Assembly (NCBI RefSeq): GCF_001293685.1
Contig: NZ_BCAG01000003.1
Location: 2,272,501 to 2,336,500, forward strand
Direction: 5' to 3'
DNA from: Desulfatitalea tepidiphila
Lineage (GTDB): Bacteria > Desulfobacterota > Desulfobacteria > Desulfobacterales > Desulfosarcinaceae
Length of the DNA stretch: 64,000 nt
The notes under the pieces were generated by a model. The model did not search any database. It saw only the letters and a list, made by a program, of their open reading frames with translations, and was not told where the DNA came from. Position 1 is the stretch's first letter, and every line of letters starts with the position of its first letter. A program made the translations under genes and the position numbers. Shown in pieces: positions 1 to 64,000 of this stretch.

Positions 1-368
<368 letters not shown>

Positions 369-489
369 ACTATGGATTGTTGCCGTAGCAACATCATGTC
401 TAACGAGGTCCCAACTCTTGGCATCGTCACTATTTAGTTTTCAAAGATCGAATCTTTTTTCGGCAATCTGTGTTTTAACGAAAACCTTA

Positions 490-517
490 ATTATATTAAA
501 GAGGCCTTCGTTGTCAA
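490..517 (-). promoter_or_regulatory. rRNA promoter, proximal (sigma70 type)
   Basis: On the minus strand TTGACA (512-517) and TATAAT (490-495) are separated by 16 bp, a near-perfect sigma70 promoter about 120 bp upstream of the 16S 5' end. It is the strongest of three tandem candidates in the 369-791 gene-free stretch. Confidence 0.8.
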
Positions 518-569
518 GCACTTTTTTTTAGCCGATTCGCTTTTTTCCAGCTCTCGAAGAAAGTCTCAC

Positions 570-598
570 TGTATACTCAGGATTGGTTTTCATGTCAA
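570..598 (-). promoter_or_regulatory. rRNA promoter, middle (sigma70 type)
   Basis: Minus-strand TTGACA at 593-598 and TATACA at 570-575 with a 17-bp spacer, aligned in tandem upstream of the proximal rRNA promoter. Confidence 0.7.
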
Positions 599-762
599 AC
601 AGAAAATCACATCGATTTTCGAAAACCGATCTTTTTTCACCCAGATTCTCTGATCACAGGAATACGCAGATGAACGGAGGGTACGGCGCGAATTTTGAAA
701 GCTTGGTTAAAAGAGCAACTGTGCGCTCAACATCTGATGGGGCACAGCCAAGAACGAGACGC

Positions 763-791
763 TATATACGTGCTCTCGTCTGGCATGTCAA
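763..791 (-). promoter_or_regulatory. rRNA promoter, distal (sigma70 type)
   Basis: Minus-strand TTGACA at 786-791 and TATATA at 763-768 with a 17-bp spacer, immediately downstream of the tyrS stop codon. A boxA-like stretch (TTGCTCTTTTAACC on the minus strand, about 703-716) follows it, consistent with an antiterminated rRNA leader. Confidence 0.65.
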
Positions 792-2087
792 TTACTTTTT
801 CTCTTTTATTAAAATTTTATGAAATCTTTTTTTGCCTGCCCTTAGCAGAAGCCCCATCTCACTAAAATCTTTGGTAAATATTAATTGGTCAAAGGATTTT
901 AGGCGTCTTCCGTTCACATATCCACCACCTTGTTCGATGAGCCTGCGTGCTTCACCACCCGATTTGGCCAATCCAGTTTCGTGAAACAACTTAAATGCCG
1001 CAATGCCTTCCTCGAATTCGTCGGAAAGCATCTCGCTGCAAGGCACATTATCACCTTCGATCAAATCGACCTTCCTTGGAATTCGGCTCGATGGCAGGAT
1101 GGAATCTGCCACACTTCTCAAGCCGAACATGTCACATGCCGATCGGTATGCCTTTATGGCCTCTTCTTCACCATGCGCCAACCTTGTGGCCTCGAAAGCC
1201 AGTACCGATTTAGCGCCATTCAGTTCAGCGCCCTCCAGCGCGCCTACTTTCTCGATCTCCGATAACGGCAAAAAGGTGAATAGAGCAAGAAATCTGGCCA
1301 CATCGCGATCGTCGGTGTTTACCCAGAATTGGTAGTAATCATAAGTTGATGTACGTTCTGGGTCCAGCCAGACCGCACCAGCAGCGGTTTTGCCCATTTT
1401 GGCCCCGGAGCTGGTCGTGATCAATTTAAAGGTGATGCCAAAGGCCTGCTCTCCTAATGTACGGCGGATCAAATCGATTCCAGCCACGATATTGCCCCAT
1501 TGATCGCTGCCACCCATCTGAAGCCGACACTGGTGCTGTTCGCAAAGCTTGTAGAAATCATAGGCCTGCAACACCATATAGTTGAATTCTATGAAACTGA
1601 GCCCCTCCTCCGATTCGAGACGTGCACGGCAGCTTTCGGCCTTGATCATTCGGTTGACTGAGAAATGGCGACCGAAATCTCTCAAGAAAGGAATCAAATA
1701 GAGTTGTGTCAACCAGTCGGCATTGTTGAGCAGCAGGGCCTTGTCTTGGGAAAAATCCAAAAAGCGGGCAAGTTGCCGCTTAATGTCCAACACGTTGGCA
1801 TTCACCTGTTCGACGGTAAGCATTTTACGCATCTCGGTTTTACCACTGGGATCTCCCACCAACCCGGTGCCGCCACCAACGAGGGCAATCGGGCGATGGC
1901 CATGCCGTTGCATATGGGCCAGGGCCATGATCGGCACCAAATGTCCCACATGCAGGCTGGAAGCGGTAGGATCGAACCCGATGTAGCAGCTCACCTGACC
2001 GGAACCGGCGTATTGGGCCAATTCCTGTTCATGGGTTGTCTGTTCGATGAATCCGCGTTCTTCCAAAACATCTATTACGTTCTGCAT
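792..2087 (-). CDS. tyrS: Tyrosyl-tRNA synthetase
   Basis: Cytoplasmic class I aminoacyl-tRNA synthetase that charges tRNA-Tyr with tyrosine at the expense of ATP. The class I signatures are visible: HVGH at about residues 46-49 and KMGKT (the KMSKS equivalent) at about 230-234, followed by a C-terminal S4-like RNA-binding region from about 360. The chosen start (MQNVIDVLEE) has GGAG nine bases upstream and gives 431 aa, close to bacterial TyrRS length; a start 18 codons further upstream is possible but adds residues atypical for the family. It lies 126 bp after rny on the same strand and the rRNA promoters begin directly after its stop. Confidence 0.95.
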   Translation of the reverse strand: MQNVIDVLEERGFIEQTTHEQELAQYAGSGQVSCYIGFDPTASSLHVGHLVPIMALAHMQRHGHRPIALVGGGTGLVGDPSGKTEMRKMLTVEQVNANVLDIKRQLARFLDFSQDKALLLNNADWLTQLYLIPFLRDFGRHFSVNRMIKAESCRARLESEEGLSFIEFNYMVLQAYDFYKLCEQHQCRLQMGGSDQWGNIVAGIDLIRRTLGEQAFGITFKLITTSSGAKMGKTAAGAVWLDPERTSTYDYYQFWVNTDDRDVARFLALFTFLPLSEIEKVGALEGAELNGAKSVLAFEATRLAHGEEEAIKAYRSACDMFGLRSVADSILPSSRIPRKVDLIEGDNVPCSEMLSDEFEEGIAAFKLFHETGLAKSGGEARRLIEQGGGYVNGRRLKSFDQLIFTKDFSEMGLLLRAGKKRFHKILIKEKK

Positions 2088-2213
2088 GCGATGTAACTCC
2101 AATTTTGAGGATATCCCTGGCAGGTCGAATATAGATTCCATCCATACCTGAAATTGTCAGTCAAAAGAGAATGCGATAAGATTTAATGATTAGGTTTCGA
2201 TACCGGCAATTGA

Positions 2214-3776
2214 TTACTTGTTCGCGTATTCAACAGCCCGGGTTTCGCGAATCACCGTCACTTTGATCTGACCCGGAAAGGTCAGTACCTCTTCAATCTT
2301 TTTAACGATGTCACGGCTGACCAAAACAGCTTCATCGTCGTTGATTTTATCGCTTTCGACGATTACCCTGAGCTCTCGTCCCGCCTGGATGGCATAGGCG
2401 CTGTCCACTCCTTTAAATGAGTTTGCAATCGCTTCCAACTCCTCTAACCGCTTGATATAATTTTCAAGTAACTCCTTGCGGGCACCTGGTCGGGCACCGG
2501 ACAAACCGTCAGCGGCCTGAACAAGAACATCATATACAGTGGTTGGTGGCACATCTTCATGGTGTGCGGCGATGGCATTGACGACTTGGGCGGACTCTCC
2601 AAATTTCTTGGCCAACCTCGATCCGATTAAGGCGTGTGGCCCCTCGACTTCATGATCGATCCCTTTCCCGATATCATGCAGCAATCCCATTCGCCGAGCC
2701 AGCTTTTCCTTTAGTCCCAACTCCGCTGCCATAATGCCACACAGAAAACCGACTTCGATGGAGTGCTGCAAGACATTCTGGGAATAGCTCGTCCGATATT
2801 TCAACTGTCCGATATACTTTATCAATTCAGGATTGATGCCATGGACCCCGAGATCGAACGCAGCCTGCTCGCCGGCTTCCTTGATGGCCGTATCGATTTC
2901 CAGGGAAACTTTCTTGACCACATCCTCGATTCTGGCCGGGTGGATGCGCCCATCGGCAATGAGTTTCATTAAAGATTGTCGGGCCACTTCCCTTCGAATT
3001 GGATTAAAGCCGGATAGAATAACGGCTTCGGGTGTGTCATCAATAATCAAATCAATACCGGTTGCAGCTTCCAGCGCTCGGATATTACGGCCTTCGCGCC
3101 CTATGATGCGACCCTTCATTTCATCACTGGGCAACTGCACAACGGTCACCGTCCTTTCTGCCACATAATCTGCCGCGTAGCGCTGAATGGCCGTGGCCAG
3201 GATTTTTTTGGCTTTTTTGTCAGCCTCCTCCTTGGCCTCATTCTCAATGCGCTTGATGATCTTGGCGCCCTCGTATCTCGCCTCATTTTCCATAGCTCTC
3301 AGCAAGAGTTCTTTCGCCTGCTCGGCCGTTAATGCAGATATCCTTTCAAGCTGTTCTCTCTGTTGAGAGATCAGCGAATGATATTCAGTTTCCTTTCCGG
3401 CCAATTCCTCGGAACGCCTTTCAAGGTCTTTTTCAAGCTGACCGATCTCTTTTTCTTTTTGTTCGAACAACTCGATTTTCTTGTCGATGTTCTCTTCTTT
3501 TTGGAATAGCCGCTTTTCTTGCTTTTTCAGCTCAGCTCGCGTTTCTTTCGTTTCATTGTCAAATTCACTTTTCATTTTTAGGAGCCTGTCCTTGGCTTCC
3601 AGGCTCGCTTCTTTGATCAGTGCATCTGCCTTGGCTTTACTCTCTTGTACAATCAAATCCGCTTCGGTGCGTGCAGCGTCGGCTTTCTGTCGATCAACCA
3701 TCATCTTAAACCAGAATGCCAGTCCAAAGCCGACTACAAATCCAATGAGCGCTAGCCCAATTGCATATCCATTCAT
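2214..3776 (-). CDS. rny: Ribonuclease Y
   Basis: Membrane-anchored endoribonuclease that starts mRNA decay. The 520-aa protein has the full family layout: one N-terminal membrane helix (about 4-24), a long charged coiled coil (about 30-200), a KH domain with [10 protein letters not shown] at 222-231, and an HD domain whose metal-binding HD pair (LLHDIGK) is at 367-368. GGAGG lies four bases before the ATG. It follows zapA and the candidate 6S RNA on the same strand and precedes tyrS. Confidence 0.96.
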
Positions 3777-4199
3777 CGTGCCTCCCCGAAAACTACCCCC
3801 TCATTTATGTAAATGCAGGCTAACTATCGATAAACAATATTATTATCCTGCGCCATGGTCATCAGTCCGTTTCCTATCGTCCGCCCCCATCAATGGCACA
3901 TGGCACCGTTGAATGGGGCATTGCATCGACGGGCCGGAACAAGCATGCCTTTCCAGGCAACCTCGTTTTGTAATTCTTTATAATTATCGATCGGTTACCA
4001 GTTTTTGTGTCCGATATGGAGATGTGACAATTGATGGGGACAATGCGGGGTTTTCACGAATGTACGGATGAGAAGCGATCTAACGGAAAGCTTCCTTGCG
4101 ACCAGGTAACCCCCCGCCGAAATGCCGTGTTGGCAGGCCTTTGATCCAAAAAGGCAAGTGGGCGCTTTGCGGCTTTTTTAGGCTTTTCTGTACGAGCAG

Positions 4200-4385
4200 A
4201 ACATGCACACCAAAACCGTGCTCAGCTCCCTTGAGAAAAGTGTTGGTTCAAAGCACATCTTCCAATCACGCGCATGGCAGGGGGTATCACCCAGATTTTA
4301 TAACCATCACACGTACGTTTTTTCGGCTTTATGGAGACCTGTCCGCTGCTGTCATAACAACGCAACAAGTCTGTTTCAGGGGCTT
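4200..4385 (-). ncRNA. ssrS: Candidate 6S RNA
   Basis: 6S RNA binds the sigma70 RNA polymerase holoenzyme and mimics an open promoter. The 620-bp gap between zapA and rny has no credible gene. On the minus strand it contains CTTTGAACCAACAC followed 6 nt later by CAAGGGAGC, resembling the conserved 3' side of proteobacterial 6S RNAs. The 5' part CTGAAACAGAC (about 4370-4379) can pair with GTTCTGCTCGTACAG (about 4187-4203) to close a rod about 185 nt long. The position directly after zapA matches known zapA-ssrS synteny. Ends are approximate; the call rests on motif recall, synteny and hand folding. The rest of the gap (3777-4199) shows nothing recognisable beyond the rny leader. Confidence 0.6.
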
Positions 4386-4396
4386 TTCACAACCAT

Positions 4397-4708
4397 TCAC
4401 AACGGTGTTTTTATACCGGCAAAATGGGATTCAAGTGTTTTTAACAGATCTTCGGATCTTTGGTCTAGATCATGCAGCAGTTGTTGATGCCTCTTTTTTA
4501 ACTCGAAATACTCATTGGTAATGTTCAAGGCAGTCAAAATGAGTATGGCGCGTTTATCCGGACTCGCTGCTCTGTTGGCGCATTGAGTCCTGGCCCTGTC
4601 AACCGATGCAATCACATAATCGGCCACCGCCTTTGCATCCGAAACATCCACATCCGTTTTGAAGGAGAACGGTTGACCGAGTATTTCTAATGTCAGCACT
4701 TGATCCAC
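4397..4708 (-). CDS. zapA: Cell division protein ZapA
   Basis: Small cytoplasmic FtsZ-binding protein that crosslinks and stabilises FtsZ protofilaments. The 103 aa show the family pattern: an N-terminal beta segment (VLTLEILGQPFSFK), a helix around the conserved region RAILILTALNITNEYFELK, then a C-terminal coiled-coil helix. It lies 49 bp after the zapB-like gene and before the candidate 6S RNA, the usual order for this locus. Confidence 0.88.
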   Translation of the reverse strand: MDQVLTLEILGQPFSFKTDVDVSDAKAVADYVIASVDRARTQCANRAASPDKRAILILTALNITNEYFELKKRHQQLLHDLDQRSEDLLKTLESHFAGIKTPL

Positions 4709-4757
4709 GGATTGGAATTTCCCCGTTATTACCGAAAAAGGTGAAAACCCTTAAAAA

Positions 4758-4997
4758 TTAGTCCTCTACAAATTCCGCAAGTCTGCCAATCATGTTGTCT
4801 ATCTTCGTTTTGACCAAGGATTTCAGCTCGTCATTATGCTTTTCGGCATCTGTTTTTTCAACCAACTGATAAGCAAGCGTTTCCTTTTCCTGCTTCAGTG
4901 CCTCATTTTCATTTTTAAGCTGATGAATGACCTCGATCAGTCGTTCGACCTTATTCTCTAAAAGTTCGAATTTTTGCAATACAATTTCGTGTTCCAA
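4758..4997 (-). CDS. zapB: ZapB-like coiled-coil cell division protein
   Basis: A 79-aa protein that is almost entirely coiled coil (heptads from about residue 8 to 60) with an acidic C-terminal end (RLAEFVED). It resembles ZapB/DUF904 proteins that work with ZapA at the division ring; the family assignment comes mainly from size, coiled coil and adjacency to zapA. The start codon is TTG, preceded by GAGGTG five bases upstream, with a sigma70-like promoter just before it. Confidence 0.7.
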   Translation of the reverse strand: MEHEIVLQKFELLENKVERLIEVIHQLKNENEALKQEKETLAYQLVEKTDAEKHNDELKSLVKTKIDNMIGRLAEFVED

Positions 4998-5020
4998 ACT
5001 TTCACCTCATATTTAAATAC

Positions 5021-5050
5021 ACTATAGTCGTTGGTCTTGTGACAAGTCAA
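5021..5050 (-). promoter_or_regulatory. Promoter for zapB-zapA-(6S)-rny
   Basis: Minus-strand TTGACT (5045-5050) and TATAGT (5021-5026) with an 18-bp spacer, overlapping the last codon of the upstream nucleotidyltransferase gene and 24 bp before the TTG start of zapB. Confidence 0.55.
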
Positions 5051-5802
5051 GCCCTTTGGATTTTACGATTTTTCATAAATGTTTCCGCAAGTTCAAGCTC
5101 TTTTACACTATTGACGCCAATAATCTCGGTGCTGTCATCGCCTATGGTAAAACCGATGGACTTTCCATCGGCATAACCGATTCCGATGATATCGGTAAGA
5201 TAGATCTCTTTCTGGGCATTATTCGCACCCAGTCTAGGCAAAACCTCTCTCAGGTAGTCGCTACGAACTGCATATATACCTGTATTAATGAGGTTAATTT
5301 TTTTTTGGGACGCATCGGCATCCGCCTCTTCGACAATGGCCGAAAGTCGACCGCGATCATCCAGGATAATTCTACCGTAACCCTTGGGGTCGTCGACAGT
5401 TACAGCCAATAATGAAACATCATAGTCGCCTTCCTGGTGAACATCAATGAGGTTTAAAATTGTATTGGGACGTATCAGCGGCACATCCCCGCATAAAATG
5501 ACGACATCTTTAGCCTTTTCAGGAATCAAAGGCTGAGCGCATTGAACGGCATGCCCGGTACCATGCTGCTCTTTTTGCAAGGCATAACTGACGGTTCCTA
5601 TACGATTGACCGTAATTTTCACCTTCTCGGCCTGATGCCCAACGACGATGATGATGTCCTGCCCGGCAATAACGGCGGCCGTCCTCACGACATATTCGAT
5701 CATTGGTTTTCCGCAAATTTCGTGCAGGACCTTGGCCTTTTCTGACTTCATACGCGTTCCGAGCCCTGCAGCAAGGATGATGATGCACACATCGTCACGC
5801 AT
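5047..5802 (-). CDS. Single-domain GlmU-type nucleotidyltransferase
   Basis: Sugar-1-phosphate nucleotidyltransferase most like the N-terminal uridylyltransferase half of GlmU, which makes UDP-GlcNAc for peptidoglycan and lipopolysaccharide. The 251 aa carry the signature LAAGLGTRMKSEKAKVLHEI from about residue 10, then GKPMIEYVV, QHGTGHA and CGDVPLI, typical of GlmU. The C-terminal left-handed beta-helix acetyltransferase domain (another ~200 aa in GlmU) is absent; the reading frame ends cleanly with no helix hexapeptides downstream. It lies just after the ATP synthase terminator and has its own GGGGG ribosome-binding site. The nucleotide-sugar product is inferred. Confidence 0.85.
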   Translation of the reverse strand: MRDDVCIIILAAGLGTRMKSEKAKVLHEICGKPMIEYVVRTAAVIAGQDIIIVVGHQAEKVKITVNRIGTVSYALQKEQHGTGHAVQCAQPLIPEKAKDVVILCGDVPLIRPNTILNLIDVHQEGDYDVSLLAVTVDDPKGYGRIILDDRGRLSAIVEEADADASQKKINLINTGIYAVRSDYLREVLPRLGANNAQKEIYLTDIIGIGYADGKSIGFTIGDDSTEIIGVNSVKELELAETFMKNRKIQRA

Positions 5803-5870
5803 TATGTCCCCCTAATATTTTAACTTATACACTTTTGGCGCCGTGAATGGATGTATTGAAATTCCTCCCC

Positions 5871-5906
5871 AAAAAAAAAGGGCAACCACTTGGGGTCACC
5901 CTTTTT
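5871..5906 (-). terminator. Intrinsic terminator of the ATP synthase operon
   Basis: Minus-strand hairpin GGGTGACC / GGTTGCCC with a 6-nt loop, flanked by A5 before and T9 after, 25 bp past the atpC stop. Because both sides are A/T tracts it may work in both directions. Confidence 0.9.
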
Positions 5907-5930
5907 CCAAGTTATAGGCACTTGGTTCAA

Positions 5931-6347
5931 TCAGATGCTTCGCGTTTCCGCCAAACGGATTCTGAGGATGGCCCTCATGAGAGCGGCCTTGGCACGTGTG
6001 TAGTCGATTTCCTCATCTCTTTCCCTGGCCAGACGCTCTTCCGCTCGTTTTTGGGCGGCTTTGGCGCGATCGATATCGATGTCACGCCTGCGCTCAGCGG
6101 ATTCAGCCAAAATGGTGACACGATCAGGAAGGGCCTCGGCAAATCCGCCGCTGACAAAGACAAAACGCTCTTTTCCAGAAGTGTCAACATAGCGAACCGC
6201 TCCCACCTTGAGGCTGGTCATGAAAGGCGTATGACCGGAAAGCACGCCGAACTCGCCAAGTGTGCCTGGAGCCATGACGATTTTTGCGTCTTCACTCACC
6301 ACCGACTTTTCCGGGGTAACGATTTCTAAATGAATGTTCTCGGCCAT
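5931..6347 (-). CDS. atpC: ATP synthase F1 subunit epsilon
   Basis: Epsilon subunit of the rotor stalk; it couples F1 to the c-ring and restrains ATP hydrolysis. The 138 aa contain the N-terminal beta-sandwich (ending near residue 85, with GEFGVLSGHTPF typical of the family) and the C-terminal two-helix hairpin rich in Arg, Ala and Glu. Last gene of the operon, 17 bp after atpD and followed by the terminator. Confidence 0.96.
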   Translation of the reverse strand: MAENIHLEIVTPEKSVVSEDAKIVMAPGTLGEFGVLSGHTPFMTSLKVGAVRYVDTSGKERFVFVSGGFAEALPDRVTILAESAERRRDIDIDRAKAAQKRAEERLARERDEEIDYTRAKAALMRAILRIRLAETRSI

Positions 6348-6364
6348 GCTATCCCCTTAGCGTT

Positions 6365-7786
<1,422 letters not shown>

Positions 7787-7824
7787 CTAAAGACCTCCTA
7801 TCGAAACGAAATCAGTTAATCGTC

Positions 7825-8712
7825 TTATCCTTTGAGGGCCTCGGCGCCGCCCACAATATCCATCAGTTCAGCCGTAATTGCTGCCTGCCGTGCTTTGTTA
7901 TAAGCGATGGTCAAATTACCGATAATGTCGTTACATGCCTTGGAGGCGTTGTCCATGGCCAGCATGCGGGCCGCATGCTCGCTGGTGGACGTTTCCAGCA
8001 ATGCACGATAGATCTGAACATCGACGCTTTTTGGAAGAATTTCCCCCAGCAATGCCTCAGGAGAGGGTTCACAGATATGCTCAGCCAGGTAGGGTCCTTC
8101 CGCATCCGCCGTCTCCTCCTTTTCGACCGGGGGGATCGGCAGTAATTGCTTGACCGTCGGTTTTTGCTTGGCCATGCTCAAAAACTCGGCATAAACGATG
8201 AGCACTTCATCGTATTCATTGTCCAGGAAAGCGCTGACCAGTTTCTTTCCAGCCGTGGAGGCCACATTATAGCTGAAACTTGTGCCGACCACACCCAGGT
8301 GAAACTCCTTTACGGCCAATTTCTCGCGGCGCCCCCAATCCCTGGCTTTTTTCCCGAAAAACGTAAAGGATACCGATTTCCCTTGATCCGTTTTTTCCTT
8401 TGCCAGGTCTTCGGCCTTTTCGATCAAATTGGCATTGAAACCACCGCACAACCCTCGATCCGAGGTGCATACGACGATATGTACCTTTTTGATCTCCTCA
8501 CGGGGTATCAGTAGCGGATTGGATTCTTCACCAGCACTTTCAGCAAGATTTCCGAGCACCTCTTCGAACTTAGCCGCATAGGGTCGGAATCCTTCCATCC
8601 GCACCTGTGCACCGCGCAGTCTGGATGCCGCTACCATGTTCATGGCTTTGGTGATTTGCTTGGTCTTTTTGACCGCGGCGATTTTGAGTTGTACTTCCTT
8701 TAGTGTTGCCAT
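7825..8712 (-). CDS. atpG: ATP synthase F1 subunit gamma
   Basis: Central rotor shaft of F1. The 295 aa show the N-terminal helix (KEVQLKIAAVKKTKQITKAM), the Rossmann-like middle (VCTSDRGLCGGFNANL) and the C-terminal helix (ACNDIIGNLTIAYNKARQA), all diagnostic. An acidic stretch in the second half (VEKEETADAEG) fits the variable loop of the family. Sits between atpA and atpD in the usual order. Confidence 0.97.
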   Translation of the reverse strand: MATLKEVQLKIAAVKKTKQITKAMNMVAASRLRGAQVRMEGFRPYAAKFEEVLGNLAESAGEESNPLLIPREEIKKVHIVVCTSDRGLCGGFNANLIEKAEDLAKEKTDQGKSVSFTFFGKKARDWGRREKLAVKEFHLGVVGTSFSYNVASTAGKKLVSAFLDNEYDEVLIVYAEFLSMAKQKPTVKQLLPIPPVEKEETADAEGPYLAEHICEPSPEALLGEILPKSVDVQIYRALLETSTSEHAARMLAMDNASKACNDIIGNLTIAYNKARQAAITAELMDIVGGAEALKG

Positions 8713-8768
8713 AAAGCTAAGCCCCTATCCTTTTTGGTGTCCTAACCTGCTCAAGCCGTATTACGAGC

Positions 8769-10286
8769 TTACTTAATGGTGTCCTTGAACTCCTCGTCAT
8801 AAGCTGTGAGCGCCTCTCGCATCAGCTTATCCAATGCTTCATCGATCGCCTTTTTCTCCTTGAGGCCTTCGAACACCTTGGGGAAACGCTCTTCGATGAA
8901 GGGATAGAGTCCCGCTTCGTATTTGGTGACGACACTGGAGGGGTATTTGTCCAGGAACCCGCGGGTACCGGCAAAAAGAATGGTCACCTGCTTTTCCATG
9001 GGCAGCGGCTGATATTGGGGCTGTTTTAAAATTTGGACCAAACGTTCACCGCGCGTCAATTGCCGCTGGGTGGCAGCGTCCAAATCGCTACCAAAGGCTG
9101 CAAATGCTTCGAGCTCTCGGAATTGGGCCATTTCCAAGCGCAGTGTGCCGGCGACCTGTTTCATGGCTTTGACTTGGGCGGACCCACCGACGCGTGAAAC
9201 CGAAAGCCCGACGTTAATGGCGGGACGCACGCCTGCAAAGAAGAGGCTCGGTTCAAGATAGATTTGACCGTCGGTGATAGAAATCACGTTGGTGGGAATG
9301 TAGGCTGACACGTCACCCGCCTGGGTTTCAATGATCGGCAGTGCGGTCAGGGATCCGGCCCCCAATTCATCGCTCAGTTTGGCGGACCGTTCCAGCAACC
9401 TGGAGTGGTTATAAAAAATGTCACCGGGGTAGGCTTCACGTCCGGGCGGACGGCGCAGCAACAGCGAGACTTGACGATAGGCGGCCGCCTGCTTGGAAAG
9501 ATCATCGTATATGATCAATGCATGCTGGCCCTTATCGCGAAAATATTCGCCCATGGCCGTACCCGCATAGGGTGCAATAAACTGAAGGGTTGCAGGGTCG
9601 GAGGCGCAAGCAGACACGATGGTGGTGTATTCCATGGCGCCATACTTTTCAAGAATGGCATGCACTTGGGCAACGGTGGACTTTTTCTGGCCGCAGGCGA
9701 CATAGATACAATAAATGTCGCTATCCTTCTGGGCCAGGATGGCATCGATGGCGCACGCGGTCTTCCCAATCTGGCGGTCACCGATGATCAACTCGCGCTG
9801 GCCGCGACCCACCGGAGTCATGGCGTCAACCGCCTTCAAACCGGTGTAACAGGGTTCGTGAACGCTCTTACGGGCGATAACGCCGGGAGCCACCATTTCA
9901 ACGCGGCGGGTCTCCTTTGCATCGATCGGCCCCTTGCCGTCAATCGGCGCACCCATGGCGTCGACGACCCGCCCCAACACCGCTTCACCTACTGGAACTT
10001 GGGCAATCTTACCAGTCCGCTTGACGATATCCCCCTCTTTGATGTGGATATCTTCGCCCATAATAGCGATACCCACATTGTCCTCTTCCAGGTTGAGCAC
10101 CAGACCCAGAATTTGACCGGGGAACTCGACCAGCTCCAGAGCCATGGCTTTTTCCAGACCGTAGACACGGGCGATGCCGTCACCAACGGACAAAACGACT
10201 CCGGTTTCGCTCAGTTCGACCTTTTTGTCATAATCGGTAATCTGCTCTTTGATAATTTGACTGATTTCTTCGGCTCTAAGTTCCAT
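8769..10286 (-). CDS. atpA: ATP synthase F1 subunit alpha
   Basis: Non-catalytic nucleotide-binding subunit of F1. The 505 aa carry the P-loop GDRQIGKT at 169-176 and the alpha signature [17 protein letters not shown]. Full length for the family. Its ATG shares one base with the TAA stop of atpH, indicating translational coupling. Confidence 0.98.
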
Positions 10287-10837
10287 TATGCACGCTCACC
10301 CCTTTTTAAAGTTTCCCTCATATTGAGTAATTGTGTTTTAATGCTGCCATCCAAGACGAGATCCCCAATACGGGTAACGATGCCCCCGATAAGACCCGGA
10401 TCTTGTGTCACCTCCAAAACCACCTCTTTTCCTGTCTTTTTCGACAGAGCGGTGCGGATCTTTTCTATGGTGTCTGCCGTGAGCTCGCTGGCCGACACCA
10501 GACTGGCGCGGGCCACGCCTTTAAGTTCATCGGCCATCATCTGATAGAAATCATTGATGCTGCCAATGAAACCAATGCGCCCCTTTTCAAACAACAACAA
10601 CATGAAGGCGGACATCACCTTGGAAACATTCATCTTTTCAATCACCCGCTGAAGAACTTGCTTGCGCTCGCCATGAATATGGAGGGGATTGGCGATGGTA
10701 TCGGCCAGACTCTTTTCCTGATCCATCAATTTGGCGATATTCTCAAGCTCTTTCCGGTATTGTTCGGTTTGTCCGTCTTCTTTTCCGATCAATAAGAGTG
10801 CCTTGGCATAACGCCGGGCTATTGCCAAATTTTTCAC
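10286..10837 (-). CDS. atpH: ATP synthase subunit delta
   Basis: Peripheral stalk subunit joining the b dimer to the top of F1. The 183 aa match OSCP/delta in size, with an N-terminal helical domain ([14 protein letters not shown]) and the C-terminal signature [20 protein letters not shown]. The start codon is GTG, sharing one base with the TAG stop of atpF; its own TAA shares one base with the atpA ATG. Confidence 0.95.
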
Positions 10838-11451
10838 TAGGCCACCACCTTATCTAGATATTCATCCACCAAACGGTTCTGATCCTCGGAAGATATTTTT
10901 TCACTAATCAGCTTCTCCGCCCTGGCCAATGCTTTCTCCACGACTTGCGCCTGGAGCGACAGACGCGCCTGCTTGAACTCGTGCTCGATATTCTTTTGAG
11001 CCTGCTCTTTCAGTTTTTCGGCAACGCTCTCTGCCTGCTGGAGGATTCGCGCCTTGGCCTCCTCCCCTTGCCTGATGTATTCAACGACAATCTGTTCGGC
11101 CTCTTTGTCCAGCTTGGCGAGCCGTTCGTTATAATCGGCAAGCTGTTTTTCCACTTCTGCCTTCCGCGCCTCCAGATCCTTCAGTTCTTCAGAAATTCCC
11201 TTTATCCGGTTGTTGAGCGCTTGCCCCGCCGGTTTGCGCAACAGCAAAAAAAGACCGATGGCCAGAACGGCGAAATTCATCACCCGATACCAATCGGTTG
11301 CTTGCCACCCCGTACCGCCCCCTTCGCCATGTCCGCCTTCGCTGGAACCCCACGCCGGCGTGCAGACCAAAAAGGCAGCAACGACCAGAATGGCCAGAAC
11401 GGCGCACAAGCGCTTGCGTTGCTGCTTACCATCATGTCCAGGAATTTTCAT
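10837..11451 (-). CDS. atpF: ATP synthase F0 subunit b
   Basis: Peripheral stalk b subunit. Unusually long at 204 aa: it begins with a probable signal peptide or extra membrane helix (LAILVVAAFLVCTPAWG, residues about 19-35), a Gly/His-rich linker, then the usual membrane helix (about 55-72) and a long charged coiled coil. This layout is common in deltaproteobacterial b subunits. It shares one base with the TGA stop of the preceding b' gene. Confidence 0.93.
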   Translation of the reverse strand: MKIPGHDGKQQRKRLCAVLAILVVAAFLVCTPAWGSSEGGHGEGGGTGWQATDWYRVMNFAVLAIGLFLLLRKPAGQALNNRIKGISEELKDLEARKAEVEKQLADYNERLAKLDKEAEQIVVEYIRQGEEAKARILQQAESVAEKLKEQAQKNIEHEFKQARLSLQAQVVEKALARAEKLISEKISSEDQNRLVDEYLDKVVA

Positions 11452-11879
11452 CAGGCCGCCCTCCCCAAAATTTTCTCTGTAATCGCATCGGCGAAGGCAT
11501 CCACCTCCTTTTCCAATGCACTTTTAACAGTATCCATTTCTTTTTTGATTTTGGCCTTCACCTCAGCCAAATCCTCCTTGGCCTTGGCATTGATTTTGGC
11601 GACGATGGCACTCTCCTCATCGCTTGCAGCTTGAACCAGTGTCTCTTTCTCTTTCTGTCCTTTGGCGCGGGCCAGGCGGATCCCCTCAATAAACGCCTTA
11701 TCTTGCTCTTCAGCCTGACGACCGGTCGCAGCAACGCTCTCCTGCAACCCTTGGAACTTTTCTTTACGTTGCTTGAGAATTCCACGAATCGGTTTGTATA
11801 GAACAAGATTGAGAACAAAAAGGAGAACTAGAAAATTGGCGATTTGGAGCAATAAGATAGGCAAACTGATACTTACCAT
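11451..11879 (-). CDS. atpF': ATP synthase F0 subunit b'
   Basis: Second, shorter b-type stalk subunit (142 aa): one membrane helix at about residues 4-24 (LPILLLQIANFLVLLFVLN) and a long coiled coil rich in Lys, Glu and Ala. Paired b and b' genes imply a heterodimeric peripheral stalk. The ATG chosen has GGAGG seven bases upstream; a TTG eight codons earlier is less likely. First gene of the operon; subunits a and c are not in this window. Confidence 0.93.
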   Translation of the reverse strand: MVSISLPILLLQIANFLVLLFVLNLVLYKPIRGILKQRKEKFQGLQESVAATGRQAEEQDKAFIEGIRLARAKGQKEKETLVQAASDEESAIVAKINAKAKEDLAEVKAKIKKEMDTVKSALEKEVDAFADAITEKILGRAA

Positions 11880-11906
11880 AGAGGCGCCTCCAGAACTGAG
11901 CAATTA

Positions 11907-11939
11907 ACGGTCTACTTACGGTCTACTTATGGTCTACCA
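11907..11939 (-). repeat. Three tandem 11-bp repeats in the atp leader
   Basis: Plus-strand ACGGTCTACTT occurs at 11907-11917 and 11918-11928 and, with changes, at 11929-11939. The 11-bp period puts them on one face of the helix, between the candidate atp promoter and the first gene. This could be a protein-binding array or a leader-RNA feature; the function is unknown. Confidence 0.75.
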
Positions 11940-11992
11940 ATTTGATATAACTATAAAAATAAAACAAAAAAGAAAGGGGCGAACAAGGGGGG

Positions 11993-12022
11993 TCTATATC
12001 ACCGTAAAGTTTAAAATGTCAA
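11993..12022 (-). promoter_or_regulatory. Promoter of the ATP synthase operon
   Basis: Minus-strand TTGACA (12017-12022) and TATAGA (11993-11998) with an 18-bp spacer, just downstream of the bactofilin stop and about 110 bp before the atpF' start. The A/T-rich stretch around 11940-11985 follows it. Confidence 0.55.
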
Positions 12023-12029
12023 AGGTTTT

Positions 12030-12467
12030 TTAATTTTTTTGGTCGTGCGGGTCACTGGATAATGCATCCTTTGCACGCTTTTCATCAGTTTTGGACAGCT
12101 TGCGTGGTTGGCCTTGCATAGCACAGTGACCATTGAAAACAACCCCTGAATCAATGGCGATGCTTGGCGCGCTGATATCGCCCTCAACCTGAGCCGGCGC
12201 ATATATTTCAATGCGCTGGGTGGCCTCCATCCGGCCGGTCACCTTGCCTCGGATGATGGCCACGCCGACCATGATTTCCGCATCCAATTGGGCATTCTCG
12301 CCGACAATAAGCGTCCCATCCTGGCTGATCAGCTTACCCTTGATGCTTCCATCCACACGGATGGTTTCCTTGAACGTCAAAGTCCCCTCGATGGCGGTAT
12401 CGCGCCCTAAGAGGGTTGAAATGGTCGTTGATTCCCCGACTGAGGATTTTTTATCCTTTTTCAGCAT
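12030..12467 (-). CDS. Bactofilin (polymer-forming cytoskeletal protein)
   Basis: Nucleotide-independent filament protein forming membrane-associated scaffolds that influence cell shape. The 145-aa protein consists of a short basic N-terminus, a central right-handed beta-helix region (about 20-115, repeats with regularly spaced hydrophobic and Gly residues such as VDGSIKGKLISQDGTLIVG) and a charged tail, the standard bactofilin layout. The start is fixed by AGGAGGTGAT immediately before the ATG. It lies between rodA and the ATP synthase genes, directly after the elongasome genes. Confidence 0.9.
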   Translation of the reverse strand: MLKKDKKSSVGESTTISTLLGRDTAIEGTLTFKETIRVDGSIKGKLISQDGTLIVGENAQLDAEIMVGVAIIRGKVTGRMEATQRIEIYAPAQVEGDISAPSIAIDSGVVFNGHCAMQGQPRKLSKTDEKRAKDALSSDPHDQKN

Positions 12468-12542
12468 ATCACCTCCTGTCACGATCCTTCTGGGGTTAAC
12501 CTGAAATTCACCCACCGACCGTGCTTAGCAAATTTAAAACAA

Positions 12543-13652
12543 TTATTTCTCAAACATAAACCGGCGCATACTGACATTGAGCAATAAACCCACGCCGGCC
12601 ATCATGGTGATGACCGATGATCCTCCGTAACTGAAAAATGGCAATGTGACACCGACAACCGGCAACAATCCCATGACCATACCAATGTTTATGAATACCT
12701 GCCAGGCGATCATCGTGGTGACACCCACCGCCAGGATGGTACCGAATGGGTCACGATTGCGTTGCGCAGTTTGTAATCCCCACGTGATCAACAACAAGAA
12801 AACGAGAAGAACGAAACCGGCCCCTATCAAGCCCCATTCCTCGGCCAAAACCGAAAAGATGAAATCCGTGTGTTGTTCAGGTAAAAAATCGAGGCTGTTT
12901 TGCGAGCCTTTTAGAAATCCCTTGCCCGATATCATTCCGGCACCAATGGCGATTTTAGATTGGATCACATGGTAGCCGGCCCCCAAAGGATCCCGATCTG
13001 GATTCAAGAAGGTAAGGATACGTTGTTTCTGATACCCCTTAAGAAACATCCAGACCAATGGCACCGCGAGGGTGCCGCTGGCAATCAACCCAATTAGGGT
13101 GCCGCGCTTGATTTTGACATACAAGGTCATGGAAGCTGCTATGAGCGCGACGACCATCGCCGTTCCCAAGTCGGGTTGGCGAACGATCAGAACAAACGGA
13201 ATCGCTATGATGATGACGGGCGTGACCAATTCCCTCAATTGCAAACCGTCTGGCCGCACCACACGGGCATAATACTTGGCCAGCATGATGATAACAGCCA
13301 GTTTCACGATCTCGGACGGCTGGATGGACATGGGGCCCATAGCGAGCCAGCGCTTGGAGCCTCCCACATATTTACCGATCAGCAAAACCGCGATTAAAAG
13401 TCCGATGCACAGTAAATAGAAAAGATGGCCCCACCGTTCATAGCTTTTATAATTGATAATGAAGGCCGTAATCATGACCATCATGCCCAGTCCATACCAT
13501 ATCAACTGACGCCCAAACAAAGCCGATTGCCCGCCCCCACCGCCGGCATTGACCGCACTGTAAAGGGCGACCAGGCCGGCGGTCACTATCGCAGCGGTAA
13601 GCGCCAGCATCCACCAATCGAAATACTCCACCAGGCGTCGATCTATCATCAT
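12543..13652 (-). CDS. rodA: Peptidoglycan glycosyltransferase RodA
   Basis: SEDS-family multi-pass membrane protein that polymerises lipid II during cell elongation with PBP2. The 369 aa contain about ten hydrophobic segments and SEDS motifs such as GGSKRWLAMGPMSIQPSE and the C-terminal TLPFFSYGGSSV. It overlaps mrdA by four bases (ATGA), so the two partners are translationally coupled. Confidence 0.96.
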   Translation of the reverse strand: MMIDRRLVEYFDWWMLALTAAIVTAGLVALYSAVNAGGGGGQSALFGRQLIWYGLGMMVMITAFIINYKSYERWGHLFYLLCIGLLIAVLLIGKYVGGSKRWLAMGPMSIQPSEIVKLAVIIMLAKYYARVVRPDGLQLRELVTPVIIIAIPFVLIVRQPDLGTAMVVALIAASMTLYVKIKRGTLIGLIASGTLAVPLVWMFLKGYQKQRILTFLNPDRDPLGAGYHVIQSKIAIGAGMISGKGFLKGSQNSLDFLPEQHTDFIFSVLAEEWGLIGAGFVLLVFLLLITWGLQTAQRNRDPFGTILAVGVTTMIAWQVFINIGMVMGLLPVVGVTLPFFSYGGSSVITMMAGVGLLLNVSMRRFMFEK

Positions 13653-15475
13653 GGTTGATTATCTCCCAAGTAGGCCTGAATCAATGCACTGGCGACAGGC
13701 GCCGCCGCCGAAGAGCCATGTTCGCCGTGTTCGATGATCACTGATATGGCGATCTTCGGATTCTCAGAAGGGGCATATGCGACAAACCAGGCGTGATCCT
13801 TTGGGAGTGCATCGATTTCCCCGGATGATCCGTCGCTTGCCTTGGGCATGGAGACCACCTGTGCCGTCCCGGTCTTTCCCGAGAAATGCAACCCTTGAAT
13901 CCGCGATTGCCAAGCGGTCCCCTTGGGATCATTGACCACCTGCCATAACGCCTGGCGCACGAGTGCAAGGTTTTCCGCATGCAATTTGATTTTTCCATCC
14001 TCCCTGGGACTGTTCTGAAAGGTCACCACCCCGTCCGCAGTTTGGATCTTTTCAATCACATACGGCGAATACCGGGTGCCCCCGTTTCCCACGGCGGCCG
14101 CTAAGGAGGCCATCTGCAAGGGGGTTACCAAATTGAATCCCTGTCCGATGGCGATGGAAAGGTTTTCACCTCCCTGCCAGGGAACACCAAACCGTTTTTT
14201 CTTCCAATCACTGGTGGGTATCAACCCTTTGCCTTCCCGGTCCAGGGAAATCCCGGTAGCTGCACCCAGCCCAAAGGCGCGGGCGTACTTGGCCATACGG
14301 TCGACCCCCAACGCCTCACCGACCTGGTAAAAATAGACGTCGCACGATTCGGCCAGAGCTTTGACCAAATCGACCTCACCATGCCCGGATTTTTTCCAGC
14401 ATCGATACGCGCGGTTGCCATACTTGTAAAAACCGGGACAATAAAAGGTCGTCTTGGCATCGATCACCTTTTCTTCCAAACCGGCAAGGGCGGTCACGAT
14501 TTTATAGGTCGATGCCGGTGGATATTCGGCTTGGGTGGCTTTGTTCTCGAGCGGCCTGAAGGGATTGGAAACCAATTCATTCCACTGGTCGCGGGTCATG
14601 CCGGTTACAAATAGATTGGGATCGAAGGCTGGACTGCTGGCCATGGCCAGAATCCGTCCCGTATCGGGTTCAACGGCAACAGCAGCACCGACGCGGTCTT
14701 GCAACAATGCTTCGGCCCTCTTTTGCAGCTCTTCGTCAATGGTCAGGAAAATATTCTGACCCGGTTGAGCCGGTACGGTTTTAAGCACACGCACCACTTG
14801 ACCGGTGGCGTTGACCTCCACTTGGCGGCCGCCTCGCTTACCTCTCAAATGGGCCTCGTATGCTTTCTCAATTCCAAATTTTCCTATAAAATCTCCTCCC
14901 TTGCAATCGTCGAACGGTGACCCCTGCAATTCTTCCTGGCTGATTTCACCCATGTAACCGAGCAGATGGGCCGCATGCGTGTCATAGATATAATGCCGCC
15001 GAGGCGACACACGCACCTGGACTCCGGGCAACTCGAATTTATGGACCTCGATGGCGGCCATGGTATCGCGACCGATATCTTCTCGCAGCAGAACAGGTGT
15101 GTAACCACCTCGCTTGCGGTTTTCCTGGATAGTGGCCATCAGGGTTTCCGGAGATTCATTCAACAACTGCCCCAAGCGGGCCACCGTCTCATCGATGGGC
15201 TTGGCATCCTTGAGGATGATATAGACATTGAAAGCGGGCCGATTGTCCACGACCGTTGTTCCGTTTCGATCGCAAATCATGCCGCGCGGCGCATCGATAT
15301 CTTGAAGACGGATGCTGTTGATTTCCGATAATCGCCGTAGTTCTCTGCCCTCAAACAATTGGAGGTAAAGAAGCCGAATGGATAATACGGTAAATGCCAA
15401 CACCACGGCCACGAGGACACCGACCAGGCGCTGGTTGAACCAATCAGTGTCGACGCTTTCAAGATAGTTACGCAT
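13649..15475 (-). CDS. mrdA: Penicillin-binding protein 2 (transpeptidase)
   Basis: Monofunctional class B PBP that crosslinks peptidoglycan during elongation. The 608 aa contain an N-terminal membrane anchor (about 17-40), a PBP dimerisation domain and a transpeptidase domain with the active-site SxxK (STYK, 322-325), the SxD motif in ESCDVYFYQ and the KTG motif in FSGKTGTAQVV. It precedes rodA with a 4-bp overlap and is separated from mreD by a small repeat element. Confidence 0.97.
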   Translation of the reverse strand: MRNYLESVDTDWFNQRLVGVLVAVVLAFTVLSIRLLYLQLFEGRELRRLSEINSIRLQDIDAPRGMICDRNGTTVVDNRPAFNVYIILKDAKPIDETVARLGQLLNESPETLMATIQENRKRGGYTPVLLREDIGRDTMAAIEVHKFELPGVQVRVSPRRHYIYDTHAAHLLGYMGEISQEELQGSPFDDCKGGDFIGKFGIEKAYEAHLRGKRGGRQVEVNATGQVVRVLKTVPAQPGQNIFLTIDEELQKRAEALLQDRVGAAVAVEPDTGRILAMASSPAFDPNLFVTGMTRDQWNELVSNPFRPLENKATQAEYPPASTYKIVTALAGLEEKVIDAKTTFYCPGFYKYGNRAYRCWKKSGHGEVDLVKALAESCDVYFYQVGEALGVDRMAKYARAFGLGAATGISLDREGKGLIPTSDWKKKRFGVPWQGGENLSIAIGQGFNLVTPLQMASLAAAVGNGGTRYSPYVIEKIQTADGVVTFQNSPREDGKIKLHAENLALVRQALWQVVNDPKGTAWQSRIQGLHFSGKTGTAQVVSMPKASDGSSGEIDALPKDHAWFVAYAPSENPKIAISVIIEHGEHGSSAAAPVASALIQAYLGDNQP

Positions 15476-15527
15476 TATTAGGGTAAATCTTTATGGTATC
15501 GTTCCGCTGTTCGAGCGGCTTTTAGTT

Positions 15528-15683
15528 CTACTTAGTGCCCATCCACAATGTCCAATTGTCCCGATATCTGCGTTGCGCGAAAAATTTAATCCTCGGAATA
15601 TCAGCCATATGCCTGCGGTTAAATTTTTCGTGCGCCTTGATCTCGGTCCAATTTGCCTATTTGTGGACAGACACTACTTAAAG
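15528..15683. repeat. MITE-like quasi-palindromic element, copy A
   Basis: About 155 bp with imperfect terminal inverted repeats (left TTAGTGCCCATCCACAA, right end complementary to AAGTAGTGTCTGTCCACAA) and a quasi-palindromic body. A second copy in inverted orientation lies at 27599-27754, matching over its whole length with scattered changes. It has no coding capacity. This copy lies between mreD and mrdA and overlaps the last codons of mreD, whose TAA is inside the element's end. A non-autonomous mobile element or a REP-like unit are both possible. Confidence 0.8.
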
Positions 15684-16190
15684 ATCGACGAATATTTTTG
15701 CGTTCCACGAATCCAACTGCTTCTGGGCCCATCCGATAATCACCAAGATGGCCGGTCCTGTGACCAGTGCCCAAAGGATCTGCAACACCACGGTTTCTAA
15801 TGCATCTACGGGAATACTGGCACTGGGGGCCAGAAATGCCATATAGATCAGCAAAATTGCGTTCTCGAAGGCCACGCCGATGGCCACTGCGAGAGAAAGG
15901 AGAAAAACGCTGCCGGTATAAAAAAACCGAGCGGCCCAGCGCATTCCGATATAGATCCACAAATAGATGATTAAGTACAATCCCATGGGACCGCCACAGA
16001 GGCTATCTATGATAAAACCGAAGAAAAGAACGATGGGCACGCCCTCGAGTTTAGTCCTGAAAAAACTCAGGTAAATGAGAATGGGAATGAGTAAATCGTA
16101 AAACTTTTCAAACAAGGGCATTCCGGGTATCAGGGTCGTTTTAACGAGCACCAGACACAAAGAAACCATGATGTAAAACAAAACGGTCAT
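15678..16190 (-). CDS. mreD: Rod shape-determining protein MreD
   Basis: Integral membrane component of the elongasome. The 170 aa are mostly hydrophobic with five to six predicted membrane segments and the family-like stretch FGFIIDSLCGGPMGLYLIIY. Its start overlaps the mreC stop by four bases. The stop codon lies in the end of a repeat element, so the last few residues may be element-derived. Confidence 0.88.
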   Translation of the reverse strand: MTVLFYIMVSLCLVLVKTTLIPGMPLFEKFYDLLIPILIYLSFFRTKLEGVPIVLFFGFIIDSLCGGPMGLYLIIYLWIYIGMRWAARFFYTGSVFLLSLAVAIGVAFENAILLIYMAFLAPSASIPVDALETVVLQILWALVTGPAILVIIGWAQKQLDSWNAKIFVDL

Positions 16191-17014
16191 AGCGGATCGA
16201 CCAATGTTTTGGTGGGAACAATCAAAACCTCTTCGAGGCGCTCGAAGTCCACAAACGGCGTCACGGTCACATCCTGAAAAATACCCGCCTCTTCCTTCAG
16301 GACCTCGGCAACCCGTCCGATAGGCGTTCCTTTGGGGAAGACGCCATCCATGCCGGAAGAAATGATGCTATCTCCAACCTCAACGTCGTATTTTCGCAAG
16401 ACATAGTTAAATACGCAATACCCGGAGGTACCTCCCTTGATAATGCCTCTGGCCCTGCTCTTTTGCACCACCGCGTCAACGGCACTATTCGGATCGGTGA
16501 TCAGCATCACTTTGGCGTAATGAGCAGTCGAATCCACGATCAGGCCTACCACCCCCTGGGGGTTGATCACAGGGAAACCAATCTCCACGCCGTCCTCACG
16601 CCCTTTGTCCACCAGGATGGTTTGAAACCATGGAGAGGGATCCTTGCCGACCACCTGAGCGGCGACCGTCGGTAGTTGCAGCTCCTCGTCCAGGTTGAGC
16701 AGTTGCCTCAGTCGATCGTTGGCCTGCATCAACTCTTCGTTGCGATGGGCAAGGGCAAATGCCGTTTGCGCCTCTTTGTGCAATCGTTCGTTTTCCTCAG
16801 CAACGGAGACAAGAAAGAAGTAGTGCTCCCATATGTCACGCAAGAATCTCGACGAATGGCTGATGATCTTTTGAAAAGGGGCGACCAGGGCGATGGCGAA
16901 CCGCCCGGTGCCGTGTTCGGGGTAAGGCTGTCGACTGCTCAGCGACAACATCGTAAAGCTGAGTGTGACCAATACGATGAAACCGATTATGATCGCCATT
17001 TGCTTGGAAAACAT
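16187..17014 (-). CDS. mreC: Rod shape-determining protein MreC
   Basis: Periplasmic scaffold linking MreB to the peptidoglycan synthases. The 275 aa show an N-terminal membrane helix (about 8-25), a coiled coil (about 65-110) and the two beta-barrel domains typical of MreC, with GFPVINPQGVVGLIVD and GDSIISSGMDGVFPKGTPIG as recognisable family segments. Lies 4 bp after mreB and overlaps mreD. Confidence 0.95.
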   Translation of the reverse strand: MFSKQMAIIIGFIVLVTLSFTMLSLSSRQPYPEHGTGRFAIALVAPFQKIISHSSRFLRDIWEHYFFLVSVAEENERLHKEAQTAFALAHRNEELMQANDRLRQLLNLDEELQLPTVAAQVVGKDPSPWFQTILVDKGREDGVEIGFPVINPQGVVGLIVDSTAHYAKVMLITDPNSAVDAVVQKSRARGIIKGGTSGYCVFNYVLRKYDVEVGDSIISSGMDGVFPKGTPIGRVAEVLKEEAGIFQDVTVTPFVDFERLEEVLIVPTKTLVDPL

Positions 17015-17018
17015 TGAG

Positions 17019-18365
<1,347 letters not shown>

Positions 18366-19454
18366 CTACACACCACCAATATGCTCCATCACCGCATCGT
18401 GCAGCAAGGGCCGAAAAGCCTTGATACGCTCATTATGGCGGCTCGGATGCACCCGGTTGGTCAATAAGACGACAATGATGCCTCTGCGCCGATCCATCCA
18501 AAAAGAGGTGCCGGTGAATCCTAAATGTCCCACGCTTTCCGGACTGAAGCAACGACCTGCGCTCGACCCCACCTCCGCCGGCGTGTCGAATCCAAGGCCC
18601 CAATCCGTCCCATTTTGCCTATGGAAGAACTTTTTTAGCAGAGATGGCTCAAACGGGCCATTATCGATCACTCCGGTTTCGATGAACAATAGTTTCTGCA
18701 GAAGGTTCCAGACCGCATCGGCGCTGCCAAAAAGACCGGCATGTCCACACACACCACCGATGGCATACGCGTTGTCGTCATGAACACGGCCAACAAGCAA
18801 TCTCCCCCGCCAGGGGCACAACTCAGTGGCAGCGTAATCCGCTTCTACGAGCGGCTGGTTCGCGGGGTTAAAAAAAAGCCCCTGAACCGATAAGGACTTC
18901 CAGATCGACGCTTCCAGATAGCGATCCAAAGTCGTTTGCACCACTCTTTCTATCAGGCCTTGCAATACCAGGAACCCGATGTCACTGTAGCATGCCCGCT
19001 GTCCTGGTGGCGACAACAATGGTTCCCGAGCCATCCATTCTTCAACGGCCGATTTTCGCCGCTCCTGGCCTCGCATATCCTTCAGGCGCAGATAATAGGG
19101 CCGCCAGGCAGGCAGCCCGGAACTGTGACCAAGTAAATGTCGCACCGTAATCGCCGCCTTGTCTCCCTTGAAAAAATCCGGCCAATAGAAGCAACAGGGC
19201 TGATCCAGAACCAGGAGACCACGTTGAACCAAATGCATAACGGCAAGGGTTGTCGCCAGGGGTTTGGTCAAAGATGCCAGGTCAAAAACCGTTTCACAAG
19301 CCATCGTCCGCCGTCTGAACCAGTCGGCTGAGCCGTATGCGTGCCTTAAAACCACTTTTCCGTGGACGGCCACCAGGATAACGCCCCCCGGAAAGACCCC
19401 TTGGAACACCGCCCTTTGCATCAAGCGATCGACCGCATGAAACGGCTTTGTCAT
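18366..19454 (-). CDS. Serine hydrolase of the beta-lactamase/DD-peptidase (class C-like) family
   Basis: Probable penicillin-binding-type esterase or peptidase acting on cell-wall fragments or small esters. The 362 aa contain the active-site SxxK as SLTK (about residues 61-64) within FDLASLTKPLATTLAV, a YSD motif (ACYSDIGFLVLQGL) in place of YxN, and a C-terminal HLGFTGTSFWMDR stretch in the position of KTG (here an HxG-type motif). No signal peptide is seen, suggesting a cytoplasmic location. It follows an LD-carboxypeptidase gene by 28 bp, so a role in muropeptide recycling is inferred. Confidence 0.8.
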   Translation of the reverse strand: MTKPFHAVDRLMQRAVFQGVFPGGVILVAVHGKVVLRHAYGSADWFRRRTMACETVFDLASLTKPLATTLAVMHLVQRGLLVLDQPCCFYWPDFFKGDKAAITVRHLLGHSSGLPAWRPYYLRLKDMRGQERRKSAVEEWMAREPLLSPPGQRACYSDIGFLVLQGLIERVVQTTLDRYLEASIWKSLSVQGLFFNPANQPLVEADYAATELCPWRGRLLVGRVHDDNAYAIGGVCGHAGLFGSADAVWNLLQKLLFIETGVIDNGPFEPSLLKKFFHRQNGTDWGLGFDTPAEVGSSAGRCFSPESVGHLGFTGTSFWMDRRRGIIVVLLTNRVHPSRHNERIKAFRPLLHDAVMEHIGGV

Positions 19455-19482
19455 AGCGAGTATTTACTCCCCTCGTCATTTT

Positions 19483-20403
19483 TCAATCGCTTGTGGCACA
19501 CTCCAAAAGGTCCAGTCGCCGGCCGTCTGCGTCGAGATGAACACGGACCCCCATCGGCAGGGTCAGGTTGCGACGCCCATGACCGAAGGCCATGCCCGCC
19601 AGAATCGGCAGATTCGGATCGGCAAATAATTGGCGCACCAGATCGTGAATAACAGCGGGTTTGGCACCATTGCTGAAGGACCCCAGCACCACGCCTTGGA
19701 TGCCATCGAAACAGCCGGCCAGCTTCATCTGAGTCAGCATCCGATCGATTCGGTAGGCCACCTCACCCGTATCTTCGAGGAACAACACAGCGCCTGTGAG
19801 GTTCAAAGCAAAAGGCGTACCAACCAGGTGACACAGTGTGGTCAGATTGCCTCCCAAAAGAATCCCTTCGGCCATGCCCGAACGAATCGTCCTGATTTCC
19901 GGCCCCCTGAATGACAGGGCCAGATGAGTGGACAAGGCACGGTGCAGTGACGCCTGTGTCCGCCGGTCACTGGATGGCAGGCTGCAAACCACCGGACCGT
20001 GGAAAGTCACCATCCCCGCCTTCTGATAAAAGGCATGATGAAGGGCCGTAATATCACTGAACCCGATAAATGGTTTGGGGTGATGTCGCAACAACTCCCA
20101 ATCCAGGTACGGCATCATCCTCAATGATCCGAACCCCCCTCGTGCACACATGACTGCATCCACCGCATCATCGATGAACATCTCTTGCAATTGGCGGGCG
20201 CGGTGTTCATCCGTGCCGGCCAGGTAGCCTTTGCCGACAAAAAGATCCGGGGGGGTTTTGATGGCGTATCCCATATCCTGCAAAATTTTCAAGCCCTGCA
20301 TCAAGACTCGCCGCTTAAAGGGACTGGCTGGAGCGACCACGCCAATGACAGCGCCAGGATGGAGTCTGCGTGGCTTTATGGAATCAGGTTTCGCTGATGG
20401 CAT
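19483..20403 (-). CDS. LD-carboxypeptidase / MccF-like peptidase (S66 family)
   Basis: Cytoplasmic serine peptidase of the S66 family; LdcA members remove the terminal D-Ala from recycled tetrapeptides and MccF members cleave microcin analogues. The 306 aa contain the nucleophile region CARGGFGSLRMMPYLDW, the oxyanion and Glu region (LLGGNLTTLCHLVGTP, LFLEDTGE) and the catalytic His in GMAFGHGRRNLTLPMG. The chosen ATG has GAGGAAAGG just upstream; longer starts add atypical residues. Likely cotranscribed with the serine hydrolase downstream. Confidence 0.88.
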   Translation of the reverse strand: MPSAKPDSIKPRRLHPGAVIGVVAPASPFKRRVLMQGLKILQDMGYAIKTPPDLFVGKGYLAGTDEHRARQLQEMFIDDAVDAVMCARGGFGSLRMMPYLDWELLRHHPKPFIGFSDITALHHAFYQKAGMVTFHGPVVCSLPSSDRRTQASLHRALSTHLALSFRGPEIRTIRSGMAEGILLGGNLTTLCHLVGTPFALNLTGAVLFLEDTGEVAYRIDRMLTQMKLAGCFDGIQGVVLGSFSNGAKPAVIHDLVRQLFADPNLPILAGMAFGHGRRNLTLPMGVRVHLDADGRRLDLLECATSD

Positions 20404-20599
20404 GGCGCCTTTCCTCATATGGAGCCGACAAAATTTTGCAACTACCGATGAATGACTGGCTGATCTTCGAGCTGATGGGTTGAAAATAAATGGCAGGGAT
20501 GGCGGAAGCAAGTCATTTTTGGGCTGGAGGCCACGCTATCCGTTTCCGGCTGGCAGGATGGCGGATCGGTTCAGAATCCGACGAATGATCACAGGGGGC

Positions 20600-20639
20600 A
20601 AAAAAACGGCCGGAGAGAAGAACGTTCTCCGGCCGTTTT
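20600..20639 (-). terminator. Intrinsic terminator after the acyl-CoA dehydrogenase
   Basis: Perfect 10-bp stem CGGCCGGAGA/TCTCCGGCCG with an 8-nt loop, preceded by AAAA and followed by a T tract on the minus strand, 22 bp past the acyl-CoA dehydrogenase stop. Confidence 0.92.
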
Positions 20640-20661
20640 GGCAAGTAGAAAAACCATACGC

Positions 20662-22443
20662 TTAAAAAGCGGCATCGGGGATTTCAACGATCTCTCTTCC
20701 CGGCCGCAGGCACGTCTCTAGTGTCGCCAGGGTCTGTGGCAGTGTCATATCGGTAAAAAAGGTCGCCTGATAGATCTTGCCCAAGTAAAAATCCGTTTTT
20801 TTCTTTTTTATCGCTTCGGCAGCGATAACCGCCATATCCAGAAGGCGCCAACACATGATCACCTCACCAAAGGCGATGAGCCCCGGATAGGTGTACGAGG
20901 CCCATTGAAGGGGATCCGACTGCATACGCTGCTTCATCTCATCGGCGACCTCCATAAGTCGCTGAAACACGCCATAGAGCGCACGAACGCGGTCCCCTAT
21001 CTCGGGATGCTCTCGGTTGGCATCACAAAAATTTTCAATTTCCTTTTTGAAGGCGTTCAAACAGGCCCCGTTGCGCATGCTCATTTTGCGGCCCATGAGA
21101 TCGATGGATTGAATGCCATTTGTACCCTCATACAGGGACATGATTTTTGCGTCACGCAAATACTGCTCTATGGGATAATCTCTACAGTAGCCATAACCGC
21201 CGTAACACTGCATGGCGGTTTCGCACACCCTGAATCCCATATCCGAACAATACGCCTTGATAATCGGGGTCATGAAATCAATCAAATTCTGGTAATGTGT
21301 CCGCTCCTCTCCATCCGGCAGTTCGAGGGCCAGGTCCGACCAGAAGGCACCGGTGTAGATCATCGAACGCATGCCATCCACCGTGGCTTTCATCCACAGC
21401 AACATACGCCGGACATCGGGATGTTGAATGATCTTCACCTGGCCTGGCGTGCGATCCGCTATATCCCGCCCCTGCTCGCGCTCCTTGGTGTACGCCAGAG
21501 CATTTAAATAGGCCGTGCTGGCCATGGCCATACCACTGACCCCAGTGTTGATCCGCGCCTGATTCATCATCTGGAACATGTGGGCCAACCCCTTGTTCTT
21601 TTCGCCACACAAATAGCCGATGCAGCCGTCGCGTCCGCCAAAGGTCAATGCGGCGGTAGCCGAAGCATGCAGCCCAAGCTTCTCCTCGATGCCGGTGCAA
21701 ACGACATCGTTAGGCTCGCCCAGAGAACCGTCCGAATTGACGCGAACCTTGGGCACGACGAACAGGGAGATCCCCTTGATGCCTTCGGGTTCGCCTTCTA
21801 TACGCGCCAGCACCAGATGAATGATATTGTCGGCCAAGTCGTGCTCACCCCAGGAAATGAAGATTTTATTCCCCTTGATTTTGTAATGATCGTCCTCAGG
21901 ATAAGCCATGGTTTCCAATGCAGCCAGGTTCGAACCGGCGTTGGGCTCCGTGAGGCACATGGTACCGGCCCAGGTGCCGTCAAACATTTTGGGCACATAG
22001 GTTTCCTTGAGCTCCCTGGTACCGAAGCTTTCGACCAGGTGCGCGGCGCCATGCGTAAGGCTCGGCGCCATATTGAAGGATTGGCACGCCCCGTACATGA
22101 GGTCGTTGACGACAATACGCATCATGTGAGGAAATCCCTGTCCCCCATATTCCAAATCACGGGCGGCCGCCGTCCAACCATCTTCGCCGTATTGTTTGAA
22201 TGCTTTTCGAAACTCTGGCGGGCAAATGACCTGATTGTTCTCAAATCGCAACCCTACGGTTTCTCCAATTTCGTTCAGGGGATCGACGACCCCTTTGGCA
22301 AACTCAACCGCCTCTTTGACCATCAAATCCAACACCTTCTCACTTTGGTCCTGATAGCGTTCCAGCTCACAAAGCCGGCCGTAATGAAGTTGCTCTTTGA
22401 GAATAAACATCAAATCCTTGGTATTGACTTTAAAATGTCCCAT
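20662..22443 (-). CDS. Acyl-CoA dehydrogenase, large form with extra C-terminal domain
   Basis: FAD enzyme introducing a 2,3-double bond into acyl-CoA, passing electrons to ETF. At 593 aa it is the enlarged type seen in deltaproteobacterial fatty-acid or aromatic degradation. Visible are the N-terminal domain, the central signature MCLTEPNAGSNLAALET, and the catalytic region CYGGYGYCRDYPIEQYLRDA followed by SLYEGTNGIQSIDLMGRK, then about 130 C-terminal residues of an acetyl-CoA dehydrogenase-like extension. The start (MGHFKVNTKD) has GGAGG seven bases upstream. A sigma54-dependent regulator lies upstream on the same strand and is its likely activator; the substrate chain length is not determinable. 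Confidence 0.93.
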   Translation of the reverse strand: MGHFKVNTKDLMFILKEQLHYGRLCELERYQDQSEKVLDLMVKEAVEFAKGVVDPLNEIGETVGLRFENNQVICPPEFRKAFKQYGEDGWTAAARDLEYGGQGFPHMMRIVVNDLMYGACQSFNMAPSLTHGAAHLVESFGTRELKETYVPKMFDGTWAGTMCLTEPNAGSNLAALETMAYPEDDHYKIKGNKIFISWGEHDLADNIIHLVLARIEGEPEGIKGISLFVVPKVRVNSDGSLGEPNDVVCTGIEEKLGLHASATAALTFGGRDGCIGYLCGEKNKGLAHMFQMMNQARINTGVSGMAMASTAYLNALAYTKEREQGRDIADRTPGQVKIIQHPDVRRMLLWMKATVDGMRSMIYTGAFWSDLALELPDGEERTHYQNLIDFMTPIIKAYCSDMGFRVCETAMQCYGGYGYCRDYPIEQYLRDAKIMSLYEGTNGIQSIDLMGRKMSMRNGACLNAFKKEIENFCDANREHPEIGDRVRALYGVFQRLMEVADEMKQRMQSDPLQWASYTYPGLIAFGEVIMCWRLLDMAVIAAEAIKKKKTDFYLGKIYQATFFTDMTLPQTLATLETCLRPGREIVEIPDAAF

Positions 22444-22786
22444 AAAAAAACCTCCGCATGGCGTTTGAAATAAATGGGCAAAATGAACGGGATGGACCCG
22501 CGGTAAATGACACCTGGGATCGACCATCAGCGTTGCACAATTGGGGCTACTCACCCTTTGACAGCAAGATGTCTGCCAAACATCTTTCGTCGATTCATGA
22601 TTCTGTATTTATTATATTTATTTTTTATTTCAGGACACTGAAAGGAAAGACCGACACACAGGTCTGTATAGAAGACGCTACAGTACTGACCCTTTATAGG
22701 ATCAACACCTTGACATTATTGTAGTTTTAAAAACGATAGACGATTCTATACATGCATAGAAAGCTCTACATAACGCCGTAGTCGTC
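22444..22786. other. AT-rich intergenic region upstream of the acyl-CoA dehydrogenase
   Basis: A 343-bp stretch without a gene, much richer in A/T than its surroundings near 22600-22640 and 22720-22760. It holds small inverted repeats (AGACC/GGTCT at 22648-22665; TTCTAT/ATAGAA near 22743-22762) that could be activator sites or a weak terminator of the regulator gene. I could not find a convincing GG-N10-GC sigma54 promoter by eye. Confidence 0.5.
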
Positions 22787-24205
22787 CTATAACATTTTGT
22801 ATTTTCTCATTTTTTGATATAATCCGGTACGATGGATACCCAATAGATCGGCTGCCTTATTCTTGTTGTGGCCACTTTCGAGAAGGGCCTTTGAAATGGC
22901 CTGGCGCTCGACATCGGCAATCAGGATTTTTAGCGGCGTCACCCCCGACCTGCCTACCACGCGGCGCTCCTTATGGCCCCTGAGCATTTCCGGCAAATGA
23001 TCGACCTCGATCCTGTCGCTTTCGCAAAGGACCAATGCCCGCTCGGCCACATTACGCAGCTCGCGAATGTTTCCCGGCCAGTCATAGGATTTGAGCGCCT
23101 CCACGACCTCCGGCGCGACCGACTTTTTTTTGCGTCGCTCCTGCAGGCTCAACTCCTGCAGGATGGCCTCGAAAATGATCGCAATATCCTCGATTATGGT
23201 TCTCAACGAAGGCAAAGGGATGGTCATTACATTAATTCGGTAAAACAGGTCCAGACGGAAACCACCTTGTCGAATCATGCTCTCCAGGTCCTGATTGGTC
23301 GCACTGATCAGCCTGAAATTGATCTGCCGCGGCTTTCCGCCTCCGATTCGCTCGACCACTTTGTCTTGAAGCACCCGTAGAAGCTTGACCTGCATGCGCA
23401 ACGGCATCTCGCTCACTTCATCCAAAAAGAGTGTGCCATTGTGCGCCAATTCAATTTTACCCGGCGCTCCTTGCCGCTGGGCGCCAGTAAATGCACCCGG
23501 CTCATATCCGAACAGCTCGGATTCAATCAACTCCGCGGGAACGGCGCCGCAATTAATTCGGACAAATGCATGGTGACGCCGTGGACTGGCGGCATGGATG
23601 GCGTGCGCGAACATCTCCTTCCCGGTTCCGGATTCACCGGAAATGATTACCGACGAGTCGTTTTGGGCCGCTATGCCCGCCAGGGCCTTTGCTCTTTCGA
23701 TCCTCGCAGATCGTCCGACGATGTTGTCGAAAGAGAAGTGGGCGCCATGGATTTGCCAGGCTCCCGACTTGTAGTAATCCACCTGCTTTTCCAGGCTCTC
23801 GATGCGTTGGTACAGCGCCTTGACCTTCTGCGGACTGGAGAGCAGAAGTTTACCGGCCGCCCCGATCACCCGCCCCTCTTTGACGAGGGGAATTCTGGCG
23901 ACAATCCGTTCACGATCGTTCAGAATCAGGCTTCGGCCGATTTCCGCACGACCGGTTTCGATCACCCGAACCAGATCGGAATCAGGATTGACATCTGAAA
24001 TGTGCTTTCCTACAGCGCTGGCCAATGCCGATTTGGGGACACTCTCGTTGGACTCGCTGACAAAGCGGATAACACCGTCGGCATCAACCAGAATCAGACT
24101 CTCGTATGGATTGTTCAGCAGCGCGAACAAAAGTGTTCGGGGAATTTGCTCCAAGATATCTTTCATGGACGGTACGAGCTCCTGGATGGAATACATATTG
24201 GGCAC
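22787..24205 (-). CDS. PAS-domain sigma54-dependent transcriptional activator
   Basis: Bacterial enhancer-binding protein that opens sigma54 promoters using ATP. The 472 aa comprise a PAS sensor (about 20-125), a short coiled linker, an AAA+ domain with Walker A GESGTGKE (190-197), the sigma54-contact loop GAFTGA (237-242) and Walker B LFLDE, and a C-terminal Fis-type helix-turn-helix (about 435-470, NKAADLLGIHRTGLYQKMRK). There is no receiver domain, so it probably senses a ligand or redox state through PAS. The start appears to be GTG; an ATG three codons later is possible, and neither has a clear ribosome-binding site. Likely regulates the adjacent acyl-CoA dehydrogenase. Confidence 0.9.
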   Translation of the reverse strand: MPNMYSIQELVPSMKDILEQIPRTLLFALLNNPYESLILVDADGVIRFVSESNESVPKSALASAVGKHISDVNPDSDLVRVIETGRAEIGRSLILNDRERIVARIPLVKEGRVIGAAGKLLLSSPQKVKALYQRIESLEKQVDYYKSGAWQIHGAHFSFDNIVGRSARIERAKALAGIAAQNDSSVIISGESGTGKEMFAHAIHAASPRRHHAFVRINCGAVPAELIESELFGYEPGAFTGAQRQGAPGKIELAHNGTLFLDEVSEMPLRMQVKLLRVLQDKVVERIGGGKPRQINFRLISATNQDLESMIRQGGFRLDLFYRINVMTIPLPSLRTIIEDIAIIFEAILQELSLQERRKKKSVAPEVVEALKSYDWPGNIRELRNVAERALVLCESDRIEVDHLPEMLRGHKERRVVGRSGVTPLKILIADVERQAISKALLESGHNKNKAADLLGIHRTGLYQKMRKYKML

Positions 24206-24256
24206 ACTCTAAACAAAGGTGATAATTTGCGTCAATGACCGATAGGTGAAAAAGAT

Positions 24257-24289
24257 AAAAAAAGGGCATCCGAACCCAACGGATGCCCC
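24257..24289 (-). terminator. Intrinsic terminator after the lipoprotein gene
   Basis: Perfect 9-bp stem GGGCATCCG/CGGATGCCC with a 7-nt loop and a T7 tract on the minus strand, between the lipoprotein stop and the sigma54 regulator start, separating the two transcripts. Confidence 0.9.
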
Positions 24290-24374
24290 ATGAAGTTATC
24301 TGGAAATAGAAGTTTTGAGCTGTACCGAAACCTCAAGACGCGAGTTCAGTACCCAAACCAGGTGTCACCGGCAA

Positions 24375-24773
24375 CTACTCGATCACTGCCACGGATGAAA
24401 CCGTGACCACAGACCGCCCCTCGGCCTCCTCAACCGTGCCGGTTATCTTTACATTTTTCCCGACCAACCCACCCAGATCCTGGCCGGCCACCTTATAGCT
24501 GCCGCGATCGCTGAAAATGACGATACCTTCGTCTGTCTTGACCACTGTCCCCTGTATCTCCTCCTCATCGGACGTAGCCGCCTGCTCCGAAGACATCTCT
24601 GCTGCCGGCTGCTGTCCGGCTGGCATAGCAGCGGCCTGCGATTTCGAATCTGCCTGGCTCTGGGCTTCTCGCTTTTCCGCCGCCTGTTCTTGAGAGCCAC
24701 CTTGCTCCGAGCATGCCACGGCGATCGTCAATGCACAAAAAAGCACAAATACCGCGCCAAGATACCTTTTCAT
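24375..24773 (-). CDS. Small lipoprotein with low-complexity linker and C-terminal OB-like domain
   Basis: A 132-aa exported lipoprotein: signal sequence with lipobox VAC (Cys at about 21), a linker rich in Ala, Gln, Ser and Glu (about 22-70), and a C-terminal beta-rich domain (about 72-132, with GTVVKTDEGIVIFSD and VKITGTVEEAEG). The C-terminal pattern resembles small OB-fold nucleic-acid/oligosaccharide-binding-like modules, but no family is assigned with confidence. It has its own terminator and is monocistronic. The function is unknown. Confidence 0.75.
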   Translation of the reverse strand: MKRYLGAVFVLFCALTIAVACSEQGGSQEQAAEKREAQSQADSKSQAAAMPAGQQPAAEMSSEQAATSDEEEIQGTVVKTDEGIVIFSDRGSYKVAGQDLGGLVGKNVKITGTVEEAEGRSVVTVSSVAVIE

Positions 24774-25096
24774 CCTGTCCTCCTCTTTTTTGGTTCACTC
24801 CGGCCAGATCAGCATTCTCTGGCCTGTTAGGGGTACAACAAAAGCCCTTTCCCACATCTGAAGCCTTCCGGCCCGTCTGTTCACCTTCAGGATCATTCCA
24901 CATCGCCGAGGCACCGCCGGGTATCCAGCGATTTTAAAAAGCAATTCCTATGCCCAAACATAACCCATTGTTTTTTATCCTTTTGAAAACTACTTGACAC
25001 CAAAAGAGGGGGGAACTTGTTTCAATTTTTGCACGCTGCCAGGCCGAAAACGCTAAAACCTGCCTCTTGGGATTTGGACCAAGTCGTCATAGTTTC
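24774..25096. other. Gene-free stretch between the lipoprotein and tRNA-Pro
   Basis: No coding region or structured RNA is supported. It should contain the lipoprotein promoter on the minus strand. A plus-strand TTGACA near 24995 has no good -10 partner. Confidence 0.5.
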
Positions 25097-25125
25097 TTGA
25101 CATGGGTTACCCGCAATGATAGTGA
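25097..25125 (+). promoter_or_regulatory. Promoter of tRNA-Pro
   Basis: TTGACA at 25097-25102 and TAGTGA at 25120-25125 with a 17-bp spacer; the predicted start is only a few bases before the mature tRNA. The -10 match is moderate. Confidence 0.5.
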
Positions 25126-25138
25126 GGTTGGCTTGTGT

Positions 25139-25217
<79 letters not shown>

Positions 25218-25225
25218 TCCAACCA

Positions 25226-25266
25226 TAAAGCGGTCTGGCTGACATGCCGAACCGCTTTTCGTTTTT
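25226..25266 (+). terminator. Intrinsic terminator after tRNA-Pro
   Basis: Stem AAAGCGGT/ACCGCTTT extended by GGC/GCC inside, followed by TTCGTTTTT, 11 bp past the tRNA 3' end. Confidence 0.75.
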
Positions 25267-25404
25267 CCGGACACCCTATCCCTTGACAAGGCCCTCCTCA
25301 CCTTAATTTGGGTTTGAAAACCAGGCTATTTTCCGCTAAATCATCAGCTATCATGTCTTGAACGCGCAATTCATCACAAAACCACAACCCATATCGAGGA
25401 CGCG

Positions 25405-26412
25405 ATGATTCGTTCAAATCCAACCAAACTGGTGGCCATTATCGGTCTCAGCCTCTTACTGTCGACAGTCTTTGCAAGGGCGGATCAGGTGATCACTCCG
25501 GATCAGCGGCAATGGGCTCGCCAGGCGATCCAACAGGAAAAGCAGCTTGCCGCCATGACCAAACCCAACAGCATTGCGATCCTCTATTTCCGCAATCTGT
25601 CTGAGGATCGCGCCCTTGATCCACTTCAAAAGGGGCTGGCGATCATGCTGATCTCCGACTTGTCCAAGCTGGATATGATCACCGTCGTCGAACGAACGGA
25701 GCTGCAAGCCCTTGTTGAAGAGATCGGTCTTGGGCAATCCGGACTGGTCGATTCCAATACCACTCCTCGGGTCGGCCGTTTGTTGCAGTCCCAATATCTG
25801 ATCGGTGGCTCTTTTTCAGGCAGTGCGGCAACGACGTTACATGTCGGCGCCCATTTGATCGATGTGGCACCGGGTAAAACCATTGGCCGAGCAGAAGTAA
25901 AGGACAAGATGGAACAGCTTTTCACTATTGAAAAGCAATTGCTCAACCAAATCATTTTAGACCTTAAAATCAATTTGACCCAACAGCAGAGACGTGACTT
26001 GGGTCGACCATTGAGTCGCAGCCAGGGTGCTTTGTTGGACCTGTTTCGGGGTATCGACGCGGTCGATCACCAGCAATTCGAGTCGGCGGCACAGTTCATG
26101 GATCGGGCGATTCAGCAGGACCCGAACCTGACGCTGGCCAAAACGTCGCTGCAGGAGCTGAAGGATAAGGGATTGGTTCCGCCATCCTACGGTGGTGGAG
26201 ATGGTGCCCCAACGCCAGAAGAGAAAGCGGGTGAAGCAGAAATTCTCGAGCATCGCAGGCAGATGCTACGATCCGTGAGAAAGGAGACCTCCTTTTCGAC
26301 CCAATTGCCGCCCGCCACCCCCCTGGCCCGCATTCCCCAACCGCCGTCAGTTCAGCCGACATCCCCTCCGCAGGAAGGGGAATCACCTATATTTGAACCT
26401 GATGAACCATGA
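25405..26412 (+). CDS. Exported CsgG/FlgO-like protein with C-terminal helical repeat
   Basis: A 335-aa protein with a signal peptide (about 1-27, cleavage near ARADQ), then a CsgG/FlgO-type domain (about 50-190) that starts with SIAILYFRNLS, continues with KGLAIMLISDLSKLDMITVVER and QYLIGGSFSG, and a TPR-like helical region (about 205-255), ending in a Pro-rich tail. CsgG-type domains form or support outer-membrane assemblies; this one has no lipobox and is probably periplasmic. It is followed 52 bp later by a beta-barrel gene, and two more CsgG-like genes lie 1.5 kb away on the opposite strand. The precise function is unknown. Confidence 0.8.
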   Translation: MIRSNPTKLVAIIGLSLLLSTVFARADQVITPDQRQWARQAIQQEKQLAAMTKPNSIAILYFRNLSEDRALDPLQKGLAIMLISDLSKLDMITVVERTELQALVEEIGLGQSGLVDSNTTPRVGRLLQSQYLIGGSFSGSAATTLHVGAHLIDVAPGKTIGRAEVKDKMEQLFTIEKQLLNQIILDLKINLTQQQRRDLGRPLSRSQGALLDLFRGIDAVDHQQFESAAQFMDRAIQQDPNLTLAKTSLQELKDKGLVPPSYGGGDGAPTPEEKAGEAEILEHRRQMLRSVRKETSFSTQLPPATPLARIPQPPSVQPTSPPQEGESPIFEPDEP

Positions 26413-26464
26413 TACGCAGGCAAAACCATTCTAAAAAGCAGCGAAGACAGAAAGGAATTTCGTG

Positions 26465-27589
26465 ATGCGAACGACCATGACCTGCATCTTGTTTCTCGCG
26501 GTTTCCGTGTTGGCTATTGTTCCGGCAGAGGCAGAAACCTATGGCCGGACAGGATTTCATATCGACTGGTGGAACAGCGATTCTGGAGAAGATGGATTCC
26601 AATACCATATCCCCATCGAGGCAGGACTCGACTACCGGAATTTTTATTTTAAGGTGCTCACCGCATACGCCTATAACGAAATCGACCCGGACAACGAAAG
26701 CAGTCGATCCTTCGATGGGTTTGTGGACACCAAGGTCAATCTGGCCTATGAAAGCGTGGCGAAATTGCCGGTGGATCTTTTATTTGCCCTGGATTTTAAT
26801 TTGCCCACCGGAAAAACCGGAATGGATGCGAGAGACACGATCAGCATTGCCGATCCGGACAAGGCGACGATCACCCGCATGGGAGAAGGGTTCAACGTCA
26901 ACCCGAATATTTCCGTTCTCAAACATTGGGGTGCACTGTATACCGCCGTCGGCGTTGGCTATATCTGGCGAGGCAGCTTCGATGCCGCCGACACCATGGA
27001 GGACTACGATCCGGGCAACGCCTTGAACTTGACGGGCGCCGTGGATTATATTTTCAATTCCCAATGGACCGGAAGCCTGTTCGGATCCTGGACGCGATTC
27101 GAAACCGACGAACTGGCAGGCGTCGATTATTATGAACCAGGCGATGTCACCATTGTCGGTGCTGGGGTCACCTATGCAAGAGCGACCTGGGAGTTGAACG
27201 GTGTGGTGAAAGCGATTTTCAGGGACAAGGATGAACGGCAAAACAACCTCGGGGTGCTGCAACCGGAGCCTGAGAACTATTTCGGTGATGAATGGATTGC
27301 CGAGATCAATGGTCGCGTTCAGATCACCGACCGCATGGATGTCAAAGCGTGGATCCAATACTTGATGATCGATGAAAACGATTATCCTACCACCGACCCG
27401 TATTACCTGAGCGAACGTGAAAAGACCCTGTTCGGCTGCGAATTGGTCGGACGCCTGACCGCCCGATGGGAGGCCGGCTTGAGACTGCAAGGCTACTTCA
27501 TGGAGGTGGACAACAACCCGTCGAATTCCGCCGCCGGGTCGGATTTTGACGGCGGCAGCGCGACATTATGGGTATCGGCCCGCTTTTGA
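26465..27589 (+). CDS. Outer-membrane beta-barrel protein
   Basis: A 374-aa protein with a signal peptide (about 1-23, cleavage after AEA) and a mature part of alternating aromatic and polar residues typical of porin-like barrels (YRNFYFKVLTAYAY, WTGSLFGSWTRF), ending in a C-terminal Phe (LWVSARF), the usual outer-membrane insertion signal. The start is the ATG at 26465, with AAGGAA upstream; a GTG one codon earlier is possible. Likely cotranscribed with the CsgG-like gene before it. No substrate can be named. Confidence 0.85.
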   Translation: MRTTMTCILFLAVSVLAIVPAEAETYGRTGFHIDWWNSDSGEDGFQYHIPIEAGLDYRNFYFKVLTAYAYNEIDPDNESSRSFDGFVDTKVNLAYESVAKLPVDLLFALDFNLPTGKTGMDARDTISIADPDKATITRMGEGFNVNPNISVLKHWGALYTAVGVGYIWRGSFDAADTMEDYDPGNALNLTGAVDYIFNSQWTGSLFGSWTRFETDELAGVDYYEPGDVTIVGAGVTYARATWELNGVVKAIFRDKDERQNNLGVLQPEPENYFGDEWIAEINGRVQITDRMDVKAWIQYLMIDENDYPTTDPYYLSEREKTLFGCELVGRLTARWEAGLRLQGYFMEVDNNPSNSAAGSDFDGGSATLWVSARF

Positions 27590-27598
27590 TTGTTGGCG

Positions 27599-27754
27599 CT
27601 ACTTAGTGTCCGTCCACAAACAGGCAAATTTGGTTTAGATCAAGGCGTGCGAAAAATTTTACCGCAGGCATATAGCTGATATTCCGAGGATAAAATTTTG
27701 AGCAGAACGCAGATATCGGGCAAATTGGCCATTTGTGGATGGGCACTACTTAAA
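27599..27754. repeat. MITE-like quasi-palindromic element, copy B (inverted relative to copy A)
   Basis: Reverse-complement counterpart of 15528-15683: the same ends (TTAGTGTCCGTCCACAA and, on the other side, complement of AAGTAGTGCCCATCCACAA) and the same body with scattered changes. Begins 9 bp after the stop of the beta-barrel gene and separates it from the convergent CsgG-like lipoprotein gene. Confidence 0.8.
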
Positions 27755-27849
27755 AAAATCCAGAGGATGTCTGCGCGCTCCCTTCTGAGCTGTTCGCCGG
27801 ATACTTCTATCCTGCGCACCGGGAACCGGATCGATGGGCCCTGACCAGG

Positions 27850-28368
27850 TCAGGGCGCCATCAAATCCAAGGCCGCATGATCGGCGGCCGATAGCCATCC
27901 ATCTATATTTCCCGCCTTTGCCAGAGCGGTGGCTGTTTTGAGAATCTTTCCGCTGGCAACGTCCACCCGGCGCAAATCTAAACGCAAGGATGAACCCGCC
28001 ACCTGAAAAGCCCCGAACACCATTTGTTGCGCACCGATGATACGGCCGAGTCTGAGCTGCGCCTGGGCATCGGCCACATCCGAACTGCCGATATTCAACT
28101 CTTCAATGGCCTTGAGGAGCTCCTGTCGCTCAACTGCCTGGTACGCTTGCATCTCCGTGATCCGTTGTACGATGCGACCAGCCAAAAAACCCCCGATCCC
28201 TTCCTGACCATGTGAGATCATGCTCAAGTCCTGTGGTTCCCACACCGCCACGGAAATTTTCAAATCCCCCGCCCCCTTGGGAGACCCGGCTCCGGCACAT
28301 GCGGCTATCACCATGAAAAGCGTGCCTATTGCGGGCCAAAAGACCTTTCGCTTCGCCGCAGATTTCAT
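27850..28368 (-). CDS. CsgG-like lipoprotein
   Basis: A 172-aa lipoprotein: signal sequence with lipobox IAAC (Cys about residue 24) and a single CsgG/FlgO-like domain (KISVAVWEPQDLSM, FLAGRIVQRITEMQAYQAVER, LRLGRIIGAQQMVFGAF). It resembles the C-terminal domain of the large protein encoded 1 bp upstream, including the ELLKAIEELNIGSSDVAD segment, which suggests duplication and a shared assembly. A short GC-rich inverted repeat (GCCCTGAC/GTCAGGGC, 27838-27856) spans its stop codon. Confidence 0.78.
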   Translation of the reverse strand: MKSAAKRKVFWPAIGTLFMVIAACAGAGSPKGAGDLKISVAVWEPQDLSMISHGQEGIGGFLAGRIVQRITEMQAYQAVERQELLKAIEELNIGSSDVADAQAQLRLGRIIGAQQMVFGAFQVAGSSLRLDLRRVDVASGKILKTATALAKAGNIDGWLSAADHAALDLMAP

Positions 28369-28369
28369 C

Positions 28370-30334
28370 TTATTTGCCCTTCATGGCCATTTCCAGGATC
28401 ACCTCTTTGACCTGGTCATCTCGCGCCGGTTCACGCTTCTTCTCGATGATACGGGCATAACATAAATCCGGCTCCACCCGGACCACCTCCAGGCGTGCCA
28501 CCGATTGCGATTCGCTTTTCAACACACGTCCTTTATAGGTGATCTCTTTTCCCATTTCGACAACGTCAAAAGCACTGCCTGGGGTAACGCCCTGGTTGCG
28601 GCCCAAGTTGAGCATCACCTCTTTGCCGTCGACCTGAACGACATACCCCTGAAGCGGGTACTGGTCCATGACGGCCTTCAGGATTTCCCGATTCAAATCA
28701 AACAACTCGCGTTCCAGATCACCATTGGCCGGCAAACGATGCGTAATGGTCTTTGCAATGGCTGTGGTCTCCGTATCGATCATTCGCAGGTTCAACAAGG
28801 TGTTGTCGGGCAGGTAGAGCAATGTACCGGTCCCGATCAACTTGGCCGACAGAACTTTGCCCAATTGCAAGGCTGTCTGTGGGTCTGCGAGTTCCGAAGA
28901 TCCCAGATTCAGTTCGGAAAGCAACAGTTCCATGACAGCCCGCTCGACCACCTTCACCCGACCCGAGGCATCCAACAATTCACCGAGACGTGCCGTCAGT
29001 GCGATGGACAATCCATCCCGGGATGCCAGACCACCGCGCTCTTGAACGTCGACCAGTGTCAACACCATTGGCCGGGAGGTCCACTGGTCTTCGGGCGGCG
29101 CCTTATCCGCCTTTTCTTGGCGCCTATACCGCTCGACCAGATTGCTGACCAGTTGGTCCATACGCTTTTTGCTTTCCGTATCCTTTTGCAAGGTCATCAT
29201 TTGTTCGGCCTTTCTGGCCAACACAGAGGCGATGGTATCGGCTTGATCGAGGGCCAGGACTTGCCGGTATTCAGACAGGGCCCTGCTCCAAAGGCCCTCT
29301 TTTTCGTAGGTGACCCCCTTGTTGGAGGTCGGCTCAAGGTAGTAGGGGTCCATCGCAACGGCCTGGTCGAACAGACCGCGAGCCTTGCCATATTGCCCTT
29401 CCTGGGCGTAAAGACGTCCCAATTGATTCAATGTTTCCGTTTTTTGAAAGAGCGTCGCGTCGGTTCGGTTGAGTGCTTCCTGGTAGGCCTTCGCAGCACC
29501 CCCCCGATCCCCCTTGGCCATCAGAAGGTCTCCTTTGACCTTGTGGGGCACCGCCCTTTGGGGCGCCGCCTTCACCAACTCGTCGGCCAGAGCCATCGCC
29601 TTTTCGCTGTTTCCCTGGCGTGCCAGGATGATGGCCTGCCCCTCCTTACCGACGATGGCAGCTTGGCCTGGGGCCGCCGCAATTTCATCGAATACCTGCT
29701 TTGCCGCCTCGGTTTTGCCTTGGGACAGAGCCACGTACCCCTGAATCGCCCTGGCTTCCAGGTTGCCTGGATCCCTGCGAACGATGTCGGCACTGATGGC
29801 TTTGGCCAGCTCGGGCTCGTTGCGATGGATCTGGCGTTCGGCCAGCCGGATCAGCATCACCTCGGCCGTTTTACCGCCGCCTTGAAAATAGTCCAGGATT
29901 TCCAGATCAGGCCCCAATATGCACGCCACCGGCAGGATGACCTGTGCATCATATTGACGGCTGACGTCCATGGTATCGAGAAGAATGGGAAACTTGATAT
30001 GCGTTTTAAGAATAAATTGTTCAACGGCGCCCGCTTTGGATCGCGTAATCCCCCACACCGTCAACTGTTCATCTCTATACTGCTGCAGCAATCTATCGAG
30101 CATCAAGAGGCCACCCTGGCTCGAGGAAGATTGGGCATCAAAGAAAAACAGGACCGTCATCTGCCGACCCTGTGCCTCCCTCAGAGAGCGCTGCTTGCCG
30201 GCTATGTCGGTCAAGGTGAATCCAGGCGCCTTTTCTCCGATGGTCATGGCCGAAAAAACGCTTTCGGCAGATAAAAAAGTAAACAGAACGAAGATCATTG
30301 CACAGATAACAATAGAGATCCATTTTACCTTCAC
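28370..30334 (-). CDS. Fusion protein: redoxin-like, TPR and CsgG/FlgO-like domains
   Basis: A 654-aa envelope protein with an N-terminal membrane or signal helix (about 4-28), a thioredoxin/AhpC-like domain (about 31-165) in which the redox-active motif is replaced by FFFDAQSSSSQGG (no cysteine), a TPR array (about 180-400), a CsgG/FlgO-like domain (about 420-560, KVVERAVMELLLSELNLGSS) and a C-terminal beta domain with LNLGRNQGVTPGSAFDVV, reminiscent of the FlgT C-terminal domain. The start is GTG with GGGAGGTG five bases upstream; the upstream ATG is poorer. One base separates it from the CsgG-like lipoprotein gene, so the two are coupled. The function is unknown. Confidence 0.75.
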   Translation of the reverse strand: MKVKWISIVICAMIFVLFTFLSAESVFSAMTIGEKAPGFTLTDIAGKQRSLREAQGRQMTVLFFFDAQSSSSQGGLLMLDRLLQQYRDEQLTVWGITRSKAGAVEQFILKTHIKFPILLDTMDVSRQYDAQVILPVACILGPDLEILDYFQGGGKTAEVMLIRLAERQIHRNEPELAKAISADIVRRDPGNLEARAIQGYVALSQGKTEAAKQVFDEIAAAPGQAAIVGKEGQAIILARQGNSEKAMALADELVKAAPQRAVPHKVKGDLLMAKGDRGGAAKAYQEALNRTDATLFQKTETLNQLGRLYAQEGQYGKARGLFDQAVAMDPYYLEPTSNKGVTYEKEGLWSRALSEYRQVLALDQADTIASVLARKAEQMMTLQKDTESKKRMDQLVSNLVERYRRQEKADKAPPEDQWTSRPMVLTLVDVQERGGLASRDGLSIALTARLGELLDASGRVKVVERAVMELLLSELNLGSSELADPQTALQLGKVLSAKLIGTGTLLYLPDNTLLNLRMIDTETTAIAKTITHRLPANGDLERELFDLNREILKAVMDQYPLQGYVVQVDGKEVMLNLGRNQGVTPGSAFDVVEMGKEITYKGRVLKSESQSVARLEVVRVEPDLCYARIIEKKREPARDDQVKEVILEMAMKGK

Positions 30335-30593
30335 TGGTTCACCTCCCGCTCGTCGCTGACGGCCATAAGGCACCTTCCTATAAGGCGTTCATCAGATTGC
30401 GTGTATAAATAATAGATATGGATCTTTTCTGGCGCGTTTTCAAAATTGATATAATCTGTTGTTTCTATAAAGTAAAGTACAATAGCGACCGGCATAAGGA
30501 TGGGAAAGCGGGAAACCCGCGATCAGCATGAAGGATTTGATGAGAATCTGAAGATGATTTGGGTGCTCGTCGAGGCGTCTGGCCGGATGCAGC

Positions 30594-30627
30594 AAAAAGC
30601 CAGGGTGGCCCCGATCGACCACCCTGG
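30594..30627 (-). terminator. Orphan intrinsic terminator
   Basis: Perfect 9-bp stem CCAGGGTGG/CCACCCTGG with a 10-nt loop followed by CTTTTTGC on the minus strand. No recognised minus-strand gene ends here; only the small candidate frame at 30655-30765 lies just upstream of it. The rest of the 30335-30978 gap holds only the promoter regions of the two divergent transcription units. Confidence 0.65.
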
Positions 30628-30654
30628 ATTCAACAAGCGCACCCTGCGGGAGCA

Positions 30655-30765
30655 TTAGCAATATATATGCCGCTGCATGAATCGCATCCATCGAAAGGTT
30701 GTTCCTATCACCTTTTGCTCAGCAGGCTGATAGATATGCCCCTTTAACGAGATCAATTTTCTCAC
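30655..30765 (-). CDS. Candidate 36-aa small protein
   Basis: A short frame starting with GTG and preceded by AGGAGG (30778-30783, spacing 12, longer than ideal), ending 28 bp before an intrinsic terminator on the same strand. The peptide is basic (RKLISLKGH at the start, RWMRFMQRH near the end) with no membrane helix. The ribosome-binding site plus terminator suggests a small transcription unit, either a tiny protein or a regulatory RNA. Not recognised; low confidence. Confidence 0.25.
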   Translation of the reverse strand: MRKLISLKGHIYQPAEQKVIGTTFRWMRFMQRHIYC

Positions 30766-30978
30766 GCTCAGATCGATCCTCCTGCCACACATCTGAGCAA
30801 ATACGGAATAAGGCAATTACACTATTTGCGCACATGAGCCGATAGGATCGCGCAGGACAATTTGCGTAATGCGACTTGATCTACTGTCGGATATGGGAGT
30901 ATGGTATTCTTTGCGGCCAATCACCTGACGTTTACCCGAAACTATCCGCTGATCAACTGTCAAACAGGGGGATGCACG

Positions 30979-32019
30979 ATGTTGACCTTACGCTTTGATG
31001 AAAACAAGTGCCTGGCATGCGACACAAGAGACTGCCTGACCAAATGTCAGTATTTGAACATGGACGTGGAGGAGGCCACCCTGGAAATACAAAACATCAT
31101 CCAGGGGAAAAACTCGCGCGTACTTCACGAGTGCCGGACATGCTATGCCTGCGAAGAGTATTGTCCCATGGGAAACCACCCCTTTTACCTTATTGTCAGC
31201 CGCCAGGAAGAGCGGAACATTCCACCGTTGCCCGAGCCCATTATCCAGCAGGGCGTGCAGCTCGGCATTCCATTCCGCGGGGAACCTGAGATCTCGGAGA
31301 TCAACGGCCCTGTACTGAACATGGGGGTTTTCAGCCAACTATCCCATCTTGCGCAGGGCAAACTGTTCGAAGGGTTAACCCTGATCTCCACCGACAAACG
31401 AAAAATGCATCATTACTTCTGCAACCTGATGTATCTTCACTTTGCCAGAATATCGATTATCAACGAACGGGTCCCAGGTATCATTCAAACGATTGCGGCG
31501 CATCGTCCCACCGAAGTCGTGCATTTTCACGATGAGTGCTATGGCACTTACAATTCCTACGCACAGGCATTCGGTATCGATGTGCCGTTTAAATCCATTC
31601 ATCTATTTGAGCATTTGTATAACCGCCTGGTCGAACTTAAGGAAGAAATCCGGCCGCTGGGGTATAAGGTTGCATATCAGCGACCGTGTTCTTCCCGCCT
31701 GTCGCCGGACAAGCATCTCTTCGTGAAGAAGATATTCGACCTGATCGGAGTCGAGCATGTGGATCGCGAATACGTGGATGAAAACGCCCTATGTTGCGGT
31801 AGCACCATTTTATCCCAGAGGCAGAAAGGCAGTCGTAAATTCTGCCTCGATCTTCAGAATAAAAACATCGCGGATATGAGAAAGGCCGGCGCGCAACTGT
31901 GTATCTTCAACTGCCCCGCCTGTATGCAAACCATCGGCAAACAAGTGGCCGAAAGTGGCATCATGCCCATCTGGATGAGCGATCTGTGCCGTATGGCCAT
32001 TGGTGAAAAACCCGCCTGA
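30979..32019 (+). CDS. HdrB/GlpC-like iron-sulfur protein with CCG domains
   Basis: Electron-transfer subunit, 346 aa. The N-terminus has two ferredoxin-type clusters: C11, C14, C19, C23 and a second set in CRTCYACEEYCPMG. The rest carries two cysteine-rich CCG domains: HDECYGTY, later ENALCCGSTILSQ, and a final NCPACMQTIG. The start with GGGGG upstream was preferred to a frame 26 codons longer. First gene of a three-gene operon with an FAD-linked oxidase and a second CCG iron-sulfur protein; the set resembles lactate or glycolate dehydrogenase complexes of anaerobes, passing electrons from the flavoprotein to a quinone or soluble carrier (inferred). Confidence 0.82.
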   Translation: MLTLRFDENKCLACDTRDCLTKCQYLNMDVEEATLEIQNIIQGKNSRVLHECRTCYACEEYCPMGNHPFYLIVSRQEERNIPPLPEPIIQQGVQLGIPFRGEPEISEINGPVLNMGVFSQLSHLAQGKLFEGLTLISTDKRKMHHYFCNLMYLHFARISIINERVPGIIQTIAAHRPTEVVHFHDECYGTYNSYAQAFGIDVPFKSIHLFEHLYNRLVELKEEIRPLGYKVAYQRPCSSRLSPDKHLFVKKIFDLIGVEHVDREYVDENALCCGSTILSQRQKGSRKFCLDLQNKNIADMRKAGAQLCIFNCPACMQTIGKQVAESGIMPIWMSDLCRMAIGEKPA

Positions 32020-32030
32020 GGAGGAGATGG

Positions 32031-33389
32031 ATGGATTCGATCTATGCTGCATTGATGGATATTGTCGGAGAAGACTACGTATCGAACCGAACCGAAGAAC
32101 TCTTTACCTACTCCAAGGATCTGGGCACCTCCGAGCCCCAGTGGCCCGATTACGTGGCTGCCCCTAAAACCGTTGAACAGGTCAGCCGGATCCTCAAGTT
32201 GGCCAATGAACAGAAAGTGGCGGTGGTACCCCTCGGCGGCGGCCTGTCGCTCGCCGGCCTGGCACTCCCGCTCCGTGGGGGGATTACCCTGGATCTCAAA
32301 CGCATGGACCAGATCCTCGAGCTCAATGAACAGGGCCGCTACATCGTGGTCGAGGCCGGCATCTCCCACGGCAAGGTCACGGCCTATCTTCACAAGCATG
32401 CACCGCGTCTGATGCATTCCGAACCCGGGGCGCCGGCGGCGGCCACCATTGGCGGCAACCTGGCGATCCACGGCCAGGGCGATCTGGCCCACCCTTACGG
32501 ATTCAATTCGGACATGATCAACGGCCTGGAGGTGGTCCTGCCCACCGGAGAAATCTGCCGTTTTGGTTCCTGTGCGCTGGGCAACGACTGGTATACGCTC
32601 CACCCCTTGCCCGACTTGCAGCTTTTCCTGGGATGGAGCGGATGCACCGGCATCATCACCAAGGTGTCGCTGAGGCTGTTTCCATGCAAAAAATTCCAGG
32701 AGCAGGACATGTTCATTGTCCAGGATGAAAACCTGGTACCAGAAATCATCTATGAAATGACCCACATCGGCATGGCCGAAGACATCATGGCCATCAGCCA
32801 GGAGATCCCGCCGCCTTTCAATCGACTTCACTGCATTCTCGTCAATCTTTCGGGCGACTCAAAAGAGGAGCTGGAATTCAAACGACAGCTGATCTTTGAC
32901 GGCAAGTTGGCCCGGTACATAGAGGACGGGGTCGGCGGCATCGGCGCCGTCGGGCAGAAAATCGATCGCCCTCAGATCAGCAAAACCTCGGACTGGCGCA
33001 AGGGCGGAGGATTCGAATATGTCGGCTCGATCGTACCGGTATCGTACTATCCGGAGTGTTACCGGCGCGGCTCTGAAATTTCCGCACGACACGGCATTCC
33101 CTATACCGTTCTGGGACGAGTGGTCGGCAGCAGCCATGGCATGATGTTTTCCTGGACATATGCCTTCAACCGGGCCGACGAGAAGACCGTAAGGCATGCC
33201 CGGGAAGCCTTGCATGAAACGGACCAAATGGTCTTGGAGTTGGGTGGCACGCTTTGGAAACCAGCGGTGTTCGGACAGAAACTGGTCATGGATCGGATGG
33301 ATCCCAACACCCTTCAAATGATGAAAAAGGTAAAACATCTGCTGGACCCCAACGGCATCATGAATCCTGGAAACTGGGAGGTGGCCTGA
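32031..33389 (+). CDS. FAD-linked 2-hydroxyacid oxidase (D-lactate/glycolate dehydrogenase type)
   Basis: Flavoprotein of the GlcD/Dld family that oxidises a 2-hydroxyacid to the 2-oxoacid. The 452 aa contain the FAD-binding PCMH domain (VVPLGGGLSLAGLALPLRGG, EPGAPAAATIGGNLAIHG) and the C-terminal FAD-oxidase domain ending with the classic LLDPNGIMNPGNW. GAGGAG lies upstream of the ATG. Its TGA shares a base with the ATG of the next gene. The substrate is not fixed by sequence; D-lactate is the most common in this group. Confidence 0.88.
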   Translation: MDSIYAALMDIVGEDYVSNRTEELFTYSKDLGTSEPQWPDYVAAPKTVEQVSRILKLANEQKVAVVPLGGGLSLAGLALPLRGGITLDLKRMDQILELNEQGRYIVVEAGISHGKVTAYLHKHAPRLMHSEPGAPAAATIGGNLAIHGQGDLAHPYGFNSDMINGLEVVLPTGEICRFGSCALGNDWYTLHPLPDLQLFLGWSGCTGIITKVSLRLFPCKKFQEQDMFIVQDENLVPEIIYEMTHIGMAEDIMAISQEIPPPFNRLHCILVNLSGDSKEELEFKRQLIFDGKLARYIEDGVGGIGAVGQKIDRPQISKTSDWRKGGGFEYVGSIVPVSYYPECYRRGSEISARHGIPYTVLGRVVGSSHGMMFSWTYAFNRADEKTVRHAREALHETDQMVLELGGTLWKPAVFGQKLVMDRMDPNTLQMMKKVKHLLDPNGIMNPGNWEVA

Positions 33390-34567
33390 TGGCGCAGACA
33401 CAATACAAATACATGGATGTGATCCACCGCTGTTTTCGATGCGGATACTGCAAGTTTCCCCAGGACTGGGAAGATGTGGACAACTGTCCGGCCTATGCCC
33501 GCCATCGCCTGGAAAGCCACTCCAACGGCGGCCGGCTCTGGTTGATCCGGGCGTGGATCAACGGTGAACTCGAGCTGACCGACCACCTGGCCGAAATCAT
33601 CTATTCCTGCGTGGCCTGTAAGAACTGTGAAGAAAAATGCCCCCTTTCGTTTTCCGATGACATTTTGAACATGGTGATTGCCGCGAGAGCCGAAATGGTG
33701 GCCCAGGGGCGTATCCCCTCGCCGGTGAAGACCTATTTGAAAAACATCCAACTGCACGGCAACCCCTATGGGGTCGGCGCCAAAAAGCGCAGCGATTGGA
33801 TAAAAGAGCTCTCCATCGAACCCTTTGAAAGACAGGAATTTCTCTTCTTTGTAGGCAGCGAAGGGGCCTATGACAGCCGTGCGCAAAGTACGGCCAGGGC
33901 GCTCTCGAGGCTGTTTCAAAAAGCGGAACTCTCTTTCGGCGTTCTGGGCAACGATGAAACCGACGACGGCAATGAGGTCGAACTGCTCGGCGAAGAAGGT
34001 TTGGTCGAGATGCTGGCCGAAAAAAACATCGCCACCTTCAACGAACGCGGTGTCAAAAACATCATCACCTTGTCGCCGCACGCCTACAATGCCCTAAAAA
34101 ACATCTATCCGCGCTTTGGCGGCAGTTATCAAGTCTATCACTATACCCAGATCCTGCCGAACCTGATTCAGAGCGGCAGGCTTCATCCTCCCAAATTGGA
34201 AAAGACGAAGATCACCTATCATGATCCCTGTTTTCTCGGACGATGGAATCGCGAATACACGGCACCGCGAAGGGTACTGCAGTCCATCGGCGGATCGAAG
34301 TTGATCGAAATGGATCGCAACCGTAAAAGCGCATTCTGCTGCGGCGGCGGTTCGGGCAATTACTACACGGATCTATTGGGCGGCAGCGAAGACAGCCCGG
34401 CGCGCATCCGGGCGCGCCAGGCCCATGCCACCGGTGCGACTATTCTGGCCGTTGCCTGCCCCAATTGTTTGACCATGCTCGAAGATGGGATCAAGGTAGA
34501 GGGGCTGGAGGGCAAAATCCAGGTGAAGGACATCGCCGAATTGATCGATGGTGAATCGGCCTCATAG
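33389..34567 (+). CDS. HdrD/GlpC-like iron-sulfur protein with CCG domains
   Basis: Second iron-sulfur subunit of the module, 392 aa. N-terminal cluster motifs CFRCGYC and, after ~50 residues, CVACKNCEEKCPLSF; C-terminal CCG region with DPCFLGRWNREY, AFCCGGGSGN and CPNCLTML, the typical ligands of a noncubane cluster. The ATG overlaps the preceding stop (TGATG) and has GGGAGG upstream, so it is translated together with the flavoprotein. Probably forms a complex with both upstream products. Confidence 0.85.
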   Translation: MAQTQYKYMDVIHRCFRCGYCKFPQDWEDVDNCPAYARHRLESHSNGGRLWLIRAWINGELELTDHLAEIIYSCVACKNCEEKCPLSFSDDILNMVIAARAEMVAQGRIPSPVKTYLKNIQLHGNPYGVGAKKRSDWIKELSIEPFERQEFLFFVGSEGAYDSRAQSTARALSRLFQKAELSFGVLGNDETDDGNEVELLGEEGLVEMLAEKNIATFNERGVKNIITLSPHAYNALKNIYPRFGGSYQVYHYTQILPNLIQSGRLHPPKLEKTKITYHDPCFLGRWNREYTAPRRVLQSIGGSKLIEMDRNRKSAFCCGGGSGNYYTDLLGGSEDSPARIRARQAHATGATILAVACPNCLTMLEDGIKVEGLEGKIQVKDIAELIDGESAS

Positions 34568-34585
34568 CGCCGGCCCCATCGGCAT

Positions 34586-36055
34586 TCAGAGTGTATACAA
34601 AGAGATAGGACGGGCAATACCCTTCAGGGATGTCTCTGGAAGCGGTGTCAGAGGGAGATCCCCGGTTAGACGATCCCTGGTGGCACCGCTGAGGATGATT
34701 TCGGTGCGATGCACCTTGTTCAGCTCCTGCAGTCGGGAGGCAATATTGACCGTGTCTCCGACCAGGGCGTATGAGAGGCGGTTCGGGCTGCCGATATTGG
34801 CGGCCAGGGCCTCGCCCGAGTGGATGCCGATGCCATGACGCAACAGCGGGTATCCTGCGGTTCGCAACTCGGCATTGACTTGGTGTATCCGCCGTGACAT
34901 CTCACGGGCCGCCGCCACCGCCAGGCAGGCATGGTCGTGGCGCGAGACGGGCGCCCCAAAAACCGCCTCGATCTCATCCCCGAGAAACTGCAGCACCAGT
35001 CCCTTATGCGCCTGGATGGCTTCTTCCATGCTGCGGAAATAGCGGTTGATGATCCTGACCACCTCCTTGACTTCGCCGTCAAGCGGAATCCGGCCGGAAA
35101 GAATTTCGTCCCGTACCTCGTGGGCCACATAGCGGCCGAACGTCTCTTTGATCATGTCCCGCTCTTTGAGCCCTTCGGTCATCTGGTTGATCACCTCGCC
35201 TGCATATCCGATCTCGTCGTTGGACGTCACCGGCACTTTGGAGTCAAAGTTGCCTTGCCGCACCTGTTTGAGAACGCCGATCACATGATTCAACTGTCGG
35301 GTTAAATTCCCCTTGACCAGCAGGGTGATCCATGAGCCGATAGCGATAAAAACAAGGGAGTTGACGGCGATGGCCATGCCGCATTGGGTCACCGTCGTCG
35401 AAGAGGCGATGGCCGACACCTTCATCTGTCGAAGAGTACCGAGGATAGCGATGAAAGGAATGATGTTACAGCCCATAAGCATAGCCGTCAGCCGCACGCC
35501 GATACGAATCCGAAGCACGCCGGGCGTCGTAGAAATCCTGCCATCGGGAAAAAACACCGGCGTTACCCATTTGTGTCCCGCATACTCCAAGGTAAAAAAA
35601 GCGATGATACTCGTCACCAATCCGGTATAAAGTCCCACTGCGAACATGAATTGAACGACATGGGGCTGTGCGCCCATGGACCACGCCCCGATGCTGAAGT
35701 AAAACGACGATGCGATCCAGAGCCCAAAGTCCATGAGAATCAGAAAAAAGGGCTCGTTGAGCGAACGTCGGCGCAATGGCACCGGCAAAGCTTCTTTCAG
35801 TGTTTTACCAGGATGAAAATGGGCGTGCAGATATCTTCGCAGCGGACGTTCGTATGCCAGTGTCAGGACAAACCCCGTCATGAAAGCGATGGGGGTGAAA
35901 TATAAATTGAGCCGGTCCACCTGGGCCCGCATCGCCTCCGGCAGTGGATTCCACACCCCGGTAATCATCTGGGTAATAAGGAAACCGATGAGATTGCTGA
36001 TCAGATTGGCGATCAACATCCCGTTTTTCAGGCGATAATATTGCCATTTGTTCAT
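34586..36055 (-). CDS. Membrane class III nucleotide cyclase homologue lacking part of the catalytic domain
   Basis: A 489-aa protein with an N-terminal membrane region (hydrophobic segments around 12-32, 50-68, 103-125, 135-158, 185-208, 225-248), a HAMP-like linker (about 248-300) and a C-terminal class III cyclase domain. The second metal site (FLGDEIEAVFGAP, Asp 360) and the later LVGDTVNIASRLQ transition-state motif are present, but the usual FSDIRGFT segment with the first metal-binding Asp is missing: GEVKEV runs directly into VRIINRYF at about residue 332 (near base 35060). The chosen ATG has GGGAG upstream; a longer frame would start inside the repeat element. Either inactive, or it needs a partner subunit. 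Confidence 0.85.
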   Translation of the reverse strand: MNKWQYYRLKNGMLIANLISNLIGFLITQMITGVWNPLPEAMRAQVDRLNLYFTPIAFMTGFVLTLAYERPLRRYLHAHFHPGKTLKEALPVPLRRRSLNEPFFLILMDFGLWIASSFYFSIGAWSMGAQPHVVQFMFAVGLYTGLVTSIIAFFTLEYAGHKWVTPVFFPDGRISTTPGVLRIRIGVRLTAMLMGCNIIPFIAILGTLRQMKVSAIASSTTVTQCGMAIAVNSLVFIAIGSWITLLVKGNLTRQLNHVIGVLKQVRQGNFDSKVPVTSNDEIGYAGEVINQMTEGLKERDMIKETFGRYVAHEVRDEILSGRIPLDGEVKEVVRIINRYFRSMEEAIQAHKGLVLQFLGDEIEAVFGAPVSRHDHACLAVAAAREMSRRIHQVNAELRTAGYPLLRHGIGIHSGEALAANIGSPNRLSYALVGDTVNIASRLQELNKVHRTEIILSGATRDRLTGDLPLTPLPETSLKGIARPISLYTL

Positions 36056-36120
36056 CGGAGATGCTCCCGTGGCTTTTTTTGACCCTATAAAACAAATGAT
36101 CACCCCGAACAAGCTGGTTT

Positions 36121-36425
36121 CCAGCAGTTCTAACTGAATGTGGTTCATCTTGAAGGGCATGCATTCCAGTTGTTTGATAAAAAAATTCGCAAGGCAATGG
36201 AGATGGCAGGCCCGGGTGGGACAGGTGGCCAGGGCCACGTGAGCCTGCGGTCTTAGAGCCAGTTAAATGCAAACGGCGGACAAGCGGCCCAGACTGTTTG
36301 AGCGCAGCGAGTTTCTGGGCCGCCCGCAGTGCATTTTACTGGCTCTTGACCGCTTGGCGTGTGGCATCGGCCACCTGCCCCACCCGGGCCGGGTTTAATG
36401 AATGGCATTCAGTTAGAATCGCTGG
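36121..36425 (-). mobile_element. Nested-palindrome repeat element, full copy 1
   Basis: About 305 bp bounded by inverted repeats (CCAGCAGTTCTAACTGAATG at the left; complement of the same at the right). Inside, long outer arms (GGCCCGGGTGGG / CCCACCCGGGCC) enclose an inner hairpin whose tip is GCGGCCCAGA, a 20-nt loop, TCTGGGCCGC. The same element lies at 51981-52283 in the other orientation. No gene is encoded. It fills the divergent gap between the cyclase and tex; the remaining 36426-36572 is the tex leader. Confidence 0.88.
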
Positions 36426-36572
36426 CCGGTTTCATCCACCCTTGACAAGCATGCGGCTCAGCGCATATAGCTCGGGGCACTTTTTCAGCGAACAGGAGCA
36501 ATCAGGACAACCTCGTCGACATCATCGTCCATCCGCCATATCATCGATCAACGCATGTCCGGAGCTTTTTCC

Positions 36573-38885
36573 ATGAATGTTCAGCATGTCACCACCATCA
36601 GCACCGAATTGGGAATTTTACCTCGCCAGATCGAGGCAGTGGCCGCTCTCTTGTCCGAAGGCGCCACCGTACCGTTTATCGCCCGTTACCGTAAAGAGGC
36701 GACCGGCAGCCTGGACGAAGTCCAGATCACCTCGGTGCGGGACCGACTGGGCCAGTTGGCCGAATTGGACGGGCGCAAAGAGGCCATCCTGGCCAGCCTG
36801 GAAAAACATGGCCATCTCAATGACGAACTGAAGGCCAAAGTCCTTGCCGCAGAAACCATGAGCGTGCTGGAGGACATCTATTTGCCCTACCGTCCCAAGC
36901 GGCGCACCAAAGCGACCATCGCCAGGGAAAAAGGCCTCGAGCCGTTGGCCTTGCAGCTCATGGCCCAGGAAGGGGCCGATCCCGTTCAGATGGCGCAGAC
37001 CTTTGTGGACGCGGAAAAGGGGGTCGTCACCATCGACGAGGCACTGGAAGGGGCCCGCCATATTCTGGCCGAAATGATCAACGAAGATGAAACCGCCCGA
37101 TCGCTGCTGCGGGCACTCTTTGCCGAACGCGCCGTGATCCATAGCTCAGTGGTCGCGGGCAAGGAGGTCGAGGGGGCCAAGTTCAAGGATTATTTTGACT
37201 GGCACGAAACCGCTGCCACCGCGCCCTCTCATCGAATCCTGGCCATGCGACGCGGCGAGCGCGAGGAGGTACTCTCGCTGAGCATACTGCCCGAAGAAAC
37301 CGAGGCGTTGCTCATTCTGGAAAAGCTCTTCGTCAAGGGCGAGGGCGCGGACAGCCAACAGGTCACAGCCGCCGTCCAGGACAGCTACAAGCGGTTGCTG
37401 TCGCGATCCTTGGAGACCGAATTGCGGCTCCACCTCAAGGAACGTGCCGATGCCGAAGCGATCCGGGTATTCGCCGACAACCTGCGCGAACTGTTGCTGG
37501 CGCCGCCGTTGGGGGCCAAGCGCGTGATGGGCATCGATCCGGGTTACCGCACGGGCTGCAAGGTGGTTTGCCTGGACCGCCAGGGCAAACTGCTGCACCA
37601 CACGACCATCTTTCCCCATACTGGGCAGGGTCAGGCGCAACAGGCCGCCGACACTGTTCAAAAATTATGCGCCCAGTTCGATATCGAAGCCGTGGCCATC
37701 GGTAACGGCACGGCCGGAAGGGAGACCGAAACCTTCGTTCGCGGCCTGGGACTAGCGTCCAAGGTGATCGTCCTCATGGTGAACGAAAGCGGTGCTTCGG
37801 TCTATTCGGCCTCCGAGGTGGCCCGCGATGAATTTCCCGATCAGGATGTGACCGTGCGCGGTTCGGTTTCCATTGCCCGGCGCCTGATGGACCCCTTGGC
37901 CGAACTGGTCAAAATCGATCCCAAGGCGATCGGCGTGGGTCAGTATCAGCACGATGTGGATCAAAACGACCTGAAACGCACCCTGGACGATGTGGTGGTG
38001 AGCTGCGTCAATGCGGTGGGCGTGGATCTCAACCGCGCCAGCAACCAACTGCTGACCTATGTTTCCGGCCTGGGCCCCCAATTGGCCCGTAACATCGTCA
38101 AACAGCGCGACACAACAGGCCCATTCCGCAGCCGCGAAGCGCTCAAGGAGGTGCCTCGCCTGGGTCCCAAAGCCTTCGAACAAGCCGCCGGCTTTTTGCG
38201 AATTTCCAATGGCGAGCACCCATTGGATGCCAGCGCCGTACATCCGGAAAGCTACACCATCGTGGATGCCATGGCCGCGGACCTGGGCTGCACGGTGCAA
38301 GATTTGATGCAGGATGCTCAGCTGCGAAACCGCATCGACATTCAACGTTACGTCAACGACAAGGTGGGACTGCCGACCTTGACCGATATCATGGAAGAAC
38401 TGGCCAAACCCGGCCGCGATCCGCGCCAAAATTTCGAGGCATTCGCCTTTGCCGGCCATGTCACTGAAATGAAAGACTTGCAGGTCGGCATGCAGCTGCC
38501 GGGCATCGTGACCAACGTGACCCGGTTCGGCGCCTTTGTCGACATCGGCGTACATCAGGACGGTTTGGTGCATGTCAGTGAGCTGGCCGACCGTTTCGTC
38601 AAGGATCCGACCGAGGTGGTCAAGGTGCAGCAGAAGGTGACAGTGACCGTTCTTGAGGTCGATCTGGAACGCAAGCGCATCGGCCTTTCCATGCGCACCG
38701 GTCGCAAGCCCGAGGCGACGGCCAGGCCGACCGCAAAAGCGGATAGGACCAGACCGAAAGCCAACGCCAAATCCAAACCGGCCGCCAGGCATACGGGACA
38801 AAAGCCCAGGCCCGAGGTCAAACAACCGTTCCACAACCCCTTGGCCGAAGCATTGGCGGATCTCACCCACCGGAAACGCGAATGA
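36573..38885 (+). CDS. tex: Tex family transcription accessory/RNA-binding protein
   Basis: Nucleic-acid-binding protein related to Spt6, linked to transcription and RNA metabolism. The 770 aa contain the N-terminal Tex helical region ([19 protein letters not shown]), the YqgF-like fold ([14 protein letters not shown]), helix-hairpin-helix motifs ([31 protein letters not shown]) and a C-terminal S1 domain ([20 protein letters not shown]), followed by a basic tail. The ATG at 36573 has GGAG eight bases upstream; an ATG six codons earlier is less likely. Confidence 0.94.
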
Positions 38886-38931
38886 ACCGGGCTTCGCAAA
38901 CCAACGCCAAGTCAATTCGAGGAGTCGATGG

Positions 38932-39372
38932 ATGCGCGCCTTGATTCAACGAGTCACCAGGTGTTCGGTCACCGTGGAGAACCGGGTCATCGGTGAAACT
39001 GGAGCCGGCCTACTGGTGCTGTTGGGCGTCGCCTATGACGATACCGAGAAGGATGCCGTTTACCTGGCAGAAAAAATTGTCCACTTGAGGATTTTCGAGG
39101 ATGAATCCGGCAGGATGAATCGTTCCCTGGGGGAAAGCGGCGGTGCCATGATGGTCGTTTCCCAGTTCACCCTACTGGGGGATTGCCGCAAAGGCCGACG
39201 CCCCTCTTTCGTGGCCGCTGCGCCGCCGGAAAAGGCCGAACAGCTTTATGAATACTTCATCGAACAGGTCCGTGGCAAAGGTATCCACACGGCTACAGGC
39301 CGATTCAGGGCGATGATGCAAGTGGCGCTGGTCAACGATGGGCCGGTGACCCTCGTGGTGGAAAGCCGATAG
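38932..39372 (+). CDS. dtd: D-aminoacyl-tRNA deacylase
   Basis: Removes D-amino acids mischarged onto tRNA. The 146 aa match the family length and carry its motifs: [15 protein letters not shown] at the start, [19 protein letters not shown], and the C-terminal [22 protein letters not shown] precedes the ATG; the open frame extends well upstream but is out of frame with tex and not coding. Probably cotranscribed with tex (46 bp apart). Confidence 0.94.
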
Positions 39373-39419
39373 CGCACCGTTCCTTCGAGGCGTCCAGGTC
39401 CGCCATGGGGCACAACCGC

Positions 39420-40793
39420 CTATAGCTCGTACTTTTTCAACTTTCGATAGAGCGTTGCCTCGCCGATTTTCAACATCGAAGCGGCGCGTTTGCGATTTCC
39501 ATCTGCTTTTTCCAGAGCCCGACGAATGGCGACCAACTCGTAGGCTTCCAGCGAATCTCCGTCCACCAAAACAGGTTCGGCAGAAGAGGGTTCGACACGA
39601 CTCGTTTTGAGGAAAAAGCTCTCGGGCAGGTCACGCGGGGTAATTGCGTCGCCATGCCCTATGGCCACTGCCCGCCTGATCACATTTTCCAGTTCACGCA
39701 CATTGCCCGGCCAGTCATAGGCCATGAGACAAGCCAGCGCGTCGGCATCAATCGTTTTGGCCTGGCCGGCAGATGTTCGAAACCGGTCGCAGAAGTGATT
39801 GGCCACCAGGGGAATGTCATCCCGTCGGTCGCGTAACGGCGGGACGGTCAGAACGATCACATTCAATCGATAAAACAGATCCTGACGAAACCGTCCCTGG
39901 GCGACCTCCTCTTCCAGATCGCGATTGGTCGCGGCCAGGAATCGTACGTCAACCGAGGCGTTTTGGTTTCCACCCACCGGACGCACCTCTTTCTCCTGGA
40001 TCGTCCGTAACAGCTTGGCCTGCATGGACAGCGGCAGTTCGCCCACTTCGTCGAGAAACAAGGTTCCATTATGTGCAGTTCTGATGAGGCCGGGCGTTGA
40101 TTCATAGGCGCCGGTAAAGGCCCCCTTGGTATGACCAAAAAGTTCACTTCCCATTACCGACTCATTGATACCGGCGCAATCGACCGGTACGAAGGGCTGC
40201 GTTTTGCGAGGGCTGTGGTAATGAATGGCCCGCGCCACCAGCTCTTTGCCGGTACCGGTCTCCCCCTGCACCAAAACCGAGGCATCCGATAGGGCGATCT
40301 GCAATATCATCTGCTTCAGCTTGATCATGACGCCGGCATTGCCGACCAGCTGATCGAAACCGAACTGGAATTGGAATTGCGCCCTGAGCCGTCGGTTCTC
40401 CTGCTCCAGTTGCCACATGTGATGCAGTTGATCCAATCGGGCAAGGAGCGTTTCGTTCTCGAACGGCTTTTCTATAAAATCGACGGCCCCCATCTGGATG
40501 GCCTCGACGGCTTCCCGCACGCCGCCGCAACCTGTCAAGATGACGACCTTGATTGTCGGCCACTTTTCACGAATATGGCCCAGCAGCGTCATCCCGTTCA
40601 TTTCGGGCATCATCAGATCCACGAGGGCGACATCGATGGCCGTGCACCGCAAAATCTCCATGGCGGCCGTTCCGTCCTGAGCCGTGTGCAGATCATACGG
40701 GAGCGTGCGAAACAGCCGCCTCAACGCAGATAGAATCGTGGCTTCATCGTCCACCAGCAGCAGTGCAAATTTTCGATTTTCCTTTGATTCCAT
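39420..40793 (-). CDS. Sigma54-dependent response regulator
   Basis: NtrC-type two-component regulator of 457 aa: receiver domain (about 8-125) with phosphoacceptor Asp59 (ALVDLMMP) and the acidic DD pair, AAA+ domain with Walker A GETGTGKE (177-184) and sigma54 loop GAFTGA (224-229), and a C-terminal Fis-type helix-turn-helix (KRAASMLKIGEATLYRKLKK). No histidine kinase gene is adjacent, so its partner is elsewhere. The start is uncertain: the ATG chosen begins the receiver but its AGGGGG is 13 bases upstream; two earlier ATGs exist. Confidence 0.9.
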   Translation of the reverse strand: MESKENRKFALLLVDDEATILSALRRLFRTLPYDLHTAQDGTAAMEILRCTAIDVALVDLMMPEMNGMTLLGHIREKWPTIKVVILTGCGGVREAVEAIQMGAVDFIEKPFENETLLARLDQLHHMWQLEQENRRLRAQFQFQFGFDQLVGNAGVMIKLKQMILQIALSDASVLVQGETGTGKELVARAIHYHSPRKTQPFVPVDCAGINESVMGSELFGHTKGAFTGAYESTPGLIRTAHNGTLFLDEVGELPLSMQAKLLRTIQEKEVRPVGGNQNASVDVRFLAATNRDLEEEVAQGRFRQDLFYRLNVIVLTVPPLRDRRDDIPLVANHFCDRFRTSAGQAKTIDADALACLMAYDWPGNVRELENVIRRAVAIGHGDAITPRDLPESFFLKTSRVEPSSAEPVLVDGDSLEAYELVAIRRALEKADGNRKRAASMLKIGEATLYRKLKKYEL

Positions 40794-40976
40794 GAAGCCG
40801 CAATCCCCCTGGCGCATCCCTTGCCGCCTGCACATCAGCTGGAACGGCAGACTGCACGCCGCGTTCCCTCAACCATGGGTAAATATCGGTCCATTCCAGA
40901 GAAGCTTGAAAATTATCTATCCTCATGGCACAAACATGATTATCCGCCATGCTGTAAATAGGAGTATCACCAGCGA

Positions 40977-42212
40977 ATGATCCCATGTCCCTTGATCCGC
41001 CGCACTATCGTGTTTTCGATAGGCCTTTTGTTCATATTTAACAGTTTACCCGACGGGCGGGCAACGGCCGGCCTGACATCGGTCAGTCCTGCCCTGGCCG
41101 ATCAGCTTTCCCCGCTTTTAGGGCCAAACGATGCCGTGGCCGTCATCGACCCGGAAGGAGGGCAGCTCGTTTCCATCCATGCCGATCGATTGCTGGTGCC
41201 GGCCTCCATATTGAAAACCCTGACGGCTCTGGCCGCGCTCCACTATCTGGGAAAAGATTATCGGTTTTCCACCGATTTTTACATCACCCCAGACAACTAC
41301 CTGATCATCAAGGGGTATGGCGACCCCTTGATGGTGTCCGAACGGATCGGGGATATCGCCGGCCACCTCGCCACCCGGATCACGAGGATCGCGGGTTTGA
41401 TTCTGGATGACAGCTACTTTTCCTATCCCATTGTCATCCCTGGGCGAAACAACACCTTGCAACCCTATGACGCGCCCAACGGGGCCCTGTGCGTGAACTT
41501 CAACACCGTCAATTTCAGGCAAAACAGTGGGCACTGGGAGAGTGCCGAGCCGCAAACGCCCCTGCTTCCGTTCGCCATAACAAAAATCCGGGCATCCGGG
41601 CAGAAAGAGGGGCGCATCACACTGGCCGCAGACCGAAGGGAAATCTTGCAGTACAGCGGAGAGATGTTCTTATTTTTCCTCGGCAAAACGGGTATCGACA
41701 TACCCGAGGAGATCGTATGGGATGCCATTCCAAGCGGGGAGAAAACGCTGCTATGGCGTTACACCGCACCCAATTCACTGCAGGACGTGGTTGCGGCTCT
41801 GCTCGAGTTTTCCAATAACTTCATTGCCAACCAACTGATGCTCGCCATGGGGGCCGCCCGATTTGGGCCGCCGGGAACCATGGATAAGGGCCTGCAGGCC
41901 CTGCGGTCCTATTACACAACGGTGTTGGGCGCCCAGACAGGACACATCGCCGAGGCGTCGGGCCTGTCACGCGACAATCGGATCTCGGCGAATACCATGC
42001 TTCATATTCTGCAACACTTTCAACCCTATCATGGGCTGATGCGGCGGGAGGGTCGTCAATGGTACAAAACCGGAACGCTCAACGGGGTAAGCACCCGGGC
42101 CGGCTATTTGAGCAGTGCCGATGGCGGGCATTATCGATTCGTCGTGATGATCAACACACCCGGAAAAAGGAGCGATCGCGTCTTGCGGTTATTGGAACGC
42201 GCCTTAAAATAG
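40977..42212 (+). CDS. dacB: D-alanyl-D-alanine carboxypeptidase/endopeptidase (PBP4 family, S13)
   Basis: Periplasmic serine peptidase trimming or opening peptidoglycan crosslinks. The 411 aa have a signal peptide (about 10-32) and the three penicillin-binding motifs: SILK at 77-80, SNN in EFSNNFIANQL, and KTG in WYKTGTLNGVS. It is shorter than typical PBP4 and may have a reduced insert domain. Transcribed divergently from the response regulator and convergently with folE2, whose stop is 1 bp away. Confidence 0.9.
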   Translation: MIPCPLIRRTIVFSIGLLFIFNSLPDGRATAGLTSVSPALADQLSPLLGPNDAVAVIDPEGGQLVSIHADRLLVPASILKTLTALAALHYLGKDYRFSTDFYITPDNYLIIKGYGDPLMVSERIGDIAGHLATRITRIAGLILDDSYFSYPIVIPGRNNTLQPYDAPNGALCVNFNTVNFRQNSGHWESAEPQTPLLPFAITKIRASGQKEGRITLAADRREILQYSGEMFLFFLGKTGIDIPEEIVWDAIPSGEKTLLWRYTAPNSLQDVVAALLEFSNNFIANQLMLAMGAARFGPPGTMDKGLQALRSYYTTVLGAQTGHIAEASGLSRDNRISANTMLHILQHFQPYHGLMRREGRQWYKTGTLNGVSTRAGYLSSADGGHYRFVVMINTPGKRSDRVLRLLERALK

Positions 42213-42213
42213 A

Positions 42214-43002
42214 TCAATGCCTCGCAGGCGGCTGACCGCTTACGATGTGGGCGTAGGCACTGTGGTTGTGGATCGATTCGAAATTTTCGGCGCTCACCGA
42301 GAACCAGGTGATGTTGTCGTCTTCGAGAAGTCGCGCCGCGATATCCCTCACGATATCTTCGACAAACTTGGGATTGCCGTAACTCTTCTCGGTCACTTCC
42401 TTTTCGTCGACCCGCTTGAGTACCGAATAGACGTCGCAGGACGCGCAGGATTCGACCAGTTCGATCATGTCTTCCAGCCAGATGAACCGTTTGAAGCGGG
42501 TTTGCAGCTTCACCTGCCCCCGTTGATTATGGGCGCCTTCATCACTGATCGCTTTGGAGCAGGGGCAGACCGAAGTGACCGGAACGTTCACTTCGGTCAT
42601 CAAATCGACCCGGTCCCTGGAATCGCTGGACCCGGTGATGCGGCAGGTGTAGTCCATGAGCCCCGGTGCGCCGCTGATGGGCGCCTTTTTCTCGATGAAA
42701 TAGGGAAACGTGATCTCGATATGGGCCGATGCGGCATTGAGATGCTTTTTCATCTGGTCGAGCAACTCGGCGAACCGCTTGAGGGAGATTTCGGCTTTGA
42801 GCAGGTGGAGCATCTCCACGAACCGGCTCATGTGGGTGCCTTTGTAGTTGTGCGGCAAGTCCACATACATATTGATCGTCGCGACAGTGGCCTGCCGCCC
42901 CTCCCGCCGATCGAGCACCGTGATGGGATAGCGCAAATTTTTAATGCCGACTTCATCGATGGGGATATTGCGGGTATCGGGCTGGCTTTGTACGTCTTGC
43001 AT
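42214..43002 (-). CDS. folE2: GTP cyclohydrolase I type IB
   Basis: Zinc-independent GTP cyclohydrolase making dihydroneopterin triphosphate for folate. The 262 aa contain the family signature VTSVCPCSKAISDEGAHNQR (Cys146-Cys148, His158) and the C-terminal WFSVSAENFESIHNHSAYAH. The start has GGAG upstream. This prokaryote-specific FolE2 often replaces FolE in anaerobes or under zinc limitation. Confidence 0.93.
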   Translation of the reverse strand: MQDVQSQPDTRNIPIDEVGIKNLRYPITVLDRREGRQATVATINMYVDLPHNYKGTHMSRFVEMLHLLKAEISLKRFAELLDQMKKHLNAASAHIEITFPYFIEKKAPISGAPGLMDYTCRITGSSDSRDRVDLMTEVNVPVTSVCPCSKAISDEGAHNQRGQVKLQTRFKRFIWLEDMIELVESCASCDVYSVLKRVDEKEVTEKSYGNPKFVEDIVRDIAARLLEDDNITWFSVSAENFESIHNHSAYAHIVSGQPPARH

Positions 43003-43168
43003 GTCGTATCTCCTCCAGGCGCCGTGTCAACCAGGCAGAAGTTCCGGTGACCCTGGAGAAGCCAGAAGTGATATACGGGTTTATCCAGAGTTTAGATCAA
43101 TAGCACATGCCAGGCGATTGCAGTCGACGGTTGCGTCGGCCCGGCTTGGGCCGGACGCCCGACATGCA

Positions 43169-43899
43169 TCACCTGAGCAGATACTCTGGCCTGATATGTC
43201 GCATCGCTCTGAAAATGTTTCCCTTTATCTTATCGTTGGAACAATAGAGTCTTTCGAGCACGGATTTCACGGCAGCTCTTCTGGAGCGCCCCGCACTCGG
43301 GCATGGATTTTCGACAATCGGCCACTCCATCTTCCGCGAAAAACGCTTCAAATCGGCCTCCTCGGTGTAAGCCAAGGGGCGGATCACTGTCAAGCGTCCT
43401 TGAAAAAAAGATTGACTGGGCCGCATGGTGCTCATCTCGCCAGCATACAACATATTCAAAAAAAAGTCTCGATGATATCGTCTTTGTTGTGACCCAGCGC
43501 CACCTTGTTGCAGCCCAAGGCCTCCGCCGTTTCGAAAAGCCGCTGCCGTCTTCTGCGGGCACAGAGGAAACAGGGATTTTCCCGGTTCACATCGCTGTGG
43601 GCCACCCGGCCGAAATCGGTGAACTCGATCCGAACCGGCCAACCCATCTGGCGGCCGTAACGTTCGATTCGCACGGCGCCGTCTCCACCGAATCCCAGAT
43701 CGACATGAATCGGAAAAAGACTGTAATTGACAGGTACGCGGGGTTGCCGCTCCGTGAGAAGCCAGAGAAGCGCCCAGCTATCCTTGCCACCGGAAAGACC
43801 CACCGCGATTCGATCGTCGTCCGCGATCATGTCGTAGGCATGCAAGGCCTTTCCCATGGATCTGTTGAGGATCTTGAATATGTTGCTGGATTTAGGCAA
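43169..43899 (-). pseudogene. ttcA: TtcA-like tRNA thiolation ATPase split by a frameshift
   Basis: PP-loop ATPase of the TtcA/TtuA group, which adds sulfur to tRNA. The first frame (43456-43899) encodes the N-terminal half with the PP-loop SGGKDS and a CxxC (PCFLC), ending ...DDIIETFF then stop. The second frame (from about 43455 down to 43169) continues exactly with LNMLYAGEMSTMRPSQ and the C-terminal half (VIRPLAYTEEADLKRF, ENPCPSAG). The break is at a run of eight T on the minus strand; nine would restore the frame. This may be a true mutation, a sequencing error in the homopolymer, or slippage. The start is probably TTG and has no clear ribosome-binding site. Lies directly after rpoZ. 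Confidence 0.82.
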
Positions 43900-43916
43900 G
43901 TGCGATCAATTGATGG

Positions 43917-44123
43917 CTATTCCAACTCCAGTTGTTTCTTCTTTTCCATCACCTTACCCGCTGCAAGCTCACGCAACGCCACCACGATATCCTCATTCTT
44001 GGGTGAACTGACGAGATATTCGGAACCTTCCCGAATCTGGCGCACCCGCGAGGCAGCCATGTGGACCAACTTAAAACGATTGCCTACTCTTTTTAAACAA
44101 TCCTCAATGGTGATTCTTGCCAC
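43917..44123 (-). CDS. rpoZ: RNA polymerase omega subunit
   Basis: Assembly subunit of RNA polymerase. The 68 aa show the omega core: ARITIEDCLKRVGNRFKLV, then RVRQIREG and the acidic-to-basic helix KNEDIVVALRELAAGKV. Start GTG preceded by GGAGGT. Located 33 bp after greA. Confidence 0.93.
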   Translation of the reverse strand: MARITIEDCLKRVGNRFKLVHMAASRVRQIREGSEYLVSSPKNEDIVVALRELAAGKVMEKKKQLELE

Positions 44124-44156
44124 AACCGACCTCCAATATGAAAAACGTCATGCGTT

Positions 44157-44624
44157 TTATAAGATTTCCACCAACTCGTAAACTCTTTTTCCGCCAGGCG
44201 CCTGGAGCACGATTTCATCCCCCGGCTTTTTGCCGATGATGGCCTGGCCTAACGGTGAAGCGACCGAAATGCGCCCTTCGCGAATGTCCGACTCATCCGG
44301 CCCCACCAATTGATACTCCACATCTTCCCCGGTTTCCACGTTGGACAGCAGGACCCGACTGGCAAAGACGGCACGGTCCTTGGGCAAAGCCTCTGGATTG
44401 ATGATCTGAGCGTTCCCCAGCTTGTAGTTCAGCTCGTTGACCCGTGCCTCTATAAAAGCCTGGCGCTCTTTGGCCGCCTCGAACTCGGCGTTTTCCGACA
44501 GGTCGCCGTGGGCACGTGCCTCCTCGATCGCCTTGATGACCCGGGGGCGCTCAACCGACATCAGGTGGCTTAATTCCTTTTTTAGCACCTCGTATCCTTG
44601 AGGGGTAATGGGGATTTTTTCCAA
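44157..44624 (-). CDS. greA: Transcription elongation factor GreA
   Basis: Rescues backtracked RNA polymerase by stimulating transcript cleavage. The 155-aa protein has the N-terminal coiled coil (about 10-75, with EEARAHGDLSENAEFEAAKE carrying the acidic tip) and the C-terminal FKBP-like domain (GDEIVLQAPGGKRVYELVEI). The start is a TTG with AAAGGAG upstream and gives the family length; an upstream ATG would add 14 atypical residues. An inverted repeat sits in its leader. Confidence 0.95.
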   Translation of the reverse strand: MEKIPITPQGYEVLKKELSHLMSVERPRVIKAIEEARAHGDLSENAEFEAAKERQAFIEARVNELNYKLGNAQIINPEALPKDRAVFASRVLLSNVETGEDVEYQLVGPDESDIREGRISVASPLGQAIIGKKPGDEIVLQAPGGKRVYELVEIL

Positions 44625-44693
44625 CGCTGTCTCCTTTTGATTCACGAAATAGCCGCGACCCGACAAGGGTCAACGTTTTGCACCAATGAAAAC

Positions 44694-44742
44694 ATAAACC
44701 AATGAGCACCCTCAACACCGCCAACAGGGGCCATTGGTTTAT
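44694..44742 (-). promoter_or_regulatory. Inverted repeat in the greA leader / tsaB trailer
   Basis: Perfect 11-bp repeat ATAAACCAATG/CATTGGTTTAT with a 27-nt spacer, in the 226-bp gap between the tsaB stop and the greA TTG start, downstream of a candidate greA promoter. Could be an attenuator or an operator; no strong T tract follows. Confidence 0.5.
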
Positions 44743-44765
44743 ATCTTAATGCAATTTATTTTGTG

Positions 44766-44794
44766 CAAATAACCATTTTCTATGGATCTGTCAA
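44766..44794 (-). promoter_or_regulatory. Candidate promoter of greA-rpoZ
   Basis: Minus-strand TTGACA (44789-44794) and TATTTG (44766-44771) with a 17-bp spacer, about 140 bp upstream of the greA start and just past the tsaB stop. Confidence 0.45.
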
Positions 44795-44850
44795 TAAAAA
44801 CAGCCGCAGCCACCATCGGTGACCGGCCAATCCTATCCTAGCTCAGAATG

Positions 44851-45528
44851 TCACCTGTTTATTTCGGCATCCGACTTTCGCAGGTAGACGGGGCGAAAAC
44901 CATGAATGTCTTCTATGGTCCCTTTTGCCATTTGCATGGCGGCCAACCTGGCAAGGACGGCCGGACGGGGCACAGTGAGTTCGGTCGCCCCGGCAACGTC
45001 GGCATCGGGGCATCGTGCTTTCAGCTCTTTCGCGTACAAGAGGGCGCCGTTTCCGATAAAAAGACATCGGCCGGCCACTCGACCGGCCACATCGGCAGCC
45101 GCACCAACCCGCTCTTCACACACCCGCTGCAATCCATGATCGGTTCGATGAAACAGCGACCAGTAGACCTCTTTGCGTCGTGCGTCGATCATCGGGCAGA
45201 CCGACGGGTATCCTTCAGTCGCCTGATGGGCCAATACCTCCAGCGATGAAACGCCGATCAAGGGTTTCCCCAAGGCAAAAGCGAGGCCCTTAACGGCACT
45301 GATCCCGATGCGCAGCCCGGTGAAACTGCCCGGCCCACGCGTCACAGCCACCGCATCCAATTCCGTCGGTTCCCAGCGCAGGATCGCTATCCCCGTTCGG
45401 ATACCCTCCATCAAGACCCTGGTGTGGGTCAGCCCGGGGTTAAGTATCATTTCCAACTGGCAACGCCCATCCACCGCCAGCCCAATACCGCACACCTCGG
45501 TCGACGTATCCACGCAGAGCATTCGCAT
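44851..45528 (-). CDS. tsaB: tRNA threonylcarbamoyladenosine biosynthesis protein TsaB
   Basis: Partner of TsaD in making t6A at position 37 of ANN-decoding tRNAs. The 225 aa have the TsaB pattern: MLCVDTSTEVCGIGLA, AVTRGPGSFTGLRIGISAVKG, and PMIDARRKEVYWSLF. Lies 5 bp after lon on the same strand; no clear ribosome-binding site, so probably translated with lon. Confidence 0.93.
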   Translation of the reverse strand: MRMLCVDTSTEVCGIGLAVDGRCQLEMILNPGLTHTRVLMEGIRTGIAILRWEPTELDAVAVTRGPGSFTGLRIGISAVKGLAFALGKPLIGVSSLEVLAHQATEGYPSVCPMIDARRKEVYWSLFHRTDHGLQRVCEERVGAAADVAGRVAGRCLFIGNGALLYAKELKARCPDADVAGATELTVPRPAVLARLAAMQMAKGTIEDIHGFRPVYLRKSDAEINR

Positions 45529-45533
45529 GGCCG

Positions 45534-47975
45534 TCAGGATGACTTCTTGACCGCTTTACGGCGTTTGCTCGCCACACCAAAGGTGACGGCTTTTCCGATG
45601 GGTGCCTGCAATGCGATGTCCAACACCTCGTCCATGTTCTGAACCGTGACGAACTTGAGTTTACGTTTGATGGCGGCGGGGATTTCCACCAGCTCCCGAT
45701 TGTTTTTGGCCGGTATGATCACGGTTTTGATACCCGCCCGCAGGGCACCCAGGGACTTTTCTTTCAGGCCGCCGATGGGCAGCACCCGGCCTCGCAGTGT
45801 AATTTCACCGGTCATGGCCACATCCTTGTCAACCGGCCGTTGGGTAACGGCGGAGATCAGTGCAGTGGCCATGGCGATGCCGGCGGAAGGACCGTCCTTG
45901 GGAATGGCGCCGGCCGGCACATGCAGATGAATGTCGAGATTTTCGAAGGTGTTGGCTTTCACCCCGACCTTGTCGAGATAGGAGCGGGCATAACTCAGGG
46001 CGGCGCGTGCCGATTCCTGCATGACTTCGCCGATCTGCCCGGTGATGATCAGCTCACCCTTGCCCCGCATCAGGCTCGCCTCCACGTAGAGGACTTCCCC
46101 GCCGGCCTGGGTCCAGGCCAGGCCCGTTGAAAGGCCGACCTGGCTGGCCTCCTGGTCGAGTTCAGGATAAAATTTGGGCACCCCGAGATATTTTTCCAGA
46201 TTCCCGCGAGTGATATTAAAAGGCCCTTTTTCACCTTCGGCGATGCGCCGGGCCACTTTTCGGCAGACCGTGGCAATCTCACGCTCCAGGTTCCGGAGCC
46301 CCGCTTCTGAGGTGTACTCGTTGATCATTGCGGTCATGGCCTGGGGGCTGATGGTGAGCTGATTATTCCGTTTGAAGCCGTTTTCCTTGAGCTGACGCGG
46401 CAGAAGATACTTTTCGGCAATCGACCTTTTCTCGTCCTCGGTGTATCCGGAGAGGTTGATTACCTCCATCCGATCCAAAAGGGCCGAAGGTATCGTGTCG
46501 GTGACATTGGCCGTGAGGACGAACATGACCTGGGACAGATCGAACGGCAGATTCAGGTAGTGGTCCGAAAATTCCACATTCTGCTCGGGATCCAGCGCCT
46601 CGAGCAATGCAGAAGAGGGATCTCCACGGAAATCGGCCCCTAACTTGTCGATTTCGTCCATCATGAACACCGGATTGCTCGATCCGGCGGTCTTCAGGCC
46701 CTGCAGGATGCGTCCGGGCATAGCCCCGATATAGGTGCGTCGATGGCCTCGTATTTCGGCTTCGTCGCGTATTCCCCCCAGAGAAATCCGAACGAACTTG
46801 CGTTGCATGGCCCGGGCAATGGCTTTGCCCAAAGAGGTCTTGCCCACACCCGGAGGGCCAACGAAGCAGAGAATGGATCCTTTAATCTTTGGATTGAGTT
46901 TTCGGACGCTTAAATATTCCAGAATACGGTCCTTGATCTTATCCAGGCCGAAATGGTCCCGATCGAGAATCTCTTTGGCTTTTTTGATATCGATCACGTC
47001 CTTGGTGGCCTTTTGCCAGGGCAAGTCCGTCAACCAATCCAAATAGGTCCGGACCACCGATGATTCGGCGGCATCCGGGTGCATCTGTTCCAGGCGGCGC
47101 AATTGTTTACGCGCCTCCTCGAGGGCCTCCTTGGGCATGCGCGCTCGCTTGATGCGCCTTTGGTACTCCTCGATCTCCTGGCCCTTTTCATCCAGTTCAC
47201 CCAGCTCTTTATGGATGGCACGCATCTGTTCGCGCAGGAAATAGTCCCGTTGACTCTTGGAAATCTCATCTTTGACATCCGATTGGATCTTGGCCTGCAT
47301 GGCCGACAACTCGACTTCCCGTGAAAGCAATTCGTGAACTTTGTGCAAACGATCCACCGGATTGACCAGTTCGATGATCTGCTGGGCCTCTTCGATTTTC
47401 AACCGAAGATTGGAGGCGACCAGATCGGCCAGCTTACCGGGTTCATCGATACTTTCGAGAATGCTGGTCACATCCCCGGAAAACTCACCGCGCAGAGCCA
47501 GAATCTTTTCGGAATTCTCCCGGATGTTGCGCATGAGCGCTTCGATCTCCAGATCGGCTTCCACATTTTCCGGCTCTTCCAGTATCTCAACCGATACCCG
47601 GAAATACGTTCTTTTTTGAAGGTACCTCAGGATCCGCGCCTTGGCGAAACCCTGCACCAATGCCTTGACGCGTCCATCCGGCAGCTTGAGGATCCGCAGA
47701 ATCCGGCTGATGGTACCCACCCGATAAATATCTCCCTCCTTTGGATTCTCGATTGCCGGGTCCTTTTGGGTGGCCACGAACAAGAAACGGTCTTTTGAAA
47801 CAGCCGCTTCAACGGCGCGCACGGATTTTTCGCGACCGACGAAAAGGGGTAACAGCATATCGGTAAAAATCACCACATCGCGCACCGGCAGCAGCGGCAG
47901 CGTGGTTGGCATCTGGAGGTCTCCGGCGTCCTCTTCTATAACACTTATTAAATCATCCTTGTCCGTCTCAGCCAT
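45534..47975 (-). CDS. lon: ATP-dependent protease Lon
   Basis: Cytoplasmic AAA+ protease degrading misfolded and regulatory proteins. The 813 aa contain the N-terminal substrate domain ([18 protein letters not shown]), the P-loop [14 protein letters not shown], and the protease domain with the catalytic Ser in [14 protein letters not shown] and Lys in [13 protein letters not shown]. Full length. Preceded by a sigma70-like promoter and a leader with two hairpins. Confidence 0.97.
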
Positions 47976-48011
47976 CTAAGTTCCTATCTCCATCCACAAC
48001 TTTTTATCTTG

Positions 48012-48067
48012 GGCCATCCAACCCGATGGACCGGTTTTAGTAAAAATTCCGGCTGGATGCCGGAATT
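48012..48067 (-). promoter_or_regulatory. Two hairpins in the lon leader, one terminator-like
   Basis: On the transcript the first hairpin is AATTCCGGC/GCCGGAATT (48045-48067) followed directly by a U run, and the second is GGTCCATC/GGATGGCC (48012-48032). Both lie between the promoter and the lon start, so premature termination could control lon. The remainder of 48068-48383 contains only the promoter and an unassigned divergent region before the prepilin peptidase gene. Confidence 0.55.
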
Positions 48068-48106
48068 GTTACGCAACGCAATATTTTTAAATAAACTCAA
48101 TAACAT

Positions 48107-48134
48107 ATTATAAAGCAAAAGTCCATTTTGACAA
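48107..48134 (-). promoter_or_regulatory. Promoter of lon
   Basis: Minus-strand TTGTCA (48129-48134) and TATAAT (48107-48112) with a 16-bp spacer, giving a leader of about 125 nt. No heat-shock (sigma32) consensus is obvious. Confidence 0.6.
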
Positions 48135-48383
48135 TATCTATCTTGATGAACTCGTAAAAAGTCGTTTTCGGAAGGCGTCGTCTATCTTGATTTTTTCACT
48201 AAAGGTCCGTATCAATACAGCCGATTTCGACACTATCGGCCACAGAGAACCCGCTTTGACTGCTCATTGCGCCCCGTCGATCAGAATCCACAAGATTCGG
48301 GGCGATGGCTCCGGACGTGATCCTGCGTGCTGAAATACGTTGCGGAAGTGTTCAGCGACTTCTCGCCGGCAATCGACGAAGGA

Positions 48384-49160
48384 ATGGGTGTGACCCCTCT
48401 GCTGCTCCATTTATACGCATTTGTCATAGGGCTCTGTATCGGCAGTTTCTTGAATGTCTGCATCTATCGGATTCCTGCCGAACTTTCCATCGTTCGTCCG
48501 GCATCGGCATGCCCGGGGTGCGGGATGCCTATCCGATGGTATGACAACATTCCTGTGATCAGTTATCTGTTGCTGCGCGGCCGGTGTCGGACATGCAACA
48601 ATTCGATTTCCCCGCGCTATCCCATGGTGGAACTGCTCTGTGGTCTGTTTGCTCTGGCCGTTACGTTGCGATTTGGCTGGCATCTGCAAAGTCTCATCTA
48701 CTTCCTCTTTATTGCCGCCTTGCTGGTCATAACTTTTATTGATATCGACCACCGTATCATACCGGATGTCATTTCCCTGCCCGGCATCCCGATCGGTTTT
48801 GCCGCCAGCTTTCTTTTGCCGCAGGTGACATGGCAGGCGTCGCTGCTGGGAATTATCATCGGCGGCGGTTGCCTCTATGCCGTCGCATGGGGTTATCGAC
48901 TGGTCACCGGCAAGGATGGCATGGGCGGGGGTGACATTAAACTATTGGCCATGATCGGGGCGTTTATCGGATGGCAAGGCGTGCTTTTTACCATTATGGC
49001 CTCTTCGTTCGCCGGAACGGTGGTGGGTTTGATCATGATGATACAACAGCGAAAAGGGATGAAACTCGCCGTACCTTTCGGTCCGTTCCTGGCGGTCGGT
49101 GCGATTTTATACCTTTTTTGGGGACCCCGGTTAATCCAATGGTACTTGGGGCTATTGTAG
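48384..49160 (+). CDS. pilD: Prepilin peptidase / N-methyltransferase
   Basis: Membrane aspartyl protease that cleaves and methylates type IV pilins and pseudopilins. About 258 aa with seven to eight hydrophobic segments, the N-terminal zinc-binding cysteines CPGC and CRTC, and the catalytic Asp pair in TFIDIDHRIIPD and GMGGGDIKLLAMIG. The start is uncertain: ATG at 48384 (AAGGA directly adjacent), GTG at 48390 (better spacing) or GTG at 48327. No pilin or secretion genes are in the window. Confidence 0.92.
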   Translation: MGVTPLLLHLYAFVIGLCIGSFLNVCIYRIPAELSIVRPASACPGCGMPIRWYDNIPVISYLLLRGRCRTCNNSISPRYPMVELLCGLFALAVTLRFGWHLQSLIYFLFIAALLVITFIDIDHRIIPDVISLPGIPIGFAASFLLPQVTWQASLLGIIIGGGCLYAVAWGYRLVTGKDGMGGGDIKLLAMIGAFIGWQGVLFTIMASSFAGTVVGLIMMIQQRKGMKLAVPFGPFLAVGAILYLFWGPRLIQWYLGLL

Positions 49161-49229
49161 CAACTGCCTGACCAAACCCCATCGACCAAACAGCTTCGAC
49201 CAAATACCTTCGATTAGATCGAGCGACAC

Positions 49230-49958
49230 ATGCGCATCGCCATTTTATCTGATATCCACGGCAACTACGACGCCCTGCAAAAGGTCCTCGCAGATGCGAC
49301 ACTTGCGCATGTCGACAGCCTGATTTGCCTTGGCGACTGCATCGGTTACGGACCGGAACCAGAAGCGGTCATCCAGGAGGTCCGTAGACTGGAAATCCCA
49401 TCCATTCTGGGCAATCATGAGATGGCGGCACTCGATCCATCGCACCTGGATTGGTTCAATCCTTTGGCACGACGCTCCCTGGAACAGACCATTCGCATGC
49501 TCAGCGAGGATTCACTGAATTATATTCGTCAGTTGCCCTTTTACCGGATTGTCTCGCAGGCGCGATTTGTCCATGGCTATCCGCCCGACTCGGCCCAAAC
49601 CTACATTTTCCAGAAATCTGCCCCCGAACTGAGAAAGACATTCGAAACCATGGCGGAGCGTCTCTGCTTCGTCGGACACACCCACACCCTTGAGATCATT
49701 CGCTACGATGGCCGCCAAGTCGACCGTACCCTTCTGGGCCAGGGAAAAACAAATATGGCGGACGACCTCAGCTACATCATAAATGTCGGCAGTGTCGGTC
49801 AGCCCCGGGATGGCACCCATCATGCCAAATACGTCATCTGGGATCTCTCCGAAAAAAGTATTGAAGTGCGATTCGTTGCGTACGATATCGCCAGCACCGT
49901 GGCCAAGATCAAGGCTGCTGGGCTTCCCGAGAGCCACGCCAATCGGTTGTGGAAATGA
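49230..49958 (+). CDS. Metallophosphoesterase (YfcE/calcineurin-like)
   Basis: Binuclear-metal phosphatase of 242 aa with all family motifs: SDIHGNYDAL, GDCIGYG, LGNHEM, VHGYP and GHTHT. Many relatives are phosphodiesterases or protein phosphatases. Its stop overlaps the start of a Ser/Thr protein kinase (ATGA), so the two are made together and this protein may be the matching phosphatase (inference). Confidence 0.88.
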   Translation: MRIAILSDIHGNYDALQKVLADATLAHVDSLICLGDCIGYGPEPEAVIQEVRRLEIPSILGNHEMAALDPSHLDWFNPLARRSLEQTIRMLSEDSLNYIRQLPFYRIVSQARFVHGYPPDSAQTYIFQKSAPELRKTFETMAERLCFVGHTHTLEIIRYDGRQVDRTLLGQGKTNMADDLSYIINVGSVGQPRDGTHHAKYVIWDLSEKSIEVRFVAYDIASTVAKIKAAGLPESHANRLWK

Positions 49959-51328
49959 AACGTATTGGAAGATACATTATCCGCGGACTGATCGGCCGTG
50001 GCGGCATGGCCAAAATTTTCAAGGTCGAACTTCCGGGCATCGGAAAAATCAGCGCCCTGAAATACTTCGATCCTGATCCCCTGACCGAGAAACTATTGGG
50101 CGAAAACAGACTCCGCGACCTTTTTGTTACCGAAGCCCGTACCATGGCCGGACTAAATCACCCGAATATCGTTGCCATCCAGGATTTCGATGAACATGAA
50201 GAGAAGCCTTTTTATGTCATGGAATTCTTCGCCAACAATCTGGGCACCATGATCGGCGAGTCGTATCGCACCGAAAAGCCTTCACGGCGCATTGCCGTCC
50301 ACAAAGCCCTGGAGTATACACGTCAGACGCTCAACGGCTTGGCCTGTATGCACGATGCCGGCATCTACCACCGGGACATCAAACCGTTCAACCTGCTCGT
50401 TACAGCCTGGGACACCATCCGAATTTGCGATTTCGGCTTGTCCAAATTACGAGGCGAAAGCTTTGACGGACCTGCCAACCTGAACGTGGGTTCTCCCTAC
50501 TATGCCGCCCCCGAGCAGGAAAAAAATCCTGATGCCGCGGATCAAAGGGCCGATCTATACGCCGTCGGCATGATGTTTTACCGCATGCTCACCGGGGTGC
50601 TGCCCCTGCATGCGCCGGGTCATAAAAGTTACCGCCCCCCCAGCAGGCTGAACAGCGACCTGGACAACCACTGGGACCATTTTATCGACCGGTCGATATC
50701 CGTAGACCCCGGTGACCGGTTCCCGGACAGCCCATCCATGCTGCAGGCATTGGATAAGCTGGCGCGCCATTGGCAAGATCAAATGGAAATAGCGTGCCGC
50801 CTGCCTTCCCCTGATCCGCCTCCGCCATCCGACGCGGTGGACAAGGTCCGATTACCCCTTCGGCACGCACCGCTCAAGGTTTACCCGCGCCAAGCAGGCC
50901 GGGTCTTCGGACTCGACCGTCTCTGGCGTCCCAAAACATACTTACGCCCCGATTATAATATGAAGCCTGACGGTCAAATCGTCGAAGATCGTTCGACGGG
51001 TCTGATCTGGCAGCGCTCGGGAAGCAAGACTTGTCTGGGATGGCAACAGGCCGCCGGCTACGTCGACCATTTGAACCGGGAAGCATTCGGCGGACGTCGC
51101 GATTGGCGGTTGCCGACGGTCGACGAACTGATCTCCCTTTTGCGTCCACCCCAAGAGACCCAACAACTGTGCATTGCTCCCCTGTTCGACACCCACCAAC
51201 GCTGGATCTGGAGTTCGGACCGGCGCTCCTTTATCGCCGCCTACTATGTGGATATCGAACTGGGTTTCGTCGGTTGGCAGGATTTCAGCGCCCCTTTCTA
51301 TGTCCGGGCGGTTTGCTCGGTCGAATAA
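49955..51328 (+). CDS. Hanks-type Ser/Thr protein kinase fused to a DUF1566 domain
   Basis: A 457-aa protein: kinase domain (about 5-275) with the Gly-rich loop GRGGMAKIF (14-22), Lys36 in SALKYF, catalytic HRDIKPFN (139-146), DFG (159-161) and AAPEQ, so it should be active; then a linker without a membrane helix and a C-terminal DUF1566 domain (about 335-457: STGLIWQRSGSK, WRLPTVDELISLL, WIWSSDRRSF). Such fusions are known in deltaproteobacteria; the DUF may bind a ligand or partner. The ATG overlaps the phosphoesterase stop. Confidence 0.88.
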   Translation: MKRIGRYIIRGLIGRGGMAKIFKVELPGIGKISALKYFDPDPLTEKLLGENRLRDLFVTEARTMAGLNHPNIVAIQDFDEHEEKPFYVMEFFANNLGTMIGESYRTEKPSRRIAVHKALEYTRQTLNGLACMHDAGIYHRDIKPFNLLVTAWDTIRICDFGLSKLRGESFDGPANLNVGSPYYAAPEQEKNPDAADQRADLYAVGMMFYRMLTGVLPLHAPGHKSYRPPSRLNSDLDNHWDHFIDRSISVDPGDRFPDSPSMLQALDKLARHWQDQMEIACRLPSPDPPPPSDAVDKVRLPLRHAPLKVYPRQAGRVFGLDRLWRPKTYLRPDYNMKPDGQIVEDRSTGLIWQRSGSKTCLGWQQAAGYVDHLNREAFGGRRDWRLPTVDELISLLRPPQETQQLCIAPLFDTHQRWIWSSDRRSFIAAYYVDIELGFVGWQDFSAPFYVRAVCSVE

Positions 51329-51360
51329 AGACAAGGCGCGATTCCAGGTATCGGTCGTTG

Positions 51361-51849
51361 TTACCAACCCAGCCAGAAAAATGGCCGTCGAAAAAAGACG
51401 TGCCCCCATAACCGTGTGAAGGCGATGCGGACCCTCCTAATGGGCCGATGCGCCGTTGACACCGGGGTGCAAAAAGTGATGATGCACTGTTCGGGTTTCT
51501 GATCGGCAGGAAAAAGGCATGGCCCCACGCCGTCGATCAGGAAAGGGCAATCCGCTGAATAAAGGCCCACACGCTCTGCGCATTCAATGAGGTCGGGGAA
51601 AAGGTCTCGATTCAAAGCGAGGATAAAAAGACAGTCCAGCCGACTGATGATGCTGTCGATGTGTATGTTTTTACAGCATTTCCCCTGGCACTGGGCACCG
51701 CAGTACGCAAACGCCGCCTCCAATGCCTGGTTCAGTTGACTCTGGGCCGCCTGAATATCGCGACAGCATCCGACGAGCGCGTGACGCTCGGATTCCGTCA
51801 ATTGTTCGAGAAAGTGATGTGCGGAGCGGATGTGGCGTGCAAGCCCCAT
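51361..51849 (-). CDS. Cys-rich protein of the YkgJ (Zn/Fe-S cluster) type
   Basis: A roughly 162-aa protein with clustered cysteines (AYCGAQCQGKCCKNIH, later CPFL, GPCLFPADQKPEQCIITFC), the pattern of YkgJ-type zinc/iron-cluster proteins. The function is unknown. The start is uncertain (ATG 51849 or a GTG at 51900). It ends 33 bp from the convergent kinase gene; the C-terminal tail is rich in aromatic and Arg residues. Confidence 0.65.
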   Translation of the reverse strand: MGLARHIRSAHHFLEQLTESERHALVGCCRDIQAAQSQLNQALEAAFAYCGAQCQGKCCKNIHIDSIISRLDCLFILALNRDLFPDLIECAERVGLYSADCPFLIDGVGPCLFPADQKPEQCIITFCTPVSTAHRPIRRVRIAFTRLWGHVFFRRPFFWLGW

Positions 51850-51980
51850 GATGAAGACATCCGTTACTGGGGGTTTACTCGATCCAGGGATGCCCGGCAC
51901 CCCCCATTTGATTCCATAGCCATCCGCTCCCGATCGCCGGATGCGGGATGGACTAATATTACACGGTCTGATGATCAGGC

Positions 51981-52283
51981 AGGAATTCTAAATGAATTCT
52001 ATTCATTGGATCTGGCGTGGGTGGAACAGGTGGCCGATGCCACACGCCAAGCGGTCAAGTGCCGCTAAGAATGCACGGCGGGCGGCCCAGAAACTCGCTG
52101 CGCTCAAACAGTCTGGGCCGCTTGTCCGCCGTTCGCATTCGAGCGGCACTAAGACCGCAGGCGTACGTGGCCCTGGCCACCTGCTCCACCCACGCCTGCC
52201 ATCTCCTTTGCAATGCGAATTTTATTATCAAACTCCTTTTGTAATGCATGCCCTTCAGGGTGAGTCACATTCGGTTGGAGCCG
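51981..52283 (+). mobile_element. Nested-palindrome repeat element, full copy 2
   Basis: Same element as 36121-36425 in opposite orientation: ends around GGAATTCTAAATGAAT and the complement of CGGCTCCAACCGAATG; outer arms GGCGTGGGTGGA/TCCACCCACGCC; inner arms AGTGCCGCT/AGCGGCACT; hairpin tip identical to copy 1. Flanked by a 13-bp direct repeat CTGATGATCAGGC (51968-51980 and 52284-52296); the right repeat contains the stop codon of the next gene. No coding capacity. Confidence 0.88.
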
Positions 52284-52290
52284 CTGATGA

Positions 52291-54621
52291 TCAGGCGATA
52301 CCGACAAAATCAAAATTCATCTTGGCCTGGAATTTTTCGATGCGTTTAAAGATCTCTTTGAGCATGGTCTGCTCGATGCGCGTCAGGCGCTTGGGGTTGA
52401 TGAAATTGTCCGGCGGCACCTTCTGGTCGATCACGGCCGTCACCTGACGCCCGAAGCGCAATTGCATCAGGAAGCTGTAAGCTTTTTGAAGCTCCTCGTA
52501 CTCCTCTTGGGTCAACACCTCCTGCCGATGGAGCTGCTGTAAACGTTCCAGGGTGCTGGTGGCCTCGATGCCGTGCTTGAGTGCATAGATCCGGGCAAAA
52601 TCCACGACGGGCATCATGGCGCTCTTGATGTCGAAGGCATTGCGATGTTCGCCCTTGGACTCGACCACAAATCCGCCGAAAAAGCCCAGGGGGGGTTTGA
52701 AGTGCAGGGCGTTTTCGGTCATGTATCGCAAGAATCCGGACCATCGCCCGATGGCGTCATGCAAGTGCCGGCGGAGCTCATCGATGAGCTGCCGGTCACC
52801 ATAGCCATAACTGAAGTCGAAAAAAATACTGGCCTGAAGCAGGTCTTCGGCCTGTGCGGCGTGAATCCATTTTAAAAAATAGGCCTTCCATTGGGCCAGC
52901 GGCTGGCACCATTGGGGATTCTGAGCCATGACATCCCCCTTGCAAAGCGAATAGCCCGCGCTGTCCAGCATCTGGCAGACCTTTTTGCCCAACGTCAAAA
53001 AGTAGGGCCGCACTTCGGCGATGCGTTCGTCATCGCCATCCTCGAAGACGATGGCGTTGTCCTGATCGGTCTTCAGCGTCTGTTCGCCCCGTCCCTCACT
53101 GCCCATGACCATGAAGGCGAATGCACAAGGCGGCGGCCCCATCTCCTGCAGCACGAACCCCAGAATCTTTTTCAGAATCGTATCGGAAACCGTGGAAATC
53201 AATCGGTTCACATGGCGAGCTTCGGCGCCGCTGCTGATCAGGTTCTTGACCAGATCGGGCAATCGCCGCTGCTGCTTGATAATCTCCTCCAAATTCTCGG
53301 CCCTGGAGATATTGCGCAGCAAAAAGAGCGGAGACTGCCCCTGGGACAACACCAGCTCGCGATGGGACAGGATTCCGACCAGGCGAGATTCCGCGTTGGT
53401 GACCGCCAGGTGTTTGATGTCGGACTGCATCATGCTCATCAGGGCTTCGAACACCATGGCCTGGTCGGAGATCGTGCGCAAGGGGGTGGACATGACTTCA
53501 ACTGCTTTGCGCTGGATATCGTAACCGCTGGCGATCACCTTGAAGGCAAGGTCGCTGTCCGTGATAATGCCGGCCGCATGACGCTTGGATTCCGGGATGA
53601 TGATATAGGTGCTCTTTTCCAAACGCATGCGCTGGGCCGCTTCCTTGATCGTCATATCCGGTGTTCCGAAGACCGGCGCGGCATTGTATAGTTGGCCGAC
53701 AGCCTGTTGAAACAGTTGCAGGTCCTCATCCGGTGGCGCCGTAGAACGGGCGATGATAGCTGAATATGATTTGTCCAGCATGCGTTTACCGAAGGTATCG
53801 GTGAAAAACTCGCTGAACTCCGGAAACTCGGCACACAGCTTCATAAAAATGGATTTGGGCAACAGATAGAAATAGCTGTCTTCGATCACCTCCAGCGTCC
53901 GCACGGACATGCCGTCATTGACCAGCATGGAGATGCCGCCATAGATATCGCCTTCCGAAAGGATTTCATGGATCGTCTTTTTGCCGTCGCGCTCGTAGTA
54001 CCTTTCCGCACTTCCCCGCTGCAGGATGTAAAGATATCCCAAACGGGTCGTCCCCTGACTGAAAAGAACCGTCCCTTTGGCCTGAAAGACCAACGACAAA
54101 TGAGGCACGACCCGATCCAACTCCTCGTCCGGCAAAAACGAAAAAGGAGCGACCTCGGACAGAAAATATTTGGCCTGCCCCGATGCGATCAGGGCATCCA
54201 GGGAGGGATCGAAAATGTGCTTGCTGAAATTTTCGACGAAATAGTCGTAAAAAGGCTTATATCGCGCGGATAAATCGAGGAATATCTCTTTGGGAATCAG
54301 GTAGGATTCTGTGTCCTGATCTACGCGTACGGTTCGCAAAGAGACCCCGCCGTTCATCAGCAGGGTAATGCCCCCGAATACCTCACCACTTTTGATATAA
54401 CCGACCAGTTGGGTATCGCCGGCCTGCTCCTTGTGAAGCGAAATTTGGCCCTGTTTGATCAAATAGATGTGCTGGATCGGCGTCTTGCCTTGTTCGGCAA
54501 GCAACATACCGGCACTGAGCGTTTTGGGAATGGCATTTTCTGCAAGGCGATCTTGTTCGGCAGGCGGCAGCATGCCGAAGTGGGGCAACGTTTGCACGTA
54601 TTCTTTTATCTCTTGATGCAC
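52291..54621 (-). CDS. Two cNMP-binding domains, CBS pair and DUF294 nucleotidyltransferase
   Basis: A 776-aa signalling protein: cyclic-nucleotide-binding-like domain 1 (about 15-120), domain 2 (about 155-280), a CBS pair (about 325-450), then a DUF294 nucleotidyltransferase-like domain with GSEGRGEQTLKTDQDNAI (two Asp for metal) and the DUF294 C-terminal helical region. Proteins with this layout are ligand-sensing relatives of GlnD-type transferases; the target is unknown. The start is GTG with GGAGGT five bases upstream; an upstream TTG is less likely. Its stop is within the direct repeat of the adjoining element. Confidence 0.85.
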   Translation of the reverse strand: MHQEIKEYVQTLPHFGMLPPAEQDRLAENAIPKTLSAGMLLAEQGKTPIQHIYLIKQGQISLHKEQAGDTQLVGYIKSGEVFGGITLLMNGGVSLRTVRVDQDTESYLIPKEIFLDLSARYKPFYDYFVENFSKHIFDPSLDALIASGQAKYFLSEVAPFSFLPDEELDRVVPHLSLVFQAKGTVLFSQGTTRLGYLYILQRGSAERYYERDGKKTIHEILSEGDIYGGISMLVNDGMSVRTLEVIEDSYFYLLPKSIFMKLCAEFPEFSEFFTDTFGKRMLDKSYSAIIARSTAPPDEDLQLFQQAVGQLYNAAPVFGTPDMTIKEAAQRMRLEKSTYIIIPESKRHAAGIITDSDLAFKVIASGYDIQRKAVEVMSTPLRTISDQAMVFEALMSMMQSDIKHLAVTNAESRLVGILSHRELVLSQGQSPLFLLRNISRAENLEEIIKQQRRLPDLVKNLISSGAEARHVNRLISTVSDTILKKILGFVLQEMGPPPCAFAFMVMGSEGRGEQTLKTDQDNAIVFEDGDDERIAEVRPYFLTLGKKVCQMLDSAGYSLCKGDVMAQNPQWCQPLAQWKAYFLKWIHAAQAEDLLQASIFFDFSYGYGDRQLIDELRRHLHDAIGRWSGFLRYMTENALHFKPPLGFFGGFVVESKGEHRNAFDIKSAMMPVVDFARIYALKHGIEATSTLERLQQLHRQEVLTQEEYEELQKAYSFLMQLRFGRQVTAVIDQKVPPDNFINPKRLTRIEQTMLKEIFKRIEKFQAKMNFDFVGIA

Positions 54622-54800
54622 CGCCGACCTCCAGTCGAAGGATAAGCGCTTCAAGCAGACACCACCCTAACATACCCTCTGAATTTTGACCACCATGATA
54701 CGTTTCATGCACCCCACACGGGCCGGCCAGGCGGTCTGCGCCACACGCAGCATCTGGAAATATCTGCGTGTCGTGATCCTGAAAAGCGGGTCGATGCGCA

Positions 54801-55658
54801 TCATGCCGGGTTGATGGAATATTTTTCAATCATACCCTGGGCAATGCGTTCATAAGCCTGGGTCACCGGGGAATCGGGAAACGCTTCCTGAAAACCTTTT
54901 CCAGTGTCACCGCACGAAACCATCTGAGGTTCAAAAGGGATGCGTCCCAAGAAGGGGATCCCCATCTCCGAAGCGGTACGTTCACCTCCGCCGCTGCCGA
55001 ACAGATCCAGGACACAGTCGCAATGGGGACAATGGAAACCGCTCATATTTTCGATCAGCCCATAAATATCCATCTTCACGGTCCTGCAGAAATTGATCGA
55101 TTTTCGAACGTCGGCCAATGCCACCTCCTGTGGTGTCGTTACGATGATCGCACGGGCATCTCGAATCGATTGCGCCACAGTGAGAGGTTCGTCACCGGTT
55201 CCCGGAGGGGCATCGACCACCAAAAAGTCCAGGTCCCCCCAGGCCACCTGACCGATGAATTGCTGTATCACGGAGTGTTTTACCGGCCCACGCCAGATGA
55301 TGGCGTCGTCTTTGCGCTCCACCAGAGATTCAATGGAAACGGCGCTGAGGCGGTCGCTATAGCGCATCGGAATGATTTTGTTGGTGTCGCCGACCTCTAA
55401 AATACCATCGAATCCCAACATACGGGGCACGTCCGGACCATGCAAATCGACATCGATCAACCCTACCTTCGCGCCTTTTCGGGCCAATGCAATGGCCAGA
55501 TTCACAGCCGTGCTGGTTTTGCCGACCCCCCCCTTTCCACTCATCACGATGAATTTGTACTTGATACGGCCGAGGGATTCACCCACTGCCATTTCCAAGG
55601 CATCTTTAGGATTGCTCTTTTTACGAGCGGTATCCATGCTTTCATGAATCTGTGTCAT
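54801..55658 (-). CDS. mrp: Mrp/ApbC-type iron-sulfur cluster carrier ATPase
   Basis: P-loop ATPase that carries Fe-S clusters to target proteins. The 285 aa contain the deviant Walker A MSGKGGVGKTSTAVNLA, the Mrp signature DLDFLVVDAPPGTGDEPLT and a CPHC pair that could hold a cluster. AGGAG lies eight bases before the ATG. The 179 bp between it and the cyclic-nucleotide-binding gene hold nothing recognisable. Confidence 0.93.
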   Translation of the reverse strand: MTQIHESMDTARKKSNPKDALEMAVGESLGRIKYKFIVMSGKGGVGKTSTAVNLAIALARKGAKVGLIDVDLHGPDVPRMLGFDGILEVGDTNKIIPMRYSDRLSAVSIESLVERKDDAIIWRGPVKHSVIQQFIGQVAWGDLDFLVVDAPPGTGDEPLTVAQSIRDARAIIVTTPQEVALADVRKSINFCRTVKMDIYGLIENMSGFHCPHCDCVLDLFGSGGGERTASEMGIPFLGRIPFEPQMVSCGDTGKGFQEAFPDSPVTQAYERIAQGMIEKYSINPA

Positions 55659-55816
55659 TTTCCATGCTCCTTATTCCGATCCGATGCGCAACGCAGGGAT
55701 GCAAGTGACAGATCGGGAGTCTTTCGGTCGATCGTTTGCAGAGGACTCCAAATAGAACCTGAACCGATTCAACCTATTGATTTCCATAAAGCTTGTCAAT
55801 GAGAATGGACGGGGAT

Positions 55817-55860
55817 CGGCGATTCTGACTGAATGCCATTCATAAGACCCGGCGTGGATA
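55817..55860. repeat. End fragment of the nested-palindrome element
   Basis: GATTCTGACTGAATGCCATT and the next ~13 bases match the end of the 305-bp element (compare the complement of 36390-36420) with two or three changes; the rest of the element is missing. It sits in the 346-bp gap between mrp and the outer-membrane protein gene, which otherwise shows nothing recognisable. Confidence 0.7.
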
Positions 55861-56004
55861 GAGTTGTTGGCAGGTCACGATCCGGACCGAAGGCGCGCCG
55901 TCGACTCAAGGGGATTGCATGGTGTCTTGGCATGACGCCAAAACGCCGGTAGCCCCGCTGACCACCGGCGCGTCGCTTGCATGGCCAAAGGACCCTATGC
56001 ATTG

Positions 56005-56775
56005 TTAAAAGTTGATGCCGACTTCGGCAAATGGGCCCTGGAGGGTGAATTCCGCATCCAGGTCGTCTTCGTCCACATCGATCTTGTCATAACGATAACC
56101 GGCCGCCACGAAAGCCGGCCCGAACATGTTGAATCGTAATCGCCCAATGACGCTGTACATGGAGCTGTCGCTGATGGAAATACCGCGCCCTTCAGCCTCC
56201 ACGGTCAGCCAGTCGAGTAACTCCAATTGGGCACCCAAATAGATCTGGGGAACAGCCAGGGTTTCACTGAAATCTTCACGCAATCCGGAAGCGTCCTGAC
56301 GAATCTCGGCCTCCAGATCCACTATGCGCACGTTGAGGCCGATATCCACATTGAGCCTGTCCAGGGTCGCGGTTCGCAAAAATGGCAGGCCATAAAACAG
56401 GGCGACATCGTACTGATCGAAGGTCATCTTGGAGTAGAAGGGAATGTTGGCATCGAAATCCTCGTCACCGAACGAAAAAGCGACATCCTTTTCACCGGTA
56501 CCGTCGAATTCCGTCGGTGATCCCACCAGGTAGATGTTGGGGAAAAAAAGCGGCATATCGATCTTGACGCGGCCATGAATGCGCAATTCGTCGCCATAGT
56601 CCAGATCGTCTTCAACATCCAGATAATCGTTGTTGTTCGTCGCCTCATAGGCCAGGTCGCCGCTGGGGTTCTGCTGCCAGCCGCCCAGCGCCGCCTCGAC
56701 CCCGTATGCATGGGCCGTCGACAGACTCAACGCCCATACCAGCAGGACCACCCCTATCGTTCTTTGTTTCAACAT
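56005..56775 (-). CDS. Outer-membrane beta-barrel protein (TIGR04219-like)
   Basis: A 256-aa protein with a signal peptide (about 1-23, cleavage after AHA), a mature region of alternating hydrophobic strands (LRIHGRVKIDMPLFFPNIYL, VEAALGGWQQ) and a C-terminal Phe (EVGINF). It resembles a conserved 230-270-aa outer-membrane family of proteobacteria. GGAGG precedes the ATG. Role unknown. Confidence 0.78.
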   Translation of the reverse strand: MLKQRTIGVVLLVWALSLSTAHAYGVEAALGGWQQNPSGDLAYEATNNNDYLDVEDDLDYGDELRIHGRVKIDMPLFFPNIYLVGSPTEFDGTGEKDVAFSFGDEDFDANIPFYSKMTFDQYDVALFYGLPFLRTATLDRLNVDIGLNVRIVDLEAEIRQDASGLREDFSETLAVPQIYLGAQLELLDWLTVEAEGRGISISDSSMYSVIGRLRFNMFGPAFVAAGYRYDKIDVDEDDLDAEFTLQGPFAEVGINF

Positions 56776-56823
56776 GCTCGCCTCCTTCCAGATTTCGGTG
56801 AATAGACTCGTGGAACCGCCTCT

Positions 56824-57231
56824 TTATCGGCTCGAATCCGCATCTTCTTTAGGGTCAGAGGAAGTGTGCGATTTAAAAAACCGAGCGGTGGTCTTGCTGA
56901 TCAGGAAGTGGAGGCTCAAGGTGAAGGCAATCAAGCTTGCGGCGGAAAAAAACAGCAGGAGAGTTTGATGTCTCACGGCATATACGAGAATGGCGGAGAA
57001 GAGCAGGGCCATGGCGCTGGCCATCATTCCGATCATCCGCGACCAGTTCTGGGCTCTAAGCATGAAGAAAGTGAGCAATCCGATGGCGATCGCCATTTTT
57101 CCGAGCCAGCTTTTGTCGGCGGTCCAGAGATAATAATCTGTAAGCAGACAACCCCAGCCAAGCAACCAGAACGCAATCGCCTTTTTTGCCGTGACCGGCA
57201 TCTGTTCAAGGCTGAGCAGCCCTAAATTCAT
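56824..57231 (-). CDS. Small integral membrane protein
   Basis: A 135-aa protein with four predicted membrane helices (about 18-34, 45-60, 68-84, 90-112) and a charged C-terminal tail ending in Asp, Glu and Ser residues. AAGGAG lies seven bases before the chosen ATG. It follows the LysM gene by 19 bp and is probably cotranscribed with it. Not recognised. Confidence 0.7.
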   Translation of the reverse strand: MNLGLLSLEQMPVTAKKAIAFWLLGWGCLLTDYYLWTADKSWLGKMAIAIGLLTFFMLRAQNWSRMIGMMASAMALLFSAILVYAVRHQTLLLFFSAASLIAFTLSLHFLISKTTARFFKSHTSSDPKEDADSSR

Positions 57232-57250
57232 CGGCAGACTCCTTTTCCCC

Positions 57251-57916
57251 TTAATCGCCACTGCGCACGATCAGCCTTTGCCCGGGCTGAAGGATATCGT
57301 CTTTTTTCATTCGGTTCATTTCAAGCAATTTGTCGATTCCGATATTGTAGCGTTTGCTGATACTGTAAAACGTATCCCCGGCGGCAATGGTGTGGTAGCC
57401 GATGTTGCCCGTGGCAGCTCCATTCGATTTCGTTTCCGGGTTGGCTTCGGTAGCTGCCTTGAGCGGTGCCCGTTGGTTTTTGCTGACTTGCTTCTGTAAA
57501 GTTTCAAGGCTCATGGTCAGATGGTCCATGCGCAGAGACATGGATGCTTCGGTGCGATCAAAGCGATCCTTGAATTTTTCAAATGATTTTGCCTGTTCCC
57601 AGATACGGGTAACCTTCTCGTCGATGGCTTCATATTTATCCAAACGTTCTTCCAGACGCTGCACCTTCTCTTCCATAGCCACCAATTGACGATTGGCAGA
57701 ATCATCGTTTTTGTTTAGTAGAAGCATTAACAGGGCTGTTACCGATGTGATAATGGCAAGCCCCAGGAGAATATAAATGACTTGGGTCGCCCCCAATTTG
57801 CTGCGCTTCGAAGGATCCTTCGCGGTCGACCAGGGTGAATATTGCTCTTCGTCGAAATACTCTTCTTTTGGTTTCTCTTCGCGATCGCTCATTTCATCGG
57901 ATTCTTTCCATTTCAT
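57251..57916 (-). CDS. Membrane-anchored LysM-domain protein
   Basis: A 221-aa protein: charged cytoplasmic N-terminus (about 1-42), one membrane helix (about 45-66), a coiled coil (about 75-150) and a C-terminal LysM domain (about 172-217, YHTIAAGDTFYSISKRYNIG) that should bind peptidoglycan in the periplasm. GGAGGTG precedes the ATG. Probably links the inner membrane to the cell wall; the exact role is unknown. Confidence 0.8.
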   Translation of the reverse strand: MKWKESDEMSDREEKPKEEYFDEEQYSPWSTAKDPSKRSKLGATQVIYILLGLAIITSVTALLMLLLNKNDDSANRQLVAMEEKVQRLEERLDKYEAIDEKVTRIWEQAKSFEKFKDRFDRTEASMSLRMDHLTMSLETLQKQVSKNQRAPLKAATEANPETKSNGAATGNIGYHTIAAGDTFYSISKRYNIGIDKLLEMNRMKKDDILQPGQRLIVRSGD

Positions 57917-58245
57917 GCTCTCACCTCCAAACCTCCGGAGTATCTCTACCGCTTGATGTCAATCGAACACCATTTGAAGGAACGCCAATAACCGCTATCG
58001 TTCGGTAATCCAGAATGACCGCAAAGCAGCGCCGGAGGGATAACACCTTCGACAAGCACGGCTTGCCGAAATGGGAACTGCCCGCGTTTTTTCTATATAG
58101 ACCATTTTATTTAATCGCATCAAGCACAAACATGCCAAGAAATGCAATGTTGCGACATCGATGCTTTTGAAGTATGTAGCCCACCATGGACCAGACAAGC
58201 CGCACCAGCTCCCATCGCCCTGATGGCAAACACACAGGAGCCGAC
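57917..58245. other. Divergent intergenic region
   Basis: A 329-bp gap between the LysM gene (minus) and the small protein gene (plus). It should carry both promoters, but I see no strong -35/-10 pair. No gene, repeat or structured RNA is supported. Confidence 0.5.
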
Positions 58246-58500
58246 ATGAAACAACACAGCCATGAGTTTATCGAAATCTATGACGGGATGGTCGGGTTCG
58301 GGTTTGATCGTGAAACCGATGAGAATACGGTGGTCTACTATCTTCAGAAATTTTCAGATGATCGTCTCATGGCGGTATTAAAGAAAAGAATGACAGACGA
58401 AGATCTTACGGCCCTGTTTGAACTACTGTCGTTGTTGCTGCACAAGCACCTGACCGAACAAGAGTATCATCGCCTCTTTTTGAAAGAAGATCATCCCTGA
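58246..58500 (+). CDS. Conserved small cytoplasmic protein (hypothetical)
   Basis: An 84-aa soluble protein rich in Asp, Glu and Leu with no membrane segment (VVYYLQKFSDDRLMAVLKKR, then a leucine-rich helix FELLSLLLHKHLTEQEYHRL). AGGAG lies five bases before the ATG. I do not recognise the family. Convergent with the receiver gene downstream. Confidence 0.6.
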   Translation: MKQHSHEFIEIYDGMVGFGFDRETDENTVVYYLQKFSDDRLMAVLKKRMTDEDLTALFELLSLLLHKHLTEQEYHRLFLKEDHP

Positions 58501-58590
58501 TCCTCGCCCTGCGTCGGGCCATCCATCCTGACGATCGTAGCGACTTCATTGTCTGCAGAGGACCGTCAGCGACGATCATGATGGACGTGA

Positions 58591-58950
58591 TCAACTCGCA
58601 ATGCGTTCCTGGGTCAGGTGCGTCACTTCTTCTATCAGAGCCCGCACCGCAAACGGCTTTTGCAGTACACGATCGAACTCGCTGTTTTGCAACAGCCAAG
58701 GCGTGCCGGACACACCGATGACAGGGGTATCTTGCCGTTTCGATTGCCGGATGTGATGAACCACCGAATGGCCGTCCGCGTCCGGCATACGCACATCAGT
58801 GATGACCAGATCATATGCACCTTGATCGAACTTTTTCATGCCGATGGCGCCGCTTTCGGCCGTATCGACCGTGTAATCCAGCACGTGCAATACCTGCTGG
58901 AGCAGATCGCGAATTAATTTTTCGTCATCGATGACCAACACGACCCCCAT
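58591..58950 (-). CDS. Single-domain response regulator (receiver only)
   Basis: A 119-aa CheY-like receiver with no output domain: acidic pair in VIDDEKL, phosphoacceptor Asp in VITDVRMPD (about residue 52), conserved Thr/Ser in GVSGTPW and Lys in RVLQKPF. It probably acts by protein contact in a phosphorelay. GGGG precedes the ATG and a good promoter lies just upstream. No kinase gene is adjacent. Confidence 0.88.
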   Translation of the reverse strand: MGVVLVIDDEKLIRDLLQQVLHVLDYTVDTAESGAIGMKKFDQGAYDLVITDVRMPDADGHSVVHHIRQSKRQDTPVIGVSGTPWLLQNSEFDRVLQKPFAVRALIEEVTHLTQERIAS

Positions 58951-59009
58951 GTTCCACCCCTTATGAACAGATCTTGCCTAACGCTTGAACGGCTATAACA
59001 ATTTTGCGC

Positions 59010-59037
59010 ATTATATAGTGCCGGATTTAAATGTCAA
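59010..59037 (-). promoter_or_regulatory. Promoter of the single-domain response regulator
   Basis: Minus-strand TTGACA (59032-59037) and TATAAT (59010-59015), 16-bp spacer, about 60 bp before the start codon. Both hexamers are perfect. Confidence 0.75.
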
Positions 59038-59204
59038 ACACAATATATGGTTAAATTGCGCCGATCTAAAAGCGGGCTGGTTGGGGGCGGACACTCAACA
59101 GGCATGATCGAGAGGGGGCCGGCATGTTGCCGTAGCATGGGTATGTCATTTCGGTCCCTTCAGTGTTCCTCAGACCTGGGCGGCATTACCTTTTTGCGCA
59201 TCCA

Positions 59205-59702
59205 TCAGACCTTATATTTCCCAAAGTCCTCGGGTGAAAGATTTTCCAGATATTCCGCCCACTTCTTCCCCTCCTCACTTTGGTCGAGCACCTCCACGGC
59301 CCCCTCGCCCCGCTTGGATTTCTCGATCACCTTCTCGTCGACGTAAATCGGGGCTTCAAATCGCAACGCAATAGCAATGGCATCGCTGGGGCGTGCGTCG
59401 AGGGTAAAGGATTGGGCTTCGCCGTCAAAGTGAATCAGCGCAAAGAATGTGTTGTCTCTCAGATCGCAAACCTCCACCTTGGAAACCCGGATGTTGAGGT
59501 GCTCACTGAAATTTTTGAAAAGATCGTGGGTCATGGGGCGCTCGAACTGGATCTCTTGAAGGACAGAGGCAATCGATGTGGCCTCCAGCAATCCGATCCA
59601 AATGGGTATGGTTTGGTCACCCGCTTCGGTTTTCAGAATGATGATTGGCGTATTGGAGGTGGGGTCCATGGTTAGTCCCGCTACGTTGGCTTTATGCAGC
59701 AT
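59205..59702 (-). CDS. DUF151 (bifunctional nuclease-like) protein
   Basis: A 165-aa protein of the BFN/DUF151 family: VAGLTMDPTSNTPIIILKTE at the start, IPIWIGLLEATSIA, and the C-terminal SFTLDARPSDAIAIALRFEAPIYVDEKV with its conserved acidic residues. Some members cut DNA and RNA; the cellular role is not established. AAAGGAG overlaps the end of miaB, so the two are cotranscribed and probably linked in RNA metabolism. Confidence 0.88.
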   Translation of the reverse strand: MLHKANVAGLTMDPTSNTPIIILKTEAGDQTIPIWIGLLEATSIASVLQEIQFERPMTHDLFKNFSEHLNIRVSKVEVCDLRDNTFFALIHFDGEAQSFTLDARPSDAIAIALRFEAPIYVDEKVIEKSKRGEGAVEVLDQSEEGKKWAEYLENLSPEDFGKYKV

Positions 59703-59706
59703 GGGT

Positions 59707-61128
59707 CTATTCTCCTTTCGCCACAGATTCGGCGGGGGATGAAATGATGTGCCCCCACAGACTATGCGACATCGCTTTTTCTATCATGATCGCCAGGGTG
59801 TGCCCTGTCAACCTCTCATTCAAACCGCCGGTGGAACCTGCCGAGGCAAAATGAACGATTTTATTGGTTCCGGTCCGGCCGGCCCAGTGGTCGACCGCAC
59901 CCCGATCATCGGGCATCCCCTCTTCCGGGTGGTGCGGTCCGGTTTTTCCCAAACCATCCACCAGAACCTTTTGCACGGTACCCACCAGGGCCTGATTCTT
60001 CTGGGCGGTGAAGCCGTCCTGTAAGGCCAACACGGCCTGAAGGCGTTCTTTTTTCTCGGCTTCTGCAATTTTATGGTCGAAGTGCGCCGCCGGCACATTG
60101 GGTCGATCCGAATAGATAAACGCAAACAGGCCATCGTATTGCACCTGCCGGATTAAATCCAGCGTCAGTTGAAAATCGCTTTCCGTTTCACCGGGGAAGC
60201 CTACGATAATGTCGGAAGTGATGGCAATCGAAGGCAGGAGCCGCCTTAGCCGTTCAACTTTTTCCAAATATTGGTCTCGGGTATATCGCCGGTTCATTCG
60301 TTTCAACACGGCGTCCGAACCGGACTGAACCGGCAGGTGAATGTGAGGGCACAACTTATCGAGCGAATTGAAGGCGGCCATCAACTCCTGGGAAAGATCC
60401 TTGGGATGCGACGTCGTAAAGCGAATGCGCCCCAGGCCATCGATGCCGTTGACCATGGCCAGAAGTTGGTCAAATCGGCACAACCCCTCTTTTTGGCCGT
60501 AGCTGTTCACATTCTGTCCTAAAAGGGTCACTTCCCGAACTCCGTTGGCGACCAATCCACGGATCTCGGTCAAGATCTCTTCGGGCGGCCGGCTCGACTC
60601 CCGGCCCCTCACGTAGGGAACGACACAGTAAGTGCAATAGTTGTCGCAGCCCCGCATGATCGTGACATACTCACAGATCTCCGACATATGGGGTATGTCG
60701 GTTGAAAAGTCATCTGGCGACACGGTGGTTTCCATCTCCACATCCACCACCCGGCATCTTTTGGCCGTAATACGCTGAATCGTCTGCGGCAGACGCCGAA
60801 TAGCCTGGGTACCGAAAACCAGGTCCACGTAGGGCATCCGGGACAAGATCTGCCGGCCCTCCTGCTGGGCGACACATCCGCCGATTCCGATGATCAGTTC
60901 CGGTTTACGCTCTTTCAGCGGTGCCAACCGCCCTAAAAAGCTGAAGGCCTTTTGTTCTGCCTTGGCGCGAATCGCACAGGTGTTGACGATAATGAGGTCT
61001 GCCTCTTCCAGACGATCGGTAACCGAAAAACCCAAAGGAGCCAGTAGCCGTTGAATCTGGCCGGAGTCATAGACATTCATCTGGCATCCCATGGTGTTGA
61101 TGAAAAGTTTTTTAGATCCCATGTTCAT
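59707..61128 (-). CDS. miaB: tRNA-2-methylthio-N6-dimethylallyladenosine synthase MiaB
   Basis: Radical-SAM methylthiotransferase converting i6A37 of tRNA to ms2i6A37. The 473 aa contain the N-terminal UPF0004 domain with cysteines in FINTMGCQMNVYDS, VNTCAIR and GGCVAQQEG, the radical-SAM motif RGCDNYCTYCVVPYVRG, and the C-terminal TRAM region. The 4-bp overlap with the DUF4911 gene (ATGA) shows coupling. Confidence 0.95.
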   Translation of the reverse strand: MNMGSKKLFINTMGCQMNVYDSGQIQRLLAPLGFSVTDRLEEADLIIVNTCAIRAKAEQKAFSFLGRLAPLKERKPELIIGIGGCVAQQEGRQILSRMPYVDLVFGTQAIRRLPQTIQRITAKRCRVVDVEMETTVSPDDFSTDIPHMSEICEYVTIMRGCDNYCTYCVVPYVRGRESSRPPEEILTEIRGLVANGVREVTLLGQNVNSYGQKEGLCRFDQLLAMVNGIDGLGRIRFTTSHPKDLSQELMAAFNSLDKLCPHIHLPVQSGSDAVLKRMNRRYTRDQYLEKVERLRRLLPSIAITSDIIVGFPGETESDFQLTLDLIRQVQYDGLFAFIYSDRPNVPAAHFDHKIAEAEKKERLQAVLALQDGFTAQKNQALVGTVQKVLVDGLGKTGPHHPEEGMPDDRGAVDHWAGRTGTNKIVHFASAGSTGGLNERLTGHTLAIMIEKAMSHSLWGHIISSPAESVAKGE

Positions 61129-61373
61129 GTACCTGAAGGAGCAGTGGCCCGGTCTCCAGAATCAGGGCGGGCCTCAATTAAAAATTGGCGGCCTAAATCG
61201 TCCATGATCCCCTCGACCATGGCCTCGCAACCCGGCGCGATGGCCACCACGATATCCCCTTTGTCATTATCAAGGGTCGAAACCACTGCAATGCCCTCAT
61301 ATGCTTCAAATGTGAATCGCAACATACTGATGTGGCGCCGGTCCACACGATAGTATCGTCTGGTGGTCTTCAT
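61125..61373 (-). CDS. DUF4911 family protein
   Basis: An 82-aa small protein (MKTTRRYYRVDRRHISMLRF...) that matches the small DUF4911 proteins commonly found beside miaB in deltaproteobacteria; the domain name is from memory. AAAGGAG lies about 11 bases before the ATG chosen, and an ATG 14 codons earlier is possible. It overlaps miaB by four bases and may assist the tRNA modification, though its function is unknown. Confidence 0.7.
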   Translation of the reverse strand: MKTTRRYYRVDRRHISMLRFTFEAYEGIAVVSTLDNDKGDIVVAIAPGCEAMVEGIMDDLGRQFLIEARPDSGDRATAPSGT

Positions 61374-61433
61374 CAAAAAAACTGCTCCTTTACTATTAAT
61401 GTCGATCGGGGACAAGCCCCGTCGGGCAAGCTT

Positions 61434-61597
61434 CGCGATTCTAACCGGATGCTGTTCTTTTTAAAACCGGCGTGAGTCGAACAGTTGGCCAGGGCCACCC
61501 TCGCCTGCAATCTCCGTCGCAATGCGAGTTTTTATCAAACTCCTTCTTTAATGCATGCCCTTCAAGGTAAATCACATTCAGTTAGAACTGCTGGCCA
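61434..61597 (+). repeat. Internally deleted nested-palindrome element
   Basis: About 160 bp with both ends of the 305-bp element (GATTCTAACC at the left; CATTCAGTTAGAACTGCTGG at the right) and the ~80-bp conserved right segment (TAATGCATGCCCTTCAAGGT), but the central hairpin and most of the outer arms are missing. Lies between the divergent DUF4911 gene and recJ; the rest of 61374-61710 holds only promoter regions. Confidence 0.78.
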
Positions 61598-61710
61598 AGA
61601 TTAGACGGCCTGGTACAGTTTACATGGAATGGGTAAAAACTTGGCGCATTGAAACCAGACCATGACCTTTTGCCCTTGTCCCGCCTTTTGTTATAGGATA
61701 TGGCCCGATC

Positions 61711-63426
61711 ATGCAAATGCAATGGAAAATTCTACAGCCGGAACGCACAGTGGTGGAGCAGATCCGGCGGCGGTTCGAATGTCATCCGGTCACCGCAACC
61801 GTCCTGGCCAACCGCAACATCGGTTCACTCGATCATGTGGTTCGATTCATCCGACCGTCCCTGGATGATTTGCCGCCGCCGGATGCACTGCAAGGACTTT
61901 CGGCGGCGGTGGATCGCATCATTCACGCGCTCCAAAACAACGAAAGGATCCTGGTGTTCGGAGATTATGATGCCGACGGGGTGACCGCCGGTGTCGTGAT
62001 GTTCAACTTTCTCAAGGCTGCAGGCGCCCAGGTCAGCCTCCATTTGCCCCATCGGATCCATGAAGGATACGGCCTGAAACCCATGAGCATCATGCAATTG
62101 GCCCTGCCCGCACGGATCGGCCTCATCATCACCGTAGACAATGGGTCCAGTAGTTTTGACGCTGTGACGGCCGCCAAACGCTTCGGCATCGATGTCATCA
62201 TCACCGATCATCACAATATCGAGGCCAGTGTTCCCGAAGCCGTTGCCGTGGTCAATCCCAAACTAGACCCACCTTCCAGCGAGCTGGCCGACCTTGCGGG
62301 GGTCGGCGTGGCCTTCTATCTGGTCATTGCCCTGCGAGCGGCACTTCGCAACATGGGGTGGTGGCGCAAGGATCGTCCGGAGCCCAATTTAAAAGCCTAT
62401 TGCGATCTGGTTGCCATCGGCACCTTGGCGGACATGGTCCCGTTGCGAAACGTCAATCGCGTGCTCGTATGCGCCGGCCTGGAACAGATCAACTGCGGCA
62501 CCAGAACCGGCGTGCAGGCACTCTTGAAATCGAGCGGCGTTAAAAACACCCCCATCAGTGCCGACGATATTGCATACCGCATCGCACCCCGCATCAATGC
62601 GGCCGGCCGTTTAAACAGTGCCAGGATCGCATTTGACCTCTTGACCTGCGACAACCTTGATTCGGCCGCCACGCTCGCAAACGATCTCAACGCGCTCAAC
62701 CAGCGCCGCCAGCAAATGGAAAATGATATTTTCGAATACATCATCCGGCACCTGGATAACCGATCCGATTTGCTCGACCGAAAGGCCTTCGTGCTGGCAG
62801 GAGCCCAATGGCATGAGGGAGTAATCGGCATTGTCGCCGCCAAACTGGTGGCCCGTTACCACCGACCGGTGATCGTGGTTTCGGCCAAGGATGACATGGC
62901 CAAGGGGTCCGGCCGTAGCGTTCCCCACATCGACCTCTACACCGCTATCGCCAAATGCGCCCATCTGCTGGAAGCCTACGGCGGGCATCGCCTGGCCGCC
63001 GGAATCAGCCTGCAGACCAAAAACATCGGCGCGCTGCAAAACGCCCTCGAAACCGCGGTGGCAGAGATGACACCACCTGATGAAGCCGGCCCGCAATTGA
63101 CCATCGATCATGAACTTCAGCTCGACCAGATCTGCCCCCAACTGATCGACGAACTGGAATGGTTGTCGCCGTTCGGCACGGAAAATCCGCCACCGCTGTT
63201 TATGGCCCGGGGAGTAAAAGTGACCCGGGCCGCCATCATCGGCCAACGCCACAGGCGAATGCAGCTTTGCCAACCCGATCAATGCAGCCCGCCCATCGGC
63301 GCCATCGAGTTCAATCTTGCCCAGGATGCGCCGCGTTTAGAGGCCTTCGAACGACTGGCCTTCCGCCTGCAATGGAACCGGTACAAAGGTGAAAAGGAAA
63401 TTCAAATGATCATCGAAGCCTACTGA
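61711..63426 (+). CDS. recJ: Single-stranded-DNA-specific exonuclease RecJ
   Basis: 5'-3' exonuclease acting in recombination and mismatch repair. The 571 aa contain the DHH-family motifs FGDYDADGVTAG, TVDNGSS, ITDHHNIE and the DHHA1 motif AYGGHRLAAGI, with a C-terminal OB-type region. Full length. The start lacks a strong ribosome-binding site. Confidence 0.95.
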   Translation: MQMQWKILQPERTVVEQIRRRFECHPVTATVLANRNIGSLDHVVRFIRPSLDDLPPPDALQGLSAAVDRIIHALQNNERILVFGDYDADGVTAGVVMFNFLKAAGAQVSLHLPHRIHEGYGLKPMSIMQLALPARIGLIITVDNGSSSFDAVTAAKRFGIDVIITDHHNIEASVPEAVAVVNPKLDPPSSELADLAGVGVAFYLVIALRAALRNMGWWRKDRPEPNLKAYCDLVAIGTLADMVPLRNVNRVLVCAGLEQINCGTRTGVQALLKSSGVKNTPISADDIAYRIAPRINAAGRLNSARIAFDLLTCDNLDSAATLANDLNALNQRRQQMENDIFEYIIRHLDNRSDLLDRKAFVLAGAQWHEGVIGIVAAKLVARYHRPVIVVSAKDDMAKGSGRSVPHIDLYTAIAKCAHLLEAYGGHRLAAGISLQTKNIGALQNALETAVAEMTPPDEAGPQLTIDHELQLDQICPQLIDELEWLSPFGTENPPPLFMARGVKVTRAAIIGQRHRRMQLCQPDQCSPPIGAIEFNLAQDAPRLEAFERLAFRLQWNRYKGEKEIQMIIEAY

Positions 63427-63621
63427 CCCTTCCAACGCATTTTGGACGCACGAATCGAGAGGGTTCGGACCGGTAAAAATTAAGTTCCTTTGGAAACAAT
63501 TGTTCTTGAAAACCCAGGCATGAACCATTATGATGCTTTGTCACATGTTGTGCGGCGGACGACAAATCAGCCTAAGCCGGCATCTGGACGAACTCACACT
63601 ATGTGCTTAAGGCGGTGTTCA

Positions 63622-64000
63622 ATGGGGAAAGTATTTCGGCCAAGCAATCGCGAATCCAGCATCCTGTCTAAAATCGAATCTTCCAAGGAACACGCCCGGC
63701 GGCGAACCATCAGTTTGGCAAGAGATCATGTCGACACCCTCGGCAATGCGATTTCCATGAAGCTGGTGGAAAATCAGCTGGTGGAAACGACCAACAAAAA
63801 CAGCCTCGAAGAGCAGATCGTCAAGTGCATCGAGGGGCTGTGCCGGGCGGATGATTTCGACATCGATTACATGATCGCTCCTTATCGCCAGCTGGTGCAG
63901 CATCCCAACATCGTCAGTCTCTATGTGACCGCCTACCTGCTGGAAAAATTGATCAACCACAAATCGGTGGTGGATATCTACGGATCGGACAGCGAAATCT
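63622..64000 (+). CDS. Unknown protein, 5' part (leaves the right edge)
   Basis: An open frame from ATG at 63622 to the end of the window, 126 codons so far, preceded by AAGGCGGT. The visible protein is soluble and helical (MGKVFRPSNRESSILSKIES, ISMKLVENQLVETTNKNSLE, QLVQHPNIVSLYVTAYLLEK). The reading frame on the opposite strand here is a shadow. I do not recognise the family; downstream of recJ. Confidence 0.6.
   Translation, partial: MGKVFRPSNRESSILSKIESSKEHARRRTISLARDHVDTLGNAISMKLVENQLVETTNKNSLEEQIVKCIEGLCRADDFDIDYMIAPYRQLVQHPNIVSLYVTAYLLEKLINHKSVVDIYGSDSEI

Follow-up and report, generated by a model that had tools for sequence, protein, structure and literature searches.

A MITE of Desulfatitalea tepidiphila inserted upstream of promoters carries a nested hairpin whose loop recurs in other phyla

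Introduction

Why should a palindrome without a gene keep its arms complementary in copies that differ in the letters of those arms? The question is raised by an element of roughly 305 bp, two copies of which lie in opposite orientations in a 64,000-nucleotide stretch of the Desulfatitalea tepidiphila genome (contig NZ_BCAG01000003.1, positions 2,272,501 to 2,336,500), referred to here as the window. An earlier note, made from the letters of this DNA, had described an identical hairpin tip in the two copies and two sets of compensatory arms between them, and had proposed two causes, namely selection on the structure or template-switch correction between the arms. Here we ask what kind of element this is, how it reached its sites and what keeps its structure.

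Results

Two complete copies and their remnants in the window

With boundaries set by the ends of the element and by the target duplication, the copies in the window and their parts are as follows.

36122-36424, plus strand: complete copy 1, 303 bp, with inverted ends, linker and nested-hairpin core
36113-36121: left target duplication of copy 1, 9 bp, GCTGGTTTC
36425-36433: right target duplication of copy 1, 9 bp, GCCGGTTTC, matching the left one at 8/9 positions
36122-36140, plus strand: left terminal inverted repeat of copy 1, CAGCAGTTCTAACTGAATG
36406-36424, plus strand: right terminal inverted repeat of copy 1, CATTCAGTTAGAATCGCTG
36285-36322, plus strand: tip hairpin of copy 1, scoring 60.1 bits with a covariance model of 30 hairpins from other genomes
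36295-36314, plus strand: conserved 20-nt loop of copy 1, TGTTTGAGCGCAGCGAGTTT
36442-36447, plus strand: TTGACA, a -35-like box exactly 17 bp past the right end of copy 1
36555-38885, plus strand: Tex-like gene, downstream of copy 1 and its TTGACA
51980-52286, minus strand: complete copy 2, 307 bp, with a perfect 9-bp duplication, CCTGATCAT, on both sides
52091-52110, minus strand: conserved loop of copy 2
about 55817-55871, minus strand: fragment of the 3' end of the element
about 61433-61593, minus strand: shortened derivative of about 160 bp without the tip hairpin, duplication not recognisable

Both copies are present where they had been reported (36121-36425 and 51981-52283), with boundaries that were 1-3 bases off, and the earlier description of the identical tip hairpin and of the two sets of compensatory arms holds. 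The 3'-end fragment and the shortened derivative are additions to what the earlier note had listed. The folding z-scores are -14.1 for copy 1 and -11.8 for copy 2, and not one of the 100 dinucleotide shuffles made of each copy folded as well as the original. Copy 2 has no TTGACA at +17. Over residues 1-457, taken from locus L001, the Tex-like gene has matches to Tex_N, the Tex central region and Tex_YqgF.

Elsewhere in the window we found a 6S RNA (4107-4286, minus strand; Rfam RF00013, 108 bits) and a second family of dispersed palindromic repeats (TAGTGCCCATCCACAAATGGCCAATTTGCCCGATATCTGCG...) at 15547-15676 and 27604-27733, matched over 130 nt at 85% in opposite orientation. Letters like those of this second family also flank some copies of the element elsewhere in the genome, as judged by eye.

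Copy number and anatomy across the genome

Using the 24-nt tip as a pattern with up to three mismatches, we detected 108 matches in the D. tepidiphila genome (5.6 Mb, 98% complete; 56 on one strand and 52 on the other, listed at 100 of the 108 places), and none with the reversed tip. The element is therefore not confined to two copies, a possibility on which the earlier reading would have foundered. With copy 1 as the query, 40 of 210 candidates in the same genome were scored, and all 40 matched at least 250 of the 305 bases. From the fetched loci we took 107 tip matches, which represent 104 distinct copies; six more at locus edges were dropped.

Alignment of the copies shows an element of about 305 bp that runs from the left end, CAGCAATTCTAACTGAATGTGATTCACC, through a linker and nested helices with the tip hairpin to the right end, GCATTCAGTTAGAATCGCTG. 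Among the 104 copies, the right end is recognisable at its expected place in 97, the left end in 83 and both ends in 80. Within the linker, TTTGATAAAAA is moderately conserved and, by eye, not convincing as an internal promoter. A coding reading of the core was dropped, since indels break the frame in the core alignment (by eye); the previous statement that the element has no coding capacity is not contradicted.

Searching with the ends, we clustered 87 elements from the 100 listed of 144 end matches. In 53 of them a listed tip is present with at most one mismatch, and the other 34 are mostly truncated or shortened, a few having a more-changed or unlisted tip. Twenty loci around ends without a listed tip gave the same picture of truncated or shortened elements, plus a few whose tip was changed or unlisted. 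Tip-less shortened derivatives measure 68, 108, 136 and 168-175 bp, and seven internal-deletion derivatives (68-175 bp) keep both ends. Within the genus, copy 2 is matched in 10 of 11 genomes (its own included), mostly over the tip region; genome G007 holds the full element at 83-93% identity.

Ends, target duplication and insertion upstream of promoters

The terminal inverted repeats are 19 bp long (CAGCAATTCTAACTGAATG / CATTCAGTTAGAATCGCTG) with a terminal C, and the consensus left and right ends agree in 18 of 19 letters. Outside them, the flanks of the 79 copies with both ends placed resemble each other at a length of exactly 9 bp (identity 0.774 versus 0.268 on random pairing); lengths of 5-7 and 10-13 bp are at the random level, and 8 bp is barely higher (0.294 versus 0.250). 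The duplication is perfect (9/9) in 18 of the 79 copies. Target duplications are a mark of DNA movement by DDE-type staggered insertion, and the 9-bp duplication implies that the element moves as DNA in this manner. Being short, non-coding, multicopy and bounded by inverted ends and a target duplication, the element is a MITE and in all these respects like other bacterial MITEs.

Insertion occurs in one orientation and places the right end 17 bp upstream of the -35 box in sigma70-type promoters. TTGACA with at most one mismatch is found in 36 of 97 copies at offset 17 (counted from the right end) and in no more than three at any other offset, and the commonest place of a TATAAT-like box is offset 40 (9 of 97 copies), leaving a spacer of 17 bp. 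At least four of the six TTGACA letters are matched at +17 in 44 of 79 copies, versus 3.9% at control offsets, and at least five in 31 of 79 (39%), versus 0.4%. The left end faces a TTGACA-type box in 4 of 83 copies. The genes downstream are varied: a scan of 40 of 41 candidates gave 55 families, and among the 25 of these that were listed only the thiolase and acetyl-CoA hydrolase families recur, with two members each.

A sister family in genomes G005 and G009 shares the CAGCAATTCT end and has other internal sequence. For its eight distinct elements with both ends, the duplication matches at 7/9 or better in six, and TTGACA at +17 is matched in at least five letters in four elements and in at least four letters in seven. 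Exceptions among the sister elements are L286, whose TTGACA stands at +19 instead of +17, and L297, which lacks a duplication.

Relation to p-MULT elements and the question of the transposase

Guerillot et al. (2014; PMC3942029) describe p-MULT elements with a terminal C on repeats of 18-39 bp and with duplications of 8-9 bp. In their account, two p-MULT lineages insert upstream of sigmaA promoters, at 15-17 bp for TnGBS and related ISs, and orientation is tied to unlike ends, ISKra4-type elements with 83-100% alike ends having promoters on both sides. Measured against the TnGBS/ISLre2 and ISKra4 groups, our element is alike in its inverted ends (its 19 bp fall within the 18-39 bp range), terminal C, duplication length and insertion 15-17 bp before a -35 box, and it shares the single insertion orientation with TnGBS/ISLre2. 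It is unlike them in that it has no transposase gene inside, none with matching ends having been found in the genome, and in that it carries a structured core. Moreover, its ends are near-symmetric and yet insertion is oriented, so that it fits the p-MULT orientation rule imperfectly. We conclude that the carrier belongs, as a new and non-autonomous relative, with promoter-seeking elements of a known kind. The earlier note could name no family; this holds only in part, since the ends, 9-bp duplication and promoter spacing resemble those of promoter-targeting Mutator-like elements. These three features had escaped it, as had the recurrence of the tip in other phyla.

A DDE Mutator-like transposase is not encoded inside the element, in whose approximately 305 bp no frame survives the indels (by eye). 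The ISLre2 model gave no match in the D. tepidiphila genome and was also silent in 14 of 14 controls, so that absence from this genome is not shown by it. Three weak matches to the ISKra4 model in the same genome are IS256-like by reading and have other ends, and the ISKra4 loci of relatives were rejected as mobilising partner on account of their differing ends. No autonomous relative with matching ends was seen near the 100 listed of 144 end matches in this 98% complete genome. Among the ORFs beside 12 lone-end loci no transposase was recognised, the single ORF searched against families being a threonyl-tRNA synthetase. The element differs from other bacterial MITEs in that an autonomous partner was not found, and in that its core is maintained after insertion, as described below.

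Fold and covariation of the core

Applied to the 79 copies with both ends, RNAalifold returned 53 core pairs, 11 of which change on both sides, extending to further copies the covariation seen between the two in the window. Cells of the core pairs form standard pairs in 97.6% of cases versus at most 45.8% when the partners are slid, and the earlier view that the structure is being kept was right. Two-sided changes occur in 151 cells, versus a mean of 41.8 in shuffles (none of 500 reached the observed number) and at most 15 with slid partners. All of them lie in helices 1 and 5, whereas the tip helix varies mainly through G-T.

To compare rare pairs, we considered those pairs whose commonest state is Watson-Crick, each rare type making up at most 12% and the core being defined as positions 87-179. 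The core has 95 rare G-T and 51 rare A-C cells; for the terminal repeats the corresponding figures are 72 and 70 (Fisher p 0.017). These cells count sequences and not independent events; as distinct pair types, the core excess is 43 to 32. In the core arm 137-152 the ratio is 13:13. Other mismatches make up 106 of 5519 cells in the core and 129 of 1629 in the terminal repeats. Common G-T pairs are found in the core at 102/261, 103/260, 115/249, 121/242 and 147/218 and also in the ends at 6/301, 18/289 and 20/287, and there is one common A-C pair in the core (89/275, in 17 of 78); such common wobble states do not separate the core from the terminal repeats. We take the excess of rare G-T pairs as a hint that pairing may be strand-biased, which would point to a folded plus strand, either RNA or single-stranded DNA.

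The loop stays constant after insertion

Once a MITE has inserted, its interior is commonly assumed to decay. A target duplication starts out as two identical copies, and their mismatch therefore dates each copy of the element. In the 68 of 79 copies whose duplication matches at 5/9 or better, the pairs mismatch at 96 of 612 sites (15.7%), i.e., about 7.8% per copy. The 20-nt loops of the same copies, all found through the tip, mismatch at 6 of 1360 sites (0.44%) and are perfect in 65 of 68 cases, where a rate of 7.8% per site would leave about 21% perfect, allowing for the three-mismatch limit of the search. A near-invariant loop beside roughly 16% duplication divergence requires either selection in place or a process that renews only the loop. 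Over the whole tip-found set, 99 of 104 loops are perfect. Among copies found through their ends, a set that includes some damaged or shortened elements, 70 of 82 loops are perfect; the linker has diverged by 17%, the terminal repeats by 11-13%, the tip stem by about 4% and the loop by 2.4%.

The arms might be kept complementary by template switching or by ectopic gene conversion centred on the hairpin, with no function needed. The long near-perfect palindromes, the seven internal-deletion derivatives with both ends, and arm alleles that by eye form blocks of several changes all speak for such a process. However, the step from 0.44% in the loop (tip-found copies) to about 4% in the tip stem (end-found copies) is too sharp to be easily explained by conversion tracts, and constancy differs from one helix to the next without following the distance from the tip. 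Furthermore, rare G-T pairs are in excess in the core while rare pairs are symmetric in the ends, and hairpins of other phyla pair with unrelated stems round the same loop (see below). The sharp step between loop and stem and the core-only excess of rare G-T lead us to favour selection over template-switch correction, the two causes between which the earlier note had not chosen, and to regard a template-based origin of the covariation as unlikely.

A second possibility is that the structure serves transposition only, the copies being young and their loops undecayed. This is a multicopy mobile element, after all, and 18 of 79 copies have a perfect duplication. Yet a divergence of about 16% per duplication pair in 68 copies means that most copies are not young. 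Moreover, 24 tip copies have no end at the expected place, and 23 of these loops are perfect, with at least 8 of 10 tip-stem pairs Watson-Crick in 24 of 24; in five of them an end-like sequence stands 100-200 nt further out, so that at least these may be interrupted and not truncated. Finally, among the seven tip-less derivatives with both ends in the D. tepidiphila genome, the duplication matches at 8/9 or better in three and TTGACA at +17 (better side) is matched in at least five of six letters in five, so that insertion probably does not require the tip, unless its loss came later. We consider it quite unlikely that transposition accounts for the structure, and selection at the inserted site remains the favoured reading.

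Loops are perfect in 42 of 44 copies with a promoter box versus 33 of 35 without one. They are kept equally in both groups, and a role tied to the downstream promoter is therefore not supported. Upstream ORFs, called crudely, point into the element in 41 of the 79 copies versus away from it in 38.

Recurrence of the loop in other phyla

At least 117 stretches of genome_contigs contain an exact match to the 18-nt core of the loop. Its carriers include isolates of Pseudomonadota, Bacteroidota and Bacillota as well as MAGs labelled as Nitrospira-, Desulfo-, Melainabacteria-, Calditrichaeota- and Aquificaceae-type, for which binning errors are possible. After hits less than 40 nt from a locus end and repeated stems had been dropped, 80 distinct hairpins were left. 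Their loop identity is given by construction, and the test is the pairing around the loop. At least seven of the eight pairs beside the loop are Watson-Crick in 69 of the 80 (86%), versus 3.3% with random partners, and fewer than six in five of the 80; the 75 stems with at least six pairs contain 10 G-T, two A-C and 24 other mismatches. The two commonest registers hold 61 of the 80 hairpins, with pairing of 96.3% (30 rows) and 94.0% (31 rows), and in both register alignments all eight pairs show two-sided changes. The loop variants give TGTYYGAGCGNAGCGAGTTY, with one G/A change seen.

A covariance model made from the 30-row alignment, one row of which (L242, Desulfatitalea sp. UBA4791) carries the tip of the element family itself, finds both window copies at 60.1 bits. 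Within the phylum it matches 16 of 297 genomes; of the fifteen other than D. tepidiphila, six have at least four matches and the rest one or two. The exact loop pattern with N occurs in 7 of the 297 genomes, the reversed control for this pattern not being independent, as reversing the loop with N = A leaves it unchanged.

NTG stands before the loop in 77 of the 80 distinct hairpins. The loop could accordingly be read as a translated leader peptide (NTG followed by FERSEF) with the hairpin as its attenuator, and by reading the N falls on the third position in an Arg codon, with T/C synonymous at two sites. Other loop variants (TCT, CAA), however, are non-synonymous, the frame after the loop varies between lineages, and indels break the frame in the element family (both by eye), which makes a leader peptide very unlikely. 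Spurious ORFs over the repeat, including FERSEF-type ones, do appear among the clusters beside the hairpins of other genomes. When a gene family recurring beside these hairpins was looked for, the clusters comprised at most seven loci and were aminotransferases and ABC transporters by reading.

Dispersed hairpins in many copies are also the hallmark of REP/BIME-type repeats, which a RAYT (Y1) transposase spreads on single-stranded hairpins, and a one-sided bulge and the hint of strand-biased pairing would suit them as well. The element differs from REP/RAYT repeats in its target duplication, inverted ends and multi-phylum loop. Inverted ends together with duplications of 9 bp indicate transposition of the DDE kind, and no link to Y1 was found: none of the four Y1_Tnp loci in the genome holds the tip or an end, and the three usable as query (not L323) matched no ORF near the other-genome hairpins. 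Spread by a RAYT is hence extremely unlikely, and DDE-type movement is the preferred reading.

Like the structured RNAs of Rfam, the hairpin has covarying helices and a conserved loop, here known from DNA alone; unlike them, it has no match over the hairpin above the gathering score, in the window and 17 other loci. A lax Rfam search of eight loci gave four weak matches (E 0.03-0.9), all outside the hairpin. The exact loop has no match among IMG/VR viral contigs. Four lineages compared by eye for common element ends in other phyla differ in extent and share no ends. The papers listed for FERSEF-type strings and for the loop core looked unrelated, and a description of the hairpin was not found in the consulted portions of the literature on REP, MITE and intergenic repeats (including PMC12306157). 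The cargo hairpin, with a loop that recurs in other phyla and is kept after insertion, is the surprising part of the element.

In many of the other lineages (L150, L156, L167, L177, L158, L153 and others) a second conserved part follows about 60-130 nt 3' of the loop. By eye it resembles an H-type pseudoknot, e.g., CTTGAT..CTTCTTTT..ATCAAG..AAAAGAAG, and is absent from the element in the window.

Discussion

What would a promoter-seeking MITE do with a maintained hairpin? The explanation that we consider probable, on the strength of sequence comparison, is that the MITE is mobilised in the p-MULT manner and that its cargo hairpin acts in place as a folded single strand bound via the loop. A DDE transposase following the p-MULT promoter-seeking rule would mobilise the element in trans, and the element inserts in its fixed orientation, right end 17 bp before a sigma70-type -35 box, duplicating 9 bp. 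The cargo is a nested hairpin of about 190 nt whose tip belongs to the multi-phylum hairpin family. After insertion the terminal repeats diverge considerably, but the loop is maintained together with most pairs of the tip stem, even where an end is missing from its expected place, and the core would most likely act at its site as a folded plus strand to which a putative host factor binds through the loop. The wobble pairing and the stable large fold make RNA the more likely form of this strand, rather than single-stranded DNA. The explanation is weakened by the common wobble states, which do not separate core from ends, and by ends that are more alike than the p-MULT rule would have them.

More tentatively, and with somewhat less than even odds in our view, the tip may mark a class of structured nucleic acid that has yet to be described. 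Such a class would be defined by the loop UGUYYGAGCGNAGCGAGUUY and freely changing stems, and its genomes would be patchily distributed, with isolates from three phyla and MAGs labelled as five others; it would have a widespread binding factor and travel on different mobile carriers, in this genus on a promoter-seeking MITE, and be kept by selection at about 100 sites. When a loop of about 20 nt recurs in Bacteroidota, Pseudomonadota and Desulfobacterota around completely different stems, the usual cause is a shared binding partner. The 9-bp duplication supplies a built-in clock at about 100 sites, by which maintenance after insertion can be measured directly. Spurious FERSEF peptides are widespread in databases, and the partner of the loop, if found, would explain a class of dispersed repeats that can turn up as such peptides in gene predictions.

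Some further arrangements of the tip were noted by eye. In genus and order relatives (L119, L120, L130, L133 and L142), the core TTTTTAGTGCCGCT ... AGCGGCACTTGAAA, or a close version of it, is embedded in other long palindromes that lack the CAGCAATTCT ends, which looks like an exchange of the core between different carriers. In a Tissierellia MAG (L198), a promoter-like pair TTGACA...TATCAT lies close downstream of the hairpin, a hint that promoter proximity may extend beyond the genus. The family is otherwise dispersed, but one genome (G039, C1:889279-890660) has four tip hairpins on one strand within 1.4 kb.
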